From Acetatifactor muris (GTDB taxonomy: Bacteria; Bacillota; Clostridia; Lachnospirales; Lachnospiraceae), in the NCBI GenBank assembly GCA_023664365.1, contig JAMPFR010000013.1, positions 1 through 64,000 of the forward strand: 64,000 nt of DNA, read 5' to 3'. Below the pieces are notes generated by a model. The model searched no databases. It was not told where the DNA came from and worked only from the letters and a program-made list of their open reading frames with translations. Below, in pieces: positions 1 through 64,000 of the stretch (its first letter is position 1; every line of letters starts with the position of its first letter). The translations under genes were made by a program, and so were the position numbers.

Positions 1-92
1 AAATTTTTTTAAATTCAGCATTATGCTGTATCTGGCGTGGGTGTGAAAAGTAACTATGTCTCGGAAAAATGGCGAAACGGGTTTGAAAAAAC

Positions 93-121
93 TTGCAAAT
101 CTCCGCAGAAGGTGTTATCAT
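93..121 (+). promoter_or_regulatory. Promoter of the antitoxin RNA
   Basis: TTGCAA (93-98) and TATCAT (116-121) are separated by exactly 17 bases, a good sigma-A promoter. It points toward the 3' end of the small toxin gene on the opposite strand and has no reading frame behind it, as expected for an antisense RNA promoter. Transcription would start near 128. The role is inferred from position. Confidence 0.6.
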
Positions 122-127
122 AAATTA

Positions 128-235
128 AAGAAGGGAAAGCCATAGAAGCGGCTTACCCTTAACAGTGGAACTAAAGCCTCTTAACGAGGCCGGCCGTTGC
201 TATTTTGGGTAGCAGCGGCCTATTTCTTTTTCCCT
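128..235 (+). ncRNA. Antisense antitoxin RNA of a type I toxin-antitoxin locus
   Basis: The predicted transcript from the promoter at 93-121 runs convergent to the toxin mRNA and overlaps its 3' end. It contains three hairpins: an 11-base-arm stem at about 131-160, GCCTC/GAGGC at 176-190, and a GC-rich stem around 191-220 (GGCCG...CGGCC), followed by a T-rich tract at 221-235 that could end it. The arrangement matches TxpA/RatA-type loci of Firmicutes, where a cis RNA pairs with the toxin mRNA 3' region. Both ends are estimates and no expression evidence is available. Confidence 0.5.
171..190 (-). terminator. Terminator of the toxin mRNA
   Basis: On the minus strand GCCTC-gttaa-GAGGC is followed by TTTAG, about 30 bases after the toxin stop codon. 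A second, larger GC-rich stem lies between it and the stop, so the toxin transcript has a tightly folded 3' end, as is usual for type I toxin mRNAs. Confidence 0.45.
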
Positions 236-312
236 TTAAAGATTGTGTAACACAAACCTATCAGGGCAACAATGAAGATACCAGTCTGTATAAGATCTGA
301 ATATGTAATCAT
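220..312 (-). CDS. Small holin-like toxin peptide (type I TA)
   Basis: A 30-residue frame below usual ORF cut-offs. It begins MITYSDLIQTG, continues as one hydrophobic membrane helix (about residues 8-25) and ends in a basic tail KGKKK. This start, helix and lysine tail are the hallmarks of the Firmicutes putative holin-like toxin family (related to TxpA/BsrG), whose members insert in the membrane when their antisense RNA is lacking. A run of seven G lies 7-13 bases upstream of the ATG as ribosome site; CCCTCC and GGAGGG stretches further up the leader could hide it. It has its own promoter (405-433) and an opposing RNA promoter (93-121). Recognition is by family pattern; toxicity is inferred. 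Confidence 0.75.
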   Translation of the reverse strand: MITYSDLIQTGIFIVALIGLCYTIFKGKKK

Positions 313-404
313 TGCATCACCCCCCCTTTCTTTCGTCCGGAGGGTTGACCCCTCCGAAATGGAGGGTAAAGCCGCCTTTTGCTCTATGGTTTCCCATGTT
401 TATA

Positions 405-433
405 ACTATACCATATTCACACATTGTTTACAA
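405..433 (-). promoter_or_regulatory. Promoter of the toxin mRNA
   Basis: On the minus strand TTGTAA (433-428) and TATAGT (410-405) are 17 bases apart. Transcription would begin near 398 and give a leader of about 85 bases containing complementary CCCTCC/GGAGGG stretches that can fold over the G-rich ribosome site of the toxin. Confidence 0.6.
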
Positions 434-568
434 CAAGATTTTCCCTTTTCCTCTTCATGCCAATAGAAAATCCGATGAACACGGGCTCTTTGAGTTTGAA
501 ACGCAGAATGCCGCGGAAGGTATAGCATTTATTTTATGCAGAAAAATGAAAAAAGCAAAGTGAGAATG

Positions 569-620
569 TTGACAATATGGAATGTACATGATAATATAAT
601 CATATTAATATAATATTATC
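569..620 (+). promoter_or_regulatory. Promoter and AT-rich palindrome before the lipoprotein gene
   Basis: TTGACA (569-574) and TAATAT (592-597) lie 17 bases apart. The -10 falls inside an AT-only inverted repeat, GATAATAT at 590-597 and ATATTATC at 613-620, which could be an operator or a weak RNA hairpin at the start of the transcript. The repeat is seen directly; a regulatory role is a guess. Confidence 0.55.
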
Positions 621-716
621 AAAAGGGGATATTCTCATGTTTAGAACAATTGTACAATATACCAATGAGTATATATTTTGCCACATACCCTATACTCTGA
701 CAGAAGGGCCGATATT

Positions 717-1100
717 ATGAAGAAGATAAATTTTCTGTTAGTATGTGTATTTATTTTTCTATTAAGCGCCTGCGGTAGGACGCAAAATAATTCTGAAGCG
801 TCGGAAAGCGGCAATGTAGAGGTGGAATATCTGAAATATGATGATTTTCTCGGGGACATGGCGGATGAAGAAGAAAGTCAAATATTGGAGAAGGAGATAA
901 AAGACACACTGATACAGGTCGATGGTATTGCTGATGCAGAGGTTTCTGTCTCGCGCGATGATACTGGCTGTAAAGTCAGCGTAAATCTGATTTATGATGC
1001 AGAAGCTGAAGAGTCTGTGTTGGAAAATTGGGTAAAGAACTTTTTAAATACTGTTTTTGCAGGAGAAGAAAATTTGATTCTCAATATAAACCGGGATTAA
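717..1100 (+). CDS. Small secreted lipoprotein of unknown function
   Basis: 127 residues. Residues 1-17 form a lipoprotein signal (MKK, hydrophobic core, LSAC lipobox with Cys 18), so the mature protein should be lipid-anchored on the outer membrane face. The body is acidic (DDFLGDMADEEESQ); the C-terminal half, with VDGIADAEVSV and NLIYDAEAEE, resembles in pattern the small alpha-beta ring-building domains of FliF/YscJ and SpoIIIAG/AH proteins, but this is only a resemblance. An upstream in-frame ATG at 678 would bury the signal peptide, so the ATG at 717 is chosen although its ribosome site (AGAAGGG) is modest. A single gene with its own promoter, closed by the terminator at 1142-1176. Confidence 0.65.
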   Translation: MKKINFLLVCVFIFLLSACGRTQNNSEASESGNVEVEYLKYDDFLGDMADEEESQILEKEIKDTLIQVDGIADAEVSVSRDDTGCKVSVNLIYDAEAEESVLENWVKNFLNTVFAGEENLILNINRD

Positions 1101-1141
1101 CGGTTACTGTGGTGAAGCGTCAGTCCCAAACAGGAAGGAAG

Positions 1142-1182
1142 ATCCCCGTTCTTTTGAAGTTATAAAGAACGGGGATTCTTAT
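1142..1182 (+). terminator. Bidirectional terminator between lipoprotein gene and pyrG
   Basis: A perfect 13-base inverted repeat (1142-1154 with 1164-1176, core CCCCGTTCTTT) separates two convergent genes. The plus side is followed by a T-rich run, so it fits the lipoprotein transcript best, but it can also stop pyrG transcripts arriving from the right. Confidence 0.8.
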
Positions 1183-1183
1183 A

Positions 1184-2797
1184 TTACTTTTCCCTTTCCC
1201 TGTCCTGCAGCGCCGCGGCTACAAACCCCTTAAACAGGGGATGGGGCCTGTTGGGCCGGGACTTTAATTCCGGGTGGCCCTGGGTGGCTACATAAAAAGG
1301 ATATTCCGTAAGCTCGCACATTTCCACGATACGGCCGTCGGGGGAGGTTCCGGACAGACGCAGTCCCTTTTCGGTCAGGGCGGCCCGGTAATCATTGTTT
1401 ACCTCATAGCGGTGACGGTGTCTCTCATAAATGGTCTCTTCACCGTAAAGGGCAAAGGCTTTGGAAGCCTTGTCCAACACACAGGGGTATGCGCCCAGCC
1501 TTAAGGTGCCGCCGATGTCCTCCACTCCGTTCTGATCCGGCAGCAATGCAATGACAGGATGGGTGGTGTTAGGGTCAAGCTCAATGCTGTGGGCGTCATT
1601 ATAACCCAGCACATTTCGGGCATACTCTACAATGGTGAGCTGCATACCCAGGCACAGGCCCAGCATGGGCTTTTTATGGGTGCGGGCATAGTTGATTGCC
1701 AGGATTTTCCCCTCAATGCCCCGGGAGCCGAAGCCGCCGGGAATCAGGATGCCGTTTACGTCCGACAGAAGCTCTTCCACATTTTCGGGGGTCACCGTCT
1801 CGGAGTCAATCCACTTGATATGGACGGTGGTGCGGTTGCCGATGCCGCCGTGTTTTAAGGCTTCCACAACGCTGATATAGGCGTCGTGGAGGGAAACATA
1901 TTTTCCCACCAGGGCAATCTGCACCTCGTTCAGCGGATGCTTCAGGTCATCCACCATTTTTTCCCAGTCGCTCAAATCCGGCTCCGGACATTCCAGCTGC
2001 AGACATTCGCATACCGCCTGGGCAAGACGTTCCTTCTCCATGGCAAGGGGAGCCTCATAGAGATATTCCACATCCAGGTTCTGCAGCACCCGGCTGCTGG
2101 GGACATTACAGAAAAGGGCAATTTTGTCCTTAATGCCCTGCTCCAGAGGATGCTCGCTGCGGCACACAATAATATCCGGCTGGATGCCCATTCCCTGCAA
2201 GTCCTTAACGCTGGCCTGGGTGGGCTTGGTCTTCAGCTCCTGAGATGCGTTCAGATAAGGAATCAGGGTGACATGGATTAAAATGGCATTTTCGTGCCCC
2301 ACGTCGTGCTGGAACTGTCTGATGGACTCAAGGAAGGGCTGGCTTTCGATGTCGCCTACGGTTCCCCCAACCTCGATAATGGCGATCCGGGTGTCGGGGT
2401 CGGTAAAGTTCCGGTAGAACCGGCTCTTGATTTCGTTGGTGATATGAGGAATGACCTGTACGGTACCGCCGCCGTAGTCTCCCCGCCGCTCCTTCTGCAA
2501 TACGGACCAGTACACCTTCCCGGTGGTTACGTTGGAGTTTTTGTCAAGGCTTTCGTCGATAAAGCGCTCATAATGCCCCAAATCCAGATCCGTCTCCGCG
2601 CCGTCGTCGGTGACGAATACCTCGCCGTGCTGGATGGGATTCATGGTGCCGGGGTCAATGTTGATATAGGGGTCAAATTTCTGCATGGTTACCTTAAAGC
2701 CTCTGGCTTTCAGCAGCCGTCCCAGAGACGCCGCGGTGATTCCCTTTCCCAGACCGGAAACTACGCCGCCTGTTACAAAAACGTATTTTACTGCCAT
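1184..2797 (-). CDS. pyrG: CTP synthase
   Basis: 537 residues, the normal length. It converts UTP to CTP with ATP and glutamine in the cytoplasm, the last step of pyrimidine nucleotide synthesis. The N-terminal amidoligase domain (about 1-267) has the opening [13 protein letters not shown], the [11 protein letters not shown] stretch and GGTVGDIES; the C-terminal class I glutamine amidotransferase domain (about 290-530) has the nucleophile motif GLCLGMQ and a C-terminal HPE. The start is fixed by GAGGAG seven bases upstream. It follows the DUF1846 gene by 76 bases but a hairpin at 2831-2860 lies between, so it may have separate transcription. No PyrR-like leader was recognised. Confidence 0.97.
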
Positions 2798-2830
2798 AAA
2801 CTCCTCTTTTCTGCACTGCCCAAAGAGAAT

Positions 2831-2860
2831 GCCTGTGCCGGACAGTGCGGGGGCACAGGC
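2831..2860 (-). terminator. Hairpin after the DUF1846 gene
   Basis: On the minus strand GCCTGTGCC and GGCACAGGC form a 9-base stem with a 12-base loop just after the DUF1846 stop, followed by ATTCTCTTT. The tail is only moderately T-rich, so it may be a partial terminator allowing read-through to pyrG. Confidence 0.55.
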
Positions 2861-2873
2861 AGCTTTGCCTATC

Positions 2874-4349
2874 TCAGTATCGTTTTTTTGTGGTCTGGAC
2901 GGGCTCGCTTGTGAGATCCACGCCCAACCGTTTGTATATTTTGATGTCCACCTCGGAGAGCATGACCGAGGTGTGCGCCTGGCATCCCTTCAGCTTCGGA
3001 AGCTGCTCCAGAGCCCGCTTTGCGTTGACGTCCGCCGCCGCGGCCAGGGAAAGGGCAATCAGAACCTCATCCGTGTGGAGCCGGGGATTTTTCCCGCCCA
3101 GGTAACGTACCTTTAAATCCTGAATCGGTTCGATGGCGTCCGGCTTAATCAGATGCGTGTCATGGTCGATGCCTGCCAGATGCTTTAAGGCATTCAGCAG
3201 CAGTGCTGCTGAGGCGCCCAGGAAGTCGGAGGTTTTGGAGGTGATAATATCTCCGTTCGGCAGCTCGATGGCCGCCGTGGGAACCCCCAGCTTTTCCGCC
3301 CGCTGCTTGCAGGCAACGGTAACATGCCTGTCATCGGTGGTGATCTTGGCCTGCTTCATAAGCAGTTCGATTTTATATACTTCCGTTTCGGAGGCTTCGT
3401 CCTTTATCACCTTGTTCAGGGTGTTGTAATACCGCCGGATGATTTCCATGTCGGAGGCACGGCAGCAGACTTCGTCGTCCAGGATGCAGTTTCCCGCCAT
3501 ATTTACGCCCATGTCCGTAGGGGATTTATAGGGATTGCTGCCGTAAATGCCTTCAAAAATAGCGTTCAACACCGGGAAAATTTCAATATCCCGATTATAA
3601 TTTACGGTGGTTTCCCCGTAAGCCTCCAGATGAAAGGGGTCGATCATGTTGACGTCGTTCAAATCTGCGGTGGCCGCTTCGTAGGCCAGGTTGATAGGAT
3701 GCTTTAGGGGTATGTTCCAAATGGGAAAGGTCTCAAACTTTGCGTAGCCCGCCTTGATTCCCCTGAGGTTATCATGGTAGAGCTGGGAAAGGCAGGTTGC
3801 CATCTTGCCGCTGCCGGGACCGGGAGCAGTGATAACTACAAGGGGTCTCGTGGTTTCTATGTATTCGTTCCTGCCGTAGCCGTTCTCACTGACAATGAGG
3901 GGCACGTTGGAGGGGTAGCCTTCAATGGTATAATGAATGTACACCTTTATGTTTTTCTTTTCCAGCTTGGCCTTGAACTGGTCGGCGCTGTTCTGGCCGG
4001 AGTAGTGGGTGATGACTACACTGCCCACATAAAGGCCCTTTTGCAGGAATTCTTCCCGCAGGCGCAGCACATCCACGTCATAGGTGATGCCTAAATCGCC
4101 CCGGACCTTGTTTTTTTCGATGTCCGCCGCACTGATGACAATGACAATTTCCGCGCAGTCGGAGAGCTGCATCAGCATCTGCAGCTTGGAGTCCGGTGAA
4201 AAGCCGGGGAGGACGCGGGATGCGTGATAGTCGTCAAAAAGCTTCCCGCCGAATTCCAGGTAAAGCTTGTCCCCGAACTGGCTGATGCGTTCCATAATAT
4301 GCTCAGATTGCATTTTCAGATATTTTTCATTGTCAAAACCGATTTTCAT
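2874..4349 (-). CDS. DUF1846 family protein
   Basis: 491 residues, the usual size of the DUF1846 (UPF0371) family, cytoplasmic and common in Firmicutes. The family has no settled function. A P-loop-like [12 protein letters not shown] segment (about residues 172-183) fits the family's kinase-like N-terminal half. The frame extends upstream to 4439, but those 30 codons overlap the structured repeat; the ATG at 4349 ([11 protein letters not shown]) is the family start and has GAGGG upstream. Its leader contains a long conserved hairpin shared with the oxidoreductase gene at 59294, which suggests shared RNA-level control or a shared mobile repeat. It is divergent from ftsH. Confidence 0.9.
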
Positions 4350-4404
4350 TTTGCATTTGTTCCCTCGCCGTTCGTTTGCACTCACATAGTTCGAAGCACA
4401 TAAT

Positions 4405-4480
4405 GAGAAGAACGCTGCCCAAAGAGGTGTGCTATGCACCCTCTTGCGTTCTTCAGTGTGAGATTAGAAATTCTTCTCAC
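4405..4480 (-). repeat. Structured leader repeat, copy 1 (long bulged hairpin)
   Basis: Read on the minus strand, GTGAGAAGAATTTCTAA (4480-4464) is followed by a hairpin: outer stem GAAGAACGC/GCGTTCTTC (4454-4446 with 4415-4407), inner stem AAGAGGGTG/CACCTCTT, and a one-sided bulge TGGGCA. A second copy at 58971-59101 keeps the fold with a compensating outer pair (C:G changed to T:A) and the same bulge, which argues for a conserved RNA. It lies in the DUF1846 5' leader, downstream of a possible extended -10 (TGATATTAT, 4494-4486). Confidence 0.65.
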
Positions 4481-4550
4481 TCTTTTTATAATATCACAAA
4501 ACGGCGGCGGTTGGAATAACAAAGTTTAGAATTCTTTCACATTTATGCTA

Positions 4551-4579
4551 TTGATTTATCGAATGTTAATCTCTATAAT
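4551..4579 (+). promoter_or_regulatory. ftsH promoter
   Basis: TTGATT (4551-4556) and TATAAT (4574-4579) are spaced by 17 bases, about 60 bases before the ftsH start. A strong sigma-A type promoter. Confidence 0.7.
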
Positions 4580-4645
4580 AAAATAGGTTCTGTGCAACAA
4601 ATGAGGGAAATACCGATATTTGCAGAAAACAGAAATGGAGTTACT

Positions 4646-7141
4646 ATGGACAATCAAATGAATCAATATGATAACGGGAACCGCGGGGGTTCGCCCGGCG
4701 GTGGAAATAACGGGAACGGAAATAACGGCGGAAACAACAGGAACGATCCCCCGAAGTGGCCGGGGATAGTGACTTTGGTTTTGGCGGGGCTGAGCGTGAT
4801 TCTGCTCACCATTTTTATTACAAATTTTCTTTTCGGAAGCATTACGGAGGGCGAAGAGGTTAATTATACCCGATTCCTTCAGTATATTGAAGAGGACGCT
4901 GTAGAGAGCGTAGAGGTGCGCTCCACGGGACAGGTGTATTTTACTTTGAAGCAGGCTGACGACACGGAGAGCACAGGCAGCCAGTATCCGGGCATTTTTC
5001 CCAGCTTTCCCTTTTCCGGTTCCCGGCAGAGCCTCCAGAGGAAATATTACGCCATACTCATGGAGGATGTAAATACGCTGACGGCGCGGCTGGAGGAGCA
5101 TGGCATTGAAGGACATTATGTTCCCCAGAAGAATTCCACGATCCTGGATATTTTGATCTCCATTGTGCTGCCGGTTCTGCTGATGTGGCTGCTGATGAGC
5201 CTGCTGTTTCGCAAGATGGGCGGCGCAGGCGGCCCCATGGGCGTGGGGAAAAATAACGCAAAGGTTTATGTGCAGAAGGAGACGGGCGTTACCTTTAAGG
5301 ATGTGGCAGGAGAGGATGAGGCGAAGGAGTCCCTGGTGGAGGTGGTGGATTTCCTTCACAATCCCGGGAAATACTCCAAGATTGGAGCAAAGCTGCCCAA
5401 GGGAGCGCTGCTGGTGGGCCCTCCCGGAACGGGTAAGACCCTGCTGGCAAAAGCAGTGGCCGGAGAGGCTCATGTGCCCTTTTTTTCGCTGACGGGTTCG
5501 GATTTTATTGAGTTGTATGTGGGTGTGGGCGCAAGCCGTGTCAGAGATTTGTTTAAAGAAGCAAATAAAAATGCGCCCTGTATTATCTTTATCGACGAGA
5601 TAGACGCTATCGGCAGGAGCCGTGATTCCAAGTACGGCGGGGGAAACGAGGAGCGTGAGCAGACGCTGAACCAGCTGTTGTCGGAGATGGACGGCTTTGA
5701 CACTTCCAAGGGCATCCTTGTGCTGGGCGCCACCAACAGACCGGAGATTCTGGACAAGGCGCTGCTGCGTCCCGGACGTTTCGACAGAAGGATTATTGTG
5801 GACAAGCCGGATTTAAAGGGACGTGTGGAAATACTGAAGGTTCATTCAAAGGATGTGAAGATGGACGAGACGGTGGATTTGGACGCTATTGCGCTGGCAA
5901 CCAGCGGCGCCGTGGGTTCAGACCTTGCCAATATGATTAACGAGGCGGCCATCAACGCCGTGAAGGAAGGAAGAGAGTACGTCTGCCAGAAGGATTTGTT
6001 TAACGCGGTTGAAGTGGTGCTGGTGGGCAAGGAGAAAAAGGATCGCATCATGAGTAAGGAGGAGCGCAGAATCGTTTCTTACCATGAGGTGGGACATGCG
6101 CTGATCAGCGCATTGCAGAAAAATTCCGAACCGGTGCAGAAGATTACCATTGTACCCCGTACCATGGGAGCCTTAGGGTATGTAATGCATGTGCCGGAGG
6201 AGGAGAAGTACCTGAACACCGAGGCTGAACTGCGGGATATGCTGGTGGGCCTGGTAGGAGGACGGGCGGCCGAGGAGATTGTATTCGACACTGTTACCAC
6301 GGGAGCGGCAAACGATATAGAGAAGGCCACGGACATTGCCCGCAACATGGTGACCCGCTACGGTATGAGCAAGAAGTTCGGCCTTGTAGGACTGGCTACG
6401 GTAGAGAGCCAGTATCTGGAGGGAAGGACGGAGCTGAACTGCAGTGATACCACAGCGGCGGCAATAGACGCGGAAGTGGTGGAGATTCTTGCGGAAAGCT
6501 ATGAAAAGGCGCTGGCCCTGCTTCGGGACAATCGGGACGTGATGGATAAGCTGGCGGAATTCCTGATTGAAAAGGAAACCATTACCGGTAAGGAGTTTAT
6601 GGAAATATACCGCAGGGAAAAGGGAATTCCGGAGCCTGAGAATAAGAATGAGGCAGAAAAAGGTGGGGGAGAAGACAAAAGGCCATCGGTTATTGCGATG
6701 CCCGGCCCGGTGGCAGTGCCTGAGCCTGTGAGGATGCCGGAGCCGCAGCCCGGGCCAGCCGGGACGGGAACAGAACAGCCTGAGTCTGCGCAGCCGAAGG
6801 CAGAGTCGAAAGCAGCCGGGACGGGAACAGAACAGCCTGAACCTGCGCAGCCGAAGGCAGAGGCGAGAGCAGCCGGGACGGGAACAGAACAGCCTGAGTC
6901 TGCGCAGTCGAAGGCAGAGGCGAAAGCAGCCGGGACGGGAACAGAACAGCCTGAACCTGCGCAGTCGAAGGCAGAGGCGAAAGCAGCCGGGACGGGCATG
7001 GAACAGTCCGAGCCTGCACAGCCGAAGGCAGAGGCGAAAGCAGCCGGGACGGGAACGGAGCAGTCTGAGTCTTCACAGTCGGATGCCGGCCCTGCAGGAC
7101 GTTTTTCCAACGGCAGGATAATATCTGACGACAGGAAATAA
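4646..7141 (+). CDS. ftsH: ATP-dependent zinc metalloprotease FtsH with repeat tail
   Basis: 831 residues, about 200 more than usual. A membrane-bound AAA protease that degrades unstable and membrane proteins. A Gly/Asn-rich N-terminus precedes membrane helix 1 (about 37-60); helix 2 lies at about 166-190. The AAA module has Walker A GPPGTGKT (about 258), Walker B IIFIDEIDAIG and second region of homology RPGRFDRR. The zinc site HEVGH is at about 480. The excess length is a C-terminal tail from about residue 665, rich in Pro, Ala and Glu, holding six 19-residue repeats; this is unusual for FtsH and probably extends into the cytosol. Start ATG 4646 has GGAG upstream; an in-frame upstream ATG (4592) lacks one. 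HflK/HflC-like partners are encoded far away at 51-53 kb. Confidence 0.95.
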   Translation: MDNQMNQYDNGNRGGSPGGGNNGNGNNGGNNRNDPPKWPGIVTLVLAGLSVILLTIFITNFLFGSITEGEEVNYTRFLQYIEEDAVESVEVRSTGQVYFTLKQADDTESTGSQYPGIFPSFPFSGSRQSLQRKYYAILMEDVNTLTARLEEHGIEGHYVPQKNSTILDILISIVLPVLLMWLLMSLLFRKMGGAGGPMGVGKNNAKVYVQKETGVTFKDVAGEDEAKESLVEVVDFLHNPGKYSKIGAKLPKGALLVGPPGTGKTLLAKAVAGEAHVPFFSLTGSDFIELYVGVGASRVRDLFKEANKNAPCIIFIDEIDAIGRSRDSKYGGGNEEREQTLNQLLSEMDGFDTSKGILVLGATNRPEILDKALLRPGRFDRRIIVDKPDLKGRVEILKVHSKDVKMDETVDLDAIALATSGAVGSDLANMINEAAINAVKEGREYVCQKDLFNAVEVVLVGKEKKDRIMSKEERRIVSYHEVGHALISALQKNSEPVQKITIVPRTMGALGYVMHVPEEEKYLNTEAELRDMLVGLVGGRAAEEIVFDTVTTGAANDIEKATDIARNMVTRYGMSKKFGLVGLATVESQYLEGRTELNCSDTTAAAIDAEVVEILAESYEKALALLRDNRDVMDKLAEFLIEKETITGKEFMEIYRREKGIPEPENKNEAEKGGGEDKRPSVIAMPGPVAVPEPVRMPEPQPGPAGTGTEQPESAQPKAESKAAGTGTEQPEPAQPKAEARAAGTGTEQPESAQSKAEAKAAGTGTEQPEPAQSKAEAKAAGTGMEQSEPAQPKAEAKAAGTGTEQSESSQSDAGPAGRFSNGRIISDDRK
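6758..7099 (+). repeat. Six 57-bp tandem repeats inside ftsH
   Basis: Units begin at 6758, 6815, 6872, 6929, 6986 and 7043, each encoding a 19-residue unit of the form AGTGTEQPEPAQPKAEAKA. Units differ by single changes (P/S, S/P, K/R) and the last is the most divergent. The period is a multiple of three, so copy-number change would keep the frame. Confidence 0.93.
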
Positions 7142-7265
7142 TATCTAACGACAGGATTAATATCCGAGATAGGACAATATCCGATTGGCGGGATATTGAA
7201 ATCGGTTCGACGGTTCCTTCCCAAGGGAGGGAGCCGTCAATTCTATGGCGGGAGGAGTGTAGCTT

Positions 7266-9170
7266 ATGTTCAACTTTGAGGAAGAGCTCAAAAAGCTTCC
7301 GAAAGAGCCGGGAGTCTACATTATGAGAGATGACAAGGATGTCATATTGTATGTCGGCAAGGCTGTCAACCTGCATAACAGAGTGCGCTCCTACTTTCGG
7401 GAGAATATCGGCAGAGGCCCTGCCATTGACAAGATGGTGACGCTGATTGCCCGATTTGAGTATATTGTCACAGATTCGGAGCTGGAGGCTCTGGTGCTGG
7501 AAAACAACCTGATTAAGGAAAACTCTCCCAAGTATAATACCCTTTTGAAGGATGACAAAACCTATCCTTATATTAAGGTGACGGTGGGGGAGGACTTTCC
7601 CCGCATCCTTTTTTCCCGTACCATGAAGAAGGACAAGTCCAGATATTTCGGCCCTTATACCAGCGCGGCGGCAGTGCGGGATACCATAGATTTACTGAGC
7701 AAGCTGTACTGCCTGCGAACCTGTAACCGCAGCCTTCCCAGGGATATCGGTCTGGAGCGTCCCTGCCTGAATTACCATATCAGGCAGTGCCTTGCACCCT
7801 GTATGGGCTATGTGGACAAAGAACAGTACCGGGAGCAGGTGGCACAGGCCCTGGAATTCCTGAACGGAAATTATAATATGATATTAAAGGAACTGGAAGG
7901 CAGGATGAAGGCGGCGGCGGAAAAGCTGGATTTTGAAGCGGCGGCAGGCTTCCGGGATCTGTACAACAGCGTAAAGCAGGTCTCCCAGAAACAGAAGATG
8001 ACGGACAATGTGGGGGAGGACAAGGATATTATTGCTCTGTACCGGGAGGAGACCGAGGCTGTGGTGCAGGTGTTTTTTGTCAGGGACGGCAAGCTGATCG
8101 GCAGGGAACATTACTATATGACACATGTGTCGGATGGCAATGAAGCGGAGATACTGGAAAATTTTGTAAAACAGTTTTATGCGGGAACTCCTTTTATTCC
8201 CCGGGAGCTGATGCTGCAGTATGAGATAGAGGACAGCGATCTGATAGAGAAGTGGCTTTCCGAGCGCAGGGGCGGGCGGGTGCATATCAGGGTGCCTAAA
8301 ATCGGCTCCAAGGAGAGGCTGGTGGAGCTGGCGGCCCAGAATGCCAGGCATATTCTGGAGCAGGATCGGGAAAGGCTGAAGCGGGAAGAGGGACGCACCA
8401 TCGGCGCGGTGAAGGAAATTGCCAATATTCTTGAGCTGGAGCATATCGAGCGCATGGAGGCGTTTGATATTTCCAATATCAACGGCTTTGAGAATGTGGG
8501 ATCCATGGTAGTGTTTGAAAAGGGAAAACCCAAGCCCAGCGATTACCGCAAATTCCGTATCAAAACCGTGTCCGGCCCGGATGACTACGCCTGTATGCGG
8601 GAGGTGCTGACAAGAAGATTCACCCATGGCATGGAGGAGCGGGAGGAGCTGGAGGAAAAAGAGCTGGGCAATGAATACGGAAGCTTTACGAAGTTTCCCG
8701 ATCTTCTTATGATGGACGGCGGCAGAGGCCAGGTAAATATAGCGCTTTCCGTGCTGGAGGAGCTTCATATTCACATTCCGGTCTGCGGCATGGTGAAGGA
8801 TGACAATCACCGCACAAGGGGGCTGTATTTCAACAATGTGGAGCTGCCCATTGACACTCATTCCGAAGGATTCAAGCTGATTACCCGTGTGCAGGACGAA
8901 GCCCACCGTTTTGCCATAGAATATCACCGTTCCCTGCGCAGCAAGGCTCAGGTGAAATCTGTGCTGGACGATATTCCAGGCGTGGGACCGGCCAGAAGGA
9001 AGGCCCTGATGCGTCATTTTAAATCTATAGAAGACATAAAGAAAGCATCCGTGGAGGAACTGTCGGAAATTCCTGAATTGAACAGGAAGGCAGCGGAGGA
9101 GATACGCCGCTTCTTTGATACGGTTCAGGACTCCGCCGGTGACGTGAGTCCGTCCGGCATACGCCGGTGA
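7266..9170 (+). CDS. uvrC: UvrABC excinuclease subunit C
   Basis: 634 residues, normal for UvrC, which makes both incisions in nucleotide excision repair. An N-terminal GIY-YIG domain (GVYIM...ILYVGKA, about 15-90), a Cys cluster ([21 protein letters not shown]), a UVR motif near 200-235, the RNase H-like C-terminal nuclease domain (about 390-540, with MMDGGRGQ) and C-terminal helix-hairpin-helix ([13 protein letters not shown]). GGGAGGAG precedes the ATG by 10 bases. Just upstream an imperfect hairpin (7208-7237) without a T tail separates it from ftsH. Confidence 0.97.
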
Positions 9171-9273
9171 CGGAGAGTCTGTTCGGTACTTCACATAAAG
9201 GCCAAAATGTGTTAAACTTAAAAACATGGACAAGTGCCGCCCGAAGGCGGCGCAATGAGAAGAGGAGGCCGCC

Positions 9274-10215
9274 ATGGAGTATGTTACACTGACCCGCCTG
9301 ATTGAAAAGATGAAACTGATGAACCTGACTCCCGAGGTTGAAGTCAAGGGGATCAAGCTCAGACAGCCGGACATTAACCGCCCCGCCCTGCAGATGACGG
9401 GATACCTGAAGCATTTTGACGCATCCCGCCTTCAGATTATAGGATTTGTAGAGCACAGCTATTTCAGTGAGCTGGAGGATGCCAGAAAGAGAGAGGTTTG
9501 TGATGAGCTGATGGACTATGACGTGCCGGCCTTTGTATTCTGTCGGGAGCTGCAGCCGGATCCGATTTTTCTGGAGAAGGCTGTCGCACACAAGATTCCC
9601 ATTTTGTCCACAAAGAAGACTACATCTTCCTTTATGGCAGAGGCAATCAGATGGCTGAACGTGAAGCTGGCTCCCTGCATTTCCGTCCATGGCGTGCTGG
9701 TGGACGTATACGGCGAGGGAGTGCTGATTACCGGCGAGAGCGGAATCGGCAAGTCTGAAGCGGCTTTGGAACTGGTAAAGAGAGGACACCGTCTGGTGAC
9801 GGACGATGTGGTGGAGCTGCGCAAGGTGAGCGACGATACGCTGATTGGTTCCGCGCCGGATGTGACGAAGCATCTGATCGAACTGCGGGGCATCGGCATT
9901 GTGGATATTAAGGCTCTGTTCGGAGCCAGCTCGGTAAAGGATACCTCCAATATCGATCTGGTAATCCGGCTGGAGGACTGGGACAAGGATAAGGAGTATG
10001 ACAGGCTGGGTCTTGAGGAAAACTATATCGAGTACCTGGGCAACAAAATCGTATGTCACAATATTCCCATTCGTCCCGGGCGGAACCTGGCGGTGATATG
10101 CGAATCCGCCGCCGTGAACCACCGTCAGAAAAAGATGGGCTACAATGCGGCCCAGGAGCTGTATTCCAGGGTGCAGCATTCCCTGGCGAGAAAAAGGGAA
10201 GAGGATGACGAATAA
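9274..10215 (+). CDS. hprK: HPr kinase/phosphorylase
   Basis: 313 residues, family length. It phosphorylates and dephosphorylates Ser46 of HPr and Crh in response to glycolytic intermediates and so controls CcpA-dependent catabolite repression. An N-terminal HprK domain (about 1-130) precedes the kinase with Walker A GESGIGKSE (about 153-161) and the HprK/P signature ELRGIGIVDIKALFG (about 208). AGAGGAGG precedes the ATG. It starts a tightly packed run glk-murB-rapZ-whiA-crh, so kinase and its likely substrate Crh (13897) are a few genes apart. Confidence 0.97.
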   Translation: MEYVTLTRLIEKMKLMNLTPEVEVKGIKLRQPDINRPALQMTGYLKHFDASRLQIIGFVEHSYFSELEDARKREVCDELMDYDVPAFVFCRELQPDPIFLEKAVAHKIPILSTKKTTSSFMAEAIRWLNVKLAPCISVHGVLVDVYGEGVLITGESGIGKSEAALELVKRGHRLVTDDVVELRKVSDDTLIGSAPDVTKHLIELRGIGIVDIKALFGASSVKDTSNIDLVIRLEDWDKDKEYDRLGLEENYIEYLGNKIVCHNIPIRPGRNLAVICESAAVNHRQKKMGYNAAQELYSRVQHSLARKREEDDE

Positions 10216-10234
10216 CATATAAAAGGGGGAAATC

Positions 10235-11173
10235 ATGGGCAATTACGCGTTTGGAGTGGACATAGGAGGAACTACGGTTAAGATTGGCCTGTTTGACAGA
10301 GAGGGCTGTGTTCTGGACAAGTGGGAGATTCCCACCAATAAGGAAAATAAGGGTGTGTCAATTATACCTGATGTAGCCCAGAGCCTTCTGGCGAAAATGA
10401 AAGAGAAAGGCATCGGCGAGGAGGATTTGGCGGGTATCGGCGTGGGCGCGCCGGGAGCCGTGGACGAGGAAGGAACCCTGGTGGGCGGCGCCGTCAACAT
10501 CGGTTGGGATGCCTTTAACATACCCAAGGTGATGAACGCATATATTAATGTACCGGTGAAAGCGGCCAACGACGCAAATGCCGCAGCCTTCGGCGAGATG
10601 TGGCAGGGCGGCGGCAAGGGCTATAATAATATGGTGGCTGTGACCCTGGGAACCGGCGTGGGCGGCGGAATCATCATAAACGGAAGGCTGTTGAGCGGGG
10701 CCACCGGGGCAGGCGGGGAAATAGGACACATTCACCTGGAGGATAACGAGACGGAGGAATGCGGCTGTAAAAATAAGGGCTGCCTGGAGCAGTACGCATC
10801 CGCTACCGGCATTGTGCGGCTGGCGGGAAGGCGGCTGAAAAAGGACGATACGCCCAGCGTGCTGCGGGAGGGCACATTGTCCGCAAAAAGCGTATTTGAC
10901 GCGGTTAAGGCGGGAGACAGGGTTGCCATTGAGATTGCGGAGCAGTTCGGCGATTATCTGGGCAAAGGTCTGGCGGCGGTTGCCGATGTGGTAAATCCTG
11001 AGATTTTTGTGATCGGAGGCGGCGTTTCCAAGGCGGGAGAAATCTTACTGACCTTTGTGGAGCCCCGGTTTCAGAAATATGTATATCAGCAGTGCAAAGG
11101 CGCAAAATTTGCGTTGGCAAAGCTGGGAAATGACGCCGGTATTTACGGCGCCGCAGGGTTAATACTCAGATAG
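10235..11173 (+). CDS. glk: ROK family glucokinase
   Basis: 312 residues. It probably phosphorylates free glucose to glucose-6-phosphate in the cytoplasm. The ATP-binding phosphate-1 loop is at the start (VDIGGTTVKIG), the ROK sugar-binding H-x-x-x-D region is GEIGHIHLED, followed by the ROK zinc motif CGCKNKGCLEQYAS (about residues 174-187). AAAAGGGGG precedes the ATG; 19 bases after hprK. It sits between catabolite-control and cell-wall genes. Specificity for glucose rather than another hexose is inferred from the close resemblance to Firmicutes GlcK. Confidence 0.92.
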   Translation: MGNYAFGVDIGGTTVKIGLFDREGCVLDKWEIPTNKENKGVSIIPDVAQSLLAKMKEKGIGEEDLAGIGVGAPGAVDEEGTLVGGAVNIGWDAFNIPKVMNAYINVPVKAANDANAAAFGEMWQGGGKGYNNMVAVTLGTGVGGGIIINGRLLSGATGAGGEIGHIHLEDNETEECGCKNKGCLEQYASATGIVRLAGRRLKKDDTPSVLREGTLSAKSVFDAVKAGDRVAIEIAEQFGDYLGKGLAAVADVVNPEIFVIGGGVSKAGEILLTFVEPRFQKYVYQQCKGAKFALAKLGNDAGIYGAAGLILR

Positions 11174-11185
11174 GGATGGCAGAAA

Positions 11186-12121
11186 ATGATTAGTAAGGCA
11201 GTGATTCAGGCATTAGGAAGCTTTGTACCGGAGGAGGACATAAGCCTGCAGGAGCCCATGGCAGGACATACTACCTTTCGCATAGGAGGACCTGCCGACT
11301 GCTTTGTGCAGATATCGAATAAAGAGCAGCTGATTCGGGTACAAAAATACTTAATGCAGTTGGAGATGCCGTTTTTTGTCCTGGGCAACGGCAGCAACCT
11401 CCTGGTCAGCGACAAGGGCTATCGGGGGGTTGTCCTGCAGATTGGCCCGAAGATGAACAGGATAGAGGTGGAGGGCGGCGTAATTACCGCCCAGGCCGGA
11501 GCGCTGATGTCCCGGGTGGCGAAGGCGGCGCTGGAGCATGGCCTTACAGGACTGGAGTTTGCCTCCGGCATACCCGGAACCATAGGAGGCGGCGTTGTGA
11601 TGAATGCGGGCGCCTATGACGGGGAGCTGAGTCAGGTGGTAACCCAGGTCAATGTGGTGAACAGCGCAGGCGAATGTATGGAACTGGAAAATGACACTAT
11701 GGAATTCGGCTACCGCACCAGCACCATTAAGAATAATCCTTTTACAGTGACAGAGGTAATCCTGAAGGCGGAAAAGGGAGACAGAGAGCAGATTCAGGCG
11801 AAAATGGAGGAGCTGGCGGCGAGACGGCGGGAAAAGCAGCCGCTGGAGTATCCCAGCGCAGGCAGCACCTTCAAGCGACCCAAAGGATATTTTGCGGGAA
11901 AGCTTATTATGGACGCCGGTTTAAGGGGCTTCCGCATCGGTGGGGCGAAGGTGTCAGAAAAGCATTGCGGTTTTGTGGTAAATACGGGCAATGCCACGGC
12001 CGAGGATGTGAGAGACGTTATCGGCGAGGTACAGGAGCGGGTGAAGGAAAAGTTTAACGTGGATTTGGAACCGGAAGTCCTGTTTCTGGGATTCGGTGAT
12101 TCGGGGGCAAAAGACAGATGA
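11186..12121 (+). CDS. murB: UDP-N-acetylenolpyruvoylglucosamine reductase
   Basis: 311 residues. An FAD- and NADPH-dependent enzyme that makes UDP-N-acetylmuramate, the second committed step of peptidoglycan synthesis. FAD-binding segment NGSNLLVSDKGYRG, then EFASGIPGTIGGGVVMNAG, and the MurB C-terminal domain with the catalytic-Ser motif SAGSTFKRP (about residues 227-235) and a conserved Glu near the end (LEPEV). Twelve bases after glk; its stop overlaps the rapZ start (ATGA), suggesting coupled translation. Confidence 0.97.
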   Translation: MISKAVIQALGSFVPEEDISLQEPMAGHTTFRIGGPADCFVQISNKEQLIRVQKYLMQLEMPFFVLGNGSNLLVSDKGYRGVVLQIGPKMNRIEVEGGVITAQAGALMSRVAKAALEHGLTGLEFASGIPGTIGGGVVMNAGAYDGELSQVVTQVNVVNSAGECMELENDTMEFGYRTSTIKNNPFTVTEVILKAEKGDREQIQAKMEELAARRREKQPLEYPSAGSTFKRPKGYFAGKLIMDAGLRGFRIGGAKVSEKHCGFVVNTGNATAEDVRDVIGEVQERVKEKFNVDLEPEVLFLGFGDSGAKDR

Positions 12122-12984
12122 GATTTGTAATTGTGACGGGAATGAGCGGCGGGGGCAAGAGCACCGCGCTGAAAATGCTGGAGGATGCGGGGTTTTATTG
12201 TGTAGACAACCTTCCCGTTTCTCTTGTGGAGAAATTTGTGGAGCTGATTTCCACGCCGAACAGTGAGATCAGCAAGGTGGTGCTGGGGCTGGACGTGCGT
12301 TCCGACCAGTCCTTTGAGGACGCCACAAGAACGCTGACAACGCTGAAGAAAAAGGGCTATAGCTTTGAAATCCTGTTTGTGGATGCGGACGAGAACGTGC
12401 TGATAAAAAGGTACAAGGAGACCCGGCGCGTCCACCCTCTGGCCCTGGACGGCAGAGTGGAGGACGGCGTGAGACGGGAGCGGGAGGTTCTGGAGAATGT
12501 CCGGCGCAACGCAGATTATGTCATTGACACTACGAACCTCCTCACACGGGAGCTGAAGGCGGAGCTTGACCGGATCTTTGTGGAAAACGGAGAATATAAC
12601 AGTCTCATGGTGACAGTAATGTCCTTCGGCTTTAAGTACGGTATCCCGGCGGATGCGGATCTGGTGTTCGACGTGCGCTTTCTGCCGAATCCTTTTTATA
12701 TTGACGAGCTGAAGCATAAGACGGGAAACGATAAAGAGATACAGGATTTTGTCATGGGCAGCGAAGAGGCGGAAGGCTTTATGGACAGGCTGACGGATAT
12801 GATACAATTTCTGATACCGAATTATGTCAGGGAGGGAAAATACCGGCTGGTCATCGCCATCGGCTGTACCGGCGGCAAGCACAGGAGCGTTACCCTTGCA
12901 AATGAATTGTACAAGCGTATGAAGGACAAGGGTAATTACGGAATGAAGCTTTATCACAGGGATATTACCACCGAAACCTTTTGA
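12118..12984 (+). CDS. rapZ: RapZ/YvcJ family nucleotide-binding protein
   Basis: 288 residues, family length. Walker A GMSGGGKSTALKMLED at the N-terminus and the conserved C-terminal RapZ domain with IAIGCTGGKHRSV (about residues 243-255). In enterobacteria RapZ controls GlmS through small-RNA decay; in Firmicutes YvcJ is a GTP/ATPase of less clear role. The Bacillus order is rapZ-yvcK-whiA-crh; here the yvcK (glmR) gene is absent between rapZ and whiA. It overlaps murB by four bases. Confidence 0.95.
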   Translation: MRFVIVTGMSGGGKSTALKMLEDAGFYCVDNLPVSLVEKFVELISTPNSEISKVVLGLDVRSDQSFEDATRTLTTLKKKGYSFEILFVDADENVLIKRYKETRRVHPLALDGRVEDGVRREREVLENVRRNADYVIDTTNLLTRELKAELDRIFVENGEYNSLMVTVMSFGFKYGIPADADLVFDVRFLPNPFYIDELKHKTGNDKEIQDFVMGSEEAEGFMDRLTDMIQFLIPNYVREGKYRLVIAIGCTGGKHRSVTLANELYKRMKDKGNYGMKLYHRDITTETF

Positions 12985-13000
12985 TATATGGAGAAAAACG

Positions 13001-13900
13001 ATGTCATTTTCCGGTGAAGTAAAGGAAGAGCTGGCAAAGCACGTCAGCCCCGCAAGGCACTGCCAGATAGCGGAATTAGCGGCAATTATGAACTTCTGCG
13101 GCCAGTACGGGAGAGATTCGGAGGGAAATTATACCATTGGATTTCAGACCGAAAATGAAGAGGTCGTAAGAAAAGGCTTTACATTATTGAAAAAAACATA
13201 TAATATAAAAAATGGCGTTGCTTTAAGCGAGCAGGACATGCAGGGAATTTTGCAGAAGCTGGGCAGTCCGGAGGAGCCGGTGAGCCGTCTGATTGTAAAA
13301 AGCGCCTGCTGCAGACGGGCGTTTCTTCGGGGAGCGTTTTTAAGCGTGGGTTCCATGAGCGACCCGGCCAAAAGCTATCATCTGGAATTTGCCTGCACGG
13401 ATGAAAGAAAGGCAAAGCAGCTGCAGGAAATGATGAGAGGCTTTGACATTGACTCAAAGATTATCCTGCGCAAAAAGTACTATGTGGTTTACCTGAAGGA
13501 AGGCTCCGGCATTGTGGATCTGCTGAATGTCTGCGAGGCGCCGGTGTCCCTGATGAACATGGAAAATCTCCGTATTCTGAAGGAAATGAGAAATTCCGTG
13601 AACAGAAGGGTGAACTGCGAGACCGCAAATATTGCCAAGACAGTGAACGCCGCCGCCAGACAGGTGGAGGACATAGAGTATCTGAGAGTCCGGTACGGCT
13701 TTCAGAAGCTTCCTGCGTCTCTGCGGGAGATGGCGGAAATCCGGCTGGAGAATCCGGACGCTTCCTTGAAGGAGCTTGGGGAATATTTCAATCCCCCTAT
13801 GGGAAAATCGGGGGTCAATCATAGATTGCGTAAGCTCAGTGAGCTTGCCGAAAATGAAAGAGGAAGGAAGCAGTTCAAAAAAGAGGAGGAAATATTATGA
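13001..13900 (+). CDS. whiA: DNA-binding protein WhiA
   Basis: 299 residues. N-terminal LAGLIDADG-like fold (about 1-190, without nuclease residues) and C-terminal helix-turn-helix region (about 215-290, with LKELGEYF and GKSGVNHRLRKL). WhiA proteins control sporulation or division genes in actinomycetes and affect cell division and chromosome segregation in Firmicutes. Start ATG 13001 is preceded by ATATGGAGAAA. It overlaps the next gene by four bases (ATGA), so WhiA and the Crh-like protein are translationally coupled. Confidence 0.96.
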   Translation: MSFSGEVKEELAKHVSPARHCQIAELAAIMNFCGQYGRDSEGNYTIGFQTENEEVVRKGFTLLKKTYNIKNGVALSEQDMQGILQKLGSPEEPVSRLIVKSACCRRAFLRGAFLSVGSMSDPAKSYHLEFACTDERKAKQLQEMMRGFDIDSKIILRKKYYVVYLKEGSGIVDLLNVCEAPVSLMNMENLRILKEMRNSVNRRVNCETANIAKTVNAAARQVEDIEYLRVRYGFQKLPASLREMAEIRLENPDASLKELGEYFNPPMGKSGVNHRLRKLSELAENERGRKQFKKEEEIL

Positions 13901-14160
13901 CAAAGAGGGACATCCGGATTAATCTGGAGAACGGGATGGAAGCAAGGCCTATAGCATTGCTGGTGCAGGAAGCCAGTAAATACGAGAGCAAAATCTACAT
14001 TCAGTCAGGCAATAAGAGAGTGAATGCAAAAAGCATCATGGGAATGATGAGCCTTGGGCTGGACAATGGAGAGGAGCTGGAGGTCTCTGCGGAAGGAGCG
14101 GACGAGCAGGCGGCTGTTGCCGGGATTGAGAGTTTTCTGGAAGGAAAAAAAGGCGCATAA
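13897..14160 (+). CDS. crh: Crh-like HPr protein lacking the catalytic histidine
   Basis: 87 residues, HPr fold. In HPr the phospho-accepting His15 lies in GLHARP; here the same place reads GMEARP with Glu at exactly residue 15, so it cannot take phosphate from enzyme I. Ser46, the HprK target, is kept (NAKSIMGMM). Bacillus Crh has Gln15 and is likewise encoded after rapZ and whiA, so this is best read as a Crh: a regulatory corepressor partner of CcpA, not a sugar-transport carrier. It overlaps whiA by four bases and is followed by a terminator at 14181-14220. The Ser46 role is known for the family; binding to CcpA here is inferred. Confidence 0.9.
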   Translation: MTKRDIRINLENGMEARPIALLVQEASKYESKIYIQSGNKRVNAKSIMGMMSLGLDNGEELEVSAEGADEQAAVAGIESFLEGKKGA

Positions 14161-14180
14161 ATAAAGAATACGGAAACGGC

Positions 14181-14220
14181 AGGCAGAATCAAAGGTGCAG
14201 CGGCACGGGTTCTGCCTTTT
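14181..14220 (+). terminator. Terminator after the crh gene
   Basis: AGGCAGAA (14181-14188) pairs with TTCTGCCT (14210-14217) and is followed by TTT. It closes the hprK-to-crh run. Confidence 0.75.
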
Positions 14221-14264
14221 GTGCCGGGGCGTACGGTGAGTTTGTGTTACGGAGGAGTGGCCGG

Positions 14265-15155
14265 ATGGGTGAAAAGCTTCTTTTTGTGTATAACCCCAGA
14301 GCGGGCAAGGCGCAGATTAGAACGAAGCTTGCAGATATACTGGATATTTTTGCGGCGAAGGATTATGACATAACCATATTTCCTACGAGAAAGCGTGACG
14401 ACGCCAGGCGGATGGTGGAAAAGCGGGCAGGAGAGTATGATCTGGTGGTGTGCAGCGGCGGCGACGGAACCCTGGACGAGGTGGTGACCGGCATGATGCA
14501 GAGCGGCTGCCGGGTGCCCGTGGGCTATATTCCCGCAGGAAGCACCAACGATTTCGGCGGCAGTCTTTCCCTGCCGAAAAATATGGTCCGGGCGGCGGAG
14601 GTAATTGTAAACGGCAGGGATTTTGCCTGCGATATCGGTTCCTTTAACAGCGACGTATTTGTTTATATCGCGGCATTCGGCCTGTTTACGGATGTGTCCT
14701 ATGAGACAAAGCAGGACGTGAAAAATGTCCTGGGACATATGGCGTATCTTCTGGAAGGGATGAACCGCCTGTCCGCCATAAGGTCCTACGCCATGAAGGT
14801 GACCTGCGGCGACAGGGTAATCGAGGACGACTTTATTTTCGGCATGATTACCAATTCCATGTCTGTGGGCGGATTTAAAAATATAACCGGAAAAAATGTA
14901 AAGCTGGACGACGGCGTGTTTGAAGTGACCCTGATAAAAAGGCCGAGGAATCCCGTGGAACTCAGCAGCATCATGGTTTCACTGCTGAACCGGAACATTG
15001 ACAGCAGCTATATGTACTGTTTCCGGACGGCGGAGCTGACGCTGGAATCGGAGGAGCCCGTCACCTGGACACTGGACGGGGAAAACGGCGGCAGCCACAG
15101 CACGGTGAATATCAGGAATATTTGCAGGGGAATTGATATAAAGGTCAAAAAGTGA
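14265..15155 (+). CDS. Diacylglycerol kinase-family lipid kinase
   Basis: 296 residues. DAGK catalytic domain: LLFVYNPRAGK at the start, nucleotide loop VVCSGGDGTLDEV (about residues 61-73) and GYIPAGSTNDFGGS. Family members phosphorylate diacylglycerol or related lipids at the inner membrane face (DgkB/YegS type); the exact substrate is not readable from sequence. GGAGGAG lies nine bases before the ATG at 14265, so the upstream in-frame start at 14244 is rejected. The fba promoter starts inside its last codons. Confidence 0.9.
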   Translation: MGEKLLFVYNPRAGKAQIRTKLADILDIFAAKDYDITIFPTRKRDDARRMVEKRAGEYDLVVCSGGDGTLDEVVTGMMQSGCRVPVGYIPAGSTNDFGGSLSLPKNMVRAAEVIVNGRDFACDIGSFNSDVFVYIAAFGLFTDVSYETKQDVKNVLGHMAYLLEGMNRLSAIRSYAMKVTCGDRVIEDDFIFGMITNSMSVGGFKNITGKNVKLDDGVFEVTLIKRPRNPVELSSIMVSLLNRNIDSSYMYCFRTAELTLESEEPVTWTLDGENGGSHSTVNIRNICRGIDIKVKK

Positions 15156-15161
15156 TATAAT
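15133..15161 (+). promoter_or_regulatory. Promoter of fba
   Basis: TTGATA (15133-15138) and a perfect TATAAT (15156-15161) with 17-base spacing. The -35 box lies in the final codons of the lipid-kinase gene. Transcription would begin near 15168, at the base of the leader hairpin. Confidence 0.75.
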
Positions 15162-15292
15162 AGGCGCAGTGGAAAATCAAGCGACGCGAAGCGGCATTTG
15201 ATTTTCCTGCGCTATTAACGAGAAAGCGTTTGACGTAAGCCAAACAGAGAGCGCGTCAGCGCGTGCTTTCGAGTTTGCTGACGCGCAACATA
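15158..15292 (+). promoter_or_regulatory. Highly structured leader of fba
   Basis: Two large inverted repeats fill the fba leader. The first pairs GGAAAATCAA (15171-15180) with TTGATTTTCC near 15199-15208, extended by GCGCA/TGCGC and AATAG/CTATT flanks. The second pairs GCGCGTCAGC (about 15251) with GCTGACGCGC (about 15278). Neither ends in a T run, so they look like stabilising or regulatory RNA folds rather than terminators. No known riboswitch was recognised. Confidence 0.6.
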
Positions 15293-15336
15293 TGAGGAAG
15301 CAATATTTAAAAAAATATAAAACGGAGGTAAGTAAC

Positions 15337-16200
15337 ATGTTAGTTTCTGCAACAGAAATGCTGAAAAAGGCAAAGGCAGGCCACTATGCGGTAGGCCAGT
15401 TCAACATCAACAACCTGGAGTGGACAAAGGCAATCCTTTTGACTGCCCAGGAGTTGAATTCCCCTGTTATCCTGGGTGTATCCGAGGGCGCAGGCAAGTA
15501 CATGGGCGGCTATGACGTGGTAGTCGGCATGGTAAACGGACTGATAAAGGATCAGAACATCACCGTTCCCGTGGCGCTGCATCTGGATCACGGCAGCTAT
15601 GAGCACTGCTATAAGTGCATGGAGGCAGGCTTCTCATCCGTCATGTTTGACGGTTCCCATTATCCCATTGATGAAAACGTTGAGAAGACCAAGGAGCTGG
15701 TTGCGGCGGCTCATGCAAAGGGAATTTCCATTGAGGCAGAGGTCGGTTCCATCGGCGGTGAGGAAGACGGCGTGATAGGCATGGGCGAGTGCGCCGATCC
15801 CAACGAGTGCAAGCAGATTGCAGACTTGGGTGTTGATTTCCTGGCAGCAGGCATCGGCAACATTCACGGCAAGTATCCTGCAAACTGGAAGGGCCTTTCC
15901 TTTGAAACACTGGATGCGGTACAGCAGAAGACCGGCGAGATGCCCCTGGTGCTTCACGGCGGTACGGGCATTCCTGCAGATATGATTAAGAAGGCTATTA
16001 CGCTGGGCGTTGCAAAGATCAATGTAAACACCGAGTGCCAGCTGTCATTTGCAGCTGCTACCCGCAAGTACATTGAGGCAGGCAAGGATCAGGAGGGTAA
16101 GGGCTTTGACCCTCGTAAGCTTCTGGCTCCCGGCTTTGAGGCAATCAAGGCTACCGTTAAGGAGAAAATGGAGCTGTTCGGCTCTGTGGGAAAAGCCTGA
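15337..16200 (+). CDS. fba: Class II fructose-1,6-bisphosphate aldolase
   Basis: 287 residues, zinc-dependent class II aldolase of glycolysis and gluconeogenesis, splitting fructose-1,6-bisphosphate to two trioses. Zinc-site motifs HLDHGSYEH (about residues 81-89) and, late, LHGGTGIP (about 207) plus NVNTECQ are present. The start with ACGGAGG eight bases upstream (ATG 15337) is preferred to the in-frame ATG at 15292 inside the leader. Strong promoter, structured leader and codon use fit high expression. Confidence 0.95.
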   Translation: MLVSATEMLKKAKAGHYAVGQFNINNLEWTKAILLTAQELNSPVILGVSEGAGKYMGGYDVVVGMVNGLIKDQNITVPVALHLDHGSYEHCYKCMEAGFSSVMFDGSHYPIDENVEKTKELVAAAHAKGISIEAEVGSIGGEEDGVIGMGECADPNECKQIADLGVDFLAAGIGNIHGKYPANWKGLSFETLDAVQQKTGEMPLVLHGGTGIPADMIKKAITLGVAKINVNTECQLSFAAATRKYIEAGKDQEGKGFDPRKLLAPGFEAIKATVKEKMELFGSVGKA

Positions 16201-16257
16201 GACTGTGTATGAGAACAATGGGCAGCACGCTCTGCGAATTGCCCTTATGGTAATGAG

Positions 16258-16293
16258 AACCGTCGCCCGATGGAAACCGGGCGGCGGTTTTTC
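16258..16293 (+). terminator. Terminator after fba
   Basis: AACCGTCGCCCG (16258-16269) pairs with CGGGCGGCGGTT (16278-16289) with one G-U pair, followed by TTTC. A strong intrinsic terminator. Confidence 0.85.
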
Positions 16294-16310
16294 TGTGGGG
16301 CTTTAATTTG

Positions 16311-16460
16311 TGGCGTTCGAGGGAATTGTTCGGATATTATCAAGACTGGCTCTTCCACACCTGCCGGGAAGAGGTATTTGACTGCAACAGCGGCGGCACG
16401 CCCCATAAGCACTGCATGGATACGCTGATTGCACAGAAGCAGAAGGAAAATTTGCATTAG
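16311..16460 (+). pseudogene. Unrecognised open frame, probably a gene remnant
   Basis: A frame without ATG start or ribosome site reads ELFGYYQDWLFHTCREEVFD and ends in TAG at 16460, in a codon pattern that looks protein-like (aromatic- and Cys-rich). It is cut on its left by the fba terminator and on its right meets the end of the PIN pseudogene. I do not recognise the family. Together with neighbouring wrecks it suggests an insertion and deletion hot spot. Confidence 0.25.
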
Positions 16461-16712
16461 CTGCATAAATATTTTTCACAAAATTCTTTTGCACATCCAA
16501 GAAATTTATTATCATCAGGATCTCGGCATATTTCTACATGGGTAACAGGCTCAATCATTTCCTGGACAATCGATTCATATTCATCGATAATTTCTGGCGT
16601 GGCGCAGGCAGTCAGTCATTTCTCCATTGACAACCGAACTGAGAATTTTTCTTGGAAATCCGCCAAAAAACACACCTGAAATTAGAACGTTTGTATCTAT
16701 CACAATTTTCAT
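16457..16712 (-). pseudogene. PIN-domain toxin, broken by internal deletions
   Basis: Starts MKIVIDTNVLISGVFFGG, the typical opening of PIN_3-type toxins with the first catalytic Asp. After about 35 residues the frame shifts; the correct sequence continues in another frame as ATPEIIDEYES, then jumps to EPVTHVEICRDPDDNKF, and ends KEFCEKYLCS. Two stretches of the normal fold are missing, including the later acidic residues, so the ribonuclease must be inactive. Its start overlaps the antitoxin stop (ATGA), the normal operon layout of such pairs. Confidence 0.8.
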
Positions 16713-16975
16713 ACTTGCTTCTTCTTTCTAACAGATTTGATTATATTATCAACATCATTCTCGTTGTATCCGGCAGACATTGCCCATTTTTGTGCTTCAT
16801 CCAGTGAGGCTTCAAATTCTTCTGCAGAAGGGAGTTTTAAAGTTTTGAGCATAATAACATCGCCCGAAGTATATGCCACCAGTTTATCACCGGTATCAAT
16901 TGATAGGAGTTTGCGGATGCCGACCGGTAAAGAAATTTGCCCTTTGGAGGAAACTGTCAATATTTGTGTGTTCAT
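16709..16975 (-). CDS. AbrB/SpoVT-type antitoxin
   Basis: 88 residues. An N-terminal swapped-hairpin AbrB-like DNA-binding domain (VSSKGQISLPVGIRKLL, about residues 8-24) followed by an acidic, helical C-terminal tail (SAEEFEASLDEAQKW) that normally wraps the PIN toxin. It is intact although its toxin is destroyed, so it may now serve only as an autoregulator or be a relic under relaxed selection. It is preceded by a promoter containing a perfect 9-base-arm palindrome (16993-17011). GGAGC precedes the ATG. Confidence 0.85.
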   Translation of the reverse strand: MNTQILTVSSKGQISLPVGIRKLLSIDTGDKLVAYTSGDVIMLKTLKLPSAEEFEASLDEAQKWAMSAGYNENDVDNIIKSVRKKKQV

Positions 16976-16992
16976 TTTTTTATGCTCCTTTT

Positions 16993-17042
16993 AAGTAAGA
17001 ATTTCTTACTTATATTATGCCATGGTGTAAAAATATATGCAA
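16993..17042 (-). promoter_or_regulatory. Promoter and operator of the AbrB/PIN locus
   Basis: On the minus strand TTGCAT (17042-17037) and CATAAT (17019-17014) are 17 bases apart. Immediately downstream, AAGTAAGAA-T-TTCTTACTT (16993-17011) is a perfect inverted repeat, a likely binding site for the dimeric AbrB antitoxin. Confidence 0.65.
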
Positions 17043-17055
17043 GAAAAACAGATAA

Positions 17056-17084
17056 TTGACAGCCATTCGGTATACCGATATAAT
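17056..17084 (+). promoter_or_regulatory. Promoter with operator in the spacer, XRE gene
   Basis: TTGACA (17056-17061) and TATAAT (17079-17084), 17 bases apart: a consensus promoter. The spacer contains the perfect 12-base palindrome TCGGTATACCGA (17067-17078). A repressor bound there would block polymerase; the XRE antitoxin just downstream is the obvious candidate. Confidence 0.75.
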
Positions 17085-17117
17085 AAACGGAGAAAGTTAT
17101 AGGCGGAGGTGAGAGGG

Positions 17118-17564
17118 TTGGATTTTCAGACATATCTTGATCGGCGCGGCATTACAAAATATCGTCTTTCTCAAATCAGCGGTGTACCTAAGACAACTAT
17201 TATGGATATTTGCGCCGGGCGCAGCGAATTGGAACGGTGCAGTGCCAGAACCATTCGGCAGCTTGCCAGGGCGCTGGACTGCACGATGGAGGAGATCCTG
17301 GATATGTCCTCCTGCGGCGATGATACCGGCCTGCCGGAAGATAAGTCATATTTGGAGTGCGGCCTGCCTGATTTTCTGCGGGAATCCATTTCTCAAATGG
17401 AGGCAGCCTGGGCCAGGCTGGATAAGGGAGAGAAGTATATGCGTTGGGACTGTGATTTTTGTAATCTGCAGACCGACATTAATAACGCGGAGGTCAACGG
17501 AATCATCAGTTCGGAACAGGCATGGTATCTGCGGGAGAAGTATTTGGGATTAGAAAGGGTGTGA
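17118..17564 (+). CDS. XRE-family regulator, antitoxin of a HipA-like locus
   Basis: 148 residues from the TTG at 17118 (GGAGG eight bases upstream), or 151 from the GTG at 17109 that sits inside the ribosome site. N-terminal helix-turn-helix (YRLSQISGVPKTTIMDICAG, about 15-34) with the common SARTIRQLARALDCTMEEIL extension; the C-terminal half (IMDICAGR onward to LREKYLGLERV) is of the type found beside HipA-like kinases in Lachnospiraceae. Its stop is followed five bases later by the remains of a HipA-like gene. Promoter with palindrome upstream fits autoregulation. Intact although its partner is broken. Confidence 0.75.
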   Translation: MDFQTYLDRRGITKYRLSQISGVPKTTIMDICAGRSELERCSARTIRQLARALDCTMEEILDMSSCGDDTGLPEDKSYLECGLPDFLRESISQMEAAWARLDKGEKYMRWDCDFCNLQTDINNAEVNGIISSEQAWYLREKYLGLERV

Positions 17565-17568
17565 GGGT

Positions 17569-17900
17569 GTGGAGGGTATTGACTTTACCAAATTGCAAAG
17601 GCGGAATAAGGCATATGCCGGAGCAAATGGAAGCAAAATCTCCGTAATTTACGAAGGTGAACAATAGTGGATGCTTTTATCGGCAACTGGGATCGGCATA
17701 ATGGTAATTGGGGATTTCTTTACGATACGCAAAACGATACAATAGAACTGGCACCGGTTTATGACTGTGGCAGCAGTCTATATCCGCAGGCAGATGAAGC
17801 TGTCATGGAATTGGTCCTTGTTAATAAACGGGAGATGGATTATCGGATTTTTGAAATACCCACATCTGCACTTTTATTGAATGGGAAAAAGATAAAATAA
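17569..17900 (+). pseudogene. HipA-like kinase toxin, internally deleted
   Basis: A GTG at 17569 opens VEGIDFTKLQRRNKAYAGAN, the usual N-terminus of these HipA-like proteins, and stops after 32 codons (TAG 17665). The sequence resumes in another frame at 17667 with DAFIGNWDRHNGNWGF, the HipA catalytic loop, and EIPTSALLLNGKKIK, then stops. The normal protein has roughly 150 more residues between these parts and a C-terminal lobe beyond, so a large central deletion and a truncation have occurred. Confidence 0.75.
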
Positions 17901-17937
17901 TAACCACCCTGTCTCGCAAACTTAGCGGTTATTTTTA
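17898..17937 (+). terminator. Terminator after the HipA remnant
   Basis: AATAACC (17898-17904) and GGTTATT (17927-17933) can pair and are followed by TTTAT. The rest of 17940-18195 holds no gene that I recognise. Confidence 0.45.
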
Positions 17938-18195
17938 TAATACTATAACGGGCTAACCGTCTATCGACGATACCTTTATATTGTTATATTACCATTTGCC
18001 TGCATATATGTCAACAATATGATTTTTCAGACATTTAGGCTATGGTATTCAATTCTAAGCCACCGGTAGATTTGAGAGCGGCTTCGCCGTTTCCTCGTTA
18101 CTGCCGCATACCGTATTGCGGCAAGTTTTCAGTGTCAGATGCGACAGAAAATTATTGTTTGCTATATTAACTAAGAAAGTAGAGGTGATAAGAAG

Positions 18196-18474
18196 ATGCT
18201 TCTCTATCATGCAAGTAAAGAAATAATTGAATTTCCGGAAGTGCGAAAAACAAAGTATACAAAAGACTTTTCGTGGGGGTTTTATTGTACGGTTGATCTG
18301 AAGCAGGCAATCCGGTGGGCTAATCGCGGAGAAGGAACACCGATTATCAATTACTATTCCTATGATCCAGCTGAGGGACTGTCCATTTTGAAATTTGACG
18401 GTATGACGGATGAATGGCTGGATTTTATTGCCAGGTGCCGAAGCGGAGGAAGCCATCAGTATGATATCATTTGA
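18196..18474 (+). CDS. DUF3990 protein, apparently C-terminally truncated
   Basis: 92 residues. MLLYHASKEIIEFPE, then FSWGFYCTVDLKQAIRWANR and DEWLDFIARCR are the recognisable blocks of DUF3990, a small family resembling ADP-ribosyltransferases and found as toxin-like partners of DUF3791 genes in gut Firmicutes. Family members I know continue after the YDI(V/I) step for another 60-70 residues; here the frame stops right after QYDII, so the protein is probably a truncated remnant. AGAGGTGATAAG precedes the ATG. The stop lies within the ribosome-site region of the next gene. Confidence 0.6.
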   Translation: MLLYHASKEIIEFPEVRKTKYTKDFSWGFYCTVDLKQAIRWANRGEGTPIINYYSYDPAEGLSILKFDGMTDEWLDFIARCRSGGSHQYDII

Positions 18475-18491
18475 GAGGAGTGAGATTGTTT

Positions 18492-18935
18492 ATGACGGAA
18501 AAGGAGAGAAATGATTTCTTTTATGTTTGTTCGCTGATTGAATATATTGCGCGTCAAACCAAAAACAAACGTGGAGTTATTGCTGAAATACTGGGCAAAG
18601 AAGGAATTGAAAAGCAATTACATGATGCTGAGGTAAACCATTGTCTTTCATTTGAACAAGTAAGCGATGAGGTGGTTGAACAATATAAGATTCCGAAAGG
18701 TGATTTTGATACTATTACGGAATGCAAATATGCGGTTCCCGATTTTTTGGATATCGGAAAGCTATACTGCATCATGATTGAAGATTGCGCAAAACGTGGA
18801 AAAGAAACAGAGGAATTATTAAAAATGTTCTCTTCGTTTATAAGCGACGAAATATCAGATTTTCGGACAGATATTTATTATCAGAATCCTGATTATCTGG
18901 AATGTTCTTATGAAGCCGGTTATTTGTTGGATTAG
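18492..18935 (+). CDS. Conserved hypothetical protein next to DUF3990
   Basis: 147 residues from ATG 18492 (AGGAG 11 bases upstream; earlier TTG/GTG starts at 18471-18486 are possible). Cytoplasmic, no membrane segment. N-terminal part FFYVCSLIEYIARQTKNKRG and NHCLSFEQVSDEVVEQY has the helical layout of small partner proteins in DUF3990/DUF3791 loci; the C-terminal part (ISDEISDFRTDIYYQNPDYL) I cannot assign. Likely the partner of the DUF3990 gene just upstream, since the two almost touch. Function unknown. Confidence 0.6.
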   Translation: MTEKERNDFFYVCSLIEYIARQTKNKRGVIAEILGKEGIEKQLHDAEVNHCLSFEQVSDEVVEQYKIPKGDFDTITECKYAVPDFLDIGKLYCIMIEDCAKRGKETEELLKMFSSFISDEISDFRTDIYYQNPDYLECSYEAGYLLD

Positions 18936-18979
18936 AGAAACAGCCGTTGCATAGTCGTTCTTTTGAGAAAGAGGGCAAA

Positions 18980-19091
18980 TAAACTATACTGTTGCTTGTG
19001 TCAGCGAATTTGCCCGCAAGCACAACTTACCGGCAAAAGAAGCGACGATATGTTGATGATTTGCCGGAAAAACGGAGGAATATTAGTATGA
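18980..19091 (+). pseudogene. DUF3791 remnant
   Basis: Short pieces CVSEFARKHNLPAKEA (about 18997-19045) and ICRKNGGILV-stop (about 19058-19091, another frame) match the beginning and the end of a DUF3791 partner protein; the middle is gone. The stop overlaps an ATG (GTATGATATTA), where the next gene of such a locus would begin, but that frame fails after 16 codons. A second, older toxin-antitoxin wreck. Confidence 0.5.
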
Positions 19092-19137
19092 TATTAAACA
19101 ATAGAAAAACACATAAAAATCAGCAGATAAAAGGATA

Positions 19138-20283
19138 ATGTATATGCAGCTGCCATATTCTGATACATTAGAAATTCAATATTTAAGTCGGATATTCGAC
19201 AATACAAGCGAATGCTATAAATTTTTTTGGTTTCAGGCGATTGTCTCAAAGGTGTTGGAGGGCAAAAGCTGTATAACATATGAAGAACTGGTTGATGAAA
19301 TGATTGCAGACGCGTGGTATATGGTGATTGAATATCATTTGAATCTGGGCCCAAGAGATACTTTGGAAAGCTTAGTGCTTTATTTGCAGCAGATATCGCA
19401 GCTGAAATCTTCAGAAAAGAAGGAAAATATTATCAGCTATCTGAAAACCTGTACGGATAAAGAAGTTGCGAAGCGAAAAAGAACACTGACAAAAAATGTT
19501 CCATACCGTATTCAGGCACCGTTTATGGATAAGGTTAAAGGTAAAGAATGGGATGTATCGGAAAGCGCGCTTATTTCTAAAATCAACCGGGAACGCCGAT
19601 TAATGTATTACTTTGACGCGCTAAACGGTATGCAGACGGTTATACGGCTTAATTCTGAGTGGCTTACATATATACATCATAATCAGGAGATTATAAAAGG
19701 GTGGCTGCAGTATAATATTGTTACCTATTTACAAAGACGCAATCCGAGTGTTCCGGGAATTGCAGATAAATTATATCCGCCGCAGGAACGGAAGCTGGAG
19801 AAAGTTAAGAAGTATTGGAAACTGTTATTGGAAATTCGGCCGATTCATGAAATATACGGGCATATACCGTTGGCGGAGAAGGATATATCTATTGACCATT
19901 TTGTACCATGGTCGTATGTGGCGCATGACGAATTTTGGAATCTGCATCCTACAACGCGAAGTATTAACAGCAGCAAGAGCAACAATTTACCGGATTGGAA
20001 TATTTATTTTCCAGAGCTTGCAAAGCTGGAGTTTTTTTCTTATGAGATGATGTGGCAATATGATGCTCTACATAATGAATTTGAAAAATGTGCAAAAGAA
20101 CATTTAAATGATAATGCAGTGAAAAGAAAAATTTATCAAAAGGGGCAGGATTATACAAAGTTTTCCCACGCATTGGAGGAAATTTTGCAGCCGGTATACC
20201 AATCCGCAAGAAATTGCGGATTTAAGAGTTGGATTTACAAGGATGTGAAAGACAGTAATGAACCGGACACTATCATATTATGA
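19138..20283 (+). CDS. HNH endonuclease
   Basis: 381 residues. The C-terminal half carries an HNH nuclease motif, DISIDHFVPWSYVAHDEFWN followed by LHPTTRSINSSKSNNLP (about residues 247-285), with the metal-binding His pair and Asn. The N-terminal half (about 1-230) is helical and not recognised; it could be a target- or partner-binding domain. AAAGGA lies five bases upstream of the ATG. It overlaps the following methyltransferase by 26 bases, so the two are made together: a nuclease-plus-methyltransferase unit within a decayed defence island. Restriction-like activity is an inference; no specificity domain is visible. Confidence 0.75.
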   Translation: MYMQLPYSDTLEIQYLSRIFDNTSECYKFFWFQAIVSKVLEGKSCITYEELVDEMIADAWYMVIEYHLNLGPRDTLESLVLYLQQISQLKSSEKKENIISYLKTCTDKEVAKRKRTLTKNVPYRIQAPFMDKVKGKEWDVSESALISKINRERRLMYYFDALNGMQTVIRLNSEWLTYIHHNQEIIKGWLQYNIVTYLQRRNPSVPGIADKLYPPQERKLEKVKKYWKLLLEIRPIHEIYGHIPLAEKDISIDHFVPWSYVAHDEFWNLHPTTRSINSSKSNNLPDWNIYFPELAKLEFFSYEMMWQYDALHNEFEKCAKEHLNDNAVKRKIYQKGQDYTKFSHALEEILQPVYQSARNCGFKSWIYKDVKDSNEPDTIIL

Positions 20284-20863
20284 TAAAAATGCAGAAGAGT
20301 TTTGCCGTGCAACAAAAGATGCTGACATGAGTTTTTGCAGGGATAAATTTTTGCGTTTTTTGAAGCAGAAAGAGTACAAAATTCATATCTTAGATGCAGG
20401 CTGCGGAAGCGGACGGGATGCAAAAGCATTTTTAGATGCCGGTTATAAAGTAACAGCATTAGATGCGTCAGGGAAAATATGTGAAGAGGCCGAGAAGCTG
20501 CTAAATCAAAAAGTTCTTTGTATGAGATTTGAGGAAATGCAGTTTCAGCAGGAATTTGACGGAATATGGGCGTGTGCCTCTCTTTTACATATTTCTTATA
20601 TAGAAATGCGTGAGGTGCTGAAACGCTTTTGGTATGCCCTAAAAGAAGACGGGATATTGTATGCTTCTTTTAAATATGGGAAAGGAATGAGAATTGATAA
20701 AGGCAGATTGTTTTATGATTATGAGGAGATTGAATTAAAAAAACTTATGATAAGTAACGGTTTTTGGGTGGAGGATATTTTTATAACACGAGATGTTCGT
20801 GAAAACAGGGAAAGCGAACAATGGATCAATGTGCTGGCAGGAAAATCTAAAACATCGAAGTGA
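20258..20863 (+). CDS. Class I SAM-dependent methyltransferase
   Basis: 201 residues. Motif I ILDAGCGSGRDAKAFLDAGY (about 45-64), motif II VTALDAS, and a motif IV-like FDGIWACASLLHI. It has no DNA-methylase (N/D)PPY motif, so it is of the Tellurite-resistance/UbiE small-molecule or protein type rather than a classical modification enzyme. It starts inside the HNH gene, which argues for a joint role. Its stop overlaps the next small frame (TGATG). Confidence 0.8.
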   Translation: MNRTLSYYDKNAEEFCRATKDADMSFCRDKFLRFLKQKEYKIHILDAGCGSGRDAKAFLDAGYKVTALDASGKICEEAEKLLNQKVLCMRFEEMQFQQEFDGIWACASLLHISYIEMREVLKRFWYALKEDGILYASFKYGKGMRIDKGRLFYDYEEIELKKLMISNGFWVEDIFITRDVRENRESEQWINVLAGKSKTSK

Positions 20864-20970
20864 TGTTTTTTACCAAGTATATCAAGGACGGATATAAGCC
20901 AACAAAAAAGCCAAACAGTGATGAAGAAATTTTTATGAGGAAGAGGCAGCAATGGCTGGATGAAGAGTAG
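20863..20970 (+). CDS. 35-residue frame coupled to the methyltransferase
   Basis: The ATG at 20863 overlaps the methyltransferase stop as TGATG. It encodes a basic peptide beginning MFFTKYIKDGYKPTKKPNS and ending RKRQQWLDEE. The overlap and clean composition suggest it is translated. It may be a true third small component or the last part of a larger protein lost by deletion. I do not recognise it. Confidence 0.4.
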   Translation: MFFTKYIKDGYKPTKKPNSDEEIFMRKRQQWLDEE

Positions 20971-21066
20971 GGGGAACGGTTCTTTATTCAAGGCAATAAA
21001 AACAGTAGATGCAAATAAGCATCCGTTACAGCACAGCTTCAGAAAGGAAAAGACAGGAGAAATCAC

Positions 21067-23532
21067 ATGAGCAGACTATGGTACGAGCAGCCGGCGGCTG
21101 AGTGGGAGGAAGCGCTGCCTATAGGCAGCGGCAGGTTGGGGGCAATGGTGTATGGCGGAATTGATGCCGAACAGCTTCAGCTGAATGAAGAGAGCATATG
21201 GTATGGCGGCAGGGCAGACCGGATAAACCCTGATTTCAAAAAGAATCTGCCGCTGATTCGGGAGTACCTGGATCAGGGACAGATTGCCAGGGCAGAGCGT
21301 CTGATGGACAAGGCCATGACCGGATGCCCGGACAGTATGCACCCGTACCAGACCCTGGGTGAAATAAAATTTAAATTTTACGGCATAGACAGAGAAAAGG
21401 CGGCAGATTACACCCGAACCCTGGATCTGGACAGGGCGGTGGTCCGCACGGAATTCCGGATTGGCGAGACCCTGTACCGCAGAGAAATTTTTGCCTCTCA
21501 TCCGGCGGACTGCATTATGATGCGGTTTACGGCGGAAGGACCCGGCACGGTGGATTTTACTGCCAGAATGCGCCGGGGGAAATTTTTTGACGGCGTAAGA
21601 CGGTGCGGTGACAACGCCATTGAATTGTACGGAAATCTGGGCAGGGGCGGATACGAATTCTCCATGATGCTGCAGGCGGAAGCAGTGGGGCAGGGTGAAG
21701 TCACTGCGCTGGGGGAGAGCCTTGACGCGGCAGGCGCAAAAGAGGTTATTTTGTATTTTACTGCGGATACCACCTATCATTATTCGACGAAGGAGCAAAA
21801 TGTATGGGTGGCAAACTTCAGAGAAAAATTTGCAGAAAAAGGCTTCAGCCTGCCTGTGGGTACGGAGGCTGTAACGAGAAATGAAGTGTCTGCATCCTAT
21901 GGCCCCGCCGTAAATCAATTTTTAAGTCTGGCGCAGCATCAGGATATCCCGGAGTACCAGAAGCAGGAGTACCTGACTCGGGCGGCGCTGCAGGCGTTGC
22001 TGCATAACGGTCTGCTGGAGCGGATCCAAAAGGCTTCGGCCAAAAAATATCGGGAGCTGCTGGCAGAACATATGGCGGATTACGGCTCCCTCTACAATCG
22101 GTTTGCCTTTGAACTGGAGGGCGTCGAAACCTTTGACAGCCTCCCTACGGATAAGCGGCTGGAGCAGGCCAAAGCGGGCAGGGCGGATGTGGGCTTAAGC
22201 AAGCTGCTTTTTGACTTCGGCAGGTATCTGACTATCAGCTGCAGTCGGGAAGGCGGGCTTCCGTCCACGCTGCAGGGGCTTTGGAACAAAGACTTTACGC
22301 CGCCCTGGGACAGCAAATATACCATTAACATCAACACGGAAATGAATTACTGGCATGTGGAAAGCTGCAGCCTTTCCCAATGCCATATGCCGCTGTTTGA
22401 GCTTTTGGAGAAAATGCGGGAGACCGGCAGGCGCACTGCCCGGGAGATGTACGGCTGCCGTGGCTTTGTGGCGCATCACAACACGGATATCCACGGCGAT
22501 ACCGCGCCCCAGGACATTTGGTATCCCGGCTCCTACTGGACCATGGGGGCGGCCTGGATTGCAACGCACCTTTGGATGCACTATCAATACACGCTGGATG
22601 AAGCTTTTTTAAGAAAGGCATTTCCCATTCTGGCGGAGGCGGCATTGTTTTTTGTGGATTTCCTGATTGAGCGGAACGGTTATCTGGTGACAAGCCCTTC
22701 CGTTTCCCCGGAGAATTCTTATCGGCTGCCTGACGGGGAGAAAGGCTCCTGCTGCGTGGGGGCCACTATGGACAATCAGATTCTGCGGCATCTTTTTACA
22801 GGCTGTCTGGGCGCCTGGAAGGCGTTGGGAGAGAAGGAGCCGGAGGGCTGTGAAATTGCGGATGTTGACAGTATTCCGGAGCTGATGGAGCAGATTCGGA
22901 ACTGCAGGAACAGGCTGGCTCCCACGCAGATCAGCGAAAGCGGCAGGATTATGGAGTGGCAGCAGGATTATGAGGAGGTGGAGCCGGGACACAGGCATAT
23001 TTCTCATCTTTACGGCCTGTATCCCGGAGGGGAAATCACCGTGGACGGCACCCCGGAGCTGGCTGCGGCGGCGCGAAAGACGCTGGAATACAGGCTTTCC
23101 CACGGAGGCGGCCACACAGGCTGGAGCAGAGCCTGGATCATGAATCATTATGCCAGCCTCTGGGACGGGGAGGCAGCTTACGAAAATATTGAAAAAATGC
23201 TGGGCCAGTCTACCTATCCCAATCTGTTTGACAGGCATCCGCCCTTTCAGATAGACGGCAATTTTGGAGCCTGCGCGGCAATGAGTGGTATGCTGGCACA
23301 GAGCAGTCAGGGAAGAGTGGTGCTGCTTCCCGCATTGCCAAAGGCATGGGCGGCAGGCTCTGTCCGGGGCTTACGGCTGGCAGGAAATGCAGAATTATAT
23401 ATGACATGGAAGGACGGGCGGCTTACGACTGCCGAAATCCATGCTGACAGTGATTATGACGCAGACGTCATATATGGAGGAAAGCGGATACATATTTCGC
23501 TTAGGGCGGGTCAGAGCAGTATTATTATGTGA
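21067..23532 (+). CDS. GH95 alpha-L-fucosidase family glycoside hydrolase
   Basis: 821 residues, no signal peptide, so probably cytoplasmic. GH95 hallmarks: WEEALPIGSGRLGAMVYGG at the N-terminus, LQLNEESIWYGG, NINTEMNYWHVE (about residue 420; the Asn pair of the active site), SPSVSPENSY (about 548; catalytic Glu) and FQIDGNFGAC (about 730; catalytic Asp). Family members invert alpha-1,2-fucosyl or L-galactosyl linkages of mucin, milk glycans or xyloglucan. AGGAGAAATCAC precedes the ATG. It is followed after 63 bases by a GH2 mannosidase in the same direction, so the two probably process imported oligosaccharides. Confidence 0.93.
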   Translation: MSRLWYEQPAAEWEEALPIGSGRLGAMVYGGIDAEQLQLNEESIWYGGRADRINPDFKKNLPLIREYLDQGQIARAERLMDKAMTGCPDSMHPYQTLGEIKFKFYGIDREKAADYTRTLDLDRAVVRTEFRIGETLYRREIFASHPADCIMMRFTAEGPGTVDFTARMRRGKFFDGVRRCGDNAIELYGNLGRGGYEFSMMLQAEAVGQGEVTALGESLDAAGAKEVILYFTADTTYHYSTKEQNVWVANFREKFAEKGFSLPVGTEAVTRNEVSASYGPAVNQFLSLAQHQDIPEYQKQEYLTRAALQALLHNGLLERIQKASAKKYRELLAEHMADYGSLYNRFAFELEGVETFDSLPTDKRLEQAKAGRADVGLSKLLFDFGRYLTISCSREGGLPSTLQGLWNKDFTPPWDSKYTININTEMNYWHVESCSLSQCHMPLFELLEKMRETGRRTAREMYGCRGFVAHHNTDIHGDTAPQDIWYPGSYWTMGAAWIATHLWMHYQYTLDEAFLRKAFPILAEAALFFVDFLIERNGYLVTSPSVSPENSYRLPDGEKGSCCVGATMDNQILRHLFTGCLGAWKALGEKEPEGCEIADVDSIPELMEQIRNCRNRLAPTQISESGRIMEWQQDYEEVEPGHRHISHLYGLYPGGEITVDGTPELAAAARKTLEYRLSHGGGHTGWSRAWIMNHYASLWDGEAAYENIEKMLGQSTYPNLFDRHPPFQIDGNFGACAAMSGMLAQSSQGRVVLLPALPKAWAAGSVRGLRLAGNAELYMTWKDGRLTTAEIHADSDYDADVIYGGKRIHISLRAGQSSIIM

Positions 23533-23595
23533 GCGGAGCGATTCAAGGCAAGATGCAGACAGCCGCAAATATGCGCGGACAGAAAGGGACGGATT

Positions 23596-26160
23596 ATGTA
23601 TACTCAGAATCTGAACAGCGATCATTGCAAATGGAGCTTATATGTGGATGGAGAAGGGGAGGGGCTTCCTGCCAGAGTGCCCGGAAGCGTCTATCAGGCG
23701 CTTTTGGACAACGGGAAAATGGAGGATCCCTATTATCGCGACAACGAGTTAAAGGCTCTGGCACTGATGGACAGGGACTATACCTACAGGACGGAATTTG
23801 AGCTATCGGACGGGCTGCGGGACTGCGAACAGATATTGCTGCGGTTTGAGGGAATTGACACGGTGGCGGATATCTTTCTGAACGGCCGCCTTCTTGCTTC
23901 GGTCTGCAATATGCACCGAACCTTTGAGTATCCGGTAAAGGAGCTTTTGCAGAAAGGCCGGAATGAACTTAAGGTGGTGCTGCATTCTCCCACCCGTTAT
24001 ATTCAGGAGGCCTATGAGAACCGATTTATCGACGGCAGCTCAGACGCCATGAGAGGTTTTTCCTATCTGAGGAAGGCTCATTGCATGTTCGGCTGGGACT
24101 GGGGCCCCCGCCTGCCGGATGCGGGAATCTGGCGGAACGTAAGCCTGGTGGGGTATAATACTGCCAGATTGGACGGCGTTTATATTACTCAGGAGCATAA
24201 TGATGGAAAAGTAAGGCTGAAATTCCGGGTGGATGTGGACAAGCCGGGGGAAGAGCGGATTTTGTCCTTTGGAAGGGACGACGGGAAGCTGACCGGACTG
24301 TCATATGCCGTAAAAGTCACGGGCCCGGAAGGAGAAATATATGAGCTGCGCCATACATCCGCCGATGTTACACTGCCGGAGCTGCTCATCCCTGCACCCA
24401 GGCTCTGGTGGCCCAACGGCTACGGGGAGCAGCCTCTTTATCAGGCAGAGGTGATTCTGGAGCGGGAAGGTGAAATTCTGGACAGCTGGAAAAAACGGAT
24501 CGGCCTGCGCACTCTCACCGTACATATTGAAAAGGATGCGTATGGCGAGACCTTTGCCCATGAGGTCAACGGGGTGCAGATTTTTGCCATGGGGGCGGAT
24601 TATATTCCCGAGGACAATATTCTGCCCAGAGTGACGCCGGGCCGGACAAGGGAATTGCTGATGCAGGCGAAGAACGCTCATTTTAACTGCATCCGGGTGT
24701 GGGGCGGCGGGTATTATCCGGGTGATGATTTCTGGGACGCCTGTGACGAGCTGGGGCTGATTGTGTGGGAGGACTTCATGTTTGCCTGCGCGGTGTACCA
24801 TTTGACGGAGGAATTTGAGGAAAATATCACAGCGGAGTTTATCGACAACATAAAGCGCATCCGGCATCACGCCAGCCTGGCGCTGTGGTGTGGAAACAAT
24901 GAGATGGAATCCTTTGTGGAGAGCGGCCTATGGGTCAGCAGGCAGCAGGAGCGGGCCGATTACATCAAGATGTACGAATACATTATCCCGAAGGTGCTGA
25001 AGGAGCATGATCCCAATACCTTTTACTGGCCCTCCAGTCCTTCTTCAGGGGGAAGCTTTGACTGCCCCAATGACCCTGACAGGGGAGATACCCATTATTG
25101 GGACGTCTGGCACGGCAACAAGCCAATTACGGAATTTCGGAAATTCTTTTTCCGGTATGTGTCGGAGTTTGGTTTTCAGTCCTTTCCGCTGATGAAGACG
25201 GTGGAGACTTTTGCGGAGCCGGAGGACAGAAATATATTTTCCTATGTGATGGAAAAGCATCAGCGCAACAGATCGGCAAACGGCAAAATCATGCATTATA
25301 TGGAGCAGACCTATCTGTATCCCGGCAGCTTCGACCTGACGCTCTATGCTTCCCAGCTTCTGCAGGCAGAAGCCCTGCGGTATGGCGTGGAGCATTTCAG
25401 GCGGAACAGGGGGAGGTGCATGGGTACTATCATATGGCAGCTCAACGACTGCTGGCCGGTGGCAAGCTGGGCCACCATTGACTATTGCGGGAGATGGAAG
25501 GCGGCCCAGTATTATGCAAAGCGGTTTTTTGCGCCGGTTCTGATTTCCTGCGAGGAGGAAGGGATCCTCACCCAGGACACCAATCCTAATGCCCAGCCCT
25601 ATGAGGTGAAAAAATCCATTCGTCTGAATATAGCCAATGAAACCCGGGAGGAGAGAAGGCTTCGGGTGGAATGGAACCTTCGGAACAGCATGGGAGAGAT
25701 TATCAGGGGCGGCGACGCGCTGGTTACAGTGCCCGGACTTTCTGCGGTCTGGCTGGAAAAGCAGGACTGCGGGGACGCGGATTTGTATGAACATTATGTA
25801 AGCTATGAATGCTGGGAGGCAGACGGAAAAAGCGTGTTCGGAGCGTCGGGCCGCGAGAAGGACAGTTCAAAGGGTGCAGCCGAAAGCGCCGAGGAACTGC
25901 CGCTGTCCTTCGGCACAGTCATGTTTTGCCCGCCCAAGCATTTTCACTTTGCAGATCCCGGCCTTACTGTGGAAGCGGACGGCGACGAATTGATTGTCAC
26001 CGCAAAAGCCTATGCAAAATCTGTGGAGATCCAAAATGAAAATCAGGATATACTGCTCTCGGACAATTATTTTGACATGAACGGGGGGACCAGAAGGCTG
26101 AAGATCTTAAAGGGCCGCCCTGTGGGACTGAAAATCCGAAGCGTGTACGATATACGATAA
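23596..26160 (+). CDS. GH2 family beta-mannosidase
   Basis: 854 residues, without a signal peptide. N-terminal sugar-binding jelly roll (ARVPGSVYQALL), immunoglobulin-like domain, then the TIM barrel with FNCIRVWGGGYYPGDDFWDA, acid/base Glu in WCGNNEME (about residue 436) and nucleophile Glu in VSEFGFQSFP (about 524). These blocks are those of GH2 beta-mannosidases (MndA/ManB type), which release mannose from mannan oligosaccharides or N-glycan cores. The predicted role together with the upstream fucosidase is host- or plant-glycan breakdown. Terminator at 26268. Confidence 0.92.
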   Translation: MYTQNLNSDHCKWSLYVDGEGEGLPARVPGSVYQALLDNGKMEDPYYRDNELKALALMDRDYTYRTEFELSDGLRDCEQILLRFEGIDTVADIFLNGRLLASVCNMHRTFEYPVKELLQKGRNELKVVLHSPTRYIQEAYENRFIDGSSDAMRGFSYLRKAHCMFGWDWGPRLPDAGIWRNVSLVGYNTARLDGVYITQEHNDGKVRLKFRVDVDKPGEERILSFGRDDGKLTGLSYAVKVTGPEGEIYELRHTSADVTLPELLIPAPRLWWPNGYGEQPLYQAEVILEREGEILDSWKKRIGLRTLTVHIEKDAYGETFAHEVNGVQIFAMGADYIPEDNILPRVTPGRTRELLMQAKNAHFNCIRVWGGGYYPGDDFWDACDELGLIVWEDFMFACAVYHLTEEFEENITAEFIDNIKRIRHHASLALWCGNNEMESFVESGLWVSRQQERADYIKMYEYIIPKVLKEHDPNTFYWPSSPSSGGSFDCPNDPDRGDTHYWDVWHGNKPITEFRKFFFRYVSEFGFQSFPLMKTVETFAEPEDRNIFSYVMEKHQRNRSANGKIMHYMEQTYLYPGSFDLTLYASQLLQAEALRYGVEHFRRNRGRCMGTIIWQLNDCWPVASWATIDYCGRWKAAQYYAKRFFAPVLISCEEEGILTQDTNPNAQPYEVKKSIRLNIANETREERRLRVEWNLRNSMGEIIRGGDALVTVPGLSAVWLEKQDCGDADLYEHYVSYECWEADGKSVFGASGREKDSSKGAAESAEELPLSFGTVMFCPPKHFHFADPGLTVEADGDELIVTAKAYAKSVEIQNENQDILLSDNYFDMNGGTRRLKILKGRPVGLKIRSVYDIR

Positions 26161-26267
26161 GGGCGCCCATGCCGAAGGCGGATAGAGTGAAAAGCCGGAA
26201 AAATACCGATCAATGCGGCGGTATCCGTATGTGCCGAACAGTGAAAAATTACCCCTGAAAAGGGAGG

Positions 26268-26298
26268 ATGCCAAGGAACCGGGTTCCTTGGCATTTAT
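26268..26298 (+). terminator. Terminator after the glycosidase pair
   Basis: ATGCCAAGGAACC (26268-26280) pairs perfectly with GGTTCCTTGGCAT (26282-26294), followed by TTATTAT. Confidence 0.8.
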
Positions 26299-26613
26299 TA
26301 TGAAAAAGTTATTTAGTAAAAAGTAACTGTGATTGGCTTGCTGTTTTGCTCTTTGCTTTGTTGCATGGTCTTAGTATAGGCTAAGAAAATGTCCAAAGAA
26401 TGATGATAAATTTAAAAAAGCTTGAATGAATTGTAAATAAAATATGAACGTTGTCTCTGACGAAGGGGAAAGCTGCATAGTGTCTCAGAATGGTGTAGGA
26501 TATTGATAAATGCCGGAGTATATGCTACATTTTAAGCAGGAAGGCTGCAAGCGCGGCGGGGAAATCGGCAAATGCGTAAAAAGGTGAAGTCAAAGGAATC
26601 AGGGGGAAGTAAT
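26299..26613 (+). promoter_or_regulatory. Intergenic region with promoter of the small membrane protein gene
   Basis: AT-rich, without an identifiable gene. TTGATA (26503-26508) and TACATT (26526-26531), 17 bases apart, form a plausible promoter for the gene at 26614, leaving a leader of about 75 bases. Nothing else recognised. Confidence 0.5.
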
Positions 26614-27015
26614 ATGGAATTGCCGGCTATTTTGATAATGACGATAGTAAAATTATATTTACTCATAGGGGCATGCAGAGTACTTTCCATGACATTTAAA
26701 ACATTCAGTAGATCAATCACTATAAAAAACAGAAAAGCGGCTAATGTATTAATTGCATATAAAAACACTTGGGGTATAGCAACGAGTGCAAATAAAAGAA
26801 ATAAGATGCACTTATCAGGTGTATTTGCATATATGATGGGTCTGCCTGAAATTATTTTTCTGATATGTGAGTGGTTTACATTTATAAAAACAGGAGTAGC
26901 GAGACAGAGTCCGGAAGAAACATCATATATTGTATTGCTGGCGACGTATTATGTTGTTGGAATGCTGCGAAACATTAATGTGGCGAATAAGTTTAGCAAA
27001 GGCGCGATATGGTAA
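26614..27015 (+). CDS. Small membrane protein of unknown function
   Basis: 133 residues from ATG 26614, chosen because GGGGGAAG lies just upstream; an ATG at 26572 adds a basic, unconserved-looking 14-residue extension. Three predicted membrane segments: about 2-25 (AILIMTIVKLYLLIGACRVL), about 70-92 (MMGLPEIIFLICEWFTFI) and about 105-120 (IVLLATYYVVGML), joined by basic loops (KNRKAANVL, ANKRNKM). No family recognised. A single gene with its own promoter, convergent with cyclophilin. Confidence 0.55.
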   Translation: MELPAILIMTIVKLYLLIGACRVLSMTFKTFSRSITIKNRKAANVLIAYKNTWGIATSANKRNKMHLSGVFAYMMGLPEIIFLICEWFTFIKTGVARQSPEETSYIVLLATYYVVGMLRNINVANKFSKGAIW

Positions 27016-27055
27016 TTCTCCGGGATTATTGCGGATAAGGAGTAAAAGCAGAACA

Positions 27056-27078
27056 GAGCGATGCATTCAGCATCGCTC
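27056..27078 (-). terminator. Terminator overlapping the cyclophilin stop
   Basis: GAGCGATGC-tgaat-GCATCGCTC on the minus strand, tail TGTTCTGCTTTT. The stem includes the last codons and stop of the cyclophilin gene. Confidence 0.7.
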
Positions 27079-27588
27079 CGGTTCCGGATACTCCACGCCA
27101 AAGGTCTCCACGGTGACGGTTTCCATGACCTGGGTCTCCAGGGGTCTGTCGCTCCAGTCCGTTTTGGTCTCTGCGATCTTATTCACCACGTCCATACCTT
27201 CGATCACCTTCCCAAACGCCGCATAAGCGCCGTCTAAGTGGGGGCTTGTCTTATGCATGATAAAGAACTGGCTGCCTGCGGAGTCCGGGTGCTGGGCTCT
27301 GGCCATGGAAAGCACTCCCTCCGTGTGCTTCAGGGAATTGTCAAAGCCGTTTTGGGAAAATTCTCCCCTGATACTGTAGCCGGGGCCGCCCATGCCGTTT
27401 CCGTCCGGACATCCGCCCTGGATCATAAAGCCCTTGATGACCCGGTGGAAAATCAGGCCGTCATAAAACTTTTTCTGAACCAGGTTGATAAAATTATTGA
27501 CGGAATTGGGTGCAATTTCGGGGTAAAGCTCCGCCTTGATGACGTCTCCGCCCTTCATGGTAACGGTAACAATAGGATTTTGTGCCAT
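27067..27588 (-). CDS. Cyclophilin-type peptidyl-prolyl cis-trans isomerase
   Basis: 173 residues, single cytoplasmic cyclophilin domain that speeds proline isomerisation during folding. Conserved blocks FHRVIKGFMIQGG (about 52-64, catalytic Arg), GVLSMAR, GSQFFIMHKTSPHLDGAYAAFG (Gln/Phe of the active site). The start at MAQNPIVTV with AAAGGACA upstream is preferred to the in-frame start 30 codons earlier, which would precede the promoter at 27631-27659. No signal peptide. Confidence 0.93.
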   Translation of the reverse strand: MAQNPIVTVTMKGGDVIKAELYPEIAPNSVNNFINLVQKKFYDGLIFHRVIKGFMIQGGCPDGNGMGGPGYSIRGEFSQNGFDNSLKHTEGVLSMARAQHPDSAGSQFFIMHKTSPHLDGAYAAFGKVIEGMDVVNKIAETKTDWSDRPLETQVMETVTVETFGVEYPEPERC

Positions 27589-27630
27589 AATAGTTGTCCT
27601 TTCCTGGAAAAAAGTGTATTCTTTAAATGT

Positions 27631-27659
27631 ATTATAACGTAAAGCGGGCATACCGTAAA
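27631..27659 (-). promoter_or_regulatory. Cyclophilin promoter
   Basis: Minus strand TTTACG (27659-27654) and TATAAT (27636-27631), 17 bases apart, 42 bases before the cyclophilin ATG. Confidence 0.6.
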
Positions 27660-27699
27660 GTGTGCATTTTGCCGACACAGGGTATGCGGAGGTGCGGAC

Positions 27700-28437
27700 G
27701 TGGGGTATTTAAAGCGGATAGAAGTGAATGCGGCGGAGCTGAAGGGAACGTTGTATGTGACGGACAGCCCCAAGGAGGCGGAGCGGCTGCGGGATGCCGG
27801 CGAAGCGGTGCTGATCTGGTTTCATGACGGAAACAAAGACTGTGATTTTTCCGGCTATACCTTCGGGGTGGAAGATCCGGAGCAGCTGGAGGAGGATTAT
27901 ATAGAGCGGGTATATCGGCGGCTGAAGGGTCTGCCCTGGAAGATTCTGGAGACGGAGAGATGTCTGATTCGGGAGACAACGCCGGAGGATGTGGAGGATT
28001 TTTTCCGTATCTACAGTGACCCGGCCATTACGGAGTTTATGGAGGGACTGTACCCTGACAAGGAGCAGGAAAAAGAATACATCAGGGAATATATTAAGCA
28101 GATATACACCTTCTACGAGTTCGGAGTCTGGACGGTGGTGGAAAAGAGCAGCGGTTCCGTCATCGGCAGAGCGGGATTTTCCTACCGCCAGGGATATGAC
28201 GAGCCGGAGCTTGGCTTTATCATCGGCGTTCCCTGGCAGAGGCGGGGGTACGGCGAGGAGGTCTGCCGGGCGATCCTGGATTACGGCAGGAATAAGCTGG
28301 GCTTTCAGGAGGTGAACGCGCTGGTGGAGACGGAAAATGAGGCGTCCCTGAAGCTGTGCGACAAGCTGGGTTTCCGAGCGGTGCAGGAGCTGTATCTGGG
28401 GGAGAAGGACTTTTTTCTGCTGAAATACACGGTTTGA
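27700..28437 (+). CDS. GNAT acetyltransferase with an N-terminal extra domain
   Basis: 245 residues from GTG 27700, which has GGAGG eight bases upstream. The C-terminal 165 residues are a RimJ/RimL-like GNAT fold: ETERCLIRETTPEDVEDF, GRAGFSYRQGYDEPELGFII, the acetyl-CoA loop VPWQRRGYGEE and NALVETENEASLKLCDKLGF. The N-terminal 80 residues (LYVTDSPKEAERLRDAGEAV ... GYTFGVEDPEQLEEDYIERV) look like a degenerate HAD-like or Rossmann half domain and are not part of the acetyltransferase. Substrate unknown. Followed directly by a dispersed repeat element. Confidence 0.8.
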   Translation: MGYLKRIEVNAAELKGTLYVTDSPKEAERLRDAGEAVLIWFHDGNKDCDFSGYTFGVEDPEQLEEDYIERVYRRLKGLPWKILETERCLIRETTPEDVEDFFRIYSDPAITEFMEGLYPDKEQEKEYIREYIKQIYTFYEFGVWTVVEKSSGSVIGRAGFSYRQGYDEPELGFIIGVPWQRRGYGEEVCRAILDYGRNKLGFQEVNALVETENEASLKLCDKLGFRAVQELYLGEKDFFLLKYTV

Positions 28438-28440
28438 GCT

Positions 28441-28533
28441 TTATTCCCGCGGGCAAAATGTGTCTTTCAGACAAATAAGCCAAGTCAACTGCGTTGACTT
28501 TGTGCCAATGCTTGCATGGATATTTGACGAATG
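28441..28533 (+). repeat. Dispersed palindromic repeat, copy A
   Basis: Begins TTATTCCCGCGGGCAAAATG, then hairpin TGTCTTTCAGACA, then AAGTCAACTGCGTTGACTT, then a TTTGTGCCA tail. The same order of parts is present at 31777-31895 (reverse), 50971-51060 and 61660-61741 (reverse). It lies in the gap after the GNAT gene and contains no coding frame. Confidence 0.75.
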
Positions 28534-28673
28534 AAAAGTAGATTAACAATTGAAAGCATTTGTTAAGAAAGCCCGCTTATTATGATGAGTAATATCGGGA
28601 CAGCGGCTGCGGAGATTTGGCAAATTTGCAGAATAATGGGGCGGAATGTCTGAAATTTTTATAAAAAATGTAG

Positions 28674-28703
28674 TTGACGGTTCAAATCGGGCGGTGCTAT
28701 ACT
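28674..28703 (+). promoter_or_regulatory. Promoter of the amt leader
   Basis: TTGACG (28674-28679) and TATACT (28698-28703), 18 bases apart. The start point near 28710 is only about a dozen bases before a strong terminator. The upstream part of the gap (28534-28673) shows nothing recognisable. Confidence 0.6.
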
Positions 28704-28721
28704 TCCTGCATACAGAGCGAA

Positions 28722-28752
28722 GGCGCTATGGAGAAATCCGTAGCGCCTTTTT
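28722..28752 (+). terminator. Leader terminator (possible attenuator) before amt
   Basis: GGCGCTATGGA and TCCGTAGCGCC form an 11-base stem with a GAAA tetraloop, followed by TTTTTC. It sits between the promoter at 28674 and the ammonium-transporter start, about 110 bases upstream of the ATG. Two further stems follow (GGACATCC/GGATGTCC about 28761-28802 and GGAAGGAA/TTCCTTGCC about 28811-28830). The layout suggests conditional termination; the signal is unknown. Confidence 0.7.
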
Positions 28753-28859
28753 CGGTGCAGGGACATCCAAATGGAATCTGCCGGCAGAGTTGACGGATGT
28801 CCGGTGCGTGGGAAGGAAAAGATTCCTTGCCCGTTCTGTATAGCGAGGAGGGAAAAATT

Positions 28860-30626
28860 ATGACAGAGGAGATTTTAAGTACTGTTCGAGGTGAGATGTT
28901 TGGCATCTGGTTTTTGATTGGCGCGGCGCTGGTGTTCTGGATGCAGGCCGGCTTTGCAATGGTGGAGGCAGGCTTCACCAGGGCAAAGAACGCGGGAAAC
29001 ATCATTATGAAAAACCTGATGGATTTCTGTATCGGCACGGTGGTGTTCATACTGATTGGCTTCGGCCTGCTGCTGGGAGAGGATTTGCTGGGATTTATCG
29101 GCAAGCCGGGATTTGACATTTTTACCGCATATGAAAATTTCGACTGGTCGAATTTTGTGTTCAATCTGGTATTCTGCGCCACTACCGCCACCATTGTATC
29201 AGGGGCAATGGCGGAGAGGACGAAGTTTTTGTCCTACTGTATTTATTCTGCAGTGATTTCCGCGCTGATTTATCCCATTGAGGCCCATTGGATATGGGGC
29301 GGCGGCTGGTTGTCCCAGCTGGGCTTCCACGATTTTGCCGGTTCCTGCGCCATTCATATGGTAGGCGGCATTTCCGCCCTGGTTGGCGCTAAGATACTGG
29401 GGCCCCGCATTGGCAAGTTTACCAGGGGAGAAGACGGAAAAATCACAAAGGTAAACGCTTTTCCCGGACACAATCTTCCCATTGGCGCTTTGGGTGTGTT
29501 CATCCTGTGGCTGGGCTGGTACGGCTTTAACGGAGCTGCCGCAACCAGCGTGGAGCAGCTGGGTTCCATTTTTGTGACTACAACTATTTCTCCGGCGGTT
29601 GCCACGGTGGTATGTATGATCTTTACCTGGATAAAATACGGTAAACCGGACGTTTCCATGTGTCTGAACGCCTCTTTGGCAGGGCTGGTGGCGATCACGG
29701 CGCCCTGCGATGTGACGGACGCCCTCGGCTCCATTGTGATTGGCGCTGTGGCAGGACTGCTGGTGGTATTCGGCGTTTGGTTTCTGGACAATAAGCTGCG
29801 TGTTGACGACCCGGTGGGCGCTGTGGCGGTGCACTGTCTGAACGGTATCTGGGGTACGCTGGCGGTAGGACTGTTTGCTACCAATACTGCTCCCGGATAC
29901 AGCATTGCGGATGCAAACGGCGTGGAGCTGACCGGATTATTTTACGGCGGCGGCTTTAAGCTGCTGGGCCTGCAGCTGCTGGGCTTCGGGGCGGTTGCGG
30001 CGTGGACGCTGGTGACGATCACCGTTGTATTCCTGGTTATCAAGGCCATGGTGGGCCTGCGGGTTTCCGAGGAGGAAGAGATTGTGGGTCTGGATGTGAA
30101 GGAGCATGGTCTTGCTTCCGCCTATGCAGGCTTCTCCATTATGGATGTGTCCGGCGGCGTCATGGATGTAAATGAAAATACGGATCTTGGAGAGAGCGAG
30201 TACGAGGCTGCTTCCGAGGTGAAGCGGAAAGCGGCAGTGCCTGTGGTGGAGATACCTGCGGCAGCGCCCACGGGCATTTACAAGGTGGTGATTATCGCCA
30301 GAATGACCCGGTATGATGTACTGCGAAAGGCTATGAACAATCTGGGAGTAACCGGCATGACGGTTACCAATGTCATGGGCTGCGGTATCCAGAAGGGCGC
30401 CGGGGAGAGATACAGAGGCGTGGAGGTGGATGCTACACTGCTGCCGAAGGTCAAGGTGGAGGTGGTTGTCAGCAAAATTCCTGTGGCCGACGTGATTGAA
30501 GCGGCAAAGAAGGTGCTGTACACAGGACATATCGGAGACGGCAAGATCTTCGTATACAATGTAGACCAGGTAGTAAAGGTTCGTACCGGCGAGGAGGGTT
30601 TTGCCGCGCTGCAGGATGTGGAATAG
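28860..30626 (+). CDS. Ammonium transporter fused to a PII signalling domain
   Basis: 588 residues. Residues 1-about 420 are an Amt channel with eleven membrane helices (FWMQAGFAMVEAGF, VFNLVFCATTATIVSGAMAER, HFAGS-type DFAGSCAIHMVGG, HCLNGIWGTLAVG). After a variable linker (about 430-480) comes a GlnK/PII domain: KVVIIARMTRYDVLRKAMNN, T-loop RYRGVEVDATLLPKVKVE, and TGHIGDGKIFVYNV. In the T-loop the uridylylated Tyr51 of GlnB is Val here, so control is probably by ATP/ADP and 2-oxoglutarate binding, blocking the pore directly in cis. AGGAGGG precedes the ATG; the in-frame start at 28797 lies in the leader and is rejected. Confidence 0.95.
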   Translation: MTEEILSTVRGEMFGIWFLIGAALVFWMQAGFAMVEAGFTRAKNAGNIIMKNLMDFCIGTVVFILIGFGLLLGEDLLGFIGKPGFDIFTAYENFDWSNFVFNLVFCATTATIVSGAMAERTKFLSYCIYSAVISALIYPIEAHWIWGGGWLSQLGFHDFAGSCAIHMVGGISALVGAKILGPRIGKFTRGEDGKITKVNAFPGHNLPIGALGVFILWLGWYGFNGAAATSVEQLGSIFVTTTISPAVATVVCMIFTWIKYGKPDVSMCLNASLAGLVAITAPCDVTDALGSIVIGAVAGLLVVFGVWFLDNKLRVDDPVGAVAVHCLNGIWGTLAVGLFATNTAPGYSIADANGVELTGLFYGGGFKLLGLQLLGFGAVAAWTLVTITVVFLVIKAMVGLRVSEEEEIVGLDVKEHGLASAYAGFSIMDVSGGVMDVNENTDLGESEYEAASEVKRKAAVPVVEIPAAAPTGIYKVVIIARMTRYDVLRKAMNNLGVTGMTVTNVMGCGIQKGAGERYRGVEVDATLLPKVKVEVVVSKIPVADVIEAAKKVLYTGHIGDGKIFVYNVDQVVKVRTGEEGFAALQDVE

Positions 30627-30675
30627 GGGATAAAAAACGTATCGGATGACGCTGACTGACGGTATGTTTGTCACA

Positions 30676-30726
30676 GGCGGCAGGTGACAGTCTGCATGAG
30701 AATGACTGTCATCTGCCGCCGTCTCT
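30676..30726 (+). terminator. Terminator after the amt fusion
   Basis: A 16-base stem with one mismatch (GGCGGCAG...GTC at 30676-30691 with GAC...CTGCCGCC ending 30720), followed by GTCTCTTT. Confidence 0.75.
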
Positions 30727-30787
30727 TTGCGCCGTGCCGAACCATTACGGCTGCTCTTTGAAAAGGTTGAAAAGTACTATGGCCTGC

Positions 30788-30816
30788 TTGCCTTTTCCCC
30801 ATGGATTTAGTAAAAT
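30788..30816 (+). promoter_or_regulatory. Promoter of the hydrolase gene
   Basis: TTGCCT (30788-30793) and TAAAAT (30811-30816) with 17-base spacing, 57 bases before the ATG. Confidence 0.5.
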
Positions 30817-30872
30817 AATAAGTAATTCCGGTGACTGACGGAAAAATTACGATAGGATAAGGAGCGGAGAAA

Positions 30873-31772
30873 ATGGTTAAGGTGATAGTGATAGCTGTTC
30901 TGGCGGTGCTGGTGGTTGCAGCGGTGATTTCCTGCCTGATGGCCGCATATGTGGCAAAGCCCCGTTATACCAGTCTGGAAAAGGCAAAACAGATTGCGGA
31001 GGACGCGGGTTTCTGGCGGGATTACGATAAGCTGGAGAAGGAGGAGCTGGAGATAGAGTCCTATGACGGGTATCGCCTGAAAGCCTTTTATGTGCCGGCG
31101 CCCCAGGAATCTGACAAATATGTCATAATTTCCCACGGCTATACATACAACCGATACGGAAGCCTGCGTTATTTACATTTATTCCGTTCCTTTGGCTATA
31201 ACTGCCTGATTTACGATAACAGAGGACACGGGGCGAACCCCAGGACCAAATGTATGATGGGCGTCAGGGAGTCCAAGGATTTGCTGCAGGTGATTGACTG
31301 GGTGCATGAGCGGTTCGGCAGGAATATCATTCTGGGGCTTCACGGAGAGTCCATGGGGTCCGCCCTGCAGATCATGGCGCTGAAGGAGAAGCCGGAGGTG
31401 CAGTTTGTGGTCAATGACTGCGGTTATGCGGATCTGATGGGAGTGCTGACACACAACGTGGGCACGCTGCATATGCCCAAATGGTCCTGCTACTTTGCCA
31501 GCGCTGCCTGCAGGGTAGTGTTCGGATATTCCTTTACGGGGGTGCGTCCCATTGATTCTCTGAAAGAGAATACCGTTCCTATCTGCTTTATACACGGGGC
31601 GGCGGATGACTTTATTCCCTGTGACCATTCGGAGAGGATGCATCAGGCCATGACCGCTTACAGCGAATTGCACCTGTTTCCGGGGGCGGCACACGGCCTT
31701 TCCATTGACAGCGACGAGGAGAGCTACCGCAGGATCGTGGGAGCGTTTCTGGAGAAGGTGTTGGCGAAGTAA
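30873..31772 (+). CDS. Membrane-anchored alpha/beta hydrolase
   Basis: 299 residues. Residues 1-28 are an N-terminal membrane anchor without a cleavage site, so the enzyme is probably tethered on the outer face. The alpha/beta-hydrolase fold follows: oxyanion region VIISHGYTYN, nucleophile elbow GLHGESMGSAL (Ser about 156), acid IHGAADDFIP and catalytic His in GAAHGLS near the end. It resembles Bacillus YqkD-type esterases of unknown substrate. AAGGAGCGGAGAAA precedes the ATG. Followed by a dispersed palindromic repeat. Confidence 0.88.
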   Translation: MVKVIVIAVLAVLVVAAVISCLMAAYVAKPRYTSLEKAKQIAEDAGFWRDYDKLEKEELEIESYDGYRLKAFYVPAPQESDKYVIISHGYTYNRYGSLRYLHLFRSFGYNCLIYDNRGHGANPRTKCMMGVRESKDLLQVIDWVHERFGRNIILGLHGESMGSALQIMALKEKPEVQFVVNDCGYADLMGVLTHNVGTLHMPKWSCYFASAACRVVFGYSFTGVRPIDSLKENTVPICFIHGAADDFIPCDHSERMHQAMTAYSELHLFPGAAHGLSIDSDEESYRRIVGAFLEKVLAK

Positions 31773-31776
31773 TGTG

Positions 31777-31895
31777 GAAGTCAATAGCCCCACTGCAAAG
31801 CAAAAGGTGTCTGGCGCAAAGTCAACTACGTTAACAAAGTCAACTACGTTGACTTGGGGTATGTGTTTGAAAGACATATTTTGCGCGTGGGAATA
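31777..31895 (-). repeat. Dispersed palindromic repeat, copy B
   Basis: Read on the minus strand: TATTCCCACGCGCAAAATAT, a CTTTC-loop stem, AAGTCAACGTAGTTGACTT duplicated in tandem, TTTGCGCCAGACACC, then a distal part ending GGGGCTATTGACTTCC. It has the duplicated palindrome of copy C and the distal tail of copies D and E, so it is the most complete copy. Confidence 0.75.
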
Positions 31896-31920
31896 CATAT
31901 AAGCGCAGGGAGGAATCTAT

Positions 31921-32910
31921 ATGTACATAGCGGACGACAGGAGATATGACACAATGAAATACAATCGGTGCGGAGCAAGCGGGCTGATGCTGCCTGTCGT
32001 TTCGCTGGGACTGTGGCACAATTTCGGCTCCAACGGCAGCTTTGACAATATGGAGGCAATGTGCCGCACTGCCTTTGACAACGGTATTACTCACTTTGAC
32101 TTGGCAAATAATTACGGCCCGAAAGCAGGCTCTGCGGAGGAGAATTTCGGACGCATTTTGAAAGGCGGACTGGGAGAATACCGGGATGAAATAGTGATTT
32201 CCACGAAAGCGGGATATGGCATGTGGCCCGGCCCTTACGGAGACTGGGGCAGCAAAAAGTATCTTGTGGCCAGCCTGGACCAGAGTCTTAAGAGAATGGG
32301 GCTGGAGTATGTGGATATATTCTATCACCACAGGCCCGATCCGGAGACGCCGCCGGAGGAGACTGCCAGGGCCCTGGACGGCATTGTCAGGAGCGGCAAG
32401 GCGCTGTATGTGGGTATCTCCAACTATAATAAGGAGCAGACCATCGCCATCGCGAAGCTGTTCCGGGAGATGGGAACACCCTTTATCATCAACCAGAGGC
32501 GTTATTCCATGCTGGACAGAACCATGGAACGGGACGGCCTGAAGGATTATGCCGCCGTTCATGGCATCGGCATTATTACCTTCTGCCCTCTGGAGCAGGG
32601 GCTGCTGACAGACCGTTATCTCCACGGCATTCCGGAGGACAGCCGCGTTCGCAGGGACGGGCGGTTCCTGCAGGAGAGCGCAATCACCGAAGAAAGGCTG
32701 GTGAAAATCCGGGCGCTGAATGAGTTGGCGGCACAGAGGGGTCAGTCTCTGGCGCAGATGGCCCTTGCCTGGATCCTCAGGGATGGGGATGTGACCAGCG
32801 TGCTGATTGGCGCTTCCAGGCCTTCACAGATTCTGGATAATATCGGGATGCTTGGAAATCAGTCCTTCAGCCGGGAAGAGCGGGAGAAGATAGAAGAGAT
32901 TCTGCAATGA
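31921..32910 (+). CDS. Aldo-keto reductase (YghZ/Gpr-like)
   Basis: 329 residues, TIM-barrel NADPH-dependent oxidoreductase. The catalytic tetrad is visible: Asp and Tyr in THFDLANNYGP (about 57-67), Lys in VISTKAGYG (about 97), His in DIFYHHRPDPETP (about 138). The start-to-end match is to the L-glyceraldehyde-3-phosphate reductase group (YghZ), which also acts on other aldehydes such as methylglyoxal. GGGAGG lies seven bases before the ATG. Four-base overlap (ATGA) with the following histidine kinase, so it is the first gene of the carbohydrate-locus operon. Confidence 0.92.
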   Translation: MYIADDRRYDTMKYNRCGASGLMLPVVSLGLWHNFGSNGSFDNMEAMCRTAFDNGITHFDLANNYGPKAGSAEENFGRILKGGLGEYRDEIVISTKAGYGMWPGPYGDWGSKKYLVASLDQSLKRMGLEYVDIFYHHRPDPETPPEETARALDGIVRSGKALYVGISNYNKEQTIAIAKLFREMGTPFIINQRRYSMLDRTMERDGLKDYAAVHGIGIITFCPLEQGLLTDRYLHGIPEDSRVRRDGRFLQESAITEERLVKIRALNELAAQRGQSLAQMALAWILRDGDVTSVLIGASRPSQILDNIGMLGNQSFSREEREKIEEILQ

Positions 32911-34840
32911 AAGAAAAAAACTACTCGCTTAAAAAAACAGTTGCAATTATCTGGGCGCTCCTGTCAGTATTCTGGGGGGGAGCGCTGTTATTTTATGGCG
33001 TTTATTCCGTGTGGAAATATAGGGATTATTATCAGGAGGCAAACAGCTTTTTTGGCAGAGCAAATAATATTGATTATTTTGGAGGTATTTTCTTTTATGA
33101 GAGCGACAGGGATTCTCTGCGCAGCGCTTTCAGCGAGATTTGGATCGGTATTATGAAACGGAAAAGGAACTGCAGCTGCTCGTTGCCGATAAAGAGGGAA
33201 ACATTCTGACAAATGCCGGCAATAGGATCGTAGAGGAGAAAACCATAAGGGAACTGTTACAGGGGAATCAGAGTTGTATGCGGACAGGCTTCAGCTATCA
33301 GATGGCGGCGGGATCTTTGAATTACGAAGATTTGTCGATTATAGTCATCCGCCCTGCGGATTATCTGAAATTTTGGAAGCATTGGGAATTCTGGCTTTTG
33401 GTCATACTGATTCCTCTGATTACCCTGATAGGCTTTTTGGTGGTATATCATATGCTGAACCAAGTGTTGCTGCAGCCGGTGAATCATCTTATGGAACGAA
33501 TCGTAAAGCGTAAGACGGAAGCTTCCCCTGAACCTCAGGAGGAATACAGGGAGAAGATACGGGAGTACAGGGTAATAAACAGGCAGTTGGATCAGCTGGT
33601 GGATGAGCTTGCGCAGCTGGAACAGGAAAAGTACAGAAAGGAAAAAGAAGCAGCGGCGGCATTGCTGCAATATTACCAGCTGCAGGTAAATCCCCATTTT
33701 TTTCTGAACTGCCTGAATATTCTGGATTCTCTGACAGACAGGAACAATACTGCTAATATTAAGATCATGATACTTGCCCTGTCAAAGCATTTTCGGTATG
33801 TATTTCAGGACGGACAGAAGCTTGTGTCTGTCAGGGAAGAGCTGGAGGAAGTGAAGGCATATTGCGACATTTATCGAATCAAGGGAGGAATGCCCATTCT
33901 GCTTAAGCTGCAGGCGGATGAGGAACTCATGGAATACAGAGTGCCGATTCTCTGTGTGCAGACCTTTGTGGAAAATTCGGTCAAATATGCGTTCAGGGAT
34001 GGACAGATTCTTTCGCTGGAGGTGACTGCAGATATTGTGCCGGATGATGAGGAAAGGTATCTGCGAATCCGGATCGAGGACAATGGCGGAGGTTATCCGC
34101 AGGAGAAGCTGCCTGATCTGAACCGCCCTGTGACGCAGTTTAAATATAATTCGGAGCATATAGGCATTGACAACATCAAATACCGCATCTTCATTCTGTA
34201 TGGTGAGAAGGCGACAATCTGTTTTTACAATAATCCGTCAGGGGGTGCGGCTACAGAGATTTTGCTGCTGGATGCAGGGGCTATGAGGTATTGTGAGGGC
34301 AGGCTGGAGGATAATGCCTATCTGATGCGGCTGATTGCTATGCGGACGGGAGAAGAACCGGAGGATCTGACCTATCTGCCGGTATATGTGGAAATCCTCA
34401 GGACCCGGAAGGATCTGGAGGGAATGGAGAATCTTCTTTTGCGCAGTGTCTATCAAAACGTGACGGATGAGCTGATCTGTCCGCTTGAGCTCTGGGGGAT
34501 CGTGATGATGAAGGACGGCGCGGATGATTTTCTGCTGCTTTTGTGTATGAGTAGAGAGGAGGAGCCGGAGAGGGCGGTCATTCTGGAAAAGCTGGAAAAT
34601 ATTCGTATTATTTTTAAAAAGCTGCTGGAGACCGACATTGCAATATACTGCGGCGAGGTCTGCACTGCGGAAGGTCTGCAGGAAAATTGTCTTCCGCTTT
34701 TCAGGGCAAAGAAAGATAATGTGCGACGGGAGAGTAAAGTCCTTCGAACCGCTCAGAGTCAGTCAGGAGAGGGCGGCATCAATTATTCCTTTGAGATTCA
34801 GCTGCCGTTTGGAAAAAGCAGCTGGAGCAGGGAGAGCTGA
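32907..34840 (+). pseudogene. Sensor histidine kinase, frameshifted
   Basis: Frame 1 (from 32907) encodes an N-terminal membrane helix and the start of an extracellular region up to SAFSEI; the rest (DRYYETEKEL onward) continues in another frame from about 33140. Adding one T to the T run at 33139-33141 restores a continuous protein. It then has a second membrane helix (WLLVILIPLITLIGFLVVY), a coiled coil, the YesM-type phospho-His motif LQVNPHFFLNCLNIL and a GHKL ATPase (VENSVKYAF, IEDNGGGYP). About 190 residues beyond the ATPase resemble the middle domain of YesN response regulators, an unusual extension. No separate response regulator gene is nearby. Either pseudogene or sequence error. 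Confidence 0.82.
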
Positions 34841-34954
34841 TTCCAGATTTTTGATAGTTTTTTATTTCATTTTTTCCTATCATGAAACCGTAGTTCAGGT
34901 GCCGTCCGATTCCGACAGGTGGCACTCAGGAGAAAACGATTCAGGAGGGAAAGT

Positions 34955-36484
34955 ATGAAAAAGAAAGTATTAGCATTGGTTCTGACTGCTGCAATGGCCG
35001 GTTCCATGATGGGCTGCGGCGATTCCGATTCGGGAAATGCCGGGACGTCCGGCGGTTCACAGGCAACAGGCGGAGCTGTGGAGGCAGATGCGGATCCGTC
35101 CCGGTGGCCTACGGTGACAGTGCAGACACTGGTGGGCACCAGGATGCCTGACGAGGAAATGGTGGAGGAGAAGTTGAATGAATATCTGGTATCCATCAAT
35201 GCGGGCGTGAAGATGGATATGGTACAGATTGAGATGGCGGGTATGAGCGAGACTCTGACTCTGATGCTGAGCGACAAGAACCAGCCTCTGGATGTGTGGT
35301 GCTGGCGGTTCTATTCCAATCTTGACGGATGTGTAAAAAATGAGCAGTGCATTCCTCTGGATGGATACAAAGAGCTTTATCCGGATCTATGGGAGATGTA
35401 CCCGGACAAGGTGATGCAGACGCAGCAGATCGGAGGCGTTCAGTATGCCATTCCTTCTGTTGACAGCTACGGAACCTACGAGACATATATGTTCCGGGAG
35501 GATCTGGCGAAGGAGCTGGGTATCGCTGACAGGGACGGCGAGAAGATCACGTTGGAGGAAATGACTCAGATCATGAAGGATGCCAAGGCGGCTCATCCTG
35601 AGTATGCATATATGATCAACACTAATGACGAGCCTGTGATTGGCATTGACAGTCTGGGAAACCCCAACTGGCTGGGCGTACTGATGAACAGGGGCGTTGG
35701 TCAGACAGAGATCGTGAATCTTTATGAAACACAGGAATGGAAGGATTACTGCTATCTGATGAAGGAATGGAATGACGCCGGTCTTCAGATGGATGATCCT
35801 CTGAATAATTCCATGACAATTGAACAGTACAATAACGGTGTGGCCGCAGGATGCTATGTGGGCGGCTACAGCGCGGATTACATAAAGGCATTGCTGGCTT
35901 ATTCGCCTTATATGAGCGTACAGTACCGGCTGACGGATCTGGTGGGCACCAGCGCTTCCGTGCTGGGCGGATGGATGGTTTCCTCCGTGTGTAAGAATCC
36001 GGATGCAGCCATGAAGGCTCTGTACCTGTTGACTACGGATGAAAAGGTGGCACGGTTCTTCATCCTGGGCATCGAGGGCGTGCACTATACGGTAGACGAA
36101 AACGGCTGTGCGTGGTATGCGGAGGGCGTGGATCCCAATAACCTTACCTGGAACATGACCTGCCCCTGGTTCTATCCCAATCAGTGTCTGAGCCATCCTC
36201 TGGAAACTACCATGTCTACTTACTATACGGATATGCTGGATGCGCCTAATCATGCGGAATTTTCCTCCGCTATGGGTTTTATCTTCGACAGCACGGCGGT
36301 ATATGATCAGATGGCAGCCTGCGCTACCGTGGTAGCACAATACAGGGATGCGCTGTTGTACGGCCTGGTGGATGTGGACACCTATCTGGAAAAATTCAAT
36401 CAGGAGTTGAAGGATGCGGGCATTGATGATGTCATTGCTGAGGAGCAGAGACAGTTCGAGGAATTCCTCGCTTCGCAGAAATAA
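34955..36484 (+). CDS. Extracellular solute-binding lipoprotein (LplA type)
   Basis: 509 residues. Lipoprotein signal (MKKKVLALVL...MMGCGDSD, Cys about 22), so anchored outside the membrane to capture sugar or oligosaccharide for the ABC importer encoded next. LplA-type features: SLGNPNWLGVLMNRG, the ADYIKALLAYSP region and a DVDTYLEKFNQELKDAGID C-terminus. AGGAGGGAAAGT precedes the ATG at 34955; the in-frame start at 34919 would mask the signal. It is intact, unlike both permease genes that follow. The ligand is not readable; the arabinofuranosidase at 38534 suggests arabinose-containing oligosaccharides. Confidence 0.92.
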   Translation: MKKKVLALVLTAAMAGSMMGCGDSDSGNAGTSGGSQATGGAVEADADPSRWPTVTVQTLVGTRMPDEEMVEEKLNEYLVSINAGVKMDMVQIEMAGMSETLTLMLSDKNQPLDVWCWRFYSNLDGCVKNEQCIPLDGYKELYPDLWEMYPDKVMQTQQIGGVQYAIPSVDSYGTYETYMFREDLAKELGIADRDGEKITLEEMTQIMKDAKAAHPEYAYMINTNDEPVIGIDSLGNPNWLGVLMNRGVGQTEIVNLYETQEWKDYCYLMKEWNDAGLQMDDPLNNSMTIEQYNNGVAAGCYVGGYSADYIKALLAYSPYMSVQYRLTDLVGTSASVLGGWMVSSVCKNPDAAMKALYLLTTDEKVARFFILGIEGVHYTVDENGCAWYAEGVDPNNLTWNMTCPWFYPNQCLSHPLETTMSTYYTDMLDAPNHAEFSSAMGFIFDSTAVYDQMAACATVVAQYRDALLYGLVDVDTYLEKFNQELKDAGIDDVIAEEQRQFEEFLASQK

Positions 36485-36603
36485 CAGAAATGCGATTTGA
36501 AAGTTGCCGGCCGTGCGGTTGTGCGGCCGGTACTCATTTTGTGTCGCTTAGCGGTATGAAGAATCCGAGGTTGGGTTCTGCAGGGAGGGATCACGGGGGT
36601 AGT

Positions 36604-37572
36604 ATGATGCAGAAAGCGATTACAAGGGAAAAGAAAAAGCAGACGGCAGTCAGGACGGTGAGGAGCAGGCAGCAGACAAAGAAAAAGCTCCGGAAGTATC
36701 TGCCGCTTTATCTGCTTGCGCTGCCGGGCATTATTTATCTGATAATCAATAATTATCTGCCTATGGGCGGTTTGATACTGGCGTTTAAGAAGTACAGCTT
36801 TGCAAAGGGGATCCTGGACAGCCCATGGAACGGGCTGGGAAATTTTACCTATCTGTTCGGTTCAAAGTGGGCGGGAATCATGTTCCGTAATACAATATGC
36901 TACAATATTGTCTTTCTGGTTCTGGGGACTATATTTGCTATTTTGTGGCCATCCTTCTGGGAGAAATCGGCAGCAAGGCTGCAAAGCAGACCTATCAGAC
37001 GATCATACTGATTCCTCATCTGGTAAGTACGGTGCTGATCGGATATCTGGTATTTGCCTTTCTTTCCGGGACCAATGGGTTTGTGAACAAGGGGATTCTG
37101 GAGCCTCTGGGTCTGGATCCCGTCAGCTGGTACACGGAAGCTAAATACTGGCCCTTTATTCTGGTGATCGTACAGCTTTGGATTTCAGAGTATTGTGTAC
37201 TTTGCCACCATTATTGGCTTTGACAAAACCTATTATGAGGCGGCAGTGGTGGACGGGGCTTCCACCTGGCAGCAGATCACAAGGATAACGCTTCCGCTGT
37301 TAAAGCCTACTGTGATCATATTGACGATCATGTCTCTGGGCAGGATGTTTGCCTCTGACTTCTGTCTGTTCTATCAGGTGCCTCAGAACAGCGGTCTTCT
37401 CTATTCGACTACGACCACCATAGATACCTTTGTGTATCGGACGCTGATGCAGGATCATGATGTGGGCCGTTCTCTGGCAGCAGGCTTTCTGCAATCAGTT
37501 CTCGGCTTTATTGTGGTGATGATAACAAACGGGATCGTGAGAAAAGTTGATTCTGATAGTGCACTTTTCTAG
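36604..37572 (+). pseudogene. ABC sugar permease, LplB type, broken by two frameshifts
   Basis: Three consecutive frames together spell one LplB-like permease: 36604-about 36945 (KYLPLYLLALPGIIYLIINN ... MFRNTICYNIVFLVLGTIF), about 36946-37185 (AILLGEIGSKAAKQTYQTII ... FILVIVQLW) and about 37186-37572 (FATIIGFDKTYYEAAVVDGA, the EAA loop, to DSALF). The first break is cured by one extra T in the T run at 36941-36944; the second, near 37185, also seems to have lost a few codons. Unless these are sequence errors the transporter cannot be made. Confidence 0.85.
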
Positions 37573-37585
37573 AGGAGGTGGTATA

Positions 37586-38477
37586 ATAGCAAATACAGGT
37601 AAAGGCTTTCGGATTTTTTCACATATTGTCATGAGCGTGCTCGCGCTCTGCTGCGTGCTGCCGTTCATCCTTCCTGGTGGTTGCCTCTATAACGGATGAA
37701 GCTACGCTGACGATCAACGGCTATTCCTTTTTCCCGAGGGTAGTCAGCTTCAAGGCATATGAATATCTCTTTCAGTCGGCAGGCAGGATTTTAAAGGCAT
37801 ATGGAATGACTATCCTGGTGACGGCCGTGGGCACTACGCTGAATGTGACCATGACTACATTTATGGCTTATCTGCTCTCCAAGGAGGATCTGCCTGGGAG
37901 GACGGCACTTTCATTCTTTATCTTTTTTACAATGCTGTTTTCAGGCGGCATGGTTCCGGCCTATATTGTATGGAGTCAGTATATGCATGTGGGAGATACC
38001 ATTGCGGGACTGATCTTCCCGAACCTGGCGTTAGGAGCTTATAATATTATTCTGATGAGGACTTACTTTACCACAAATGTCCCGAAGGAAATTCTGGAGG
38101 CGGCTGAGATGGATTCCTGCAGTGAAATAGGGAAGCTGATCCATGTTTCCATTCCTCTTTCCAGGCCGATGCTTGCAACGGTGGCACTGTTCTCGGCGCT
38201 TGCTTACTGGAATGACTGGATCAACGGTCTGTATTATTTGCTGCGAAGGAAAGATCTGTACACGATTCAGAATGTATTGAACACCATGATGAGCAGTATA
38301 CAATTTTTGAAGGATAATTCGGCGGATTCCAGCGTGAATCAGATTACCACCCAGATTCCTACCTCAGGGGTGCGAATGGCTATCGCGGTAATTGCGGTGG
38401 TGCCGATTCTGGCGATTTATCCGTTCTTTCAGAAATCATTTATAAAGGGTATCGTAATCGGAGGAGTGAAGGGTTGA
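37586..38477 (+). pseudogene. ABC sugar permease, LplC type, frameshifted
   Basis: The N-terminus (ANTGKGFRIFSHIVMSVLAL, LPFIL) is in one frame and the rest (VVASITDEATLTINGYSFF to IKGIVIGGVKG) in another; removing one C at 37673-37674 joins them. The ribosome site GGAGG (37574-37578) has ideal spacing to an ATA at 37586 where an ATG would be expected, so the start codon also appears mutated. The conserved EAA loop EILEAAEMDSCSEIGKL is intact. An ATG at 37631 is a possible alternative start. Confidence 0.8.
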
Positions 38478-38533
38478 CGGGGTGCAGGTTTGGAAAATGC
38501 GAAGTATTAGGAAAGGAAAAATAGGACAATAGT

Positions 38534-40984
38534 ATGGCAAAATTATCAGTAGAAACAGGAAAGCGTCGTTTTGAGACGGCCGATTCCCTGTATGGGCTTT
38601 TTTTTGAAGATATCAACCGTTCCGGAGATGGGGGGCTTTACCCTGAGCTTCTGCGCAACAGGGCTTTTGACGACAGTCTTCATCCGGATGACCTGACAGA
38701 AAAAGGAGATGACCTGACAAATTCTACAGGCTGGGTTTTTGAGTATCAGAAAGGGGAGGGAGCAAAGCGCTGGAAGGAACGGGAGGCTCCCACGGACATT
38801 CCGGCCTGGTACGCCGAGAGCGCACAGATGAGCCTGGAACGAGAGGATACTCTCAATGACAGACGCCCTGCGGCGCTTAGAGCGGTCTTTGAACCTGGCG
38901 GTAAAATATATAATGTGGGGTACTGTGGTGTGCCGGTGAGGGCAGGCGAGGCGTATTGTCTGTACTTCTTCGCAAAGGCCGGGAAGGCAGTCAAGGTGGT
39001 CGTCGCCCTGGAAGCGGAAGGAAAGACGCTCTGCAGCGGGGAAATTCCCGTGGGAGGCTGTGGCTATGTGCGCTATGATATGACGTTGGTGCCGGATAAG
39101 ACGGCGAAGGAGACCAGGCTTTGTCTCTCGGTTCCGGAGGGAGGAGAGCTGCTGTTTGGATTCATTTCCCTGATGCCGGGGGATACCTATCACGGTCATG
39201 GGCTGCGGAAGGATCTGTGTGAGAAGCTGGAAGGGCTTCACCCCGCATTCCTGCGTTTCCCCGGAGGCTGTATTGTGGAAGGCTTTTCAAAGTCCACTGC
39301 CCAGAGGTTTAAGCGGATGACCGGTCCTGTATGGGAGAGGCCGGGAGTTTTGAATCTGTGGGGGTATCATTCCACGGAAGGCCTGGGCTTCCATGAGTAT
39401 CTGCAGCTGTGTGAGGATCTGAAGACGGATGCGCTCTATGTTTGCAATGTGGGCATGACCTGTCAGGCCAGGAACTGTATCCTCATGGAGGAAGAAGAGG
39501 TGGAGGATCTGCTGGATGATGTGCTGTGCGCATTGGAGTATGCCCTGGGGAGCAAGGATACTGAATGGGGAGGTCTGAGGGCCCGGATGGGACACCCTGA
39601 GCCCTTCAGATTAAAATATCTGGAAATCGGCAATGAAAATAACGGTCCGGACTATGAGGAGCGCTATGAAAGGTTCAGAAAAGAGATTTCCGCCCGGTAT
39701 CCGGAGTTGCTCATTGTGGCAAACACCCATGTGGAGCAGGCCGGACTACAGCTGGATATAGCGGATGAGCATTTTTACGACAAGGCGGAATGGTTTGCGG
39801 AGAACAGTCATTATTATGATAAGTACGACCGTAAGGGGCCGGGAATTTTTGTGGGTGAGTTCGCGGTGGTGGCAGGGAATATCCGCACACTTTATGCGGC
39901 TCTTGGAGAGGCTATGTTCATGGTGGGAATGGAACGCAATCAGGATGTAGTGAAGCTGGCCTCCTATGCGCCACTCTTTGAAAATGTCCGTTATGCAGCA
40001 TGGGAGCCGAATCTGATTGCCTTTGACGGCCTTGATAACTATGCCATCCCTACCTACTATGTGCAGAAGATGTTTGCAGAAAACAAGGGAACCTATGTGC
40101 TGGAGAGCAGCCAGGAGTGCGGTAAGATATATGCGCCTTATTTAAAGGGAGGTCCCTGCCTGGCAGGCTCTGCGGGCGTACGGTTTAAGAATGCATCCTG
40201 GAAGGGACAGCCTGTGGCGGCGGAGCATGAGATGTTTGGCTGTGTCAGGGACTGCGGGGATGGAACCTTTATCACGGAGATCCCGGAGAACGGCCCCGGC
40301 AGTGAGCAGGCGAAACGGTTTGATATGGCAGGGACAGTGCTGGTGACGCTGGGAAATGATATGGATTCACGGCAGGGTGTCTTTGAAATCGAGATGCTGT
40401 TGGAGGAAGGGAAGGAGCTGGGGCTTGGTATGTTTGCCACACCCTATGGAAGGGCAAGGAACAGCGAGGACAGTCCCTGGAATCTGTTTGCAGTGCAGCC
40501 TGTCCGCTGGACTATTGCAGCGGGAATGAGCAGTCTGATCGCGGGAGTGGGCTTCCGCAAATATGCGCTTGCAGAATCGATTCCTCTTGAACTGGAAAAT
40601 GGCGTGTACCACAGGTTTGCAATGGAGGCGGAGAATGGCTGGCTTCGCTGTGTGGTTGACGGCAGGACAGTGACGGAGATAGAGCTGCCTCATTATGATG
40701 AGATACAGAGCATTGCGCTTGAGGATGGGGATGAGGTGATCATAAAGCTGGTAAATATTGCCGATGAGGAGAATGCGGTGGAAATCACTCTGGACTGTGA
40801 GGTGGAGAGTGGTTACGCCAGGAGCGTGATCACGGGGCAGTCTTCAGACTGCAATACCCTGCAGGAACCGGAGAGGGTGACTGACCGACAGAGCAGGGAG
40901 ATGGGAGCGGCAAAGCGCTTTATCTATAGAGTACCTGCGAATTCCGTCAATGTGCTGCGGCTTACCAAAGCGCAGGGTGAGTGA
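38534..40984 (+). CDS. GH51 alpha-L-arabinofuranosidase
   Basis: 816 residues, no signal peptide, so probably intracellular. DSLYGLFFEDINRSGDGGLY at the start, LRFPGGCIVEGF, acid/base Glu in YLEIGNENNGPDY (about residue 367) and nucleophile Glu in FVGEFAVVAGN (about 442), then a C-terminal beta domain. GH51 enzymes remove terminal arabinofuranosyl groups from arabinoxylan, arabinan or their oligosaccharides. It carries an additional carbohydrate-binding-like stretch (about 150-220) typical of long GH51 proteins. It follows the ABC importer genes, which probably supply its substrate. Confidence 0.93.
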   Translation: MAKLSVETGKRRFETADSLYGLFFEDINRSGDGGLYPELLRNRAFDDSLHPDDLTEKGDDLTNSTGWVFEYQKGEGAKRWKEREAPTDIPAWYAESAQMSLEREDTLNDRRPAALRAVFEPGGKIYNVGYCGVPVRAGEAYCLYFFAKAGKAVKVVVALEAEGKTLCSGEIPVGGCGYVRYDMTLVPDKTAKETRLCLSVPEGGELLFGFISLMPGDTYHGHGLRKDLCEKLEGLHPAFLRFPGGCIVEGFSKSTAQRFKRMTGPVWERPGVLNLWGYHSTEGLGFHEYLQLCEDLKTDALYVCNVGMTCQARNCILMEEEEVEDLLDDVLCALEYALGSKDTEWGGLRARMGHPEPFRLKYLEIGNENNGPDYEERYERFRKEISARYPELLIVANTHVEQAGLQLDIADEHFYDKAEWFAENSHYYDKYDRKGPGIFVGEFAVVAGNIRTLYAALGEAMFMVGMERNQDVVKLASYAPLFENVRYAAWEPNLIAFDGLDNYAIPTYYVQKMFAENKGTYVLESSQECGKIYAPYLKGGPCLAGSAGVRFKNASWKGQPVAAEHEMFGCVRDCGDGTFITEIPENGPGSEQAKRFDMAGTVLVTLGNDMDSRQGVFEIEMLLEEGKELGLGMFATPYGRARNSEDSPWNLFAVQPVRWTIAAGMSSLIAGVGFRKYALAESIPLELENGVYHRFAMEAENGWLRCVVDGRTVTEIELPHYDEIQSIALEDGDEVIIKLVNIADEENAVEITLDCEVESGYARSVITGQSSDCNTLQEPERVTDRQSREMGAAKRFIYRVPANSVNVLRLTKAQGE

Positions 40985-41055
40985 TGGCTGGAGCAGAATA
41001 AACCGGTTCCGGCAAAGCTTTTGAGGCAGGCTGTGGGCGAGGCGTCTGAATCAGG

Positions 41056-42462
41056 ATGCGCCGAGGTGAAATGGCGGATGAAGGCGGCCCGGCAGGAGGA
41101 AACAGATTGGGACTTTTTGTGAAGGATAAGGAATTTTACAGGCAGACGGTAGCCATAGCAATCCCTATTTCGCTGCAGAGTATGGTGACGATGGGGGTAA
41201 ACCTGCTGGATAATATCATGGTGGGCTCTCTGGCGGAAACTGTGATGTCAGGCACTTCCCTGGCAAATCAGTATCTGAGTCTTTTTCATATCTGCTGCAT
41301 GGGTATCGGGATGGGGGCCAGCGTGCTGACTGCCAGATTCTGGGGCATGAAAAAACTGGACGACCTGAAACGGACGGTCACGCTGATGCTTCGGTTTTGT
41401 ATATCTCTGGCGATCCTGTTTACGCTTCCGGCTGTTTTTGCACCGGGTCAGCTGATGAGGATCTATACGCCGGATGCGGATGTCATTGCACAGGAGGTTC
41501 TTTACTACCGCTGGATATGGCCGTCGCTGTTGCTCCAGGGTCTGTCTTTGACCTGTACCATTGTGCTGCGGAGCGTGGGACAGGTGAAGCTGCCGCTGTT
41601 CAGTTCCATAGGGGCCTTTTTTGTAAACGTGTTCTGCAATTATGTGTTTATATTCGGAAAGCTGGGAGCGCCCCGTATGGAGATCCGGGGGGCGGCGCTG
41701 GGTACATTGCTGGCCAGAGCCTTTGAGTTTGTGCTCATCTGTGGTTATTTCCTGTTCAGGGATCGGAAGCTTGCGTATCGAATAAAGGATATGAGAATGA
41801 AATGCCGGGCGCTGCTTAAGGAGTATGTAAGCGTCAGCATACCGGTGTTTGTATCCGACGCTTTATTGGCGCTGGGAAACTCGGCGGTGGCTATGATCAT
41901 GGGGCAGATAGGAAAGGAATTTGTGGCGGCGAATTCCATCACCATGGTGACCCAGCAGCTCAGCACTGTTATGATTCAGGGAATCTGCCATGCGGGCTGT
42001 ATCGTCACCGGGCACACGCTGGGAAGTGGAGAGACGCAAAAAGCACAAAAGCAGGCCTGGACTTTTCTGGGGCTGGGAGCGATTGCAGGGGCAGTATCCG
42101 GACTGATTATTTTGGCGGCAGGTAAGCCGATTATCAGCCTTTATAATATTTCGGATGAGACAAGGCAGATTGCCGGACAACTTATGCAGTCTATTGCTTT
42201 GATTATTGTATTTCAGTGTACCAACAGTATTATGATGAAGGGAGTTCTGCGGGGAGGCGGGGACACCAGGTTTCTGATGGTGGCGGATATCCTTTTTCTA
42301 TGGGTAGTGTCTATCCCCTTGGGGGCTCTGGCGGGACTGCGATGGGAATTATCTGCGTTCTGGATCTATTTTTTCCTGAAGCTTGATCAGGTGCTGAAGG
42401 CTTTTTGGTGTGTTTTCCGTCTCAAGAGCCGCAAGTGGATCAAGGTGATTCAGGGGAGTTAG
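41056..42462 (+). CDS. MATE family efflux transporter
   Basis: 468 residues with twelve predicted membrane segments in two similar halves (IPISLQSMVTMGVNLLDN at the start of half one, FVSDALLALGNSAVAMIMG of half two). MATE proteins export drugs or metabolites with Na+ or H+ as counter-ion. The start is uncertain: ATG 41056, or ATG 41071, which has GAGGTGAA directly before it and is only five residues shorter. Same direction as the GH51 gene, 71 bases downstream. The link to sugar use is not obvious. Confidence 0.92.
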   Translation: MRRGEMADEGGPAGGNRLGLFVKDKEFYRQTVAIAIPISLQSMVTMGVNLLDNIMVGSLAETVMSGTSLANQYLSLFHICCMGIGMGASVLTARFWGMKKLDDLKRTVTLMLRFCISLAILFTLPAVFAPGQLMRIYTPDADVIAQEVLYYRWIWPSLLLQGLSLTCTIVLRSVGQVKLPLFSSIGAFFVNVFCNYVFIFGKLGAPRMEIRGAALGTLLARAFEFVLICGYFLFRDRKLAYRIKDMRMKCRALLKEYVSVSIPVFVSDALLALGNSAVAMIMGQIGKEFVAANSITMVTQQLSTVMIQGICHAGCIVTGHTLGSGETQKAQKQAWTFLGLGAIAGAVSGLIILAAGKPIISLYNISDETRQIAGQLMQSIALIIVFQCTNSIMMKGVLRGGGDTRFLMVADILFLWVVSIPLGALAGLRWELSAFWIYFFLKLDQVLKAFWCVFRLKSRKWIKVIQGS

Positions 42463-42507
42463 CAGTAGAGATGTTGGAACAACGATCAATAGGAGGGATT
42501 TCTTAAG

Positions 42508-44553
42508 ATGAAGAATTTAAAGATGAGTGCGGTAATTACTACAATCATATCTGTAGTGGCGGCAGTATGTATTCTTTTACTGTTTCTGACAGCCAGCCGC
42601 AGTACTATGGAAACCATGCGAGATACGGCTGTGGATAATATGCAGACATCGCTGGAAGCCAGGGTGGCGATCGTTGAAGAATATGTGGACAAAGCGGAAA
42701 AACTGTTGATAGCTTATGGAAAGGCTCCGGTAGTGGCAAAGCTGCTGAAAAATCCCCAGGATGCGGATGCAATAAAGGCTGCCCAGGCATATACGGAAGA
42801 TTTTTATGCCGAGCTTGAAGACTGGGAGGGTATTTATATCGCAGAGTGGAATACCCATGTCCTGTCCCATTCCAATCCGGCTGTGGTGGGGATTACCACC
42901 CGTGAGGGGGATTCGTTAAAAACATTACAGGATGCCATGACGGCGGCAGGCGGAATTTATAACACCGGTATCATTGTCTCGCCGGCTTCTCAGAAGTTGG
43001 CATTGTCGCTGTATTGTCCGGTATATGATACAGACGGGGAGACCATCCTTGGTTATGTGGGAGGCGCTCAGTTTGCAGGCAGCCTAAAAGGGCTTCTGGA
43101 AGGGCTTCAGGTCAAGGGAATGGAAGACGCCAGAAATTACATGATCAATACGGCGGCGGGAATACATATCTTGGATGAGAAAGAAGAGCGTATGGCTCAG
43201 CCCGTCGAGGATGAGATGCTGCTGTCTGTGATCAGTGCAGTGGCAGGGAAGGGAAGTTTCAGCGGCAGTATGGAATATACCTCGGATGAGGGAGTGGAAA
43301 GCATTGCGGTATACCAAGCCATGCCGATTCGAGGTTGGGCGCTGGTGCTTAGCGACAGCCAGAGTGAGATATATCAGGAGGCTTATGCCAGCAGGAACAG
43401 ACTGGCCATGTTCTGCGTGGGAGCATGGGCGCTGATTGTGGCGCTGGCCTGGGTGGCGGTGCGGTTCTGTGTCAGACCTCTGGATGTAGTCCGAAGGTCT
43501 ATCTTGAGTCTGGAGGGGCTGAATCTTAAGATTCCCGGGGAGTTGGAGAGATATGCGGGTGGCAGGAGCGAGACAGGTCAGATCGCAACGGCCATGAGCT
43601 CCCTGTATGGTACTTTGAGCGGTATTATATCTACTCTTCAGGACTGTACAGAGTCGTTAAAGGTATCAACGGGGACTATGAATGAGGCTGCAAATACGCT
43701 GATCGATTATGTGGGTGACAATTCTGCTACTACCCAGCAGCTTGTAGCAGGTATCATTACCACTAACGAAGCTATCGGAAATGTAGTCGGTGAGGTGGAA
43801 AAAATCTCCGAGTTAGTGGGATTTGTGGAGGAGAAGGTAAAGAAGGGGGACGAGAAAAGCAGAAAGTTAATCAGGACTGCGGAGGATATGAGGGAAATGG
43901 CGGACAAAGCCTTACAGGAGGCAGGGTTGAAGATTGGAGAGAACCGTTTCAATATGGAAGCGGCGATGGTAAATCTGCAGTCCCTTACCCGCATAAACGA
44001 AATGGCAAATCAGATATTAAGCATTGCCACCCAGACAAACCTTCTTTCCTTAAACGCTTCCATTGAGGCGGCAAGAGCCGGAGAGCAGGGAAGAGGATTT
44101 GCCGTGGTGGCCCAGGAGATTGGGAATCTGGCGTCTAATTCTTCTGATACGGCCAAGCAAATCTCAGAAATTTGTGAAGAGATCAACAGTAATATCGCCA
44201 ACGTCCAGAGTTGTGTAGATGATATCATCGGCTTTATGGAGGGTGATGTGTCCCGGAGATTCCAGGAGTTTGTGAACATAGCCAATGAGTATGGAAATTC
44301 CGTTGCTGATATTCGCAGCACGATTGGCGAGATCGAAGAAAATTCTACTGGGTTTGTGGGTTCCGTGGCGAGCATTAGGGAGCGCATGGGGGTGATTCAG
44401 ACTGCATCCAAGGAAAATGAAATAGGGGTCGACGAAATCGCCAAAAAGATAGAGCATACCAATTCCATGGCCGGGGATCTACAGAATGTGAGCAGTACTA
44501 ACAGTGATAATGCTACGAAGATTCGCGCTGTAGTGGAAAGATTTACCCGCTAA
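42508..44553 (+). CDS. Methyl-accepting chemotaxis protein
   Basis: 681 residues. Membrane helix about 7-30, a periplasmic-side Cache sensor domain (about 35-295, with [21 protein letters not shown]), membrane helix about 300-325, HAMP, and a cytoplasmic signalling coiled coil with the hairpin tip [20 protein letters not shown] and [19 protein letters not shown]. It would sense an extracellular ligand and signal to CheA. AGGAGGG precedes the ATG. Its place inside the sugar-use locus suggests the ligand is a related sugar or acid. No flagellar or che genes are in the window. Confidence 0.94.
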
Positions 44554-44594
44554 AAAATGAAAATGAATTATCCATAGAAAGGAAGGTAAAAAAT

Positions 44595-46157
44595 ATGCTT
44601 AGACAGGTGAAAACAAAAAACGGTGAACTGCAGGGGCTTGTAGGGAAGGATCCCAGAATCACGGTGTTCCGGGGAGTGCCTTATGCGAAGCCTCCTGTGG
44701 GAGAACTGCGGTGGAGGGCGCCCCAGCCTGCGGAAAGCTGGGAAGGCGTGCGCAAATGTTATGAATACGGAGATATGCCCATGATGCGGGTGCATCCCGG
44801 AACGGATGACAGCTTTTACAAGAGAGAGCTGCATCCTGTGTCCGCGGATTTCGGCATGAGTGAAGACTGTCTGTATCTGAACATTTTTACTCCTGCGGAG
44901 ACGGCGGAGGATAATCTGCCGGTATTCTGCTATATTCACGGCGGCGGCCTGCAGGACGGCTATAATTATGAGGTGGAGTTTGACGGAGAGAGGGTGGCCC
45001 GCCGGGGCGTTATCGTGGTGATGATTGGTTATCGCCTGGGTCTGTTCGGTTTTCTGGCCCACCCGGAAATTACAGCGGAAACGCCGGCGGATCAGGTGAT
45101 TTCCAATTTCGGAATGCAGGATCAGTCCCTGGCGCTTCACTGGGTGAAGGAGAATATAAGAGCATTTGGCGGCAATCCGGATCAAATTGTGATTTGCGGA
45201 CAGAGCGCCGGGGCGGGCAGTGTACAGACACAGCTTTGCAGTCCCTACAATAAAGGAATCATTTCGGGTGCAATCTGTCAGTCCTCGGTAACCTTTGCAT
45301 TTGGGGATGAGGAGTCCGTGTTCGGCAGGAGCATGACGCTGGAGGAAGCGGAAAGGCATGGCGCGGATTTCTTTGTCTCAGTGGGTATAAAAAGTCTGGA
45401 GGAGGCTCGCAGCCTGGATGCAGCGGAGCTGATGAGACGTCTGGACAGCGTGTCTCCCGAGGGTGAAATGTTCGGACTCTCTTTCGGAACCTGTGTGGAC
45501 GGAAGGTTCGTCACGGAACCGGTGGTATCCTCTTATTACAATGACAGGCTGCCGGATGTACCCATGATCGTGGGTGTCTGCCTGGGGGAAACGAGGGGAA
45601 TGTTCAGCGGCGCAGGGCTTACCCGGGCGCAGATAGAGAAGCGGGCAGAGGTCTACGGGGATAAGAAAGAGGAATTTTTAAGGCTGGCTGATGTAAAGAC
45701 CGACGAGGATGCAGCTGCGCTTGCCCTGGGAGACGCATTTAATATGTTTCTGGGGGGAAGCAGGGGCTTTTGTGAGCTTCGTTCCGGAATGGGAAAGAGA
45801 GTGTACTATTATATTTTCGATCATGATATTCCCGGCGATGACGCGGGTTCTTTCCACGGCTCCGACCTGTGGTTCATGTTCGACTCCCTGGCTAACAGCT
45901 GGCGGCCCTTTGAGGGAAAGCACTATGATCTGGCGCGGCAGGTATGCTCTTACTGGACAAATTTTGTGAAGACGGGGGATCCCAACGGTGTTGACTACAA
46001 CGGGAATCCTCTGCCGGAGTGGAAGCCCTATCGGCATGAGGAGAAAAATGTGATGCGGTTTCTTGGCAAGGCCACGCCTGACACTCTGGAGGAGTGCCCG
46101 GTGGCAGATTTCAGGCTTGCCTTTGGCAGGGAGAAGCTGACGGAACAAGGAAAATAA
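44595..46157 (+). CDS. Type B carboxylesterase
   Basis: 520 residues, no signal peptide. Alpha/beta-hydrolase of the carboxylesterase B group: FRGVPYAKPPVGELRW, oxyanion motif YIHGGGLQDGYN, nucleophile elbow ICGQSAGAGSVQ (Ser about 202) and a late SFHGSDLWFMF with the catalytic His (about 424). GAAAGGAAGGT precedes the ATG. As last gene of the carbohydrate locus it may strip ester groups (acetyl or feruloyl) from imported arabinoxylan fragments; that substrate is a guess from context. Confidence 0.92.
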   Translation: MLRQVKTKNGELQGLVGKDPRITVFRGVPYAKPPVGELRWRAPQPAESWEGVRKCYEYGDMPMMRVHPGTDDSFYKRELHPVSADFGMSEDCLYLNIFTPAETAEDNLPVFCYIHGGGLQDGYNYEVEFDGERVARRGVIVVMIGYRLGLFGFLAHPEITAETPADQVISNFGMQDQSLALHWVKENIRAFGGNPDQIVICGQSAGAGSVQTQLCSPYNKGIISGAICQSSVTFAFGDEESVFGRSMTLEEAERHGADFFVSVGIKSLEEARSLDAAELMRRLDSVSPEGEMFGLSFGTCVDGRFVTEPVVSSYYNDRLPDVPMIVGVCLGETRGMFSGAGLTRAQIEKRAEVYGDKKEEFLRLADVKTDEDAAALALGDAFNMFLGGSRGFCELRSGMGKRVYYYIFDHDIPGDDAGSFHGSDLWFMFDSLANSWRPFEGKHYDLARQVCSYWTNFVKTGDPNGVDYNGNPLPEWKPYRHEEKNVMRFLGKATPDTLEECPVADFRLAFGREKLTEQGK

Positions 46158-46532
46158 AATTCTATTGTTGAATAGGAAAAACGGATACCGTCCGCATTTG
46201 TGTCTATCTCTGACAGATTCCCTAATTGCTGTTACAAGAAATATTATATCAGAGAAGCTTGTTATATGTTTGTTGATATAATGTCTTATTATAGGAAAAT
46301 ATCATAAAACATGACGAATAAAGGTATATCTAATAAATTACTGCGCACTACATAAGCAGAATGAATTTAGATGCTTGCCCCAAATCCACTCTATCAACAT
46401 AATAAACCTTATTTGTGCAACTAGAATATTCTTTTCCTGTGTCTGGGCTTTTTTAACAAGTCAAGGACATAGACAAGTGGTAAAAGCAAGACGTACATAA
46501 CACAGGCTGTTCTGGCTGCGCAGGGTGACAGC
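46158..46532. other. Intergenic gap with possible terminator
   Basis: AT-rich, no gene recognised. AGGCTGT (46504-46510) and ACAGCCT (46528-46534) can pair and are followed by ATTTCTGTTTTC, a possible plus-strand terminator, though it lies 350 bases from the esterase stop and overlaps the end of the transposase remnant. The composition shift starts here. Confidence 0.4.
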
Positions 46533-46705
46533 CTATTTCTGTTTTCTCTTGTATACCCTTGTCAGCCATTCACACAAGGAATTATTGGCAAGCACTCTTT
46601 TATCATGCAGGAACAACCGCTCATTCGCTTTGTATTCCCTGAGCCGCATATATAGGTTATATCCTTCTTGGTAGTAATCACCCGGAGGCAAATCTCCTGC
46701 TGTCT
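46533..46705 (-). pseudogene. IS66-type transposase C-terminal remnant
   Basis: In one minus-strand frame the segment reads GDYYQEGYNLYMRLREYKAN, LFLHDKRVLANNSLCEWLTR and YKRKQK-stop, which is the C-terminal block of IS66-family transposases (normally NNSLCERLARVFKRKQK, with more sequence following). Upstream in this frame are stops (before DLPPG), and the tail is cut short. A longer overlapping open frame (46562-46888) reads this part out of frame and is not a gene. It marks the left edge of the AT-rich segment. Confidence 0.6.
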
Positions 46706-46945
46706 ACGGTATGTCTTTCTACGGCTTGGGTAAGTCTCCAACCCTGATACTGATAGTATCGGCTCTTCTTTCATTTGTATATATTTAAAATCAAGGTGAC
46801 GCTTTAAAATTACCAGCATCTCATCAAAAGCCGAAGTACTTTTGATAGTAAAAATCTTCATATGATAAAAGTTCAATAGTATTAGCATTTGTGAATATAA
46901 ACGTGCAGCAAAGATGCATTTCTTCGATGCTAATTAAATTATACA

Positions 46946-46990
46946 CAGCCAGTATGCCATCCTAATCAAGGACATACTGGCTGCCATAAT
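46946..46990 (-). terminator. Terminator of the five-gene ABC operon
   Basis: CAGCCAGTATG and CATACTGGCTG form a perfect 11-base stem (46983-46973 with 46956-46946 on the minus strand), followed by TGTATAATTT, about 45 bases after the ATPase stop. Confidence 0.7.
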
Positions 46991-47026
46991 TTTTCTATCA
47001 GCTTTCCTGTAAATGCATTAACATAA

Positions 47027-47671
47027 TCATACATCCTGCAGACTCACGGGAATAATCTTTCCTGCACTAAACTCAAAAATATAATCCGACAATTCTTCTA
47101 TATCACCAGAAATATGACTTGTGAGTAAAATGAGTCTATCCGAAGCCTTCAATTCTAATATTAATTGCTTTATTTGTGCCACGCCTTGTTTATCTAATCC
47201 ATTAAATGGCTCATCTAAAATTAGAATCTTTTGTTTTTCCATAATTGCTTGAGCTATAGCAAGTCTCTGCCGCATACCTAAAGAAAAATTTTTAACCTTT
47301 TCTTTATTGTCAAGCTCCAATCCCACCATTTTCAAAGCAGCTTTTATGTCCTCGTCATTTATAATATTCCTTATTTGCGCCAAATATTTTAAATTTTCAT
47401 ATTGCGTATAGCTTTCTATAAATCCTGGCTTTTCAATGAGAACACCTAAATCTGGTAAAAAATCTATATCCTTACCAATAACTTTTTCATTCAATGCAAT
47501 TATGCCACTATCAGCTTTCAAAAAACCGCAAATAGTTTTAAAAAATACTGATTTACCTGAGCCATTTGGTCCTATAAATCCATATATATTTCCAAAATTT
47601 AATTCCAAATCAACATTATCCAAAACCACTCTTTTTTTGAATCTTTTTGACAATCCGCTTATTTTCAACAT
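47027..47671 (-). CDS. ABC transporter ATPase of a peptide-linked export operon
   Basis: 214 residues, one nucleotide-binding domain. Walker A GPNGSGKSVFFKT (about 36-48), signature FSLGMRQRLAIAQA (about 127-140), Walker B ILILDEPFNGLD and switch His in LLTSHIS. It is of the short type found with lantibiotic immunity and bacteriocin transporters. Last gene of the operon; its start overlaps the preceding membrane protein stop. Its sequence is AT-rich (many AAA, ATT, TTA codons) compared with the flanking chromosome. Confidence 0.9.
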   Translation of the reverse strand: MLKISGLSKRFKKRVVLDNVDLELNFGNIYGFIGPNGSGKSVFFKTICGFLKADSGIIALNEKVIGKDIDFLPDLGVLIEKPGFIESYTQYENLKYLAQIRNIINDEDIKAALKMVGLELDNKEKVKNFSLGMRQRLAIAQAIMEKQKILILDEPFNGLDKQGVAQIKQLILELKASDRLILLTSHISGDIEELSDYIFEFSAGKIIPVSLQDV

Positions 47672-48372
47672 ATGTTTACTCTCCTTTTTCTAATTAGCAC
47701 ACCATAAAAAATAACCAAGATTACATCCATGACTAATATCAATAGTACTATCGAGGCACTTCCAATCCGATTTCTGAGAACCAAGAATCTAACAGTTGAC
47801 ATTGCAGGTAAGATTGGAATTGGCAAAATTGTGTTTAATATATAAGCCGCAATTATATATGTAAAGCTGTTTTCTCTCGAATAACAATCATCCAAAATAA
47901 TATATAAAGTCATAATACCCAAAAAGCCAAAATCGTCCATTATTAAATAAAAAACACTTGATGCAATCTGCTCTAAATAAAATCCTGCAAAGCAATAATA
48001 TACAACATGCGAGATGGTAAGCAAAATTTCTCCCAATATAATAACTACTGCTGAATAAGCATATATAAATTTCTTATAGTCAGGTATCCTTGCAAGGATA
48101 TAAATCATGAGATCGCTAGATAATTTATCAACAATCTTCCCCACCGTAATAAAGACGATTGATACATTTAAAAGCTTTAATAAAACAGTGTTGAACCCCC
48201 AAAAATAAGCATCATTTCCACCCTGCCAGAGAATACTGCTACTTTTTTCATCAAGCTGAACACCAGTAAAATTTGCATATATAAAATCTACCAAGACAAA
48301 AAGCATAATTGAGATTAAAATATCTTTTTTAAACTCTTTAACAATTATTTTAAAGAGTGTCAACACTTTCAT
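47665..48372 (-). CDS. Integral membrane protein of the ABC operon (third)
   Basis: 235 residues with six predicted membrane segments (for example ILISIMLFVLVDFIYANF near 17-34, and VLLILVMDVILVIFYGVLI near the C-terminus) and a basic C-terminal tail (RKRRVNIC). No recognised domain. Overlaps its neighbours on both sides, so translation is coupled. Probably one of three channel-forming subunits of the exporter. Confidence 0.75.
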   Translation of the reverse strand: MKVLTLFKIIVKEFKKDILISIMLFVLVDFIYANFTGVQLDEKSSSILWQGGNDAYFWGFNTVLLKLLNVSIVFITVGKIVDKLSSDLMIYILARIPDYKKFIYAYSAVVIILGEILLTISHVVYYCFAGFYLEQIASSVFYLIMDDFGFLGIMTLYIILDDCYSRENSFTYIIAAYILNTILPIPILPAMSTVRFLVLRNRIGSASIVLLILVMDVILVIFYGVLIRKRRVNIC

Positions 48373-49120
48373 TCTCTACAAACTCCCATCTCTTAGATAA
48401 GCAACTAATGGTTATCCAAATATGCAGTACCAAGTACCCAACCAAGTGAACATTAAAAAAGAAAATGGACTCCCATAAATTAGCACCATTAATTGAAAAA
48501 ACATAGCTTTCCCCCGCAGAGAAATCTAAAATCGGTATATATTTTCCTTTTATTCTTAAAACCTCCATTGGAGAGGTAAATACAAAATAAAGAAGAAATG
48601 GCAATACACAAATACTTCCTCCCCTTTTTTGAAGATTTGTGAAAGCGTACCTAATGGTATAAATTATATACTGAATAAGCAATCCAAGCAATGTATAGCG
48701 TATCAATAAAAAGAAAAATGTTATAAATATTTCCTGACTGACAAGAGATACACCTTTTATCAACAGAAAAAATACTGGGGTGGATAATACTATGCAAGTG
48801 GATATACAAGTAGATATTGCCAGTGTTATATAATCTTCTAAAATCATTTTTTGCTTGCTTGATATCCTAGAAACGCAATTGTAATATGTTGAATAAATGC
48901 TGGCTTTATGCTGAATCACCATAATAGGAATACAAATAATCCACAAAAATAAATCTTTCTTCAGAAGACTAAAATAACCAGAAACAGTAGTAAATTTATT
49001 GATACATATGTAAACAATCAAAAAAAAGATTTGAAGAAACATCATCAGATATATTAATGGAGATGTATAAATCAGTCTTAACTTATTTTTTATAAAATGA
49101 AACTGTTTCATATACATCAA
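48350..49120 (-). CDS. Integral membrane protein of the ABC operon (second)
   Basis: 256 residues, six predicted membrane segments (LIYLMMFLQIFFLIVYICI near 18-36; ISTCISTCIVLSTPVFFLLI near 100-119; VHLVGYLVLHIWITISCL near the C-terminus). The three candidate starts MMYM are within four codons. Overlaps the third membrane gene by 23 bases. It is different enough from the other two that it is not a recent duplicate. Confidence 0.75.
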   Translation of the reverse strand: MMYMKQFHFIKNKLRLIYTSPLIYLMMFLQIFFLIVYICINKFTTVSGYFSLLKKDLFLWIICIPIMVIQHKASIYSTYYNCVSRISSKQKMILEDYITLAISTCISTCIVLSTPVFFLLIKGVSLVSQEIFITFFFLLIRYTLLGLLIQYIIYTIRYAFTNLQKRGGSICVLPFLLYFVFTSPMEVLRIKGKYIPILDFSAGESYVFSINGANLWESIFFFNVHLVGYLVLHIWITISCLSKRWEFVENESVDTL

Positions 49121-49923
49121 TTCCCTCTTTTTTGGTAGATTTTCTCTGATATCATCAATAATATCAAACCAACAATAATATATGTACCAATCAAAACTCC
49201 ATATCCATTAATGTTAAACGCCACTTGATACGGCCGCATAACCACATTAGGTTGCAATGCTGTTGGTAACACCATATCTAACACTCCTACTATTATGAAC
49301 GGTGTCACTATAACAGCAATCTTGTTTTTAAAAAAAGATGTCACCCCTATGGCAAAAACTAAAAATCCAAAATAGTATATAATATGTGAAACAAAAACTA
49401 AAACGAAATACAGCAAAGGATTATTTATAAAAAAATCTTCCTTAAAAGACACTATTCCCTGAATAAATTCAAGAGATGTATCATGTTGTGTTAACAAACC
49501 CGTAACAACAGCAAAAACCATCTCAGAAAAGGCTAATAATACTGTACCAGACAACGCAATAGCAAATGCTTTATGTATAACATACCTCAAATTTCCTTTT
49601 CTACTAACACAAAAATATCTAAAACGATTTGTTTTCTCTAATAAATATGTGTATAAATATGGCGCAACAAGTATCACGGGTGCCAATGCCTGAATCATAT
49701 AATATGAACCTTCCCATACCCTGTACATGTTGCCATAATATTTTTTGTAAAATATAACATCCTCAATGTTCTGAATATCTTGTGCAGAATCTATTTTCAA
49801 AGCAGTCCGCCAGCCGCTATAATATGCATTTATAATCATCAGACCAACAACCGCAACAATAAGAATAATATTTGATTTTTTTAGCAAAGCTCTTTTTAAT
49901 TCATTTTTCATAATAAATGTCAC
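49117..49923 (-). CDS. Integral membrane protein of the ABC operon (first)
   Basis: 268 residues with six predicted membrane segments (SNIILIVAVVGLMIINAYYS near 17-36 and a C-terminal GVLIGTYIIVGLILLMISE). The soluble loop after segment 1 (DSAQDIQNIEDVIFYKKYYG ... YRVWEGSYYM) and overall layout resemble ABC-2 type permeases. Four-base overlap (ATGA) with the second membrane gene. It follows the secreted-peptide gene by 59 bases. Confidence 0.75.
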   Translation of the reverse strand: MTFIMKNELKRALLKKSNIILIVAVVGLMIINAYYSGWRTALKIDSAQDIQNIEDVIFYKKYYGNMYRVWEGSYYMIQALAPVILVAPYLYTYLLEKTNRFRYFCVSRKGNLRYVIHKAFAIALSGTVLLAFSEMVFAVVTGLLTQHDTSLEFIQGIVSFKEDFFINNPLLYFVLVFVSHIIYYFGFLVFAIGVTSFFKNKIAVIVTPFIIVGVLDMVLPTALQPNVVMRPYQVAFNINGYGVLIGTYIIVGLILLMISEKIYQKRGN

Positions 49924-49982
49924 CTACATAATTTAAAAGAGTGTTGGGATTGGGAAATATTGTTGCTAAATACGGTATTGTT

Positions 49983-50396
49983 TTAATAAGAATCAATATT
50001 CCATGTTCCCTGCGTAGTTGCCGAAGAGTTCCAAGCGCCGCTATCTCTCTTCACAGCAAGTCTGTACTTCTTATTCTTAACAGTTGTATTGCGTTCGAAT
50101 TCACGAGTCGCAAAAGTACCTGTTGCGGAAAATGCAACTACTCTGGATTCTTCCTCGGAGTTTACAACATCATATGTAAATGTTGCATCACTCGGCTCAA
50201 CATATGTGCATTCCACAACAGGATTCTCATCTGCGGAATACTTATATGCCGCAGATGAATACTTCCACGGGCTGAATATGCCGGAGGTCAAATCGAAAGA
50301 AAACTTTGTATTATATGCATATGCTGTAGCTGCACATGCAAATACAAACGTGAACACCAGCGCCACTTTTGCGAATTTTTTGAAAACTTTTTTCAT
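49983..50396 (-). CDS. Secreted 137-residue protein, DUF2712-like
   Basis: Signal peptide (MKKVFKKFAKVALVFTFVFA, cleavage after AYA about residue 27) and a mature part of about 110 residues rich in Ser, Thr, Tyr and Asn (NTKFSFDLTSGIFSPWKYSS, DSGAWNSSATTQGTWNIDSY). No Cys in the mature part. Size, signal and pattern resemble DUF2712 secreted proteins, which sit next to bacteriocin-type ABC operons, but the family call is tentative. Start at 50396 is set by GAGAGGGAACC upstream. It is the first gene of the operon behind a near-perfect promoter. Could be a bacteriocin, a signal, or the substrate or sensor of the transporter. Confidence 0.7.
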   Translation of the reverse strand: MKKVFKKFAKVALVFTFVFACAATAYAYNTKFSFDLTSGIFSPWKYSSAAYKYSADENPVVECTYVEPSDATFTYDVVNSEEESRVVAFSATGTFATREFERNTTVKNKKYRLAVKRDSGAWNSSATTQGTWNIDSY

Positions 50397-50457
50397 TGTA
50401 GGTTCCCTCTCTTTCACAAACAAAACAACCAATCGCAACACTCATTTGTTAAAATTA

Positions 50458-50486
50458 ACTATACTATTTTTAACTGATAATGTCAA
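50458..50486 (-). promoter_or_regulatory. Strong promoter of the secreted-peptide operon
   Basis: Minus strand TTGACA (50486-50481) and TATAGT (50463-50458) with 17-base spacing, near consensus. Around the -10, TTAAAA...TTTTAA half-sites (about 50451-50475) form an imperfect AT-rich palindrome that might be an operator. The leader to the ATG is about 55 bases. Confidence 0.75.
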
Positions 50487-50589
50487 GCTGCATTTCGTTA
50501 CTCTTGTTTCATTCTCTCGTTTAATTCTATATAACTAATTTTATCTGCATCCTGTCAGCACATCCATGTACAGAGGAGATTTGTTGATG

Positions 50590-50890
50590 CTCGTGACCAT
50601 GGTTTATTCCCGATTCTGATATAGAAATGAATGAAGGATTCAACCGACAGAAGAACTGGCAGGGGGACATCACTCATGCCTGCAGTTGGGATGCAACGGC
50701 GATGAAGAACCATTACCTGATGACACAGATATCAGATATGATAAAGCAGCTGTATGAATGGTTTAGTTTGAAGTCAAGAGGGATAAAAAAAGAAGCAGAA
50801 AAATATATCTTCCGATCTGTTAGCAAGCATTTTACCTTTAAAATTAAAAATAAATATCCTGCACATTAAAGTTTTATAACGTGCCCCGTT
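50590..50890 (+). pseudogene. DDE transposase C-terminal remnant
   Basis: Reads NEGFNRQKNWQGDITHACSW, NHYLMTQISDMIKQLYEWF and, after a frame change near 50810, KNISSDLLAS. This is the C-terminal block of a transposase group frequent in Lachnospiraceae chromosomes. No N-terminal or catalytic part remains. It marks the right edge of the AT-rich ABC segment. Confidence 0.6.
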
Positions 50891-50921
50891 TGCCGTTGTC
50901 TTTTCCCGATATATTTAGTAC

Positions 50922-50969
50922 AATGTAACTGTTCGGAACCATACAAAATGTGTTCTGAACAGTTACATT
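50922..50969. repeat. 18-base inverted repeat after the transposase remnant
   Basis: AATGTAACTGTTCGGAAC (50922-50939) is matched by its reverse complement at 50952-50969 with one mismatch. It may be two insertion-sequence ends lying face to face after an excision or deletion, or a transcription-terminating hairpin. It abuts dispersed repeat copy C. Confidence 0.6.
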
Positions 50970-50970
50970 A

Positions 50971-51060
50971 TTTCCGCGGGCAAAATGTGTCTTTCAGACA
51001 CATAAGCCAAGTCAACGCAGTTGACTTTGTTAACGCAGTTGACTTTGTGCCAGTGTATAA
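50971..51060 (+). repeat. Dispersed palindromic repeat, copy C
   Basis: TTTCCGCGGGCAAAATGTG, hairpin TGTGTCTTTCAGACACA, AAGTCAACGCAGTTGACTT followed by a tandem second GTTAACGCAGTTGACTTTG, and TGCCAGTG. Same part order as copies A and D and the duplicated palindrome of copy B. It lies just upstream of the hflK-like gene. Confidence 0.75.
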
Positions 51061-51125
51061 AGCAGGCCACGGCCGGCTTTGGCTTGGACAGATTGGCGAA
51101 TGCCGCGAGAGAAGGGAGAATTTAT

Positions 51126-52247
51126 ATGAGCGGTGATTCCTTTCGCAACAGAAGGAACGGATTTACGACTATGAACGGAGGACAGGAGGGGACGTCCGGG
51201 GGAAAGTCCGGGGGAAAGTCCGGCGGAAAAATAGCCGGGATCGTAGTGGCGGCGCTGGCAGTGATTATCATCCTGTTCAATTCCACCTATGAGATCAAGG
51301 AGCAGGAACAGGCAGTGCTGATTACCCTGGGTAAGGCTTCTGCAGTGACAGAGCCGGGCCTGCACTTTAAGATTCCTTTTATCCAGCAGGTGAGAAAGGT
51401 GAACACTACCATTCAGGGATTTTCCATCGGCTACAACAATACCAGCAATGAAGTGGTAACGGACGAATCTCTGATGATTACCTCAGACTTTAACTTTATT
51501 GATGTGGACTTTTATGTGGAGTACCGGTACAGTGACCCGGTGAAGGCGCTGTATGCATCTCAGGTTCCACTGGAAATTCTGCGCAACATCAGCCAAAGCT
51601 GTATCCGTACCGTGATTGGCAGTTATCCGGTGGATGATGTGCTGACTACCGGGAAAAATGAAATTCAGGCGGCCATTAAGGAAATGATTATCAACCGGCT
51701 GGAGGAACAGGACATAGGAGTGCAGCTGGTAAACATTACCATTCAGGATTCCGAGCCGCCCACTGCGGAGGTTATGGAAGCCTTCAAGGCGGTGGAGACG
51801 GCGAAACAGGGCAAGGAGACGGCGCTGAACAATGCAAATAAGTACCGCAATGAGCAGCTTCCCTCCGCCCAGGCAAAGGCAGACGGCATCTTAAAGGATG
51901 CGGAGGCCCGGAAAACCGAGCGGATCAACGAGGCCACGGCACAGGTCGCCAGATTTAATGCGATGTATGAGGAATATGTTAAAAATCCTGCCGTTACAAG
52001 GCAGCGTATGTTCTTTGAGGCCATGGAGGATGTGCTTCCCGATCTGAAGGTTATTATTCAAAGCGAGGGCGGCAATCTGCAGACCATTTATCCTCTGGAA
52101 TCCTTTACCGGAGATTCCGGAAACAGCTCTGACGGCAGTTCCGGCAGCCGGGGTACGAACAGTTCCGGTGGTAGTGCTTCCGGCAGCAGTGCTTCCGGCA
52201 GTTCTGCAGCGGGCGATCCGGCAGCGGACGGCGCAGGGAATAATTGA
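51126..52247 (+). CDS. hflK: HflK-like SPFH/prohibitin-family membrane protein
   Basis: 373 residues. A short N-terminal tail with SGGKSGGKSGGK, one membrane helix (about 38-56, IVVAALAVIIILFN) and an SPFH/band-7 domain (ITLGKASAVTEPGLHFKIPF; about 60-300) with a helical FDPDYEEY-like region, ending in a Ser/Gly-rich tail (about 335-373). HflK and HflC form a large ring around FtsH hexamers in the membrane and limit its activity. AGGGAGAATTT precedes ATG 51126; the frame extends upstream into the repeat but without a ribosome site. Next gene is hflC. Confidence 0.88.
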   Translation: MSGDSFRNRRNGFTTMNGGQEGTSGGKSGGKSGGKIAGIVVAALAVIIILFNSTYEIKEQEQAVLITLGKASAVTEPGLHFKIPFIQQVRKVNTTIQGFSIGYNNTSNEVVTDESLMITSDFNFIDVDFYVEYRYSDPVKALYASQVPLEILRNISQSCIRTVIGSYPVDDVLTTGKNEIQAAIKEMIINRLEEQDIGVQLVNITIQDSEPPTAEVMEAFKAVETAKQGKETALNNANKYRNEQLPSAQAKADGILKDAEARKTERINEATAQVARFNAMYEEYVKNPAVTRQRMFFEAMEDVLPDLKVIIQSEGGNLQTIYPLESFTGDSGNSSDGSSGSRGTNSSGGSASGSSASGSSAAGDPAADGAGNN

Positions 52248-52263
52248 GGAGGCGGAGAAAAGT

Positions 52264-53133
52264 ATGAAGACGGTTAAAAAAGTTGTTTTGGTGATTGTAG
52301 TTTTTGCAGTGGTGATAACCGGTGCATCCTGTATCGTAATTACAGGTGAAAACGAATACAGCCTGATTCGTCAGTTCGGAAAGATAGACCATGTGGTATC
52401 TGAGGCAGGCATCAGCTTCAAGGTTCCCTTTATCCAGAGTGCGGATACGCTGCCCAGGCAGACACTGCTGTATGACCTTTCGCCCTCGGATGTGATTACC
52501 AGTGATAAAAAGACGATGATTTGTGACAGCTACATTCTCTGGCACATTGTGGATCCGGTTAAGTTTGCCCAGACCCTGAACGGCTCTGTTGCCGCCGCTG
52601 AGGGACGCCTGGACGCCATTGTGTATAACTCTACGAAAAACATTATCAGCAGCACCTCTCAGGATGACGTGATTTCCGGTCGGAACGGGGCTCTTTCTCA
52701 GGCGATTCTGGAAAATATAGGTACGTCTCTGGATCAGTACGGCATTGAACTGCTTGCATATGAGACCAAGAAGCTGGATTTGCCCAGCGACAATAAGGCG
52801 GCAGTTTACGAGCGTATGATTTCCGAGCGTGACAACATTGCCGCAACCTACACCGCCGAGGGCAGCTCCGAGGCCCAGATTATCAGGAACACTACCGACA
52901 TGGAGGTGACGGTCATGCTTTCCGAGGCGGAAAAGGAAGCTGCAATCCTTATCGCTGAGGGCGAGGCCGAGTATATGAGGATTTTGTCCGAAGCCTACAA
53001 TGATGAGACAAAACAGGAGTTTTATTCCTTTGTCAGGAGTCTGGACGCCCTGCGGCTTTCCATGCAGGGCGGCAATAAAACGGTTATTCTCTCCCCTGAC
53101 TCACCCATTGCCCAGATCTTTTACGGAAAATAA
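52264..53133 (+). CDS. hflC: HflC-like SPFH/prohibitin-family membrane protein
   Basis: 289 residues. N-terminal membrane helix (about 5-25, VVLVIVVFAVVITGASCIV), SPFH domain (LIRQFGKIDHVVSEAGISFK ... DTLPRQTLLYDL) and a helical C-terminal part with the HflC-type ERDNIAATYTAEGSSEAQII and AEGEAEYMRILSEAY, which in HflC drives ring assembly. GGAGGCGGAGAAAAG precedes the ATG, 16 bases after hflK. It would act with hflK and FtsH. Confidence 0.9.
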   Translation: MKTVKKVVLVIVVFAVVITGASCIVITGENEYSLIRQFGKIDHVVSEAGISFKVPFIQSADTLPRQTLLYDLSPSDVITSDKKTMICDSYILWHIVDPVKFAQTLNGSVAAAEGRLDAIVYNSTKNIISSTSQDDVISGRNGALSQAILENIGTSLDQYGIELLAYETKKLDLPSDNKAAVYERMISERDNIAATYTAEGSSEAQIIRNTTDMEVTVMLSEAEKEAAILIAEGEAEYMRILSEAYNDETKQEFYSFVRSLDALRLSMQGGNKTVILSPDSPIAQIFYGK

Positions 53134-53177
53134 ATTGATGGAAGGCAAAAAGGAGTGGTAAGGACGCATTGGTAAAG

Positions 53178-53217
53178 GCGCATGGAAACAGTAAAATGTA
53201 AACTATGCGCTTTTTTG
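53178..53217 (+). terminator. Terminator after hflC
   Basis: GCGCAT (53178-53183) and ATGCGC (53205-53210) followed by TTTTTT. The region 53218-53446 between it and the next gene holds only a possible CCTGAG/CTCAGG operator-like repeat (about 53387-53419). Confidence 0.7.
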
Positions 53218-53446
53218 CGTGCAAAGGAACAATGAGCAAATCCAATGAATCGGATGCAAGCTGACACAGGTTCGGGCCGCAAAGTAATTGCCGGCCGGGT
53301 ATGCAACGAAAAGTAGCACGAAAAAGTCAAATGTATACAACTGTTGGTGGCGCAACTTAAAGCTTTTTATTATGATTGTCACAAACCTGAGGATGCTGCG
53401 CTTTAAGAGACAGTCTCAGGTTAATGAAAGGAGAGGCGGTTGTTTT

Positions 53447-54208
53447 ATGAGCAGGCAGACAGTCATATCGGCAAAGCACTTGAAAAAAGCCTTTGGCAAA
53501 GGCGAAAGTATTCAGGTTATTTATTCTGACCTGAATATTGATATTTACAAGGGGGATTTTACTGTTATCATGGGTTCGTCAGGGGCCGGCAAGTCTACCC
53601 TGATGTACTCCCTTTCAGGGATGGATAAACCGGACGGCGGGGAGATTTATTTTGACGGAACGGACATTACGAAGCTGGACAATGACAAGTTGGCCGTGTT
53701 TCGGCGGAAACAGTGCGGCTTCGTATTCCAGCAGATTTATCTGATCGATAAGATGAACCTTATGGATAATGTTATCGCAGCAGGGGTACTGACGAGCAAA
53801 GACAGGGAAGACATCAAAGGCCGTGCCCGGGAACTGTTCTCTCTGGTAAACATTCCCGAAAAAACCTGGAAGAAAACATCCTCCCAGATTTCAGGAGGCG
53901 AAGCGCAAAGGGCAGGTATTGTCAGGGCAGTTATCAACCATCCCAACGTATTGTTTGCAGACGAGCCCACAGGCGCATTGAATTCCGCAAATTCAGGGGC
54001 GGTGCTGGATGTTTTTACCTCACTTCACGATAACGGACAGAGCATCGTCATGGTTACACACGACAAAAAATCAGCCCTGCGGGGAAACCGTATTATTTAT
54101 ATTAAGGACGGGAAAATTTTCGGCGAGTGTGATTTGGGGAAATTTGAGCCGGACAATGCGGAAAGAACCGAAAAGCTTGATACATTCATCAGGGAAATGG
54201 GGTGGTAG
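53447..54208 (+). CDS. ABC transporter ATP-binding protein (MacB/BceA type)
   Basis: 253 residues. Walker A GSSGAGKSTLMYSLSG (about 44-59), signature ISGGEAQRAGIVRA, Walker B NVLFADEPTGALN and switch His MVTHDKKSA: the LolD/MacB/BceA subgroup that pairs with FtsX-type permeases, usually for antimicrobial-peptide resistance or cell-envelope stress. Start ATG 53447 (MSRQTVISAKHL) has AGGCGG upstream; the longer frame from 53288 lacks one. The permease follows one base after its stop. Confidence 0.92.
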   Translation: MSRQTVISAKHLKKAFGKGESIQVIYSDLNIDIYKGDFTVIMGSSGAGKSTLMYSLSGMDKPDGGEIYFDGTDITKLDNDKLAVFRRKQCGFVFQQIYLIDKMNLMDNVIAAGVLTSKDREDIKGRARELFSLVNIPEKTWKKTSSQISGGEAQRAGIVRAVINHPNVLFADEPTGALNSANSGAVLDVFTSLHDNGQSIVMVTHDKKSALRGNRIIYIKDGKIFGECDLGKFEPDNAERTEKLDTFIREMGW

Positions 54209-54209
54209 C

Positions 54210-56489
54210 GTGAGAAGAATTTCTAATTGCCTTCGTAAATTCCGCCGGCAGAAGGGGCCGCAAATATCAACGCTCATTCTGCACAACCTGAAGAAAGCAA
54301 AGGGACAGTACCTATCCTTCGGAGTCTTTATCTGCCTGACGGCTTTTATCACAAATATTGCCCTTGTGCTTGCTTTTCAGACATTTGACGCTTATGACAG
54401 CCTGTTTGAGAAGCTGAATACGGCGGACGTCAATTTTATCATTCCGCAGATGCAGGATACGGAAGAGCTGCTGACGGAAGTGGAGGAAATTGACGGAGTA
54501 GCATTTGCCGAAAAGCATGAAGGGATATTTACCACCGTAACGGTCCGTGAATTTGCAGGGTCTGATTTTGACATGAACACTGTCTTTTACAATCTTGACG
54601 AGGAAAGAACCCTGAATCTGCTTGACGTCACGGAATATCCGGGGAAGAACGGGGTTTGCGTTTATATTCCCATGTATATGAAGGAATTAGGCGGCTTTAC
54701 GGAAGGCGGCAGCATTACCTATTCCATAGGCGGCGCGGACCATACCTGGGATATTGGCGGAACCGTATCGGAAATGCAGTATGGAAATTACGGTACCGGA
54801 CTCATCGGCGGCTATTTTCCCGAAGCCGTCTACAGGGACTTTGCAAATGAATACGGTAATAACGGCATTGCAGAATATTCTTTAAAGGTAACCGATACCG
54901 TCAGGCTGAGCGAAATTAAAAATACAATTGCGGAATTCTTAAGAGAAAAGGGAATCGCGCTGTTGAATATCAATGACAGAGATACCGCAAAGCAGACCAG
55001 GACCATGGTCTGTACCCTGCTGATCGTCATATTCCTGGCGCTGGCTGCAATTATACTTGTAGTGAGCATTTTCCTCAGCAACTTCAGGATACGAAGTGCA
55101 ATCGAAGACGAACTGGCACAGATGGGGGTATTGAAGGCGGTTGGTTATACAAGCCGCATGATTATTGCGTCAGCGGTTATGCCCTATGTGCTGGTGGGTA
55201 TTATTTCCACAGTAATAGGAGCTGCCCTGTCCTACGGGGTTCTGCCCCTGGCAGCAGGTATTCTGGCAGTCCAGTCAGGATTTTCTTATACGCCGGTGTT
55301 TGATATAACGGCCTGGCTGCTTGTAATAGCGGTGCTGACGCTTGCCATATTTATTTTCTCCTATATTTCGGCAGGGAAGATACATAAACTGGAGCCTATC
55401 AATGCCATAAGAGGCATTACCGGAAAGGAATCGGCGGGACAAAATATATTATTATTTGCGGTTTCCTTTGGTATCATGGTGCTGTTGTCTTTTGCGGGAA
55501 CGCTGTTGTACAATGTAAATGTCAGGCCGGATAATTTTATGAATACGCTTTCGGAGGAATTACCGTCCGTTATTTTTACGGCAGAGGACGGAAAGCTGGA
55601 GGAGCTTAAAGGACTTCTTCAAAAGGATGACAGGGTAAAGCTCTGCCTGGGATACGCTTCCGTACCTGTAAGCTATGCGGATGGAAGTCTTACCGCCTTT
55701 GTGTGTGAAGACTTTTCAAAGGCAACCAACGATATATGCTATGAAGGCCGCAGTCCCGGGAAGGAGAATGAAATTGCAGTAGGAAACGCTCTTTCGGACA
55801 ATTATTCTATCGGTGATGAAATAGAGATAACAGTCGGCTCCGAATCAGAGGTTTACATTGTAACCGGCTATATTCAAAGCGTAAATAATGCCGGAGCGGT
55901 ATGTCAGCTGACGAATGGAGGGTACGAAAAAATCGGCGCAGAAACCGATTCCGTCAATGTATATTTATATGACAAAAAGGCAGAGGAGGTTATCAATGAC
56001 TATGAAGAAAACCATGGTGCAATCATTAAAGCATCCGTAAATTTTGAACAGATGAATGAAAACGGCAGGATGCTGTACACGGGTATTGTTTCCGTCATTG
56101 TGATTATCCTGTTTGTGATTTCCGTCCTGATGGTACTGCTTGTGATGTATGTAATCATAAATTCCATGATAAGCAGGCGCAGGCAGGAATTCGGCATATA
56201 TAAAGCAATCGGCTACACAAACAGGCAGCTTACCGTTAAGACGGCGCTTGAATTTATACCCGTTGTGGCTGTGGCGTCATTTATTTCGGCAATCCTGGGA
56301 TTGTGGTATCTTCCCGCAATGGACAATACCATATTTTCCCTGATTGGGGCCATAAAAAATCATTTTGAAGTATCTGTCCTGATGCTGCTTGTATTTGCAG
56401 CCGGGTTCACTGCTGTGGCATTTGTAATCAGCGTACTTCTTGCCGCGCCGATTAAAAAGATTACGGCATATTCACTTTTAAAAGAATAA
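54210..56489 (+). CDS. FtsX-like ABC permease
   Basis: 759 residues from GTG 54210, one base after the ATPase stop with GGGGTGG upstream. Membrane helix near 40, a large extracellular domain (about 60-260), three helices (about 265-390, LLIVIFLALAAIILVVSIFL), another soluble domain, and a last three-helix bundle (about 620-759, with SMISRRRQEFGIYKAIGYTN, the FtsX coupling segment). Works with the ATPase as a mechanotransmission-type pump, likely for peptide antibiotic resistance or envelope homeostasis. Its first codons coincide with a sequence shared with the structured repeats at 4464 and 58971. Confidence 0.9.
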   Translation: MRRISNCLRKFRRQKGPQISTLILHNLKKAKGQYLSFGVFICLTAFITNIALVLAFQTFDAYDSLFEKLNTADVNFIIPQMQDTEELLTEVEEIDGVAFAEKHEGIFTTVTVREFAGSDFDMNTVFYNLDEERTLNLLDVTEYPGKNGVCVYIPMYMKELGGFTEGGSITYSIGGADHTWDIGGTVSEMQYGNYGTGLIGGYFPEAVYRDFANEYGNNGIAEYSLKVTDTVRLSEIKNTIAEFLREKGIALLNINDRDTAKQTRTMVCTLLIVIFLALAAIILVVSIFLSNFRIRSAIEDELAQMGVLKAVGYTSRMIIASAVMPYVLVGIISTVIGAALSYGVLPLAAGILAVQSGFSYTPVFDITAWLLVIAVLTLAIFIFSYISAGKIHKLEPINAIRGITGKESAGQNILLFAVSFGIMVLLSFAGTLLYNVNVRPDNFMNTLSEELPSVIFTAEDGKLEELKGLLQKDDRVKLCLGYASVPVSYADGSLTAFVCEDFSKATNDICYEGRSPGKENEIAVGNALSDNYSIGDEIEITVGSESEVYIVTGYIQSVNNAGAVCQLTNGGYEKIGAETDSVNVYLYDKKAEEVINDYEENHGAIIKASVNFEQMNENGRMLYTGIVSVIVIILFVISVLMVLLVMYVIINSMISRRRQEFGIYKAIGYTNRQLTVKTALEFIPVVAVASFISAILGLWYLPAMDNTIFSLIGAIKNHFEVSVLMLLVFAAGFTAVAFVISVLLAAPIKKITAYSLLKE

Positions 56490-56501
56490 AGGAGCGATGG
56501 T

Positions 56502-57377
56502 ATGAATTTTTCAGAAAAGCTGAAAGAAATAAGAAAAAAGGAAGGTATTTCACAGGAGCAGCTTGCCGATAAAATCGGTGTTTCAAGACAGGCTATCACC
56601 AAGTGGGAAACCGGAAAGGGTTTACCGGACGTGGAAAATATGGTAATCATAGCGGAGATTTTTAAGACTACCATAGATGAACTGCTTATGGATTCCGTCA
56701 CAAAAGCAGTCCCGGAAACATCTGTGTATACCAGCGAAACAATTTATGACATTGACTGTGAGAAACATTTTGACGTCAATATCGGCAGCGCAGCCGCAAT
56801 CCTGCTGTCGACAGGCGATGATGAGAAGCTGCATATCAGGCTGTCCTCCGAAACCCTTGAGAATCTGGCTTCCATGTTCAAGATAAAGCTGGATGAAAAG
56901 AAAAATAAGGTGGATGTAATTTGTCTGAACAAGAATAAGCTGAGCCGCTATGAGGCGGAGGAGGCGCTGACGGTTGAGATTATCCTGCCGAATAAATATT
57001 CCGACGTCTGCGAGATTGCGGCCGATGTGAAGCTTCTTGCGATAAGGAAGCTTCATCTGAACCGTTTGGAATATGACGGCGGTGCAGAGCAGGTTCTGAT
57101 TTCGGACAGCAGCGGAAGTCTGGAATTAACGGCAAAGACGGATTATGACATCACGGTTGATAAGATCACGGGGAGATTGGACGTCAACCAGTGGAAGGCA
57201 AAGGCGATTGTTCATATTCCGGAAGAAAATACGGTAAAGGTTGTAAATAAGGGCCGGAAATGTAACGTGTATTATGTAAGAGGCGGAAAGACGGCAGAGT
57301 GCGAAAGGAACGCCGACAGTGAAAATGAAATCAGTATTTCGGGAATCTTTTCTGAGCTGACGGTGGATTTGACATAA
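56502..57377 (+). CDS. XRE regulator with DUF4097-type adhesin-like C-terminus
   Basis: 291 residues. Helix-turn-helix domain (KEGISQEQLADKIGVSRQAI, about 13-32, then ITKWETGKGLPDVENM) followed by a C-terminal beta-rich region (about 85-290) with repeated short strands (VEIILPNKYSDVCEIAADVK, GSLELTAKTDYDITVDKI), as in DUF4097/DUF4098 beta-helix proteins. No membrane segment, so the beta domain is cytoplasmic and perhaps a sensor. AAAGGAGCGATGG precedes the ATG; 12 bases after the permease, so it is the operon's own regulator. Confidence 0.85.
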   Translation: MNFSEKLKEIRKKEGISQEQLADKIGVSRQAITKWETGKGLPDVENMVIIAEIFKTTIDELLMDSVTKAVPETSVYTSETIYDIDCEKHFDVNIGSAAAILLSTGDDEKLHIRLSSETLENLASMFKIKLDEKKNKVDVICLNKNKLSRYEAEEALTVEIILPNKYSDVCEIAADVKLLAIRKLHLNRLEYDGGAEQVLISDSSGSLELTAKTDYDITVDKITGRLDVNQWKAKAIVHIPEENTVKVVNKGRKCNVYYVRGGKTAECERNADSENEISISGIFSELTVDLT

Positions 57378-57388
57378 TTAAGAACAAT

Positions 57389-57417
57389 TTGACAGCCGCC
57401 CGGAATTGTGCTACATT
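57389..57417 (+). promoter_or_regulatory. Promoter of the glp-like operon
   Basis: TTGACA (57389-57394) and TACATT (57412-57417) with 17-base spacing. The transcript would start near 57424 and run into a leader terminator. Confidence 0.7.
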
Positions 57418-57451
57418 TTTTATTAGAAACAAGGTCGGTGCGTGAGATTGG

Positions 57452-57502
57452 GAGTCAGGCAGTAAAATGTCATGAGGATGGCATTGTTTGCCTGACTCTT
57501 TT
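57452..57502 (+). terminator. Leader terminator (attenuator) before the GlpA-like gene
   Basis: GAGTCAGGCA (57452-57461) and TGCCTGACTC (57489-57498) form a perfect 10-base stem, extended internally by AATG/CATT, followed by TTTT. It lies between promoter and start codon (57527). In Bacillus glycerol genes, antiterminator GlpP acts on just such a leader; a similar control is inferred here. Confidence 0.7.
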
Positions 57503-57526
57503 CGGTTTCGGGAAAGGGAGATTGGT

Positions 57527-58987
57527 ATGACGGATATTATTGTAATCGGCGCGGGAGTCACGGGATGCGGAATCGCAAGGGAGCTGGCCCGTTACGATTG
57601 GAGCGTGACCGTGCTGGAGAGAGCTTCCGACGTGTGCGAAGGAACCTCAAAGGCGAACAGCGGTATTGCCCATGCCGGGTTTGACGCTGTCCCCGGCACA
57701 TTGAAGGCAAAACTGAATGTGGAGGGAAACGTGATGATGGAAGTGCTGTCCCAGGAACTGGACTTTCCCTTTAAGCGGAACGGTTCTCTGGTGCTGTGCT
57801 TTGACGAGGCGGACAGGCCTAAGCTTCAGAAGCTTCTGGAGCAGGGACGGCAAAATGGTGTGAAGGATCTCAGAATCATTGAGAAGGACGAGCTTAAGGC
57901 CCTGGAGCCCAACATTTCCCACAACGCGGTGGCGGCGCTGTATGCACCCACAGGCGGCATTGTCTGCCCCTTTAACCTTACCATAGCGCTGGCGGAGAAT
58001 GCGGCGGTGAACGGGGTGGAATTCAGACTGAACACGGAAGTACAGAAGATTGAAAAAATATCTGAGGGCTACCGCGTTACTACCGACAAGGGAACGCTTG
58101 AGAGCAGGGTGGTCATTAACGCTGCCGGAGTTTATGCAGACCGCTTCCACAATATGGTCAGTGAAAAGAAGATTCGGATTATCCCCAGGAAGGGCGAGTA
58201 CTGCCTGATGGATAAAAAGGTGGGTGATTTTGTCACAAGGACGATTTTTCAGCTGCCCACCAAATACGGCAAAGGCGTACTGGTAACGCCCACGGTTCAC
58301 GGCAATCTGCTGGCGGGCCCTACGGCAGTGGATATAGAGGACTGCGAGGGCGTGAACACCACCCGGGAAGGCATGGAGGATCTGATGAAGCGGGCCGCCT
58401 TAAGCGTGGAGGGGCTTCCCTCCAGACAGGTCATCACTTCCTTCGCAGGGCTGCGGGCTCATGCGGACACGGAAGAGGAAGATTTTATCATCGGGCAGGC
58501 GGAGGATGCTCCCGGCTTCTTTGACGCGGCGGGCATTGAGTCGCCGGGACTGACCTGTGCCCCTGCCCTGGGGAAATATCTGGCGGCACAGGTGTTGGAA
58601 TACCTGCCTGCGGCCGTAAAGCAGGATTTCATTGCCACAAGAAAGGGAATCCCCAGCATGGCGCTTGCCGGTCCGGAAGAGCGGCAGAGACTGATACAGG
58701 AGAATCCTTTATATGCCGACGTGGTGTGCCGCTGTGAACTGGTGACGGAAGGAGAGATCCTGGACGCCATTCACAGACCCTTGGGGGCAACCACCCTGGA
58801 CGGAGTAAAGCGCCGCACCAGAGCGGGGATGGGACGCTGTCAGGCGGGCTTCTGTTCACCCAGAACGGTGGAGATACTGGCCAGAGAGCTGGGAAAGGAT
58901 ATGGCGGAAATCGGAAAGAACAATGAAGGAAGCCGATTCCTCACAGGCTATAACAAGGACGGGATCGAGTGTGAGAAGAATTTCTAA
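57527..58987 (+). CDS. GlpA-like FAD-dependent glycerol-3-phosphate dehydrogenase
   Basis: 486 residues. N-terminal FAD-binding Rossmann motif VIGAGVTGCGIARELARY (about 5-22), DAO-fold body (AHAGFDAVPGTLKAKLN, AGLRAHADTEEEDFIIG) and a C-terminal BFD-like [2Fe-2S] domain with CRCELVTEGEIL and GRCQAGFCSPRTVEI (four Cys, about 415-470). This is the anaerobic GlpA layout. It would oxidise glycerol-3-phosphate or a similar 2-hydroxy substrate and pass electrons to the partner oxidoreductase. AAAGGGAG precedes ATG 57527. The stop codon is part of a repeat and terminator. Confidence 0.88.
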   Translation: MTDIIVIGAGVTGCGIARELARYDWSVTVLERASDVCEGTSKANSGIAHAGFDAVPGTLKAKLNVEGNVMMEVLSQELDFPFKRNGSLVLCFDEADRPKLQKLLEQGRQNGVKDLRIIEKDELKALEPNISHNAVAALYAPTGGIVCPFNLTIALAENAAVNGVEFRLNTEVQKIEKISEGYRVTTDKGTLESRVVINAAGVYADRFHNMVSEKKIRIIPRKGEYCLMDKKVGDFVTRTIFQLPTKYGKGVLVTPTVHGNLLAGPTAVDIEDCEGVNTTREGMEDLMKRAALSVEGLPSRQVITSFAGLRAHADTEEEDFIIGQAEDAPGFFDAAGIESPGLTCAPALGKYLAAQVLEYLPAAVKQDFIATRKGIPSMALAGPEERQRLIQENPLYADVVCRCELVTEGEILDAIHRPLGATTLDGVKRRTRAGMGRCQAGFCSPRTVEILARELGKDMAEIGKNNEGSRFLTGYNKDGIECEKNF

Positions 58988-59122
58988 CTGCCTTTGGCAG
59001 TTTTTGCTCACAGCATAGGCTGTTTCGCGAAGAAATTCTAAATCTCACACTGAAGAATGCAAGAGGGGGCTTTAGCCCACCTCTTTGGGCAGGCATTCTT
59101 CTCGGAGTCGTCAGACTCCGTG
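58971..59122 (+). repeat. Structured leader repeat, copy 2
   Basis: Starts GTGAGAAGAATTTCTAA (58971-58987, also the last codons and stop of the GlpA-like gene), then a terminator hairpin, then AGAAATTCTAAATCTCACAC, which is a near inverted copy of the start. The long hairpin follows: GAAGAATGC/GCATTCTTC (59052-59060 with 59093-59101), inner AAGAGG/CCTCTT and bulge TGGGCA, and a last stem CGGAGTC/GACTCCG (about 59104-59121). Compared with copy 1 the outer stem has a compensated change. The rest of 59123-59293 shows no gene. Confidence 0.65.
58986..59005 (+). terminator. Terminator overlapping the GlpA-like stop codon
   Basis: AACTGCC (58986-58992), loop TTT, GGCAGTT (58996-59002), then TTT. 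It would separate the GlpA-like gene from the oxidoreductase, or act with the downstream hairpin as part of one folded RNA. Confidence 0.65.
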
Positions 59123-59293
59123 GGACTGGTTTGCGCCTGCCGCGCAGACATGACTGGAAGTGAGTAACTGTGCATCGTACTTGCACGGCTGAATGCGCAG
59201 GAGGAGATTGTGTGATTGAAGCCGTGCGGTCGAAGCGGCGGGCGAAAGAATACAAGGAAGCCGCGGACGGCGCGGCGAAGAAATGAGGTTGAC

Positions 59294-60670
59294 ATGAAAA
59301 AAGAACTGGTAATCATCGGAGGAGGTCCCGCAGGACTTGCGGCGGCTATTGCGGCAAAGGAGAACGGCGTGGACGATCTGGTCATCCTGGAGCGGGACGG
59401 AAGGCTGGGAGGAATTCTGAACCAGTGTATTCATAACGGTTTCGGACTGCACACCTTTAAGGAGGAGCTGACAGGCCCGGAGTATGCCGGAAGGTACATT
59501 GATAAGGCGCTGGAGCTTGGGATTCCCTATAAGTTGAATACCATGGTGGCGGATCTGACACTGGCGTCGGAAAATGCGGAAGCCGGAAGTGAGGGCAGCG
59601 CACCGATTAAAACGCCGGGTGAGGCGGAAGACAAGTCAGTTGACGCACAGGGCGGTGTCAAGCTGGTGACTGTGATGAATCGGCAGGAGGGCTTGTACAC
59701 CATCGAAGCGAAAGCAGTCATCCTGGCTATGGGATGCAGGGAGCGTTCCAGAGGCGCCCTGAACATTCCGGGATATCGGCCTGCGGGCATTTACTCCGCC
59801 GGGACGGCTCAGCGTTATGTAAACATGGAGGGCAGAATGCCCGGTAAAGAGGTAGTGATATTGGGCTCCGGGGACATCGGGCTGATTATGGCCCGCCGCA
59901 TGACGCTGGAGGGAGCAAGGGTGAAGCTGGTAGCGGAGCTGATGCCTTATTCCGGCGGCCTGAAGAGAAATATCGTGCAATGTCTGGACGACTTTGGCAT
60001 TCCCTTAAAGCTTAGTCATACGGTGGTTGACATTAAGGGAAAAGAGAGGGTGGAAGCCGTAGTGGTGGCGCAGGTGGATGAAAACTCCAGGCCCATTCCC
60101 GGTACGGAGGAGGAGATTCCTTGTGATACGCTGCTCCTGTCCTGCGGGCTGATTCCCGAGAATGAACTGTCGGGAAATCTGGGAGTGGAGATGAATCCCG
60201 TTACCAACGGCCCCAGAGTCAACGAGAGTCTGGAGACAGACAAGGAGGGCGTCTTTGCCTGCGGCAATGTGCTGCACGTTCATGATCTGGTGGACTATGT
60301 ATCGGAGGAGGCTGCTCAGGCCGGGAAACGGGCGGCAGCCTATCTGCAGGGCAGGCTGCCTGAGGCACGGCCCGGGGCGGCAAAAGGAGCGGGCGGTCAG
60401 ATTCCCATTCGGGCCGTGGACGGCGTCCGTTATACGGTTCCTGCGTCCCTGGATCCCCGCAGAATGGAGGAAACCCAGGTGGTGCGTTTCCGTGTGGGCA
60501 ATGTTTACAGGGATGCGGCGGTGGAGGTTTCCTTTAACGGGAAGGTGGTAAGCAGCAGGAAGAAAAAAGCCCTTGCCCCCGGCGAGATGGAACAGGTTAT
60601 TTTAAAGAGGGCTGATTTAGAGCAGTTTGAGGGCCTGGAGGAAATCACCTTTGCCATTCGGCAGGGCTGA
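59294..60670 (+). CDS. NAD(P)/FAD-dependent oxidoreductase of the glp-like operon
   Basis: 458 residues. N-terminal FAD motif LVIIGGGPAGLAAAIAAKEN (about 5-24), GGILNQCIHNGFG, ATG motif AVILAMGCRERSRGA, second nucleotide-binding GxGxxG VILGSGDIGLIMARR (about 195) and ACGNVLHVHDLVDYV late. In Firmicutes this protein takes the place of GlpB, accepting electrons from the GlpA-like subunit. An insertion of about 30 residues near 90-120 (EAGSEGSAPIKTPGEAEDKS) is low-complexity. GAGGTTGAC precedes the ATG. Leader contains the structured repeat. Confidence 0.87.
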   Translation: MKKELVIIGGGPAGLAAAIAAKENGVDDLVILERDGRLGGILNQCIHNGFGLHTFKEELTGPEYAGRYIDKALELGIPYKLNTMVADLTLASENAEAGSEGSAPIKTPGEAEDKSVDAQGGVKLVTVMNRQEGLYTIEAKAVILAMGCRERSRGALNIPGYRPAGIYSAGTAQRYVNMEGRMPGKEVVILGSGDIGLIMARRMTLEGARVKLVAELMPYSGGLKRNIVQCLDDFGIPLKLSHTVVDIKGKERVEAVVVAQVDENSRPIPGTEEEIPCDTLLLSCGLIPENELSGNLGVEMNPVTNGPRVNESLETDKEGVFACGNVLHVHDLVDYVSEEAAQAGKRAAAYLQGRLPEARPGAAKGAGGQIPIRAVDGVRYTVPASLDPRRMEETQVVRFRVGNVYRDAAVEVSFNGKVVSSRKKKALAPGEMEQVILKRADLEQFEGLEEITFAIRQG

Positions 60671-60735
60671 GATTGTTTGGTACGCGTAAGAGGGTGTGTA
60701 AACACCCCTCTTTAAGCACACAGAGAGGTGTAAGA

Positions 60736-61101
60736 ATGGAAAAGAAAGAATTTGTCTGCATAGGATGCCCCTTGGGGTGCAATGTGACTGTGGAGGCGGA
60801 AGGAAAAGAGATAAGGAGCATTACCGGAAATACCTGTCCCAGAGGAGCGGACTATGTGACCAAGGAGCTGACCGATCCGAGGCGTATCGTCACCAGTCTG
60901 GTGCGGGTCAGCGGCGGGGAGCTTCCGGTGGTTTCGGTGAAAACTGCGGCGGATATTCCCAAGGATAAAATCGGGGACTGTATTAAAGTACTGAAGGAGA
61001 TTGAATTGTCCGCGCCTGTCCGCATAGGGGACGTGGTGGCGGAGAATGTGTGCGGCAGCGGCGTGAATGTCATTGCCACAAGGTCTGTGGCGGCGGTGTA
61101 A
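60736..61101 (+). CDS. DUF1667 protein (iron-sulfur, glp-linked)
   Basis: 121 residues. N-terminal Cys motif FVCIGCPLGCNVTVE (three Cys) and NTCPRGADYVTKEL (one Cys) make a [4Fe-4S]-like set of four, as in all DUF1667 proteins; the C-terminal part (PKDKIGDCIKVLKEI ... VNVIATRS) is family-typical. It is regularly encoded after a GlpA-like and a GlpB-like gene and is thought to be an electron-transfer subunit of that complex. AGAGAGGTGTAAGA precedes the ATG at 60736. Confidence 0.9.
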   Translation: MEKKEFVCIGCPLGCNVTVEAEGKEIRSITGNTCPRGADYVTKELTDPRRIVTSLVRVSGGELPVVSVKTAADIPKDKIGDCIKVLKEIELSAPVRIGDVVAENVCGSGVNVIATRSVAAV

Positions 61102-61168
61102 GGGCCGCTGTCCGGCAGGGTGATTTTTCCTTATTGGCTGTACAAATCAGTAGCTAGGGGGTATTTCC

Positions 61169-61543
61169 ATGAAAAAAGTATGTGCTGTAATGATGACTGT
61201 GTTGATTTTCAGCCTTTCGGCTTGTATGAGCAAAGAGGACACCGACACATCATCAAATACTGGAATACAACTGGTATTTGATAAAAGCGTTGAGGCAAGT
61301 GCATTTACAGATTCATTGCTTGAAGAGATGTTGAACCAAAAAGGCATCACAGACTATAACATTAAATTGACCTCTGGTGGATTTATAACTGATGACCCCA
61401 TAATTTATATTGTCGGGTATCGTTTTACTTATGATGGGACGACAGAAGTGTATGGCTATAAACTGAGCCTTGCAGAAGGCGGTTATGCTGTGCTTGAAGA
61501 AGGACGTGAAATTGGAGCATTCATTGTGGGAGACGGTGAGTAG
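61169..61543 (+). CDS. Small lipoprotein of unknown function
   Basis: 124 residues. Lipoprotein signal (MKKVCAVMMTVLIFSLSAC, lipobox LSAC with Cys 19), then a short acidic linker (SKEDTDTSSNTG) and a compact domain ending in REIGAFIVGDGE. No family recognised. AGGGGGTATTTCC precedes the ATG. It follows the glp-like operon by 67 bases in the same direction but has no obvious tie to it. Two such small lipoproteins (also 717-1100) are in the window. Confidence 0.6.
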   Translation: MKKVCAVMMTVLIFSLSACMSKEDTDTSSNTGIQLVFDKSVEASAFTDSLLEEMLNQKGITDYNIKLTSGGFITDDPIIYIVGYRFTYDGTTEVYGYKLSLAEGGYAVLEEGREIGAFIVGDGE

Positions 61544-61659
61544 AGCGCTAGTCCCTGTTGGTATCCCCTCTCGGATCTGCTTCATTCACCACAAACGAGT
61601 AGCCGCTATGTTGTATTAGGTGAAATCTCACATTCATCCTTTACAACATATTCCCTCCT

Positions 61660-61741
61660 GAAGTCAATAACCCCGCCGCAAAGACTGACACAAAGTCAAC
61701 TGTGTATGTGTCTGAAAGACACATTTTGTTCGCGGGAATAA
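61660..61741 (-). repeat. Dispersed palindromic repeat, copy D
   Basis: Read on the minus strand: TATTCCCGCGAACAAAATG, hairpin TGTGTCTTTCAGACACA, GTTGACTTTGTGTCAG and a distal part CTTTGCGGCGGGGTTATTGACTTC. The first arm of the GTCAAC palindrome is lost. It lies downstream of the regulator at 61941 and is inverted relative to partial copy E on the other side of that gene. Confidence 0.7.
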
Positions 61742-61940
61742 AAAGCCCCCGGGCCCGAAGGACACCGGAGGACAAACTGGCAATCTCTTGTATAAGTATT
61801 ATATCACATGACAGTAAAATGTCCATGACATTATCTGAAACCATGTCCATAAAATACTAAACAAGTATATACCATATCATAGTATATTGCAAACAAAAGA
61901 AAATATGCATGGCTGAGCAGGAACAGTAAGGCCTTCAGCG

Positions 61941-62513
61941 TCAGGCAGATTCATCCTGCAGCTTCTTCAGAGCAAGCAGGATATGGTCCGAATCAAAGGG
62001 CTTCGTAACGTAAGCGGAGGCTTTGCAGCGGATCGCAGTCTGCTGGGCAGCTTCCGAATTGTCTGCTGTCACCATGATGACCTTTACGGCGGGATATTTT
62101 TCCTTTACTTTTTTTAAAATATCCAGGCCGTTTTCATCTTCATCCGGAAAATGAATGTCCAGAAATAAAATCTGAGGGATATTTTGGCTCATGGCAGCCC
62201 ACAGCTCTTTGCCGTCTCTGACGCTCCCTCTGCAGCGGTAGCCTTGTTTTTCCAGCATTTCTTTCAGACATGAGCGGAGGAAATCCGCGTCGTCGCAAAT
62301 CATAAAGGTTTCCCCGCCTGCCCTGTCAAGCAGTTCGTCCGTTGTGACCTGGAAGAAATCTGCCAGGGCGCAGAGCATTGTAATGTCCGGCAGAGTGCTT
62401 CCGGTTTCCCATTTGGATACCGCGCCGACGGTGACGCCCATTTCAGTAGCCAGAGCTTCCTGAGTAATGCCGCGCTTTTTGCGCAGCACTGAAATCTGTT
62501 TTCCAATATTCAT
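61941..62513 (-). CDS. HTH (XRE) - response-regulator receiver fusion
   Basis: 190 residues. N-terminal XRE helix-turn-helix (RGITQEALATEMGVTVGAVS, KWETGSTLPDITML, about 14-52) followed by a CheY-like receiver domain (about 70-187): acidic pocket FMICDDADFLRS, phospho-acceptor Asp in ILFLDIHFPDEDENG (about 118), Thr in VIMVTADNSEAA and Lys in YVTKPFDSD. The usual order in response regulators is receiver first and DNA-binding second; here it is reversed and the DNA-binding type is XRE. No histidine kinase is adjacent. AAAGGAGATC precedes the ATG. The gene lies between inverted repeat copies D and E. Confidence 0.85.
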   Translation of the reverse strand: MNIGKQISVLRKKRGITQEALATEMGVTVGAVSKWETGSTLPDITMLCALADFFQVTTDELLDRAGGETFMICDDADFLRSCLKEMLEKQGYRCRGSVRDGKELWAAMSQNIPQILFLDIHFPDEDENGLDILKKVKEKYPAVKVIMVTADNSEAAQQTAIRCKASAYVTKPFDSDHILLALKKLQDESA

Positions 62514-62549
62514 ATATGATCTCCTTTTCCGGTTATTTCTGCGGCTTTT

Positions 62550-62600
62550 TAATACAGTCGACTTTGTATCCTTGCCTGCAGCGGGGTTATTGACTTGGGC
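62550..62600 (+). repeat. Dispersed palindromic repeat, partial copy E
   Basis: ACAGTCGACTTTGTATCC ... CTGCAGCGGGGTTATTGACTTG matches the distal third of copies B and D. The CCCGCGGGCAAAATG head and hairpins are missing. Together with copy D it frames the regulator gene at 61941-62513 in inverted orientation. Confidence 0.55.
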
Positions 62601-62704
62601 CCTGTATGCTCATTATAGCGGATACTGCCGGCAGGCACAATGGAGCTTTGAGCAAGTAATTTTCCCGACAGGAAAGTATCTGTATTTGGCAGATTAATAA
62701 CGTC

Positions 62705-63007
62705 CTACATCCTTTCGTCCAGATAAAGCTGTACCCTGTTCTGGATTTTTTCCGCTGTCTGCTCCGCCGATAAAACGTCGGACTTATATCCGCTGAGTTC
62801 CTCTCCGACGATCTGACTGATAAAGGACAAGACAGGCATACTCTTTCCATCTGTAAGCGCCACGATTTCCCTGATCCTTTCCACATCCTCCTCAGAATTA
62901 GCATAAAAATTTGGTATATTCCCCTCCCCAAAATAAAACGGAACAGGTTCTCCCGTATCCTCATAGTACTGCTGCACGGTAGACCACTTCAGCATCTTGT
63001 CAAATTT
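62705..63007 (-). pseudogene. C-terminal fragment of an extracellular solute-binding protein
   Basis: About 100 residues: FDKMLKWSTVQQYYEDTGEP, NSEEDVERIREIVALTDGKS, LSAEQTAEKIQNRVQLYLDE. The last part is the standard C-terminus of sugar-binding lipoproteins of the LplA/MalE group (a helical segment ending in VQLYLDE). The N-terminal 350 or so residues and the signal peptide are missing; upstream the sequence changes to the mobile-element-like region near 63010-63230. A remnant. Confidence 0.65.
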
Positions 63008-63268
63008 CGATTAGAAACACAAGATTTCATAGCCGCCCATTAGCGGTTGTAGTTGCTTAATAAAATCCTCCGAAACCCTTGAAAACAAACGATTTTTCGC
63101 ATTGTCCTCACCGTATCTCTTTATCTGATTTTACGCATTGTTGCCCCTGATTTGACCTCGCATAAGGGAAAAATCAAGGGAAAGAAAAGCTGATAACAAA
63201 CTATAAAACAATGTGGCAATCGGGAACTGTGACGTATGTGCGAATATATACCAACGGAGGATTTCAAT

Positions 63269-63646
63269 ATGGACAAGTACATTTTTAACGAAAGCAACAG
63301 CCTGTGGTATGAGTTGCAGGGGGACTACTACACTCCCTGCCTGACTTTACCCGCAGAGGAAGAACGGCCCATCGGTCTGTGGGGGCAGCGGCATTTGCGG
63401 TACATCAGGAAACACCGCAAGGCCATCTATACCGGCTTGCTGTTGAGCGGTGAACTGAACAGCTATCTGGCGAGCATTGACCAGCAGGCCGAAGCCATGC
63501 TCTCCCTGCTGGTGGTGCAGATGGCCCAGCATCGGGGAGTAACGGAGCAACTCAAAGTAAGTGACCAGATGGCGTGGGTCGGCAAGATGAACAACATTCG
63601 GGCAAGCGCAACGGAGATTGTGAATAGGGAAATCATATACATATAA
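63269..63646 (+). CDS. tnpV: TnpV transposon-associated protein
   Basis: 125 residues. LQGDYYTPCLTLPAEEERPI, GLWGQRHLRYIRKHRKAIYT, SLLVVQMAQHRGVTEQLKV and MAWVGKMNNIRASATEIVNR are the conserved blocks of TnpV, a small protein of Tn4451/Tn5397-like and other conjugative elements of clostridia; its biochemical role is unknown. The ATG 63269 with ACGGAGG upstream is preferred to an in-frame start at 63236. It is alone here, without recombinase or other transposon genes in view, so it marks either an element edge continuing to the right or a relic. Confidence 0.85.
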   Translation: MDKYIFNESNSLWYELQGDYYTPCLTLPAEEERPIGLWGQRHLRYIRKHRKAIYTGLLLSGELNSYLASIDQQAEAMLSLLVVQMAQHRGVTEQLKVSDQMAWVGKMNNIRASATEIVNREIIYI

Positions 63647-63652
63647 AGCACA

Positions 63653-63688
63653 ATGGCGGCGGGGGATACGTCCTCGCCGCCATTTTTG
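63653..63688 (+). terminator. Terminator after tnpV
   Basis: ATGGCGGCG (63653-63661) and CGCCGCCAT (63675-63683) followed by TTTTT. Confidence 0.8.
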
Positions 63689-63891
63689 CCTATTGGGATT
63701 GCCTAAAATCCAAGCAACGCAAGGACAATCTCAACTACTAATAATGTCCGATACTATTACCGTCTAATATTATTGTCTGTTTACAAGAATTTTACACAGA
63801 TTTTACTTCAATGCGATTGCAGATTTTACATAATCCAATTATCATAGATAATGAAAAGTTGAGAGATGATAGTAAGAAAGGAAGTATGTTA

Positions 63892-63978
63892 ATGGATTTA
63901 ATTTTAGTAGGCATTATTTTGCTTGTTTTTTACTTAGTAGTAATTTCAGTTTTTACAATAAGGGCGTATAATTATTAA
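63892..63978 (+). CDS. 28-residue membrane peptide
   Basis: MDLILVGIILLVFYLVVISV is one hydrophobic helix, followed by a basic tail (RAYNY). An ATG six bases earlier (63886) is in frame but too close to the AAGGAAG ribosome site. It is followed 13 bases later by GAGGTGG and another ATG (63992). Small single-helix peptides before a larger gene occur in several operons, such as KdpF before KdpA; here the downstream start is MCK, so that assignment is not supported. Confidence 0.45.
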   Translation: MDLILVGIILLVFYLVVISVFTIRAYNY

Positions 63979-63991
63979 CGAGGTGGTAAAG

Positions 63992-64000
63992 ATGTGCAAG
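63992..64000 (+). CDS. Start of a gene that runs off the window
   Basis: ATG TGC AAG after GAGGTGGTAAAG. Only three codons are visible; product unknown. Confidence 0.35.

What the first reader, a model, noticed from the sequence alone, without database searches (positions are those of the whole stretch)
46940..50490. AT-rich operon: secreted 137-residue protein, three membrane proteins and an ABC ATPase
Seen: one strong promoter (50458-50486), five tightly packed minus-strand genes with overlapping starts and stops, and one terminator (46946-46983). A signal-peptide protein comes first, then three distinct six-helix proteins, then a bacteriocin-type ATPase. Composition differs from the flanks and both ends carry transposase remnants (46533-46705, 50590-50890), so it was probably acquired. 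Bacteriocin loci of the lactococcin-972/DUF2712 style share the plan, but three unlike permeases and a Cys-free mature product are unusual. No peptidase or modification enzyme is present, so the product would leave via the signal peptide and the ABC part may give immunity or sensing. Best candidate for an undescribed system.
Basis: partly seen in the sequence, partly recalled or inferred. Interest (0 to 1): 0.8.

Follow-up and report, generated by a model that had tools for sequence, protein, structure and literature searches.

The report
Mobile secreted-protein and ABC-exporter operon
A gut bacterium carries a transferable five-gene operon in which one secreted protein is paired with a self-protection-type membrane pump; it looks like a distant version of an uncharacterised operon type also seen in soil and gut bacteria, most likely a small protein antibiotic plus its immunity pump.

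Summary
The operon is real: promoter 50486-50458, a 137-aa secreted protein, three membrane proteins with six hydrophobic segments each and an ABC ATPase, in the lowest-GC stretch of the window. All five genes are under purifying selection (dN/dS 0.08-0.18) against a copy in Acetatifactor muris. The copies in three named Lachnospiraceae genomes are at least 99.89% identical to each other where they can be compared, and two lie beside a conjugation coupling-protein gene, so it is mobile. Two details are wrong: the mature protein has one Cys (C63), and part of the left 'transposase remnant' is a broken winged-helix regulator gene.

The plan is not new. Loci of the uncharacterised family DUF2712 have the same order: secreted protein, permease, WxPxxD membrane protein, permease, ATPase. 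Seven of nine examined have three permeases. Permease 1 belongs to their permease-A family (hhalign E 8.3e-14 on independently found loci). The ATPase shares their Glu in the Q-loop; its best NCBIfam model is lantibiotic protection. The secreted protein misses the DUF2712 model but, end to end, resembles DUF2712-like proteins better than any control. Membrane proteins 2 and 3 match no family. Best reading: a divergent DUF2712-type operon, probably a Sec-secreted unmodified bacteriocin with LanFEG-like self-immunity; function inferred.

The parts
50458..50486 (-). promoter, TTGACA-17-TATAGT
   Evidence: 11 of 12 consensus matches; -35, spacing and a -10 (TATATT) kept in L003 and L004, not the -35 of L002
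49983..50396 (-). secreted protein, 137 aa (P0001); signal peptide by inspection, ending AYA; mature about 110 aa, pI 5.1, one Cys
   Evidence: 91% identical in L002; DUF2712-like by end-to-end comparison only
49117..49911 (-). permease 1, 264 aa (P0002), six hydrophobic segments, permease-A family of DUF2712-type operons
   Evidence: hhalign 98.1%, E 8.3e-14 to six permeases from loci found through DUF2712 alone; 99.4%, E 1.2e-21 to a wider set of 15, nine of them from loci found with this permease itself
48350..49117 (-). membrane protein 2, 255 aa (P0003), six hydrophobic segments, in the place of the WxPxxD protein; no family match
47665..48372 (-). membrane protein 3, 235 aa (P0004), six hydrophobic segments, in the place of the second DUF2705 permease; no family match
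47027..47671 (-). ABC ATPase, 214 aa (P0005); Walker A, Walker B, signature FSLGMRQRL, Glu in the Q-loop position
   Evidence: ABC_tran 104.3 bits; best NCBIfam model TIGR03740 lantibiotic protection, 181.6 bits, below cut-off 309.75; motif table
46936..46992 (-). hairpin after the last gene, possible terminator of this copy
   Evidence: fold z -4.48; not listed by the terminator scan; not preserved in L002
46685..46852 (-). remnant of a winged-helix (Trans_reg_C) regulator gene, ending where the DNA-binding domain would begin
   Evidence: tblastn of the 139-aa protein of L002 (PF00486, 63.4 bits, residues 56-133) matches only residues 5-60 here

Best explanation
A mobile, divergent DUF2712-type operon. 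The first gene makes a Sec-exported, unmodified extracellular protein of about 110 residues, most likely a protein bacteriocin. The last gene (an ATPase with a LanF-like E-loop) and the three membrane proteins form an ABC exporter of the LanFEG kind that removes this protein, or the target complex it forms, from the producer's own membrane and so gives immunity. Two membrane proteins would make the transport path; the third would be an accessory subunit. Shown by computation: gene order, purifying selection, mobility, homology of permease 1 and of the ATPase to the DUF2712-type transporters. Supported but not proved: DUF2712 kinship of the secreted protein. Inferred: killing activity, immunity, and the roles of the three membrane proteins.
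For: Same five-gene order and similar sizes in an annotated Priestia plasmid: DUF2712 144 aa, DUF2705 253, WxPxxD 239, DUF2705 243, ATPase 212; a second Priestia plasmid has the same order, its first permease annotated only as hypothetical. All 9 DUF2712 loci examined have the ATPase, 7 of 9 three permeases. Permease 1 matches the permease-A family built only from loci found through DUF2712: hhalign E 8.3e-14, reversed and shuffled controls at most 0.7% probability. Glu instead of Gln in the Q-loop in 17 of 19 ATPases compared, window and L002 included (that this marks LanF proteins is recalled). The best model is lantibiotic protection for the window ATPase and for all four DUF2712-locus ATPases tested, always below its cut-off. 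End-to-end similarity of the secreted protein to ten DUF2712 or DUF2712-like proteins: mean z 2.52, A. muris orthologue 2.13, best of 244 other sequences 1.71. In 6 of the 9 loci (L054-L058, L062) a lipoprotein or anchored protein lies between the DUF2712 gene and the permeases (DUF5027 in L055), comparable to LanI beside LanFEG. A Sec-secreted, unmodified, lactococcin-972-like bacteriocin with an ABC gene and mobile elements in its cluster has been shown, by gene disruption, in a Lachnospiraceae species (mediterrocin, PMC12345188, abstract and passages).
Against: I found no report of killing or immunity for any DUF2712 protein in the held library. The secreted protein does not match the Pfam DUF2712 model; hhalign gives 4.1%; local HMM scores are reached by 23, 75 and 245 of 1000 shuffles for three DUF2712 sets, and the A. 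muris orthologue scores lower still; with its own profile, DUF2712-like proteins rank behind eight weak hits that the same profile had fetched (best E 0.09). Much of the end-to-end similarity comes from the C-terminal GxWxxD[SE] stretch. The protein is acidic (pI 5.1), unlike many bacteriocins (recalled). Membrane proteins 2 and 3 match none of the DUF2712-locus permeases by profile.
Confidence: 0.5

Rival explanations
1. A resistance module without a toxin: the secreted protein is an extracellular binder (decoy or sensor) that hands other bacteria's antimicrobial peptides to the ABC exporter.
For: The best model of the ATPase is protection, not production. CprABC-type transporters are closely related to LanFEG and occur as stand-alone resistance systems (PMC5786555 passages). 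The secreted protein evolves no faster than the membrane proteins (91% against 82-89% identity).
Against: The resistance operons described in those passages carry a two-component system; none lies in this operon, and the regulator that follows it in L002 and L003 has no receiver domain by Pfam. The secreted gene comes first, right after the promoter, as a product gene would.
Confidence: 0.25
2. A signalling or cell-surface system: the secreted protein, or a fragment of it, is a cue or a surface component, and the ABC complex moves a lipid or peptide with it.
For: LytTR response regulators, three of them with GHKL kinases, lie beside related transporters in L038, L041, L044 and L055: at least 4 of the 18 related loci opened; the other 14 were not scanned for regulators.
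Against: I saw no such regulator near the window copy, L002 or L003 (ORF lists, by eye). Agr-type regulators also control bacteriocins (recalled), so they do not decide.
Confidence: 0.15
3. A chance neighbourhood of an unrelated secreted gene and a housekeeping exporter, or a decaying remnant.
For: The adjoining regulator gene is broken in the window copy. The same genome has a related two-membrane-protein ABC operon without a small secreted gene (contig 148).
Against: All five genes kept open with dN/dS 0.08-0.18 and the same order in L002 and L003; promoter kept in L003 and L004; a secreted gene plus such an exporter recurs in the nine DUF2712 loci.
Confidence: 0.05

Closest known systems
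DUF2712 / DUF2705 / WxPxxD / DUF2705 / ABC operon (Priestia plasmids NZ_CP072476.1, NZ_CP086209.1; Lachnospiraceae loci L053-L058; L062)
   Same: Secreted gene, permeases and an E-loop ATPase of 207-227 aa in one run; three membrane proteins in 7 of 9; C-terminal GxWxx[DE] in nearly all of the secreted proteins
   Different: Secreted protein and membrane proteins 2 and 3 fall outside the Pfam and NCBIfam models; no protein between product and permeases (6 of 9 have one) and no further protein of 189-211 aa right after the ATPase (8 of 9 have one)
LanFEG lantibiotic immunity transporters and CprABC-type resistance transporters
   Same: ATPase closest to TIGR03740; six-segment membrane subunits of similar size; separate genes (compare PMC5786555 passages)
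   Different: Three full-size membrane proteins instead of two; no lanthipeptide enzyme in the operon; 181.6 bits against a cut-off of 309.75
Lactococcin 972 family (lactococcin 972, streptococcin B, mediterrocin)
   Same: Sec-type secreted, unmodified small extracellular protein followed by ABC genes; mediterrocin is from Lachnospiraceae, with mobile elements in its cluster
   Different: No match to lactococcin 972 models at E up to 1; no DUF1430 match; ATPase only 93.4 bits to TIGR03608 (cut-off 254.85)

Membership tests
DUF2712 (PF10916) | secreted protein reaches the Pfam cut-off (22 bits) | tested here: not met
   no PF10916 hit for P0001, none in the own genome even at E 10
DUF2712 (PF10916) | overall similarity beyond chance to DUF2712 proteins | tested here: inconclusive
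   for: end-to-end mean z 2.52 (2.48-2.80 in reruns), reached by 0 of 244 other sequences and 0 of 92 secreted-control segments; against: local HMM reached by 23, 75 and 245 of 1000 shuffles, hhalign 4.1%; without the C-terminal motif z 1.2-1.5, reached by 1, 1 and 0 of 92
DUF2712 (PF10916) | same protein fold | not testable with these tools
DUF2712-type operon | secreted gene, then permease(s), then LanF-like ATPase in one run of genes | tested here: met
DUF2712-type operon | permease 1 homologous to the permease-A family | tested here: met
   hhalign 98.1%, E 8.3e-14 to six independently found members; reversed and two shuffled controls 0.1-0.7%
WxPxxD family (NF035952) for membrane protein 2; DUF2705 (PF10920) for membrane protein 3 | model match | tested here: not met
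   no hit at E up to 1; no profile match to the B and C sets
LanF, lantibiotic protection ATPase (TIGR03740) | curated cut-off 309.75 bits | tested here: not met
   181.6 bits, the best of 192 NCBIfam models hit
LanF, lantibiotic protection ATPase (TIGR03740) | Glu in place of the Q-loop Gln (recalled as a LanF mark) | tested here: met
   a literature search for it found nothing in the library
LanFEG lantibiotic cluster | lanthipeptide precursor and modification enzymes nearby | tested here: not met
   none among the five proteins; of the adjoining ORFs only the carboxylesterase at 44595 was scanned, the rest were judged by eye
Lactococcin 972 bacteriocins | model match of the secreted protein | tested here: not met
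   no lactococcin 972 model at E up to 1 in Pfam or NCBIfam
Lactococcin 972 bacteriocins | DUF1430 protein and TIGR03608 ATPase | tested here: not met
   no DUF1430 hit; TIGR03608 93.4 bits, cut-off 254.85

The most novel reading that the evidence does not exclude
The secreted protein is the founder of a third DUF2712-like group of Sec-secreted, unmodified, acidic protein bacteriocins spread between gut Lachnospiraceae on conjugative elements, with an immunity exporter that needs three full-size membrane subunits around one E-loop ATPase, a subunit plan unlike LanFEG (two) or BceAB (one).
Probability: 0.35. Interest if true: 0.65.

Novelty: new variant of a known kind. Interest (0 to 1): 0.42.

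Why it matters
DUF2712-type operons occur in Bacilli and Lachnospiraceae, yet I found no paper on them in the library searched. If they are protein bacteriocins with a three-membrane-subunit immunity exporter, they are an overlooked class of competition factors in the gut, easy to test because the product needs no modification enzyme. The window copy and its A. muris copy give a small, self-contained, mobile test case.

Tried and rejected
Direct searches for the secreted protein: 0 of 60 relatives, 36 of them of the same genus; 3 loci in genome contigs; in 397 family genomes only the own genome was convincing, the 29 others matching weakly at E 0.002-0.05; none in viral contigs, plasmids or phages. 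Permease 1: 11 of 397 family genomes including its own, the other ten at E 7e-9 to 1e-3; none in plasmids. Membrane protein 3: 1 of 289 other family genomes, E 0.004, in a frame with stops; membrane protein 2: 7 of 289 others, E 2e-4 to 0.009, short stretches, five of seven with stops; none convincing. ATPase in viral contigs: none. PDB by sequence: nothing useful for the secreted protein, permease 1 or the DUF2712-like alignment; only generic ABC proteins for the ATPase. PHROGs: nothing convincing. PADLOC: 20 hits for the ATPase alone, which I take as generic ATPase similarity, so anti-phage defence was set aside. Acquisition by flanking transposases not supported. Rows dropped: L051 and L052 (DUF2712 hits inside frames of 732 and 762 aa, below cut-off) from the count of loci; L056 (91-aa frame) from the ten DUF2712 proteins of the end-to-end test, while L036, L041 and L058, which do not reach the Pfam cut-off, are among the ten; the truncated ATPase of L043 from the motif table; 11 of 256 control sequences whose ends equal a test protein. 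The control set includes frames that are not genes. A further DUF2712 hit, in a Listeria record without annotation, has ORF sizes that fit the three-permease plan but is not in the 9.

Full report
What is there. The minus strand of 47027-50396 carries five genes: a secreted 137-aa protein, three membrane proteins of 264, 255 and 235 aa with six hydrophobic segments each, and a 214-aa ABC ATPase. Permease 1 and membrane protein 2 overlap at stop and start, membrane proteins 2 and 3 overlap by 23 nt, and membrane protein 3 and the ATPase by 7 nt; the secreted gene is followed by a 71-nt gap. A promoter with a perfect -35, a 17-nt spacer and 5 of 6 at -10 lies at 50486-50458. Its elements are kept in L003 and L004; in L002 the upstream sequence differs and the -35 is missing. 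The hairpin after the last gene is strong in the window (z -4.48) but is not preserved in L002 (z 0.42) and was not listed by the terminator scan.

The mature secreted protein has one cysteine, C63, kept in the A. muris copy. The left 'transposase remnant' is in part a remnant of a 139-aa winged-helix regulator gene that follows the operon in L002 and L003 (PF00486, 63.4 bits, no receiver domain found); in the window only residues 5-60 are matched. No family was found for the other fragments named.

Acquired and mobile. The operon is the lowest-GC stretch of its length in the window and its GC3 is 0.25-0.36. DNA similarity runs from 46686 to 50499 against L003 and from 46686 to 50466 against L002, with one break, and stops on both sides. 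A collection scan found the secreted gene in three named genomes: Acetatifactor muris DSM 23669, an uncultured Acetatifactor and Lachnospiraceae bacterium IMSAGC_003. L002 and L003 are 99.985% identical over 6.5 kb; L002 and L004 100% over 0.5 kb; L003 and L004 99.95% over 4.0 kb and 99.89% over 0.9 kb. L003 has a conjugation coupling protein (T4SS-DNA_transf, 155 bits) upstream of the operon, and L004 holds a 604-aa ORF in the same block. L004 also has a DDE transposase gene between that block and the secreted gene. The L004 contig ends just after the secreted gene, so the full operon is seen only in the window, L002 and L003. The secreted gene was absent from all 60 relatives sampled.

Functional constraint. 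Between the window and L002, dN/dS by two methods is 0.17-0.18, 0.09-0.11, 0.16-0.17, 0.14-0.16 and 0.08-0.10 for the five genes in order.

Relatives by plan. Pfam DUF2712 (PF10916) was found in 8 of 200 family genomes, 5 over the cut-off, and in 1 of 348 genomes drawn from the phylum. I opened six of the eight family loci (L053-L058), the phylum locus (L062), and two annotated Priestia plasmids (L063, L064). All nine have the ATPase in the run of genes; seven have three permeases (L053, L054, L056, L058, L062, L063, L064) and two have two (L055, L057). In L054 and L056 the permeases lie on both sides of the ATPase. The first Priestia annotation reads DUF2712, DUF2705, WxPxxD, DUF2705, ATPase, which is the order and about the size of the window genes. 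So three permeases are the rule in this small set, not an oddity.

Homology, gene by gene. ATPase: its profile finds an ATPase in all fifteen related loci then opened, L036-L044 and L053-L058. Glu replaces the Q-loop Gln in 17 of 19 ATPases compared, with Asp in L037 and Asn in L044. Its best NCBIfam model is TIGR03740, below cut-off, as it is for the four DUF2712-locus ATPases tested. Permease 1: E 8.3e-14 by hhalign against permease A of six loci that were found through DUF2712 and not through the permease; an HMM of those six finds it at 2.2e-12 among 277 sequences. Taken alone, its own two-sequence profile finds permease A in three of the six Lachnospiraceae DUF2712 loci at E below 0.01 (L054, L055, L056) and misses it in L053, L057 and L058 (E 0.4-0.7). 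Membrane proteins 2 and 3: no match by Pfam, NCBIfam or hhalign and nothing convincing in 290 genomes each; in end-to-end comparison membrane protein 3 is weakly permease-like and membrane protein 2 hardly so. Secreted protein: no Pfam match, no hhalign match, and local HMM scores within the range of shuffles. Compared end to end with ten DUF2712 or DUF2712-like proteins its mean z is 2.52. Two of the three Bacillus-type proteins score 1.4 and 2.0 on average against the seven Clostridia-type ones, and the third lower still; the best of 244 other sequences scores 1.71. With 92 secreted-control segments none reaches it under three gap settings. After removing the C-terminal GxWxxD[SE] stretch, 1, 1 and 0 of 92 do. 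I take this as moderate support for distant kinship, resting in good part on that C-terminal motif.

How it may work. The gene order (secreted product first, exporter after), the absence of any processing enzyme and the LanF-type ATPase point to a Sec-exported protein and an exporter that protects the producer. In six of the nine DUF2712 loci a lipoprotein or anchored protein lies between product and permeases (DUF5027 in L055); in lantibiotic clusters a lipoprotein (LanI) and LanFEG share the immunity task (PMC5786555, passages). For lactococcin 972-like loci the genes beside the bacteriocin are predicted to give immunity or transport, without experimental proof according to one paper (PMC11796350, passages; PMC4055356, passages). 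Mediterrocin shows that such a product can be real in Lachnospiraceae: 89 residues, Sec signal, unmodified, core very highly conserved, with an ABC gene and mobile elements (PMC12345188, abstract and passages). A conserved secreted sequence is therefore no argument against a bacteriocin. The transporter with three membrane proteins in those passages, NsrFE1E2G, has one membrane half split in two (10 and 20 kDa); here all three are full size.

What is not known. No activity is shown. No paper in the held library names DUF2712; one names WxPxxD, none DUF2705 (search listing only).

Verdict. It is a new variant of a known but uncharacterised kind. The bacteriocin-plus-immunity reading is the most likely, at about 0.5.

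Noticed in passing
window 50968-51000 (+), also 28441-28473 (+) and 61709-61741 (-): A dispersed intergenic repeat of about 33 bp with a small hairpin (tgtgtctttcagacaca); 14 further matches in the own genome at E up to 0.01, besides the query place and a self-inverted one. Next to it lies an 18-nt inverted repeat, arms 50922-50939 and 50952-50969.
   Followed up: partly
L084 4856-7883 (own genome, contig 148): The same genome has a relative of the exporter: two membrane proteins, a 214-aa ATPase with, by eye, Glu in the Q-loop, and an anchored 243-aa protein, but no small secreted gene.
   Followed up: partly
L038, L041, L044, L055: LytTR response regulators, three of them with GHKL kinases, lie beside related exporters, hinting at quorum-type control in those genomes.
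   Followed up: partly
L002 3901-4320, L003 9622-10041: A winged-helix (Trans_reg_C) protein without a detected receiver domain follows the operon; the window copy is broken.
   Followed up: partly
L002 1-126: In A. muris the sequence upstream of the operon departs from the other copies just before the -10 element, near the contig end, so its promoter may differ.
   Followed up: no
L036 5341-6704: A secreted protein ending in GVWSPDS and a short tail stands directly before a permease-A gene although it does not match the DUF2712 model; such outliers suggest that the family is wider than its Pfam model.
   Followed up: partly
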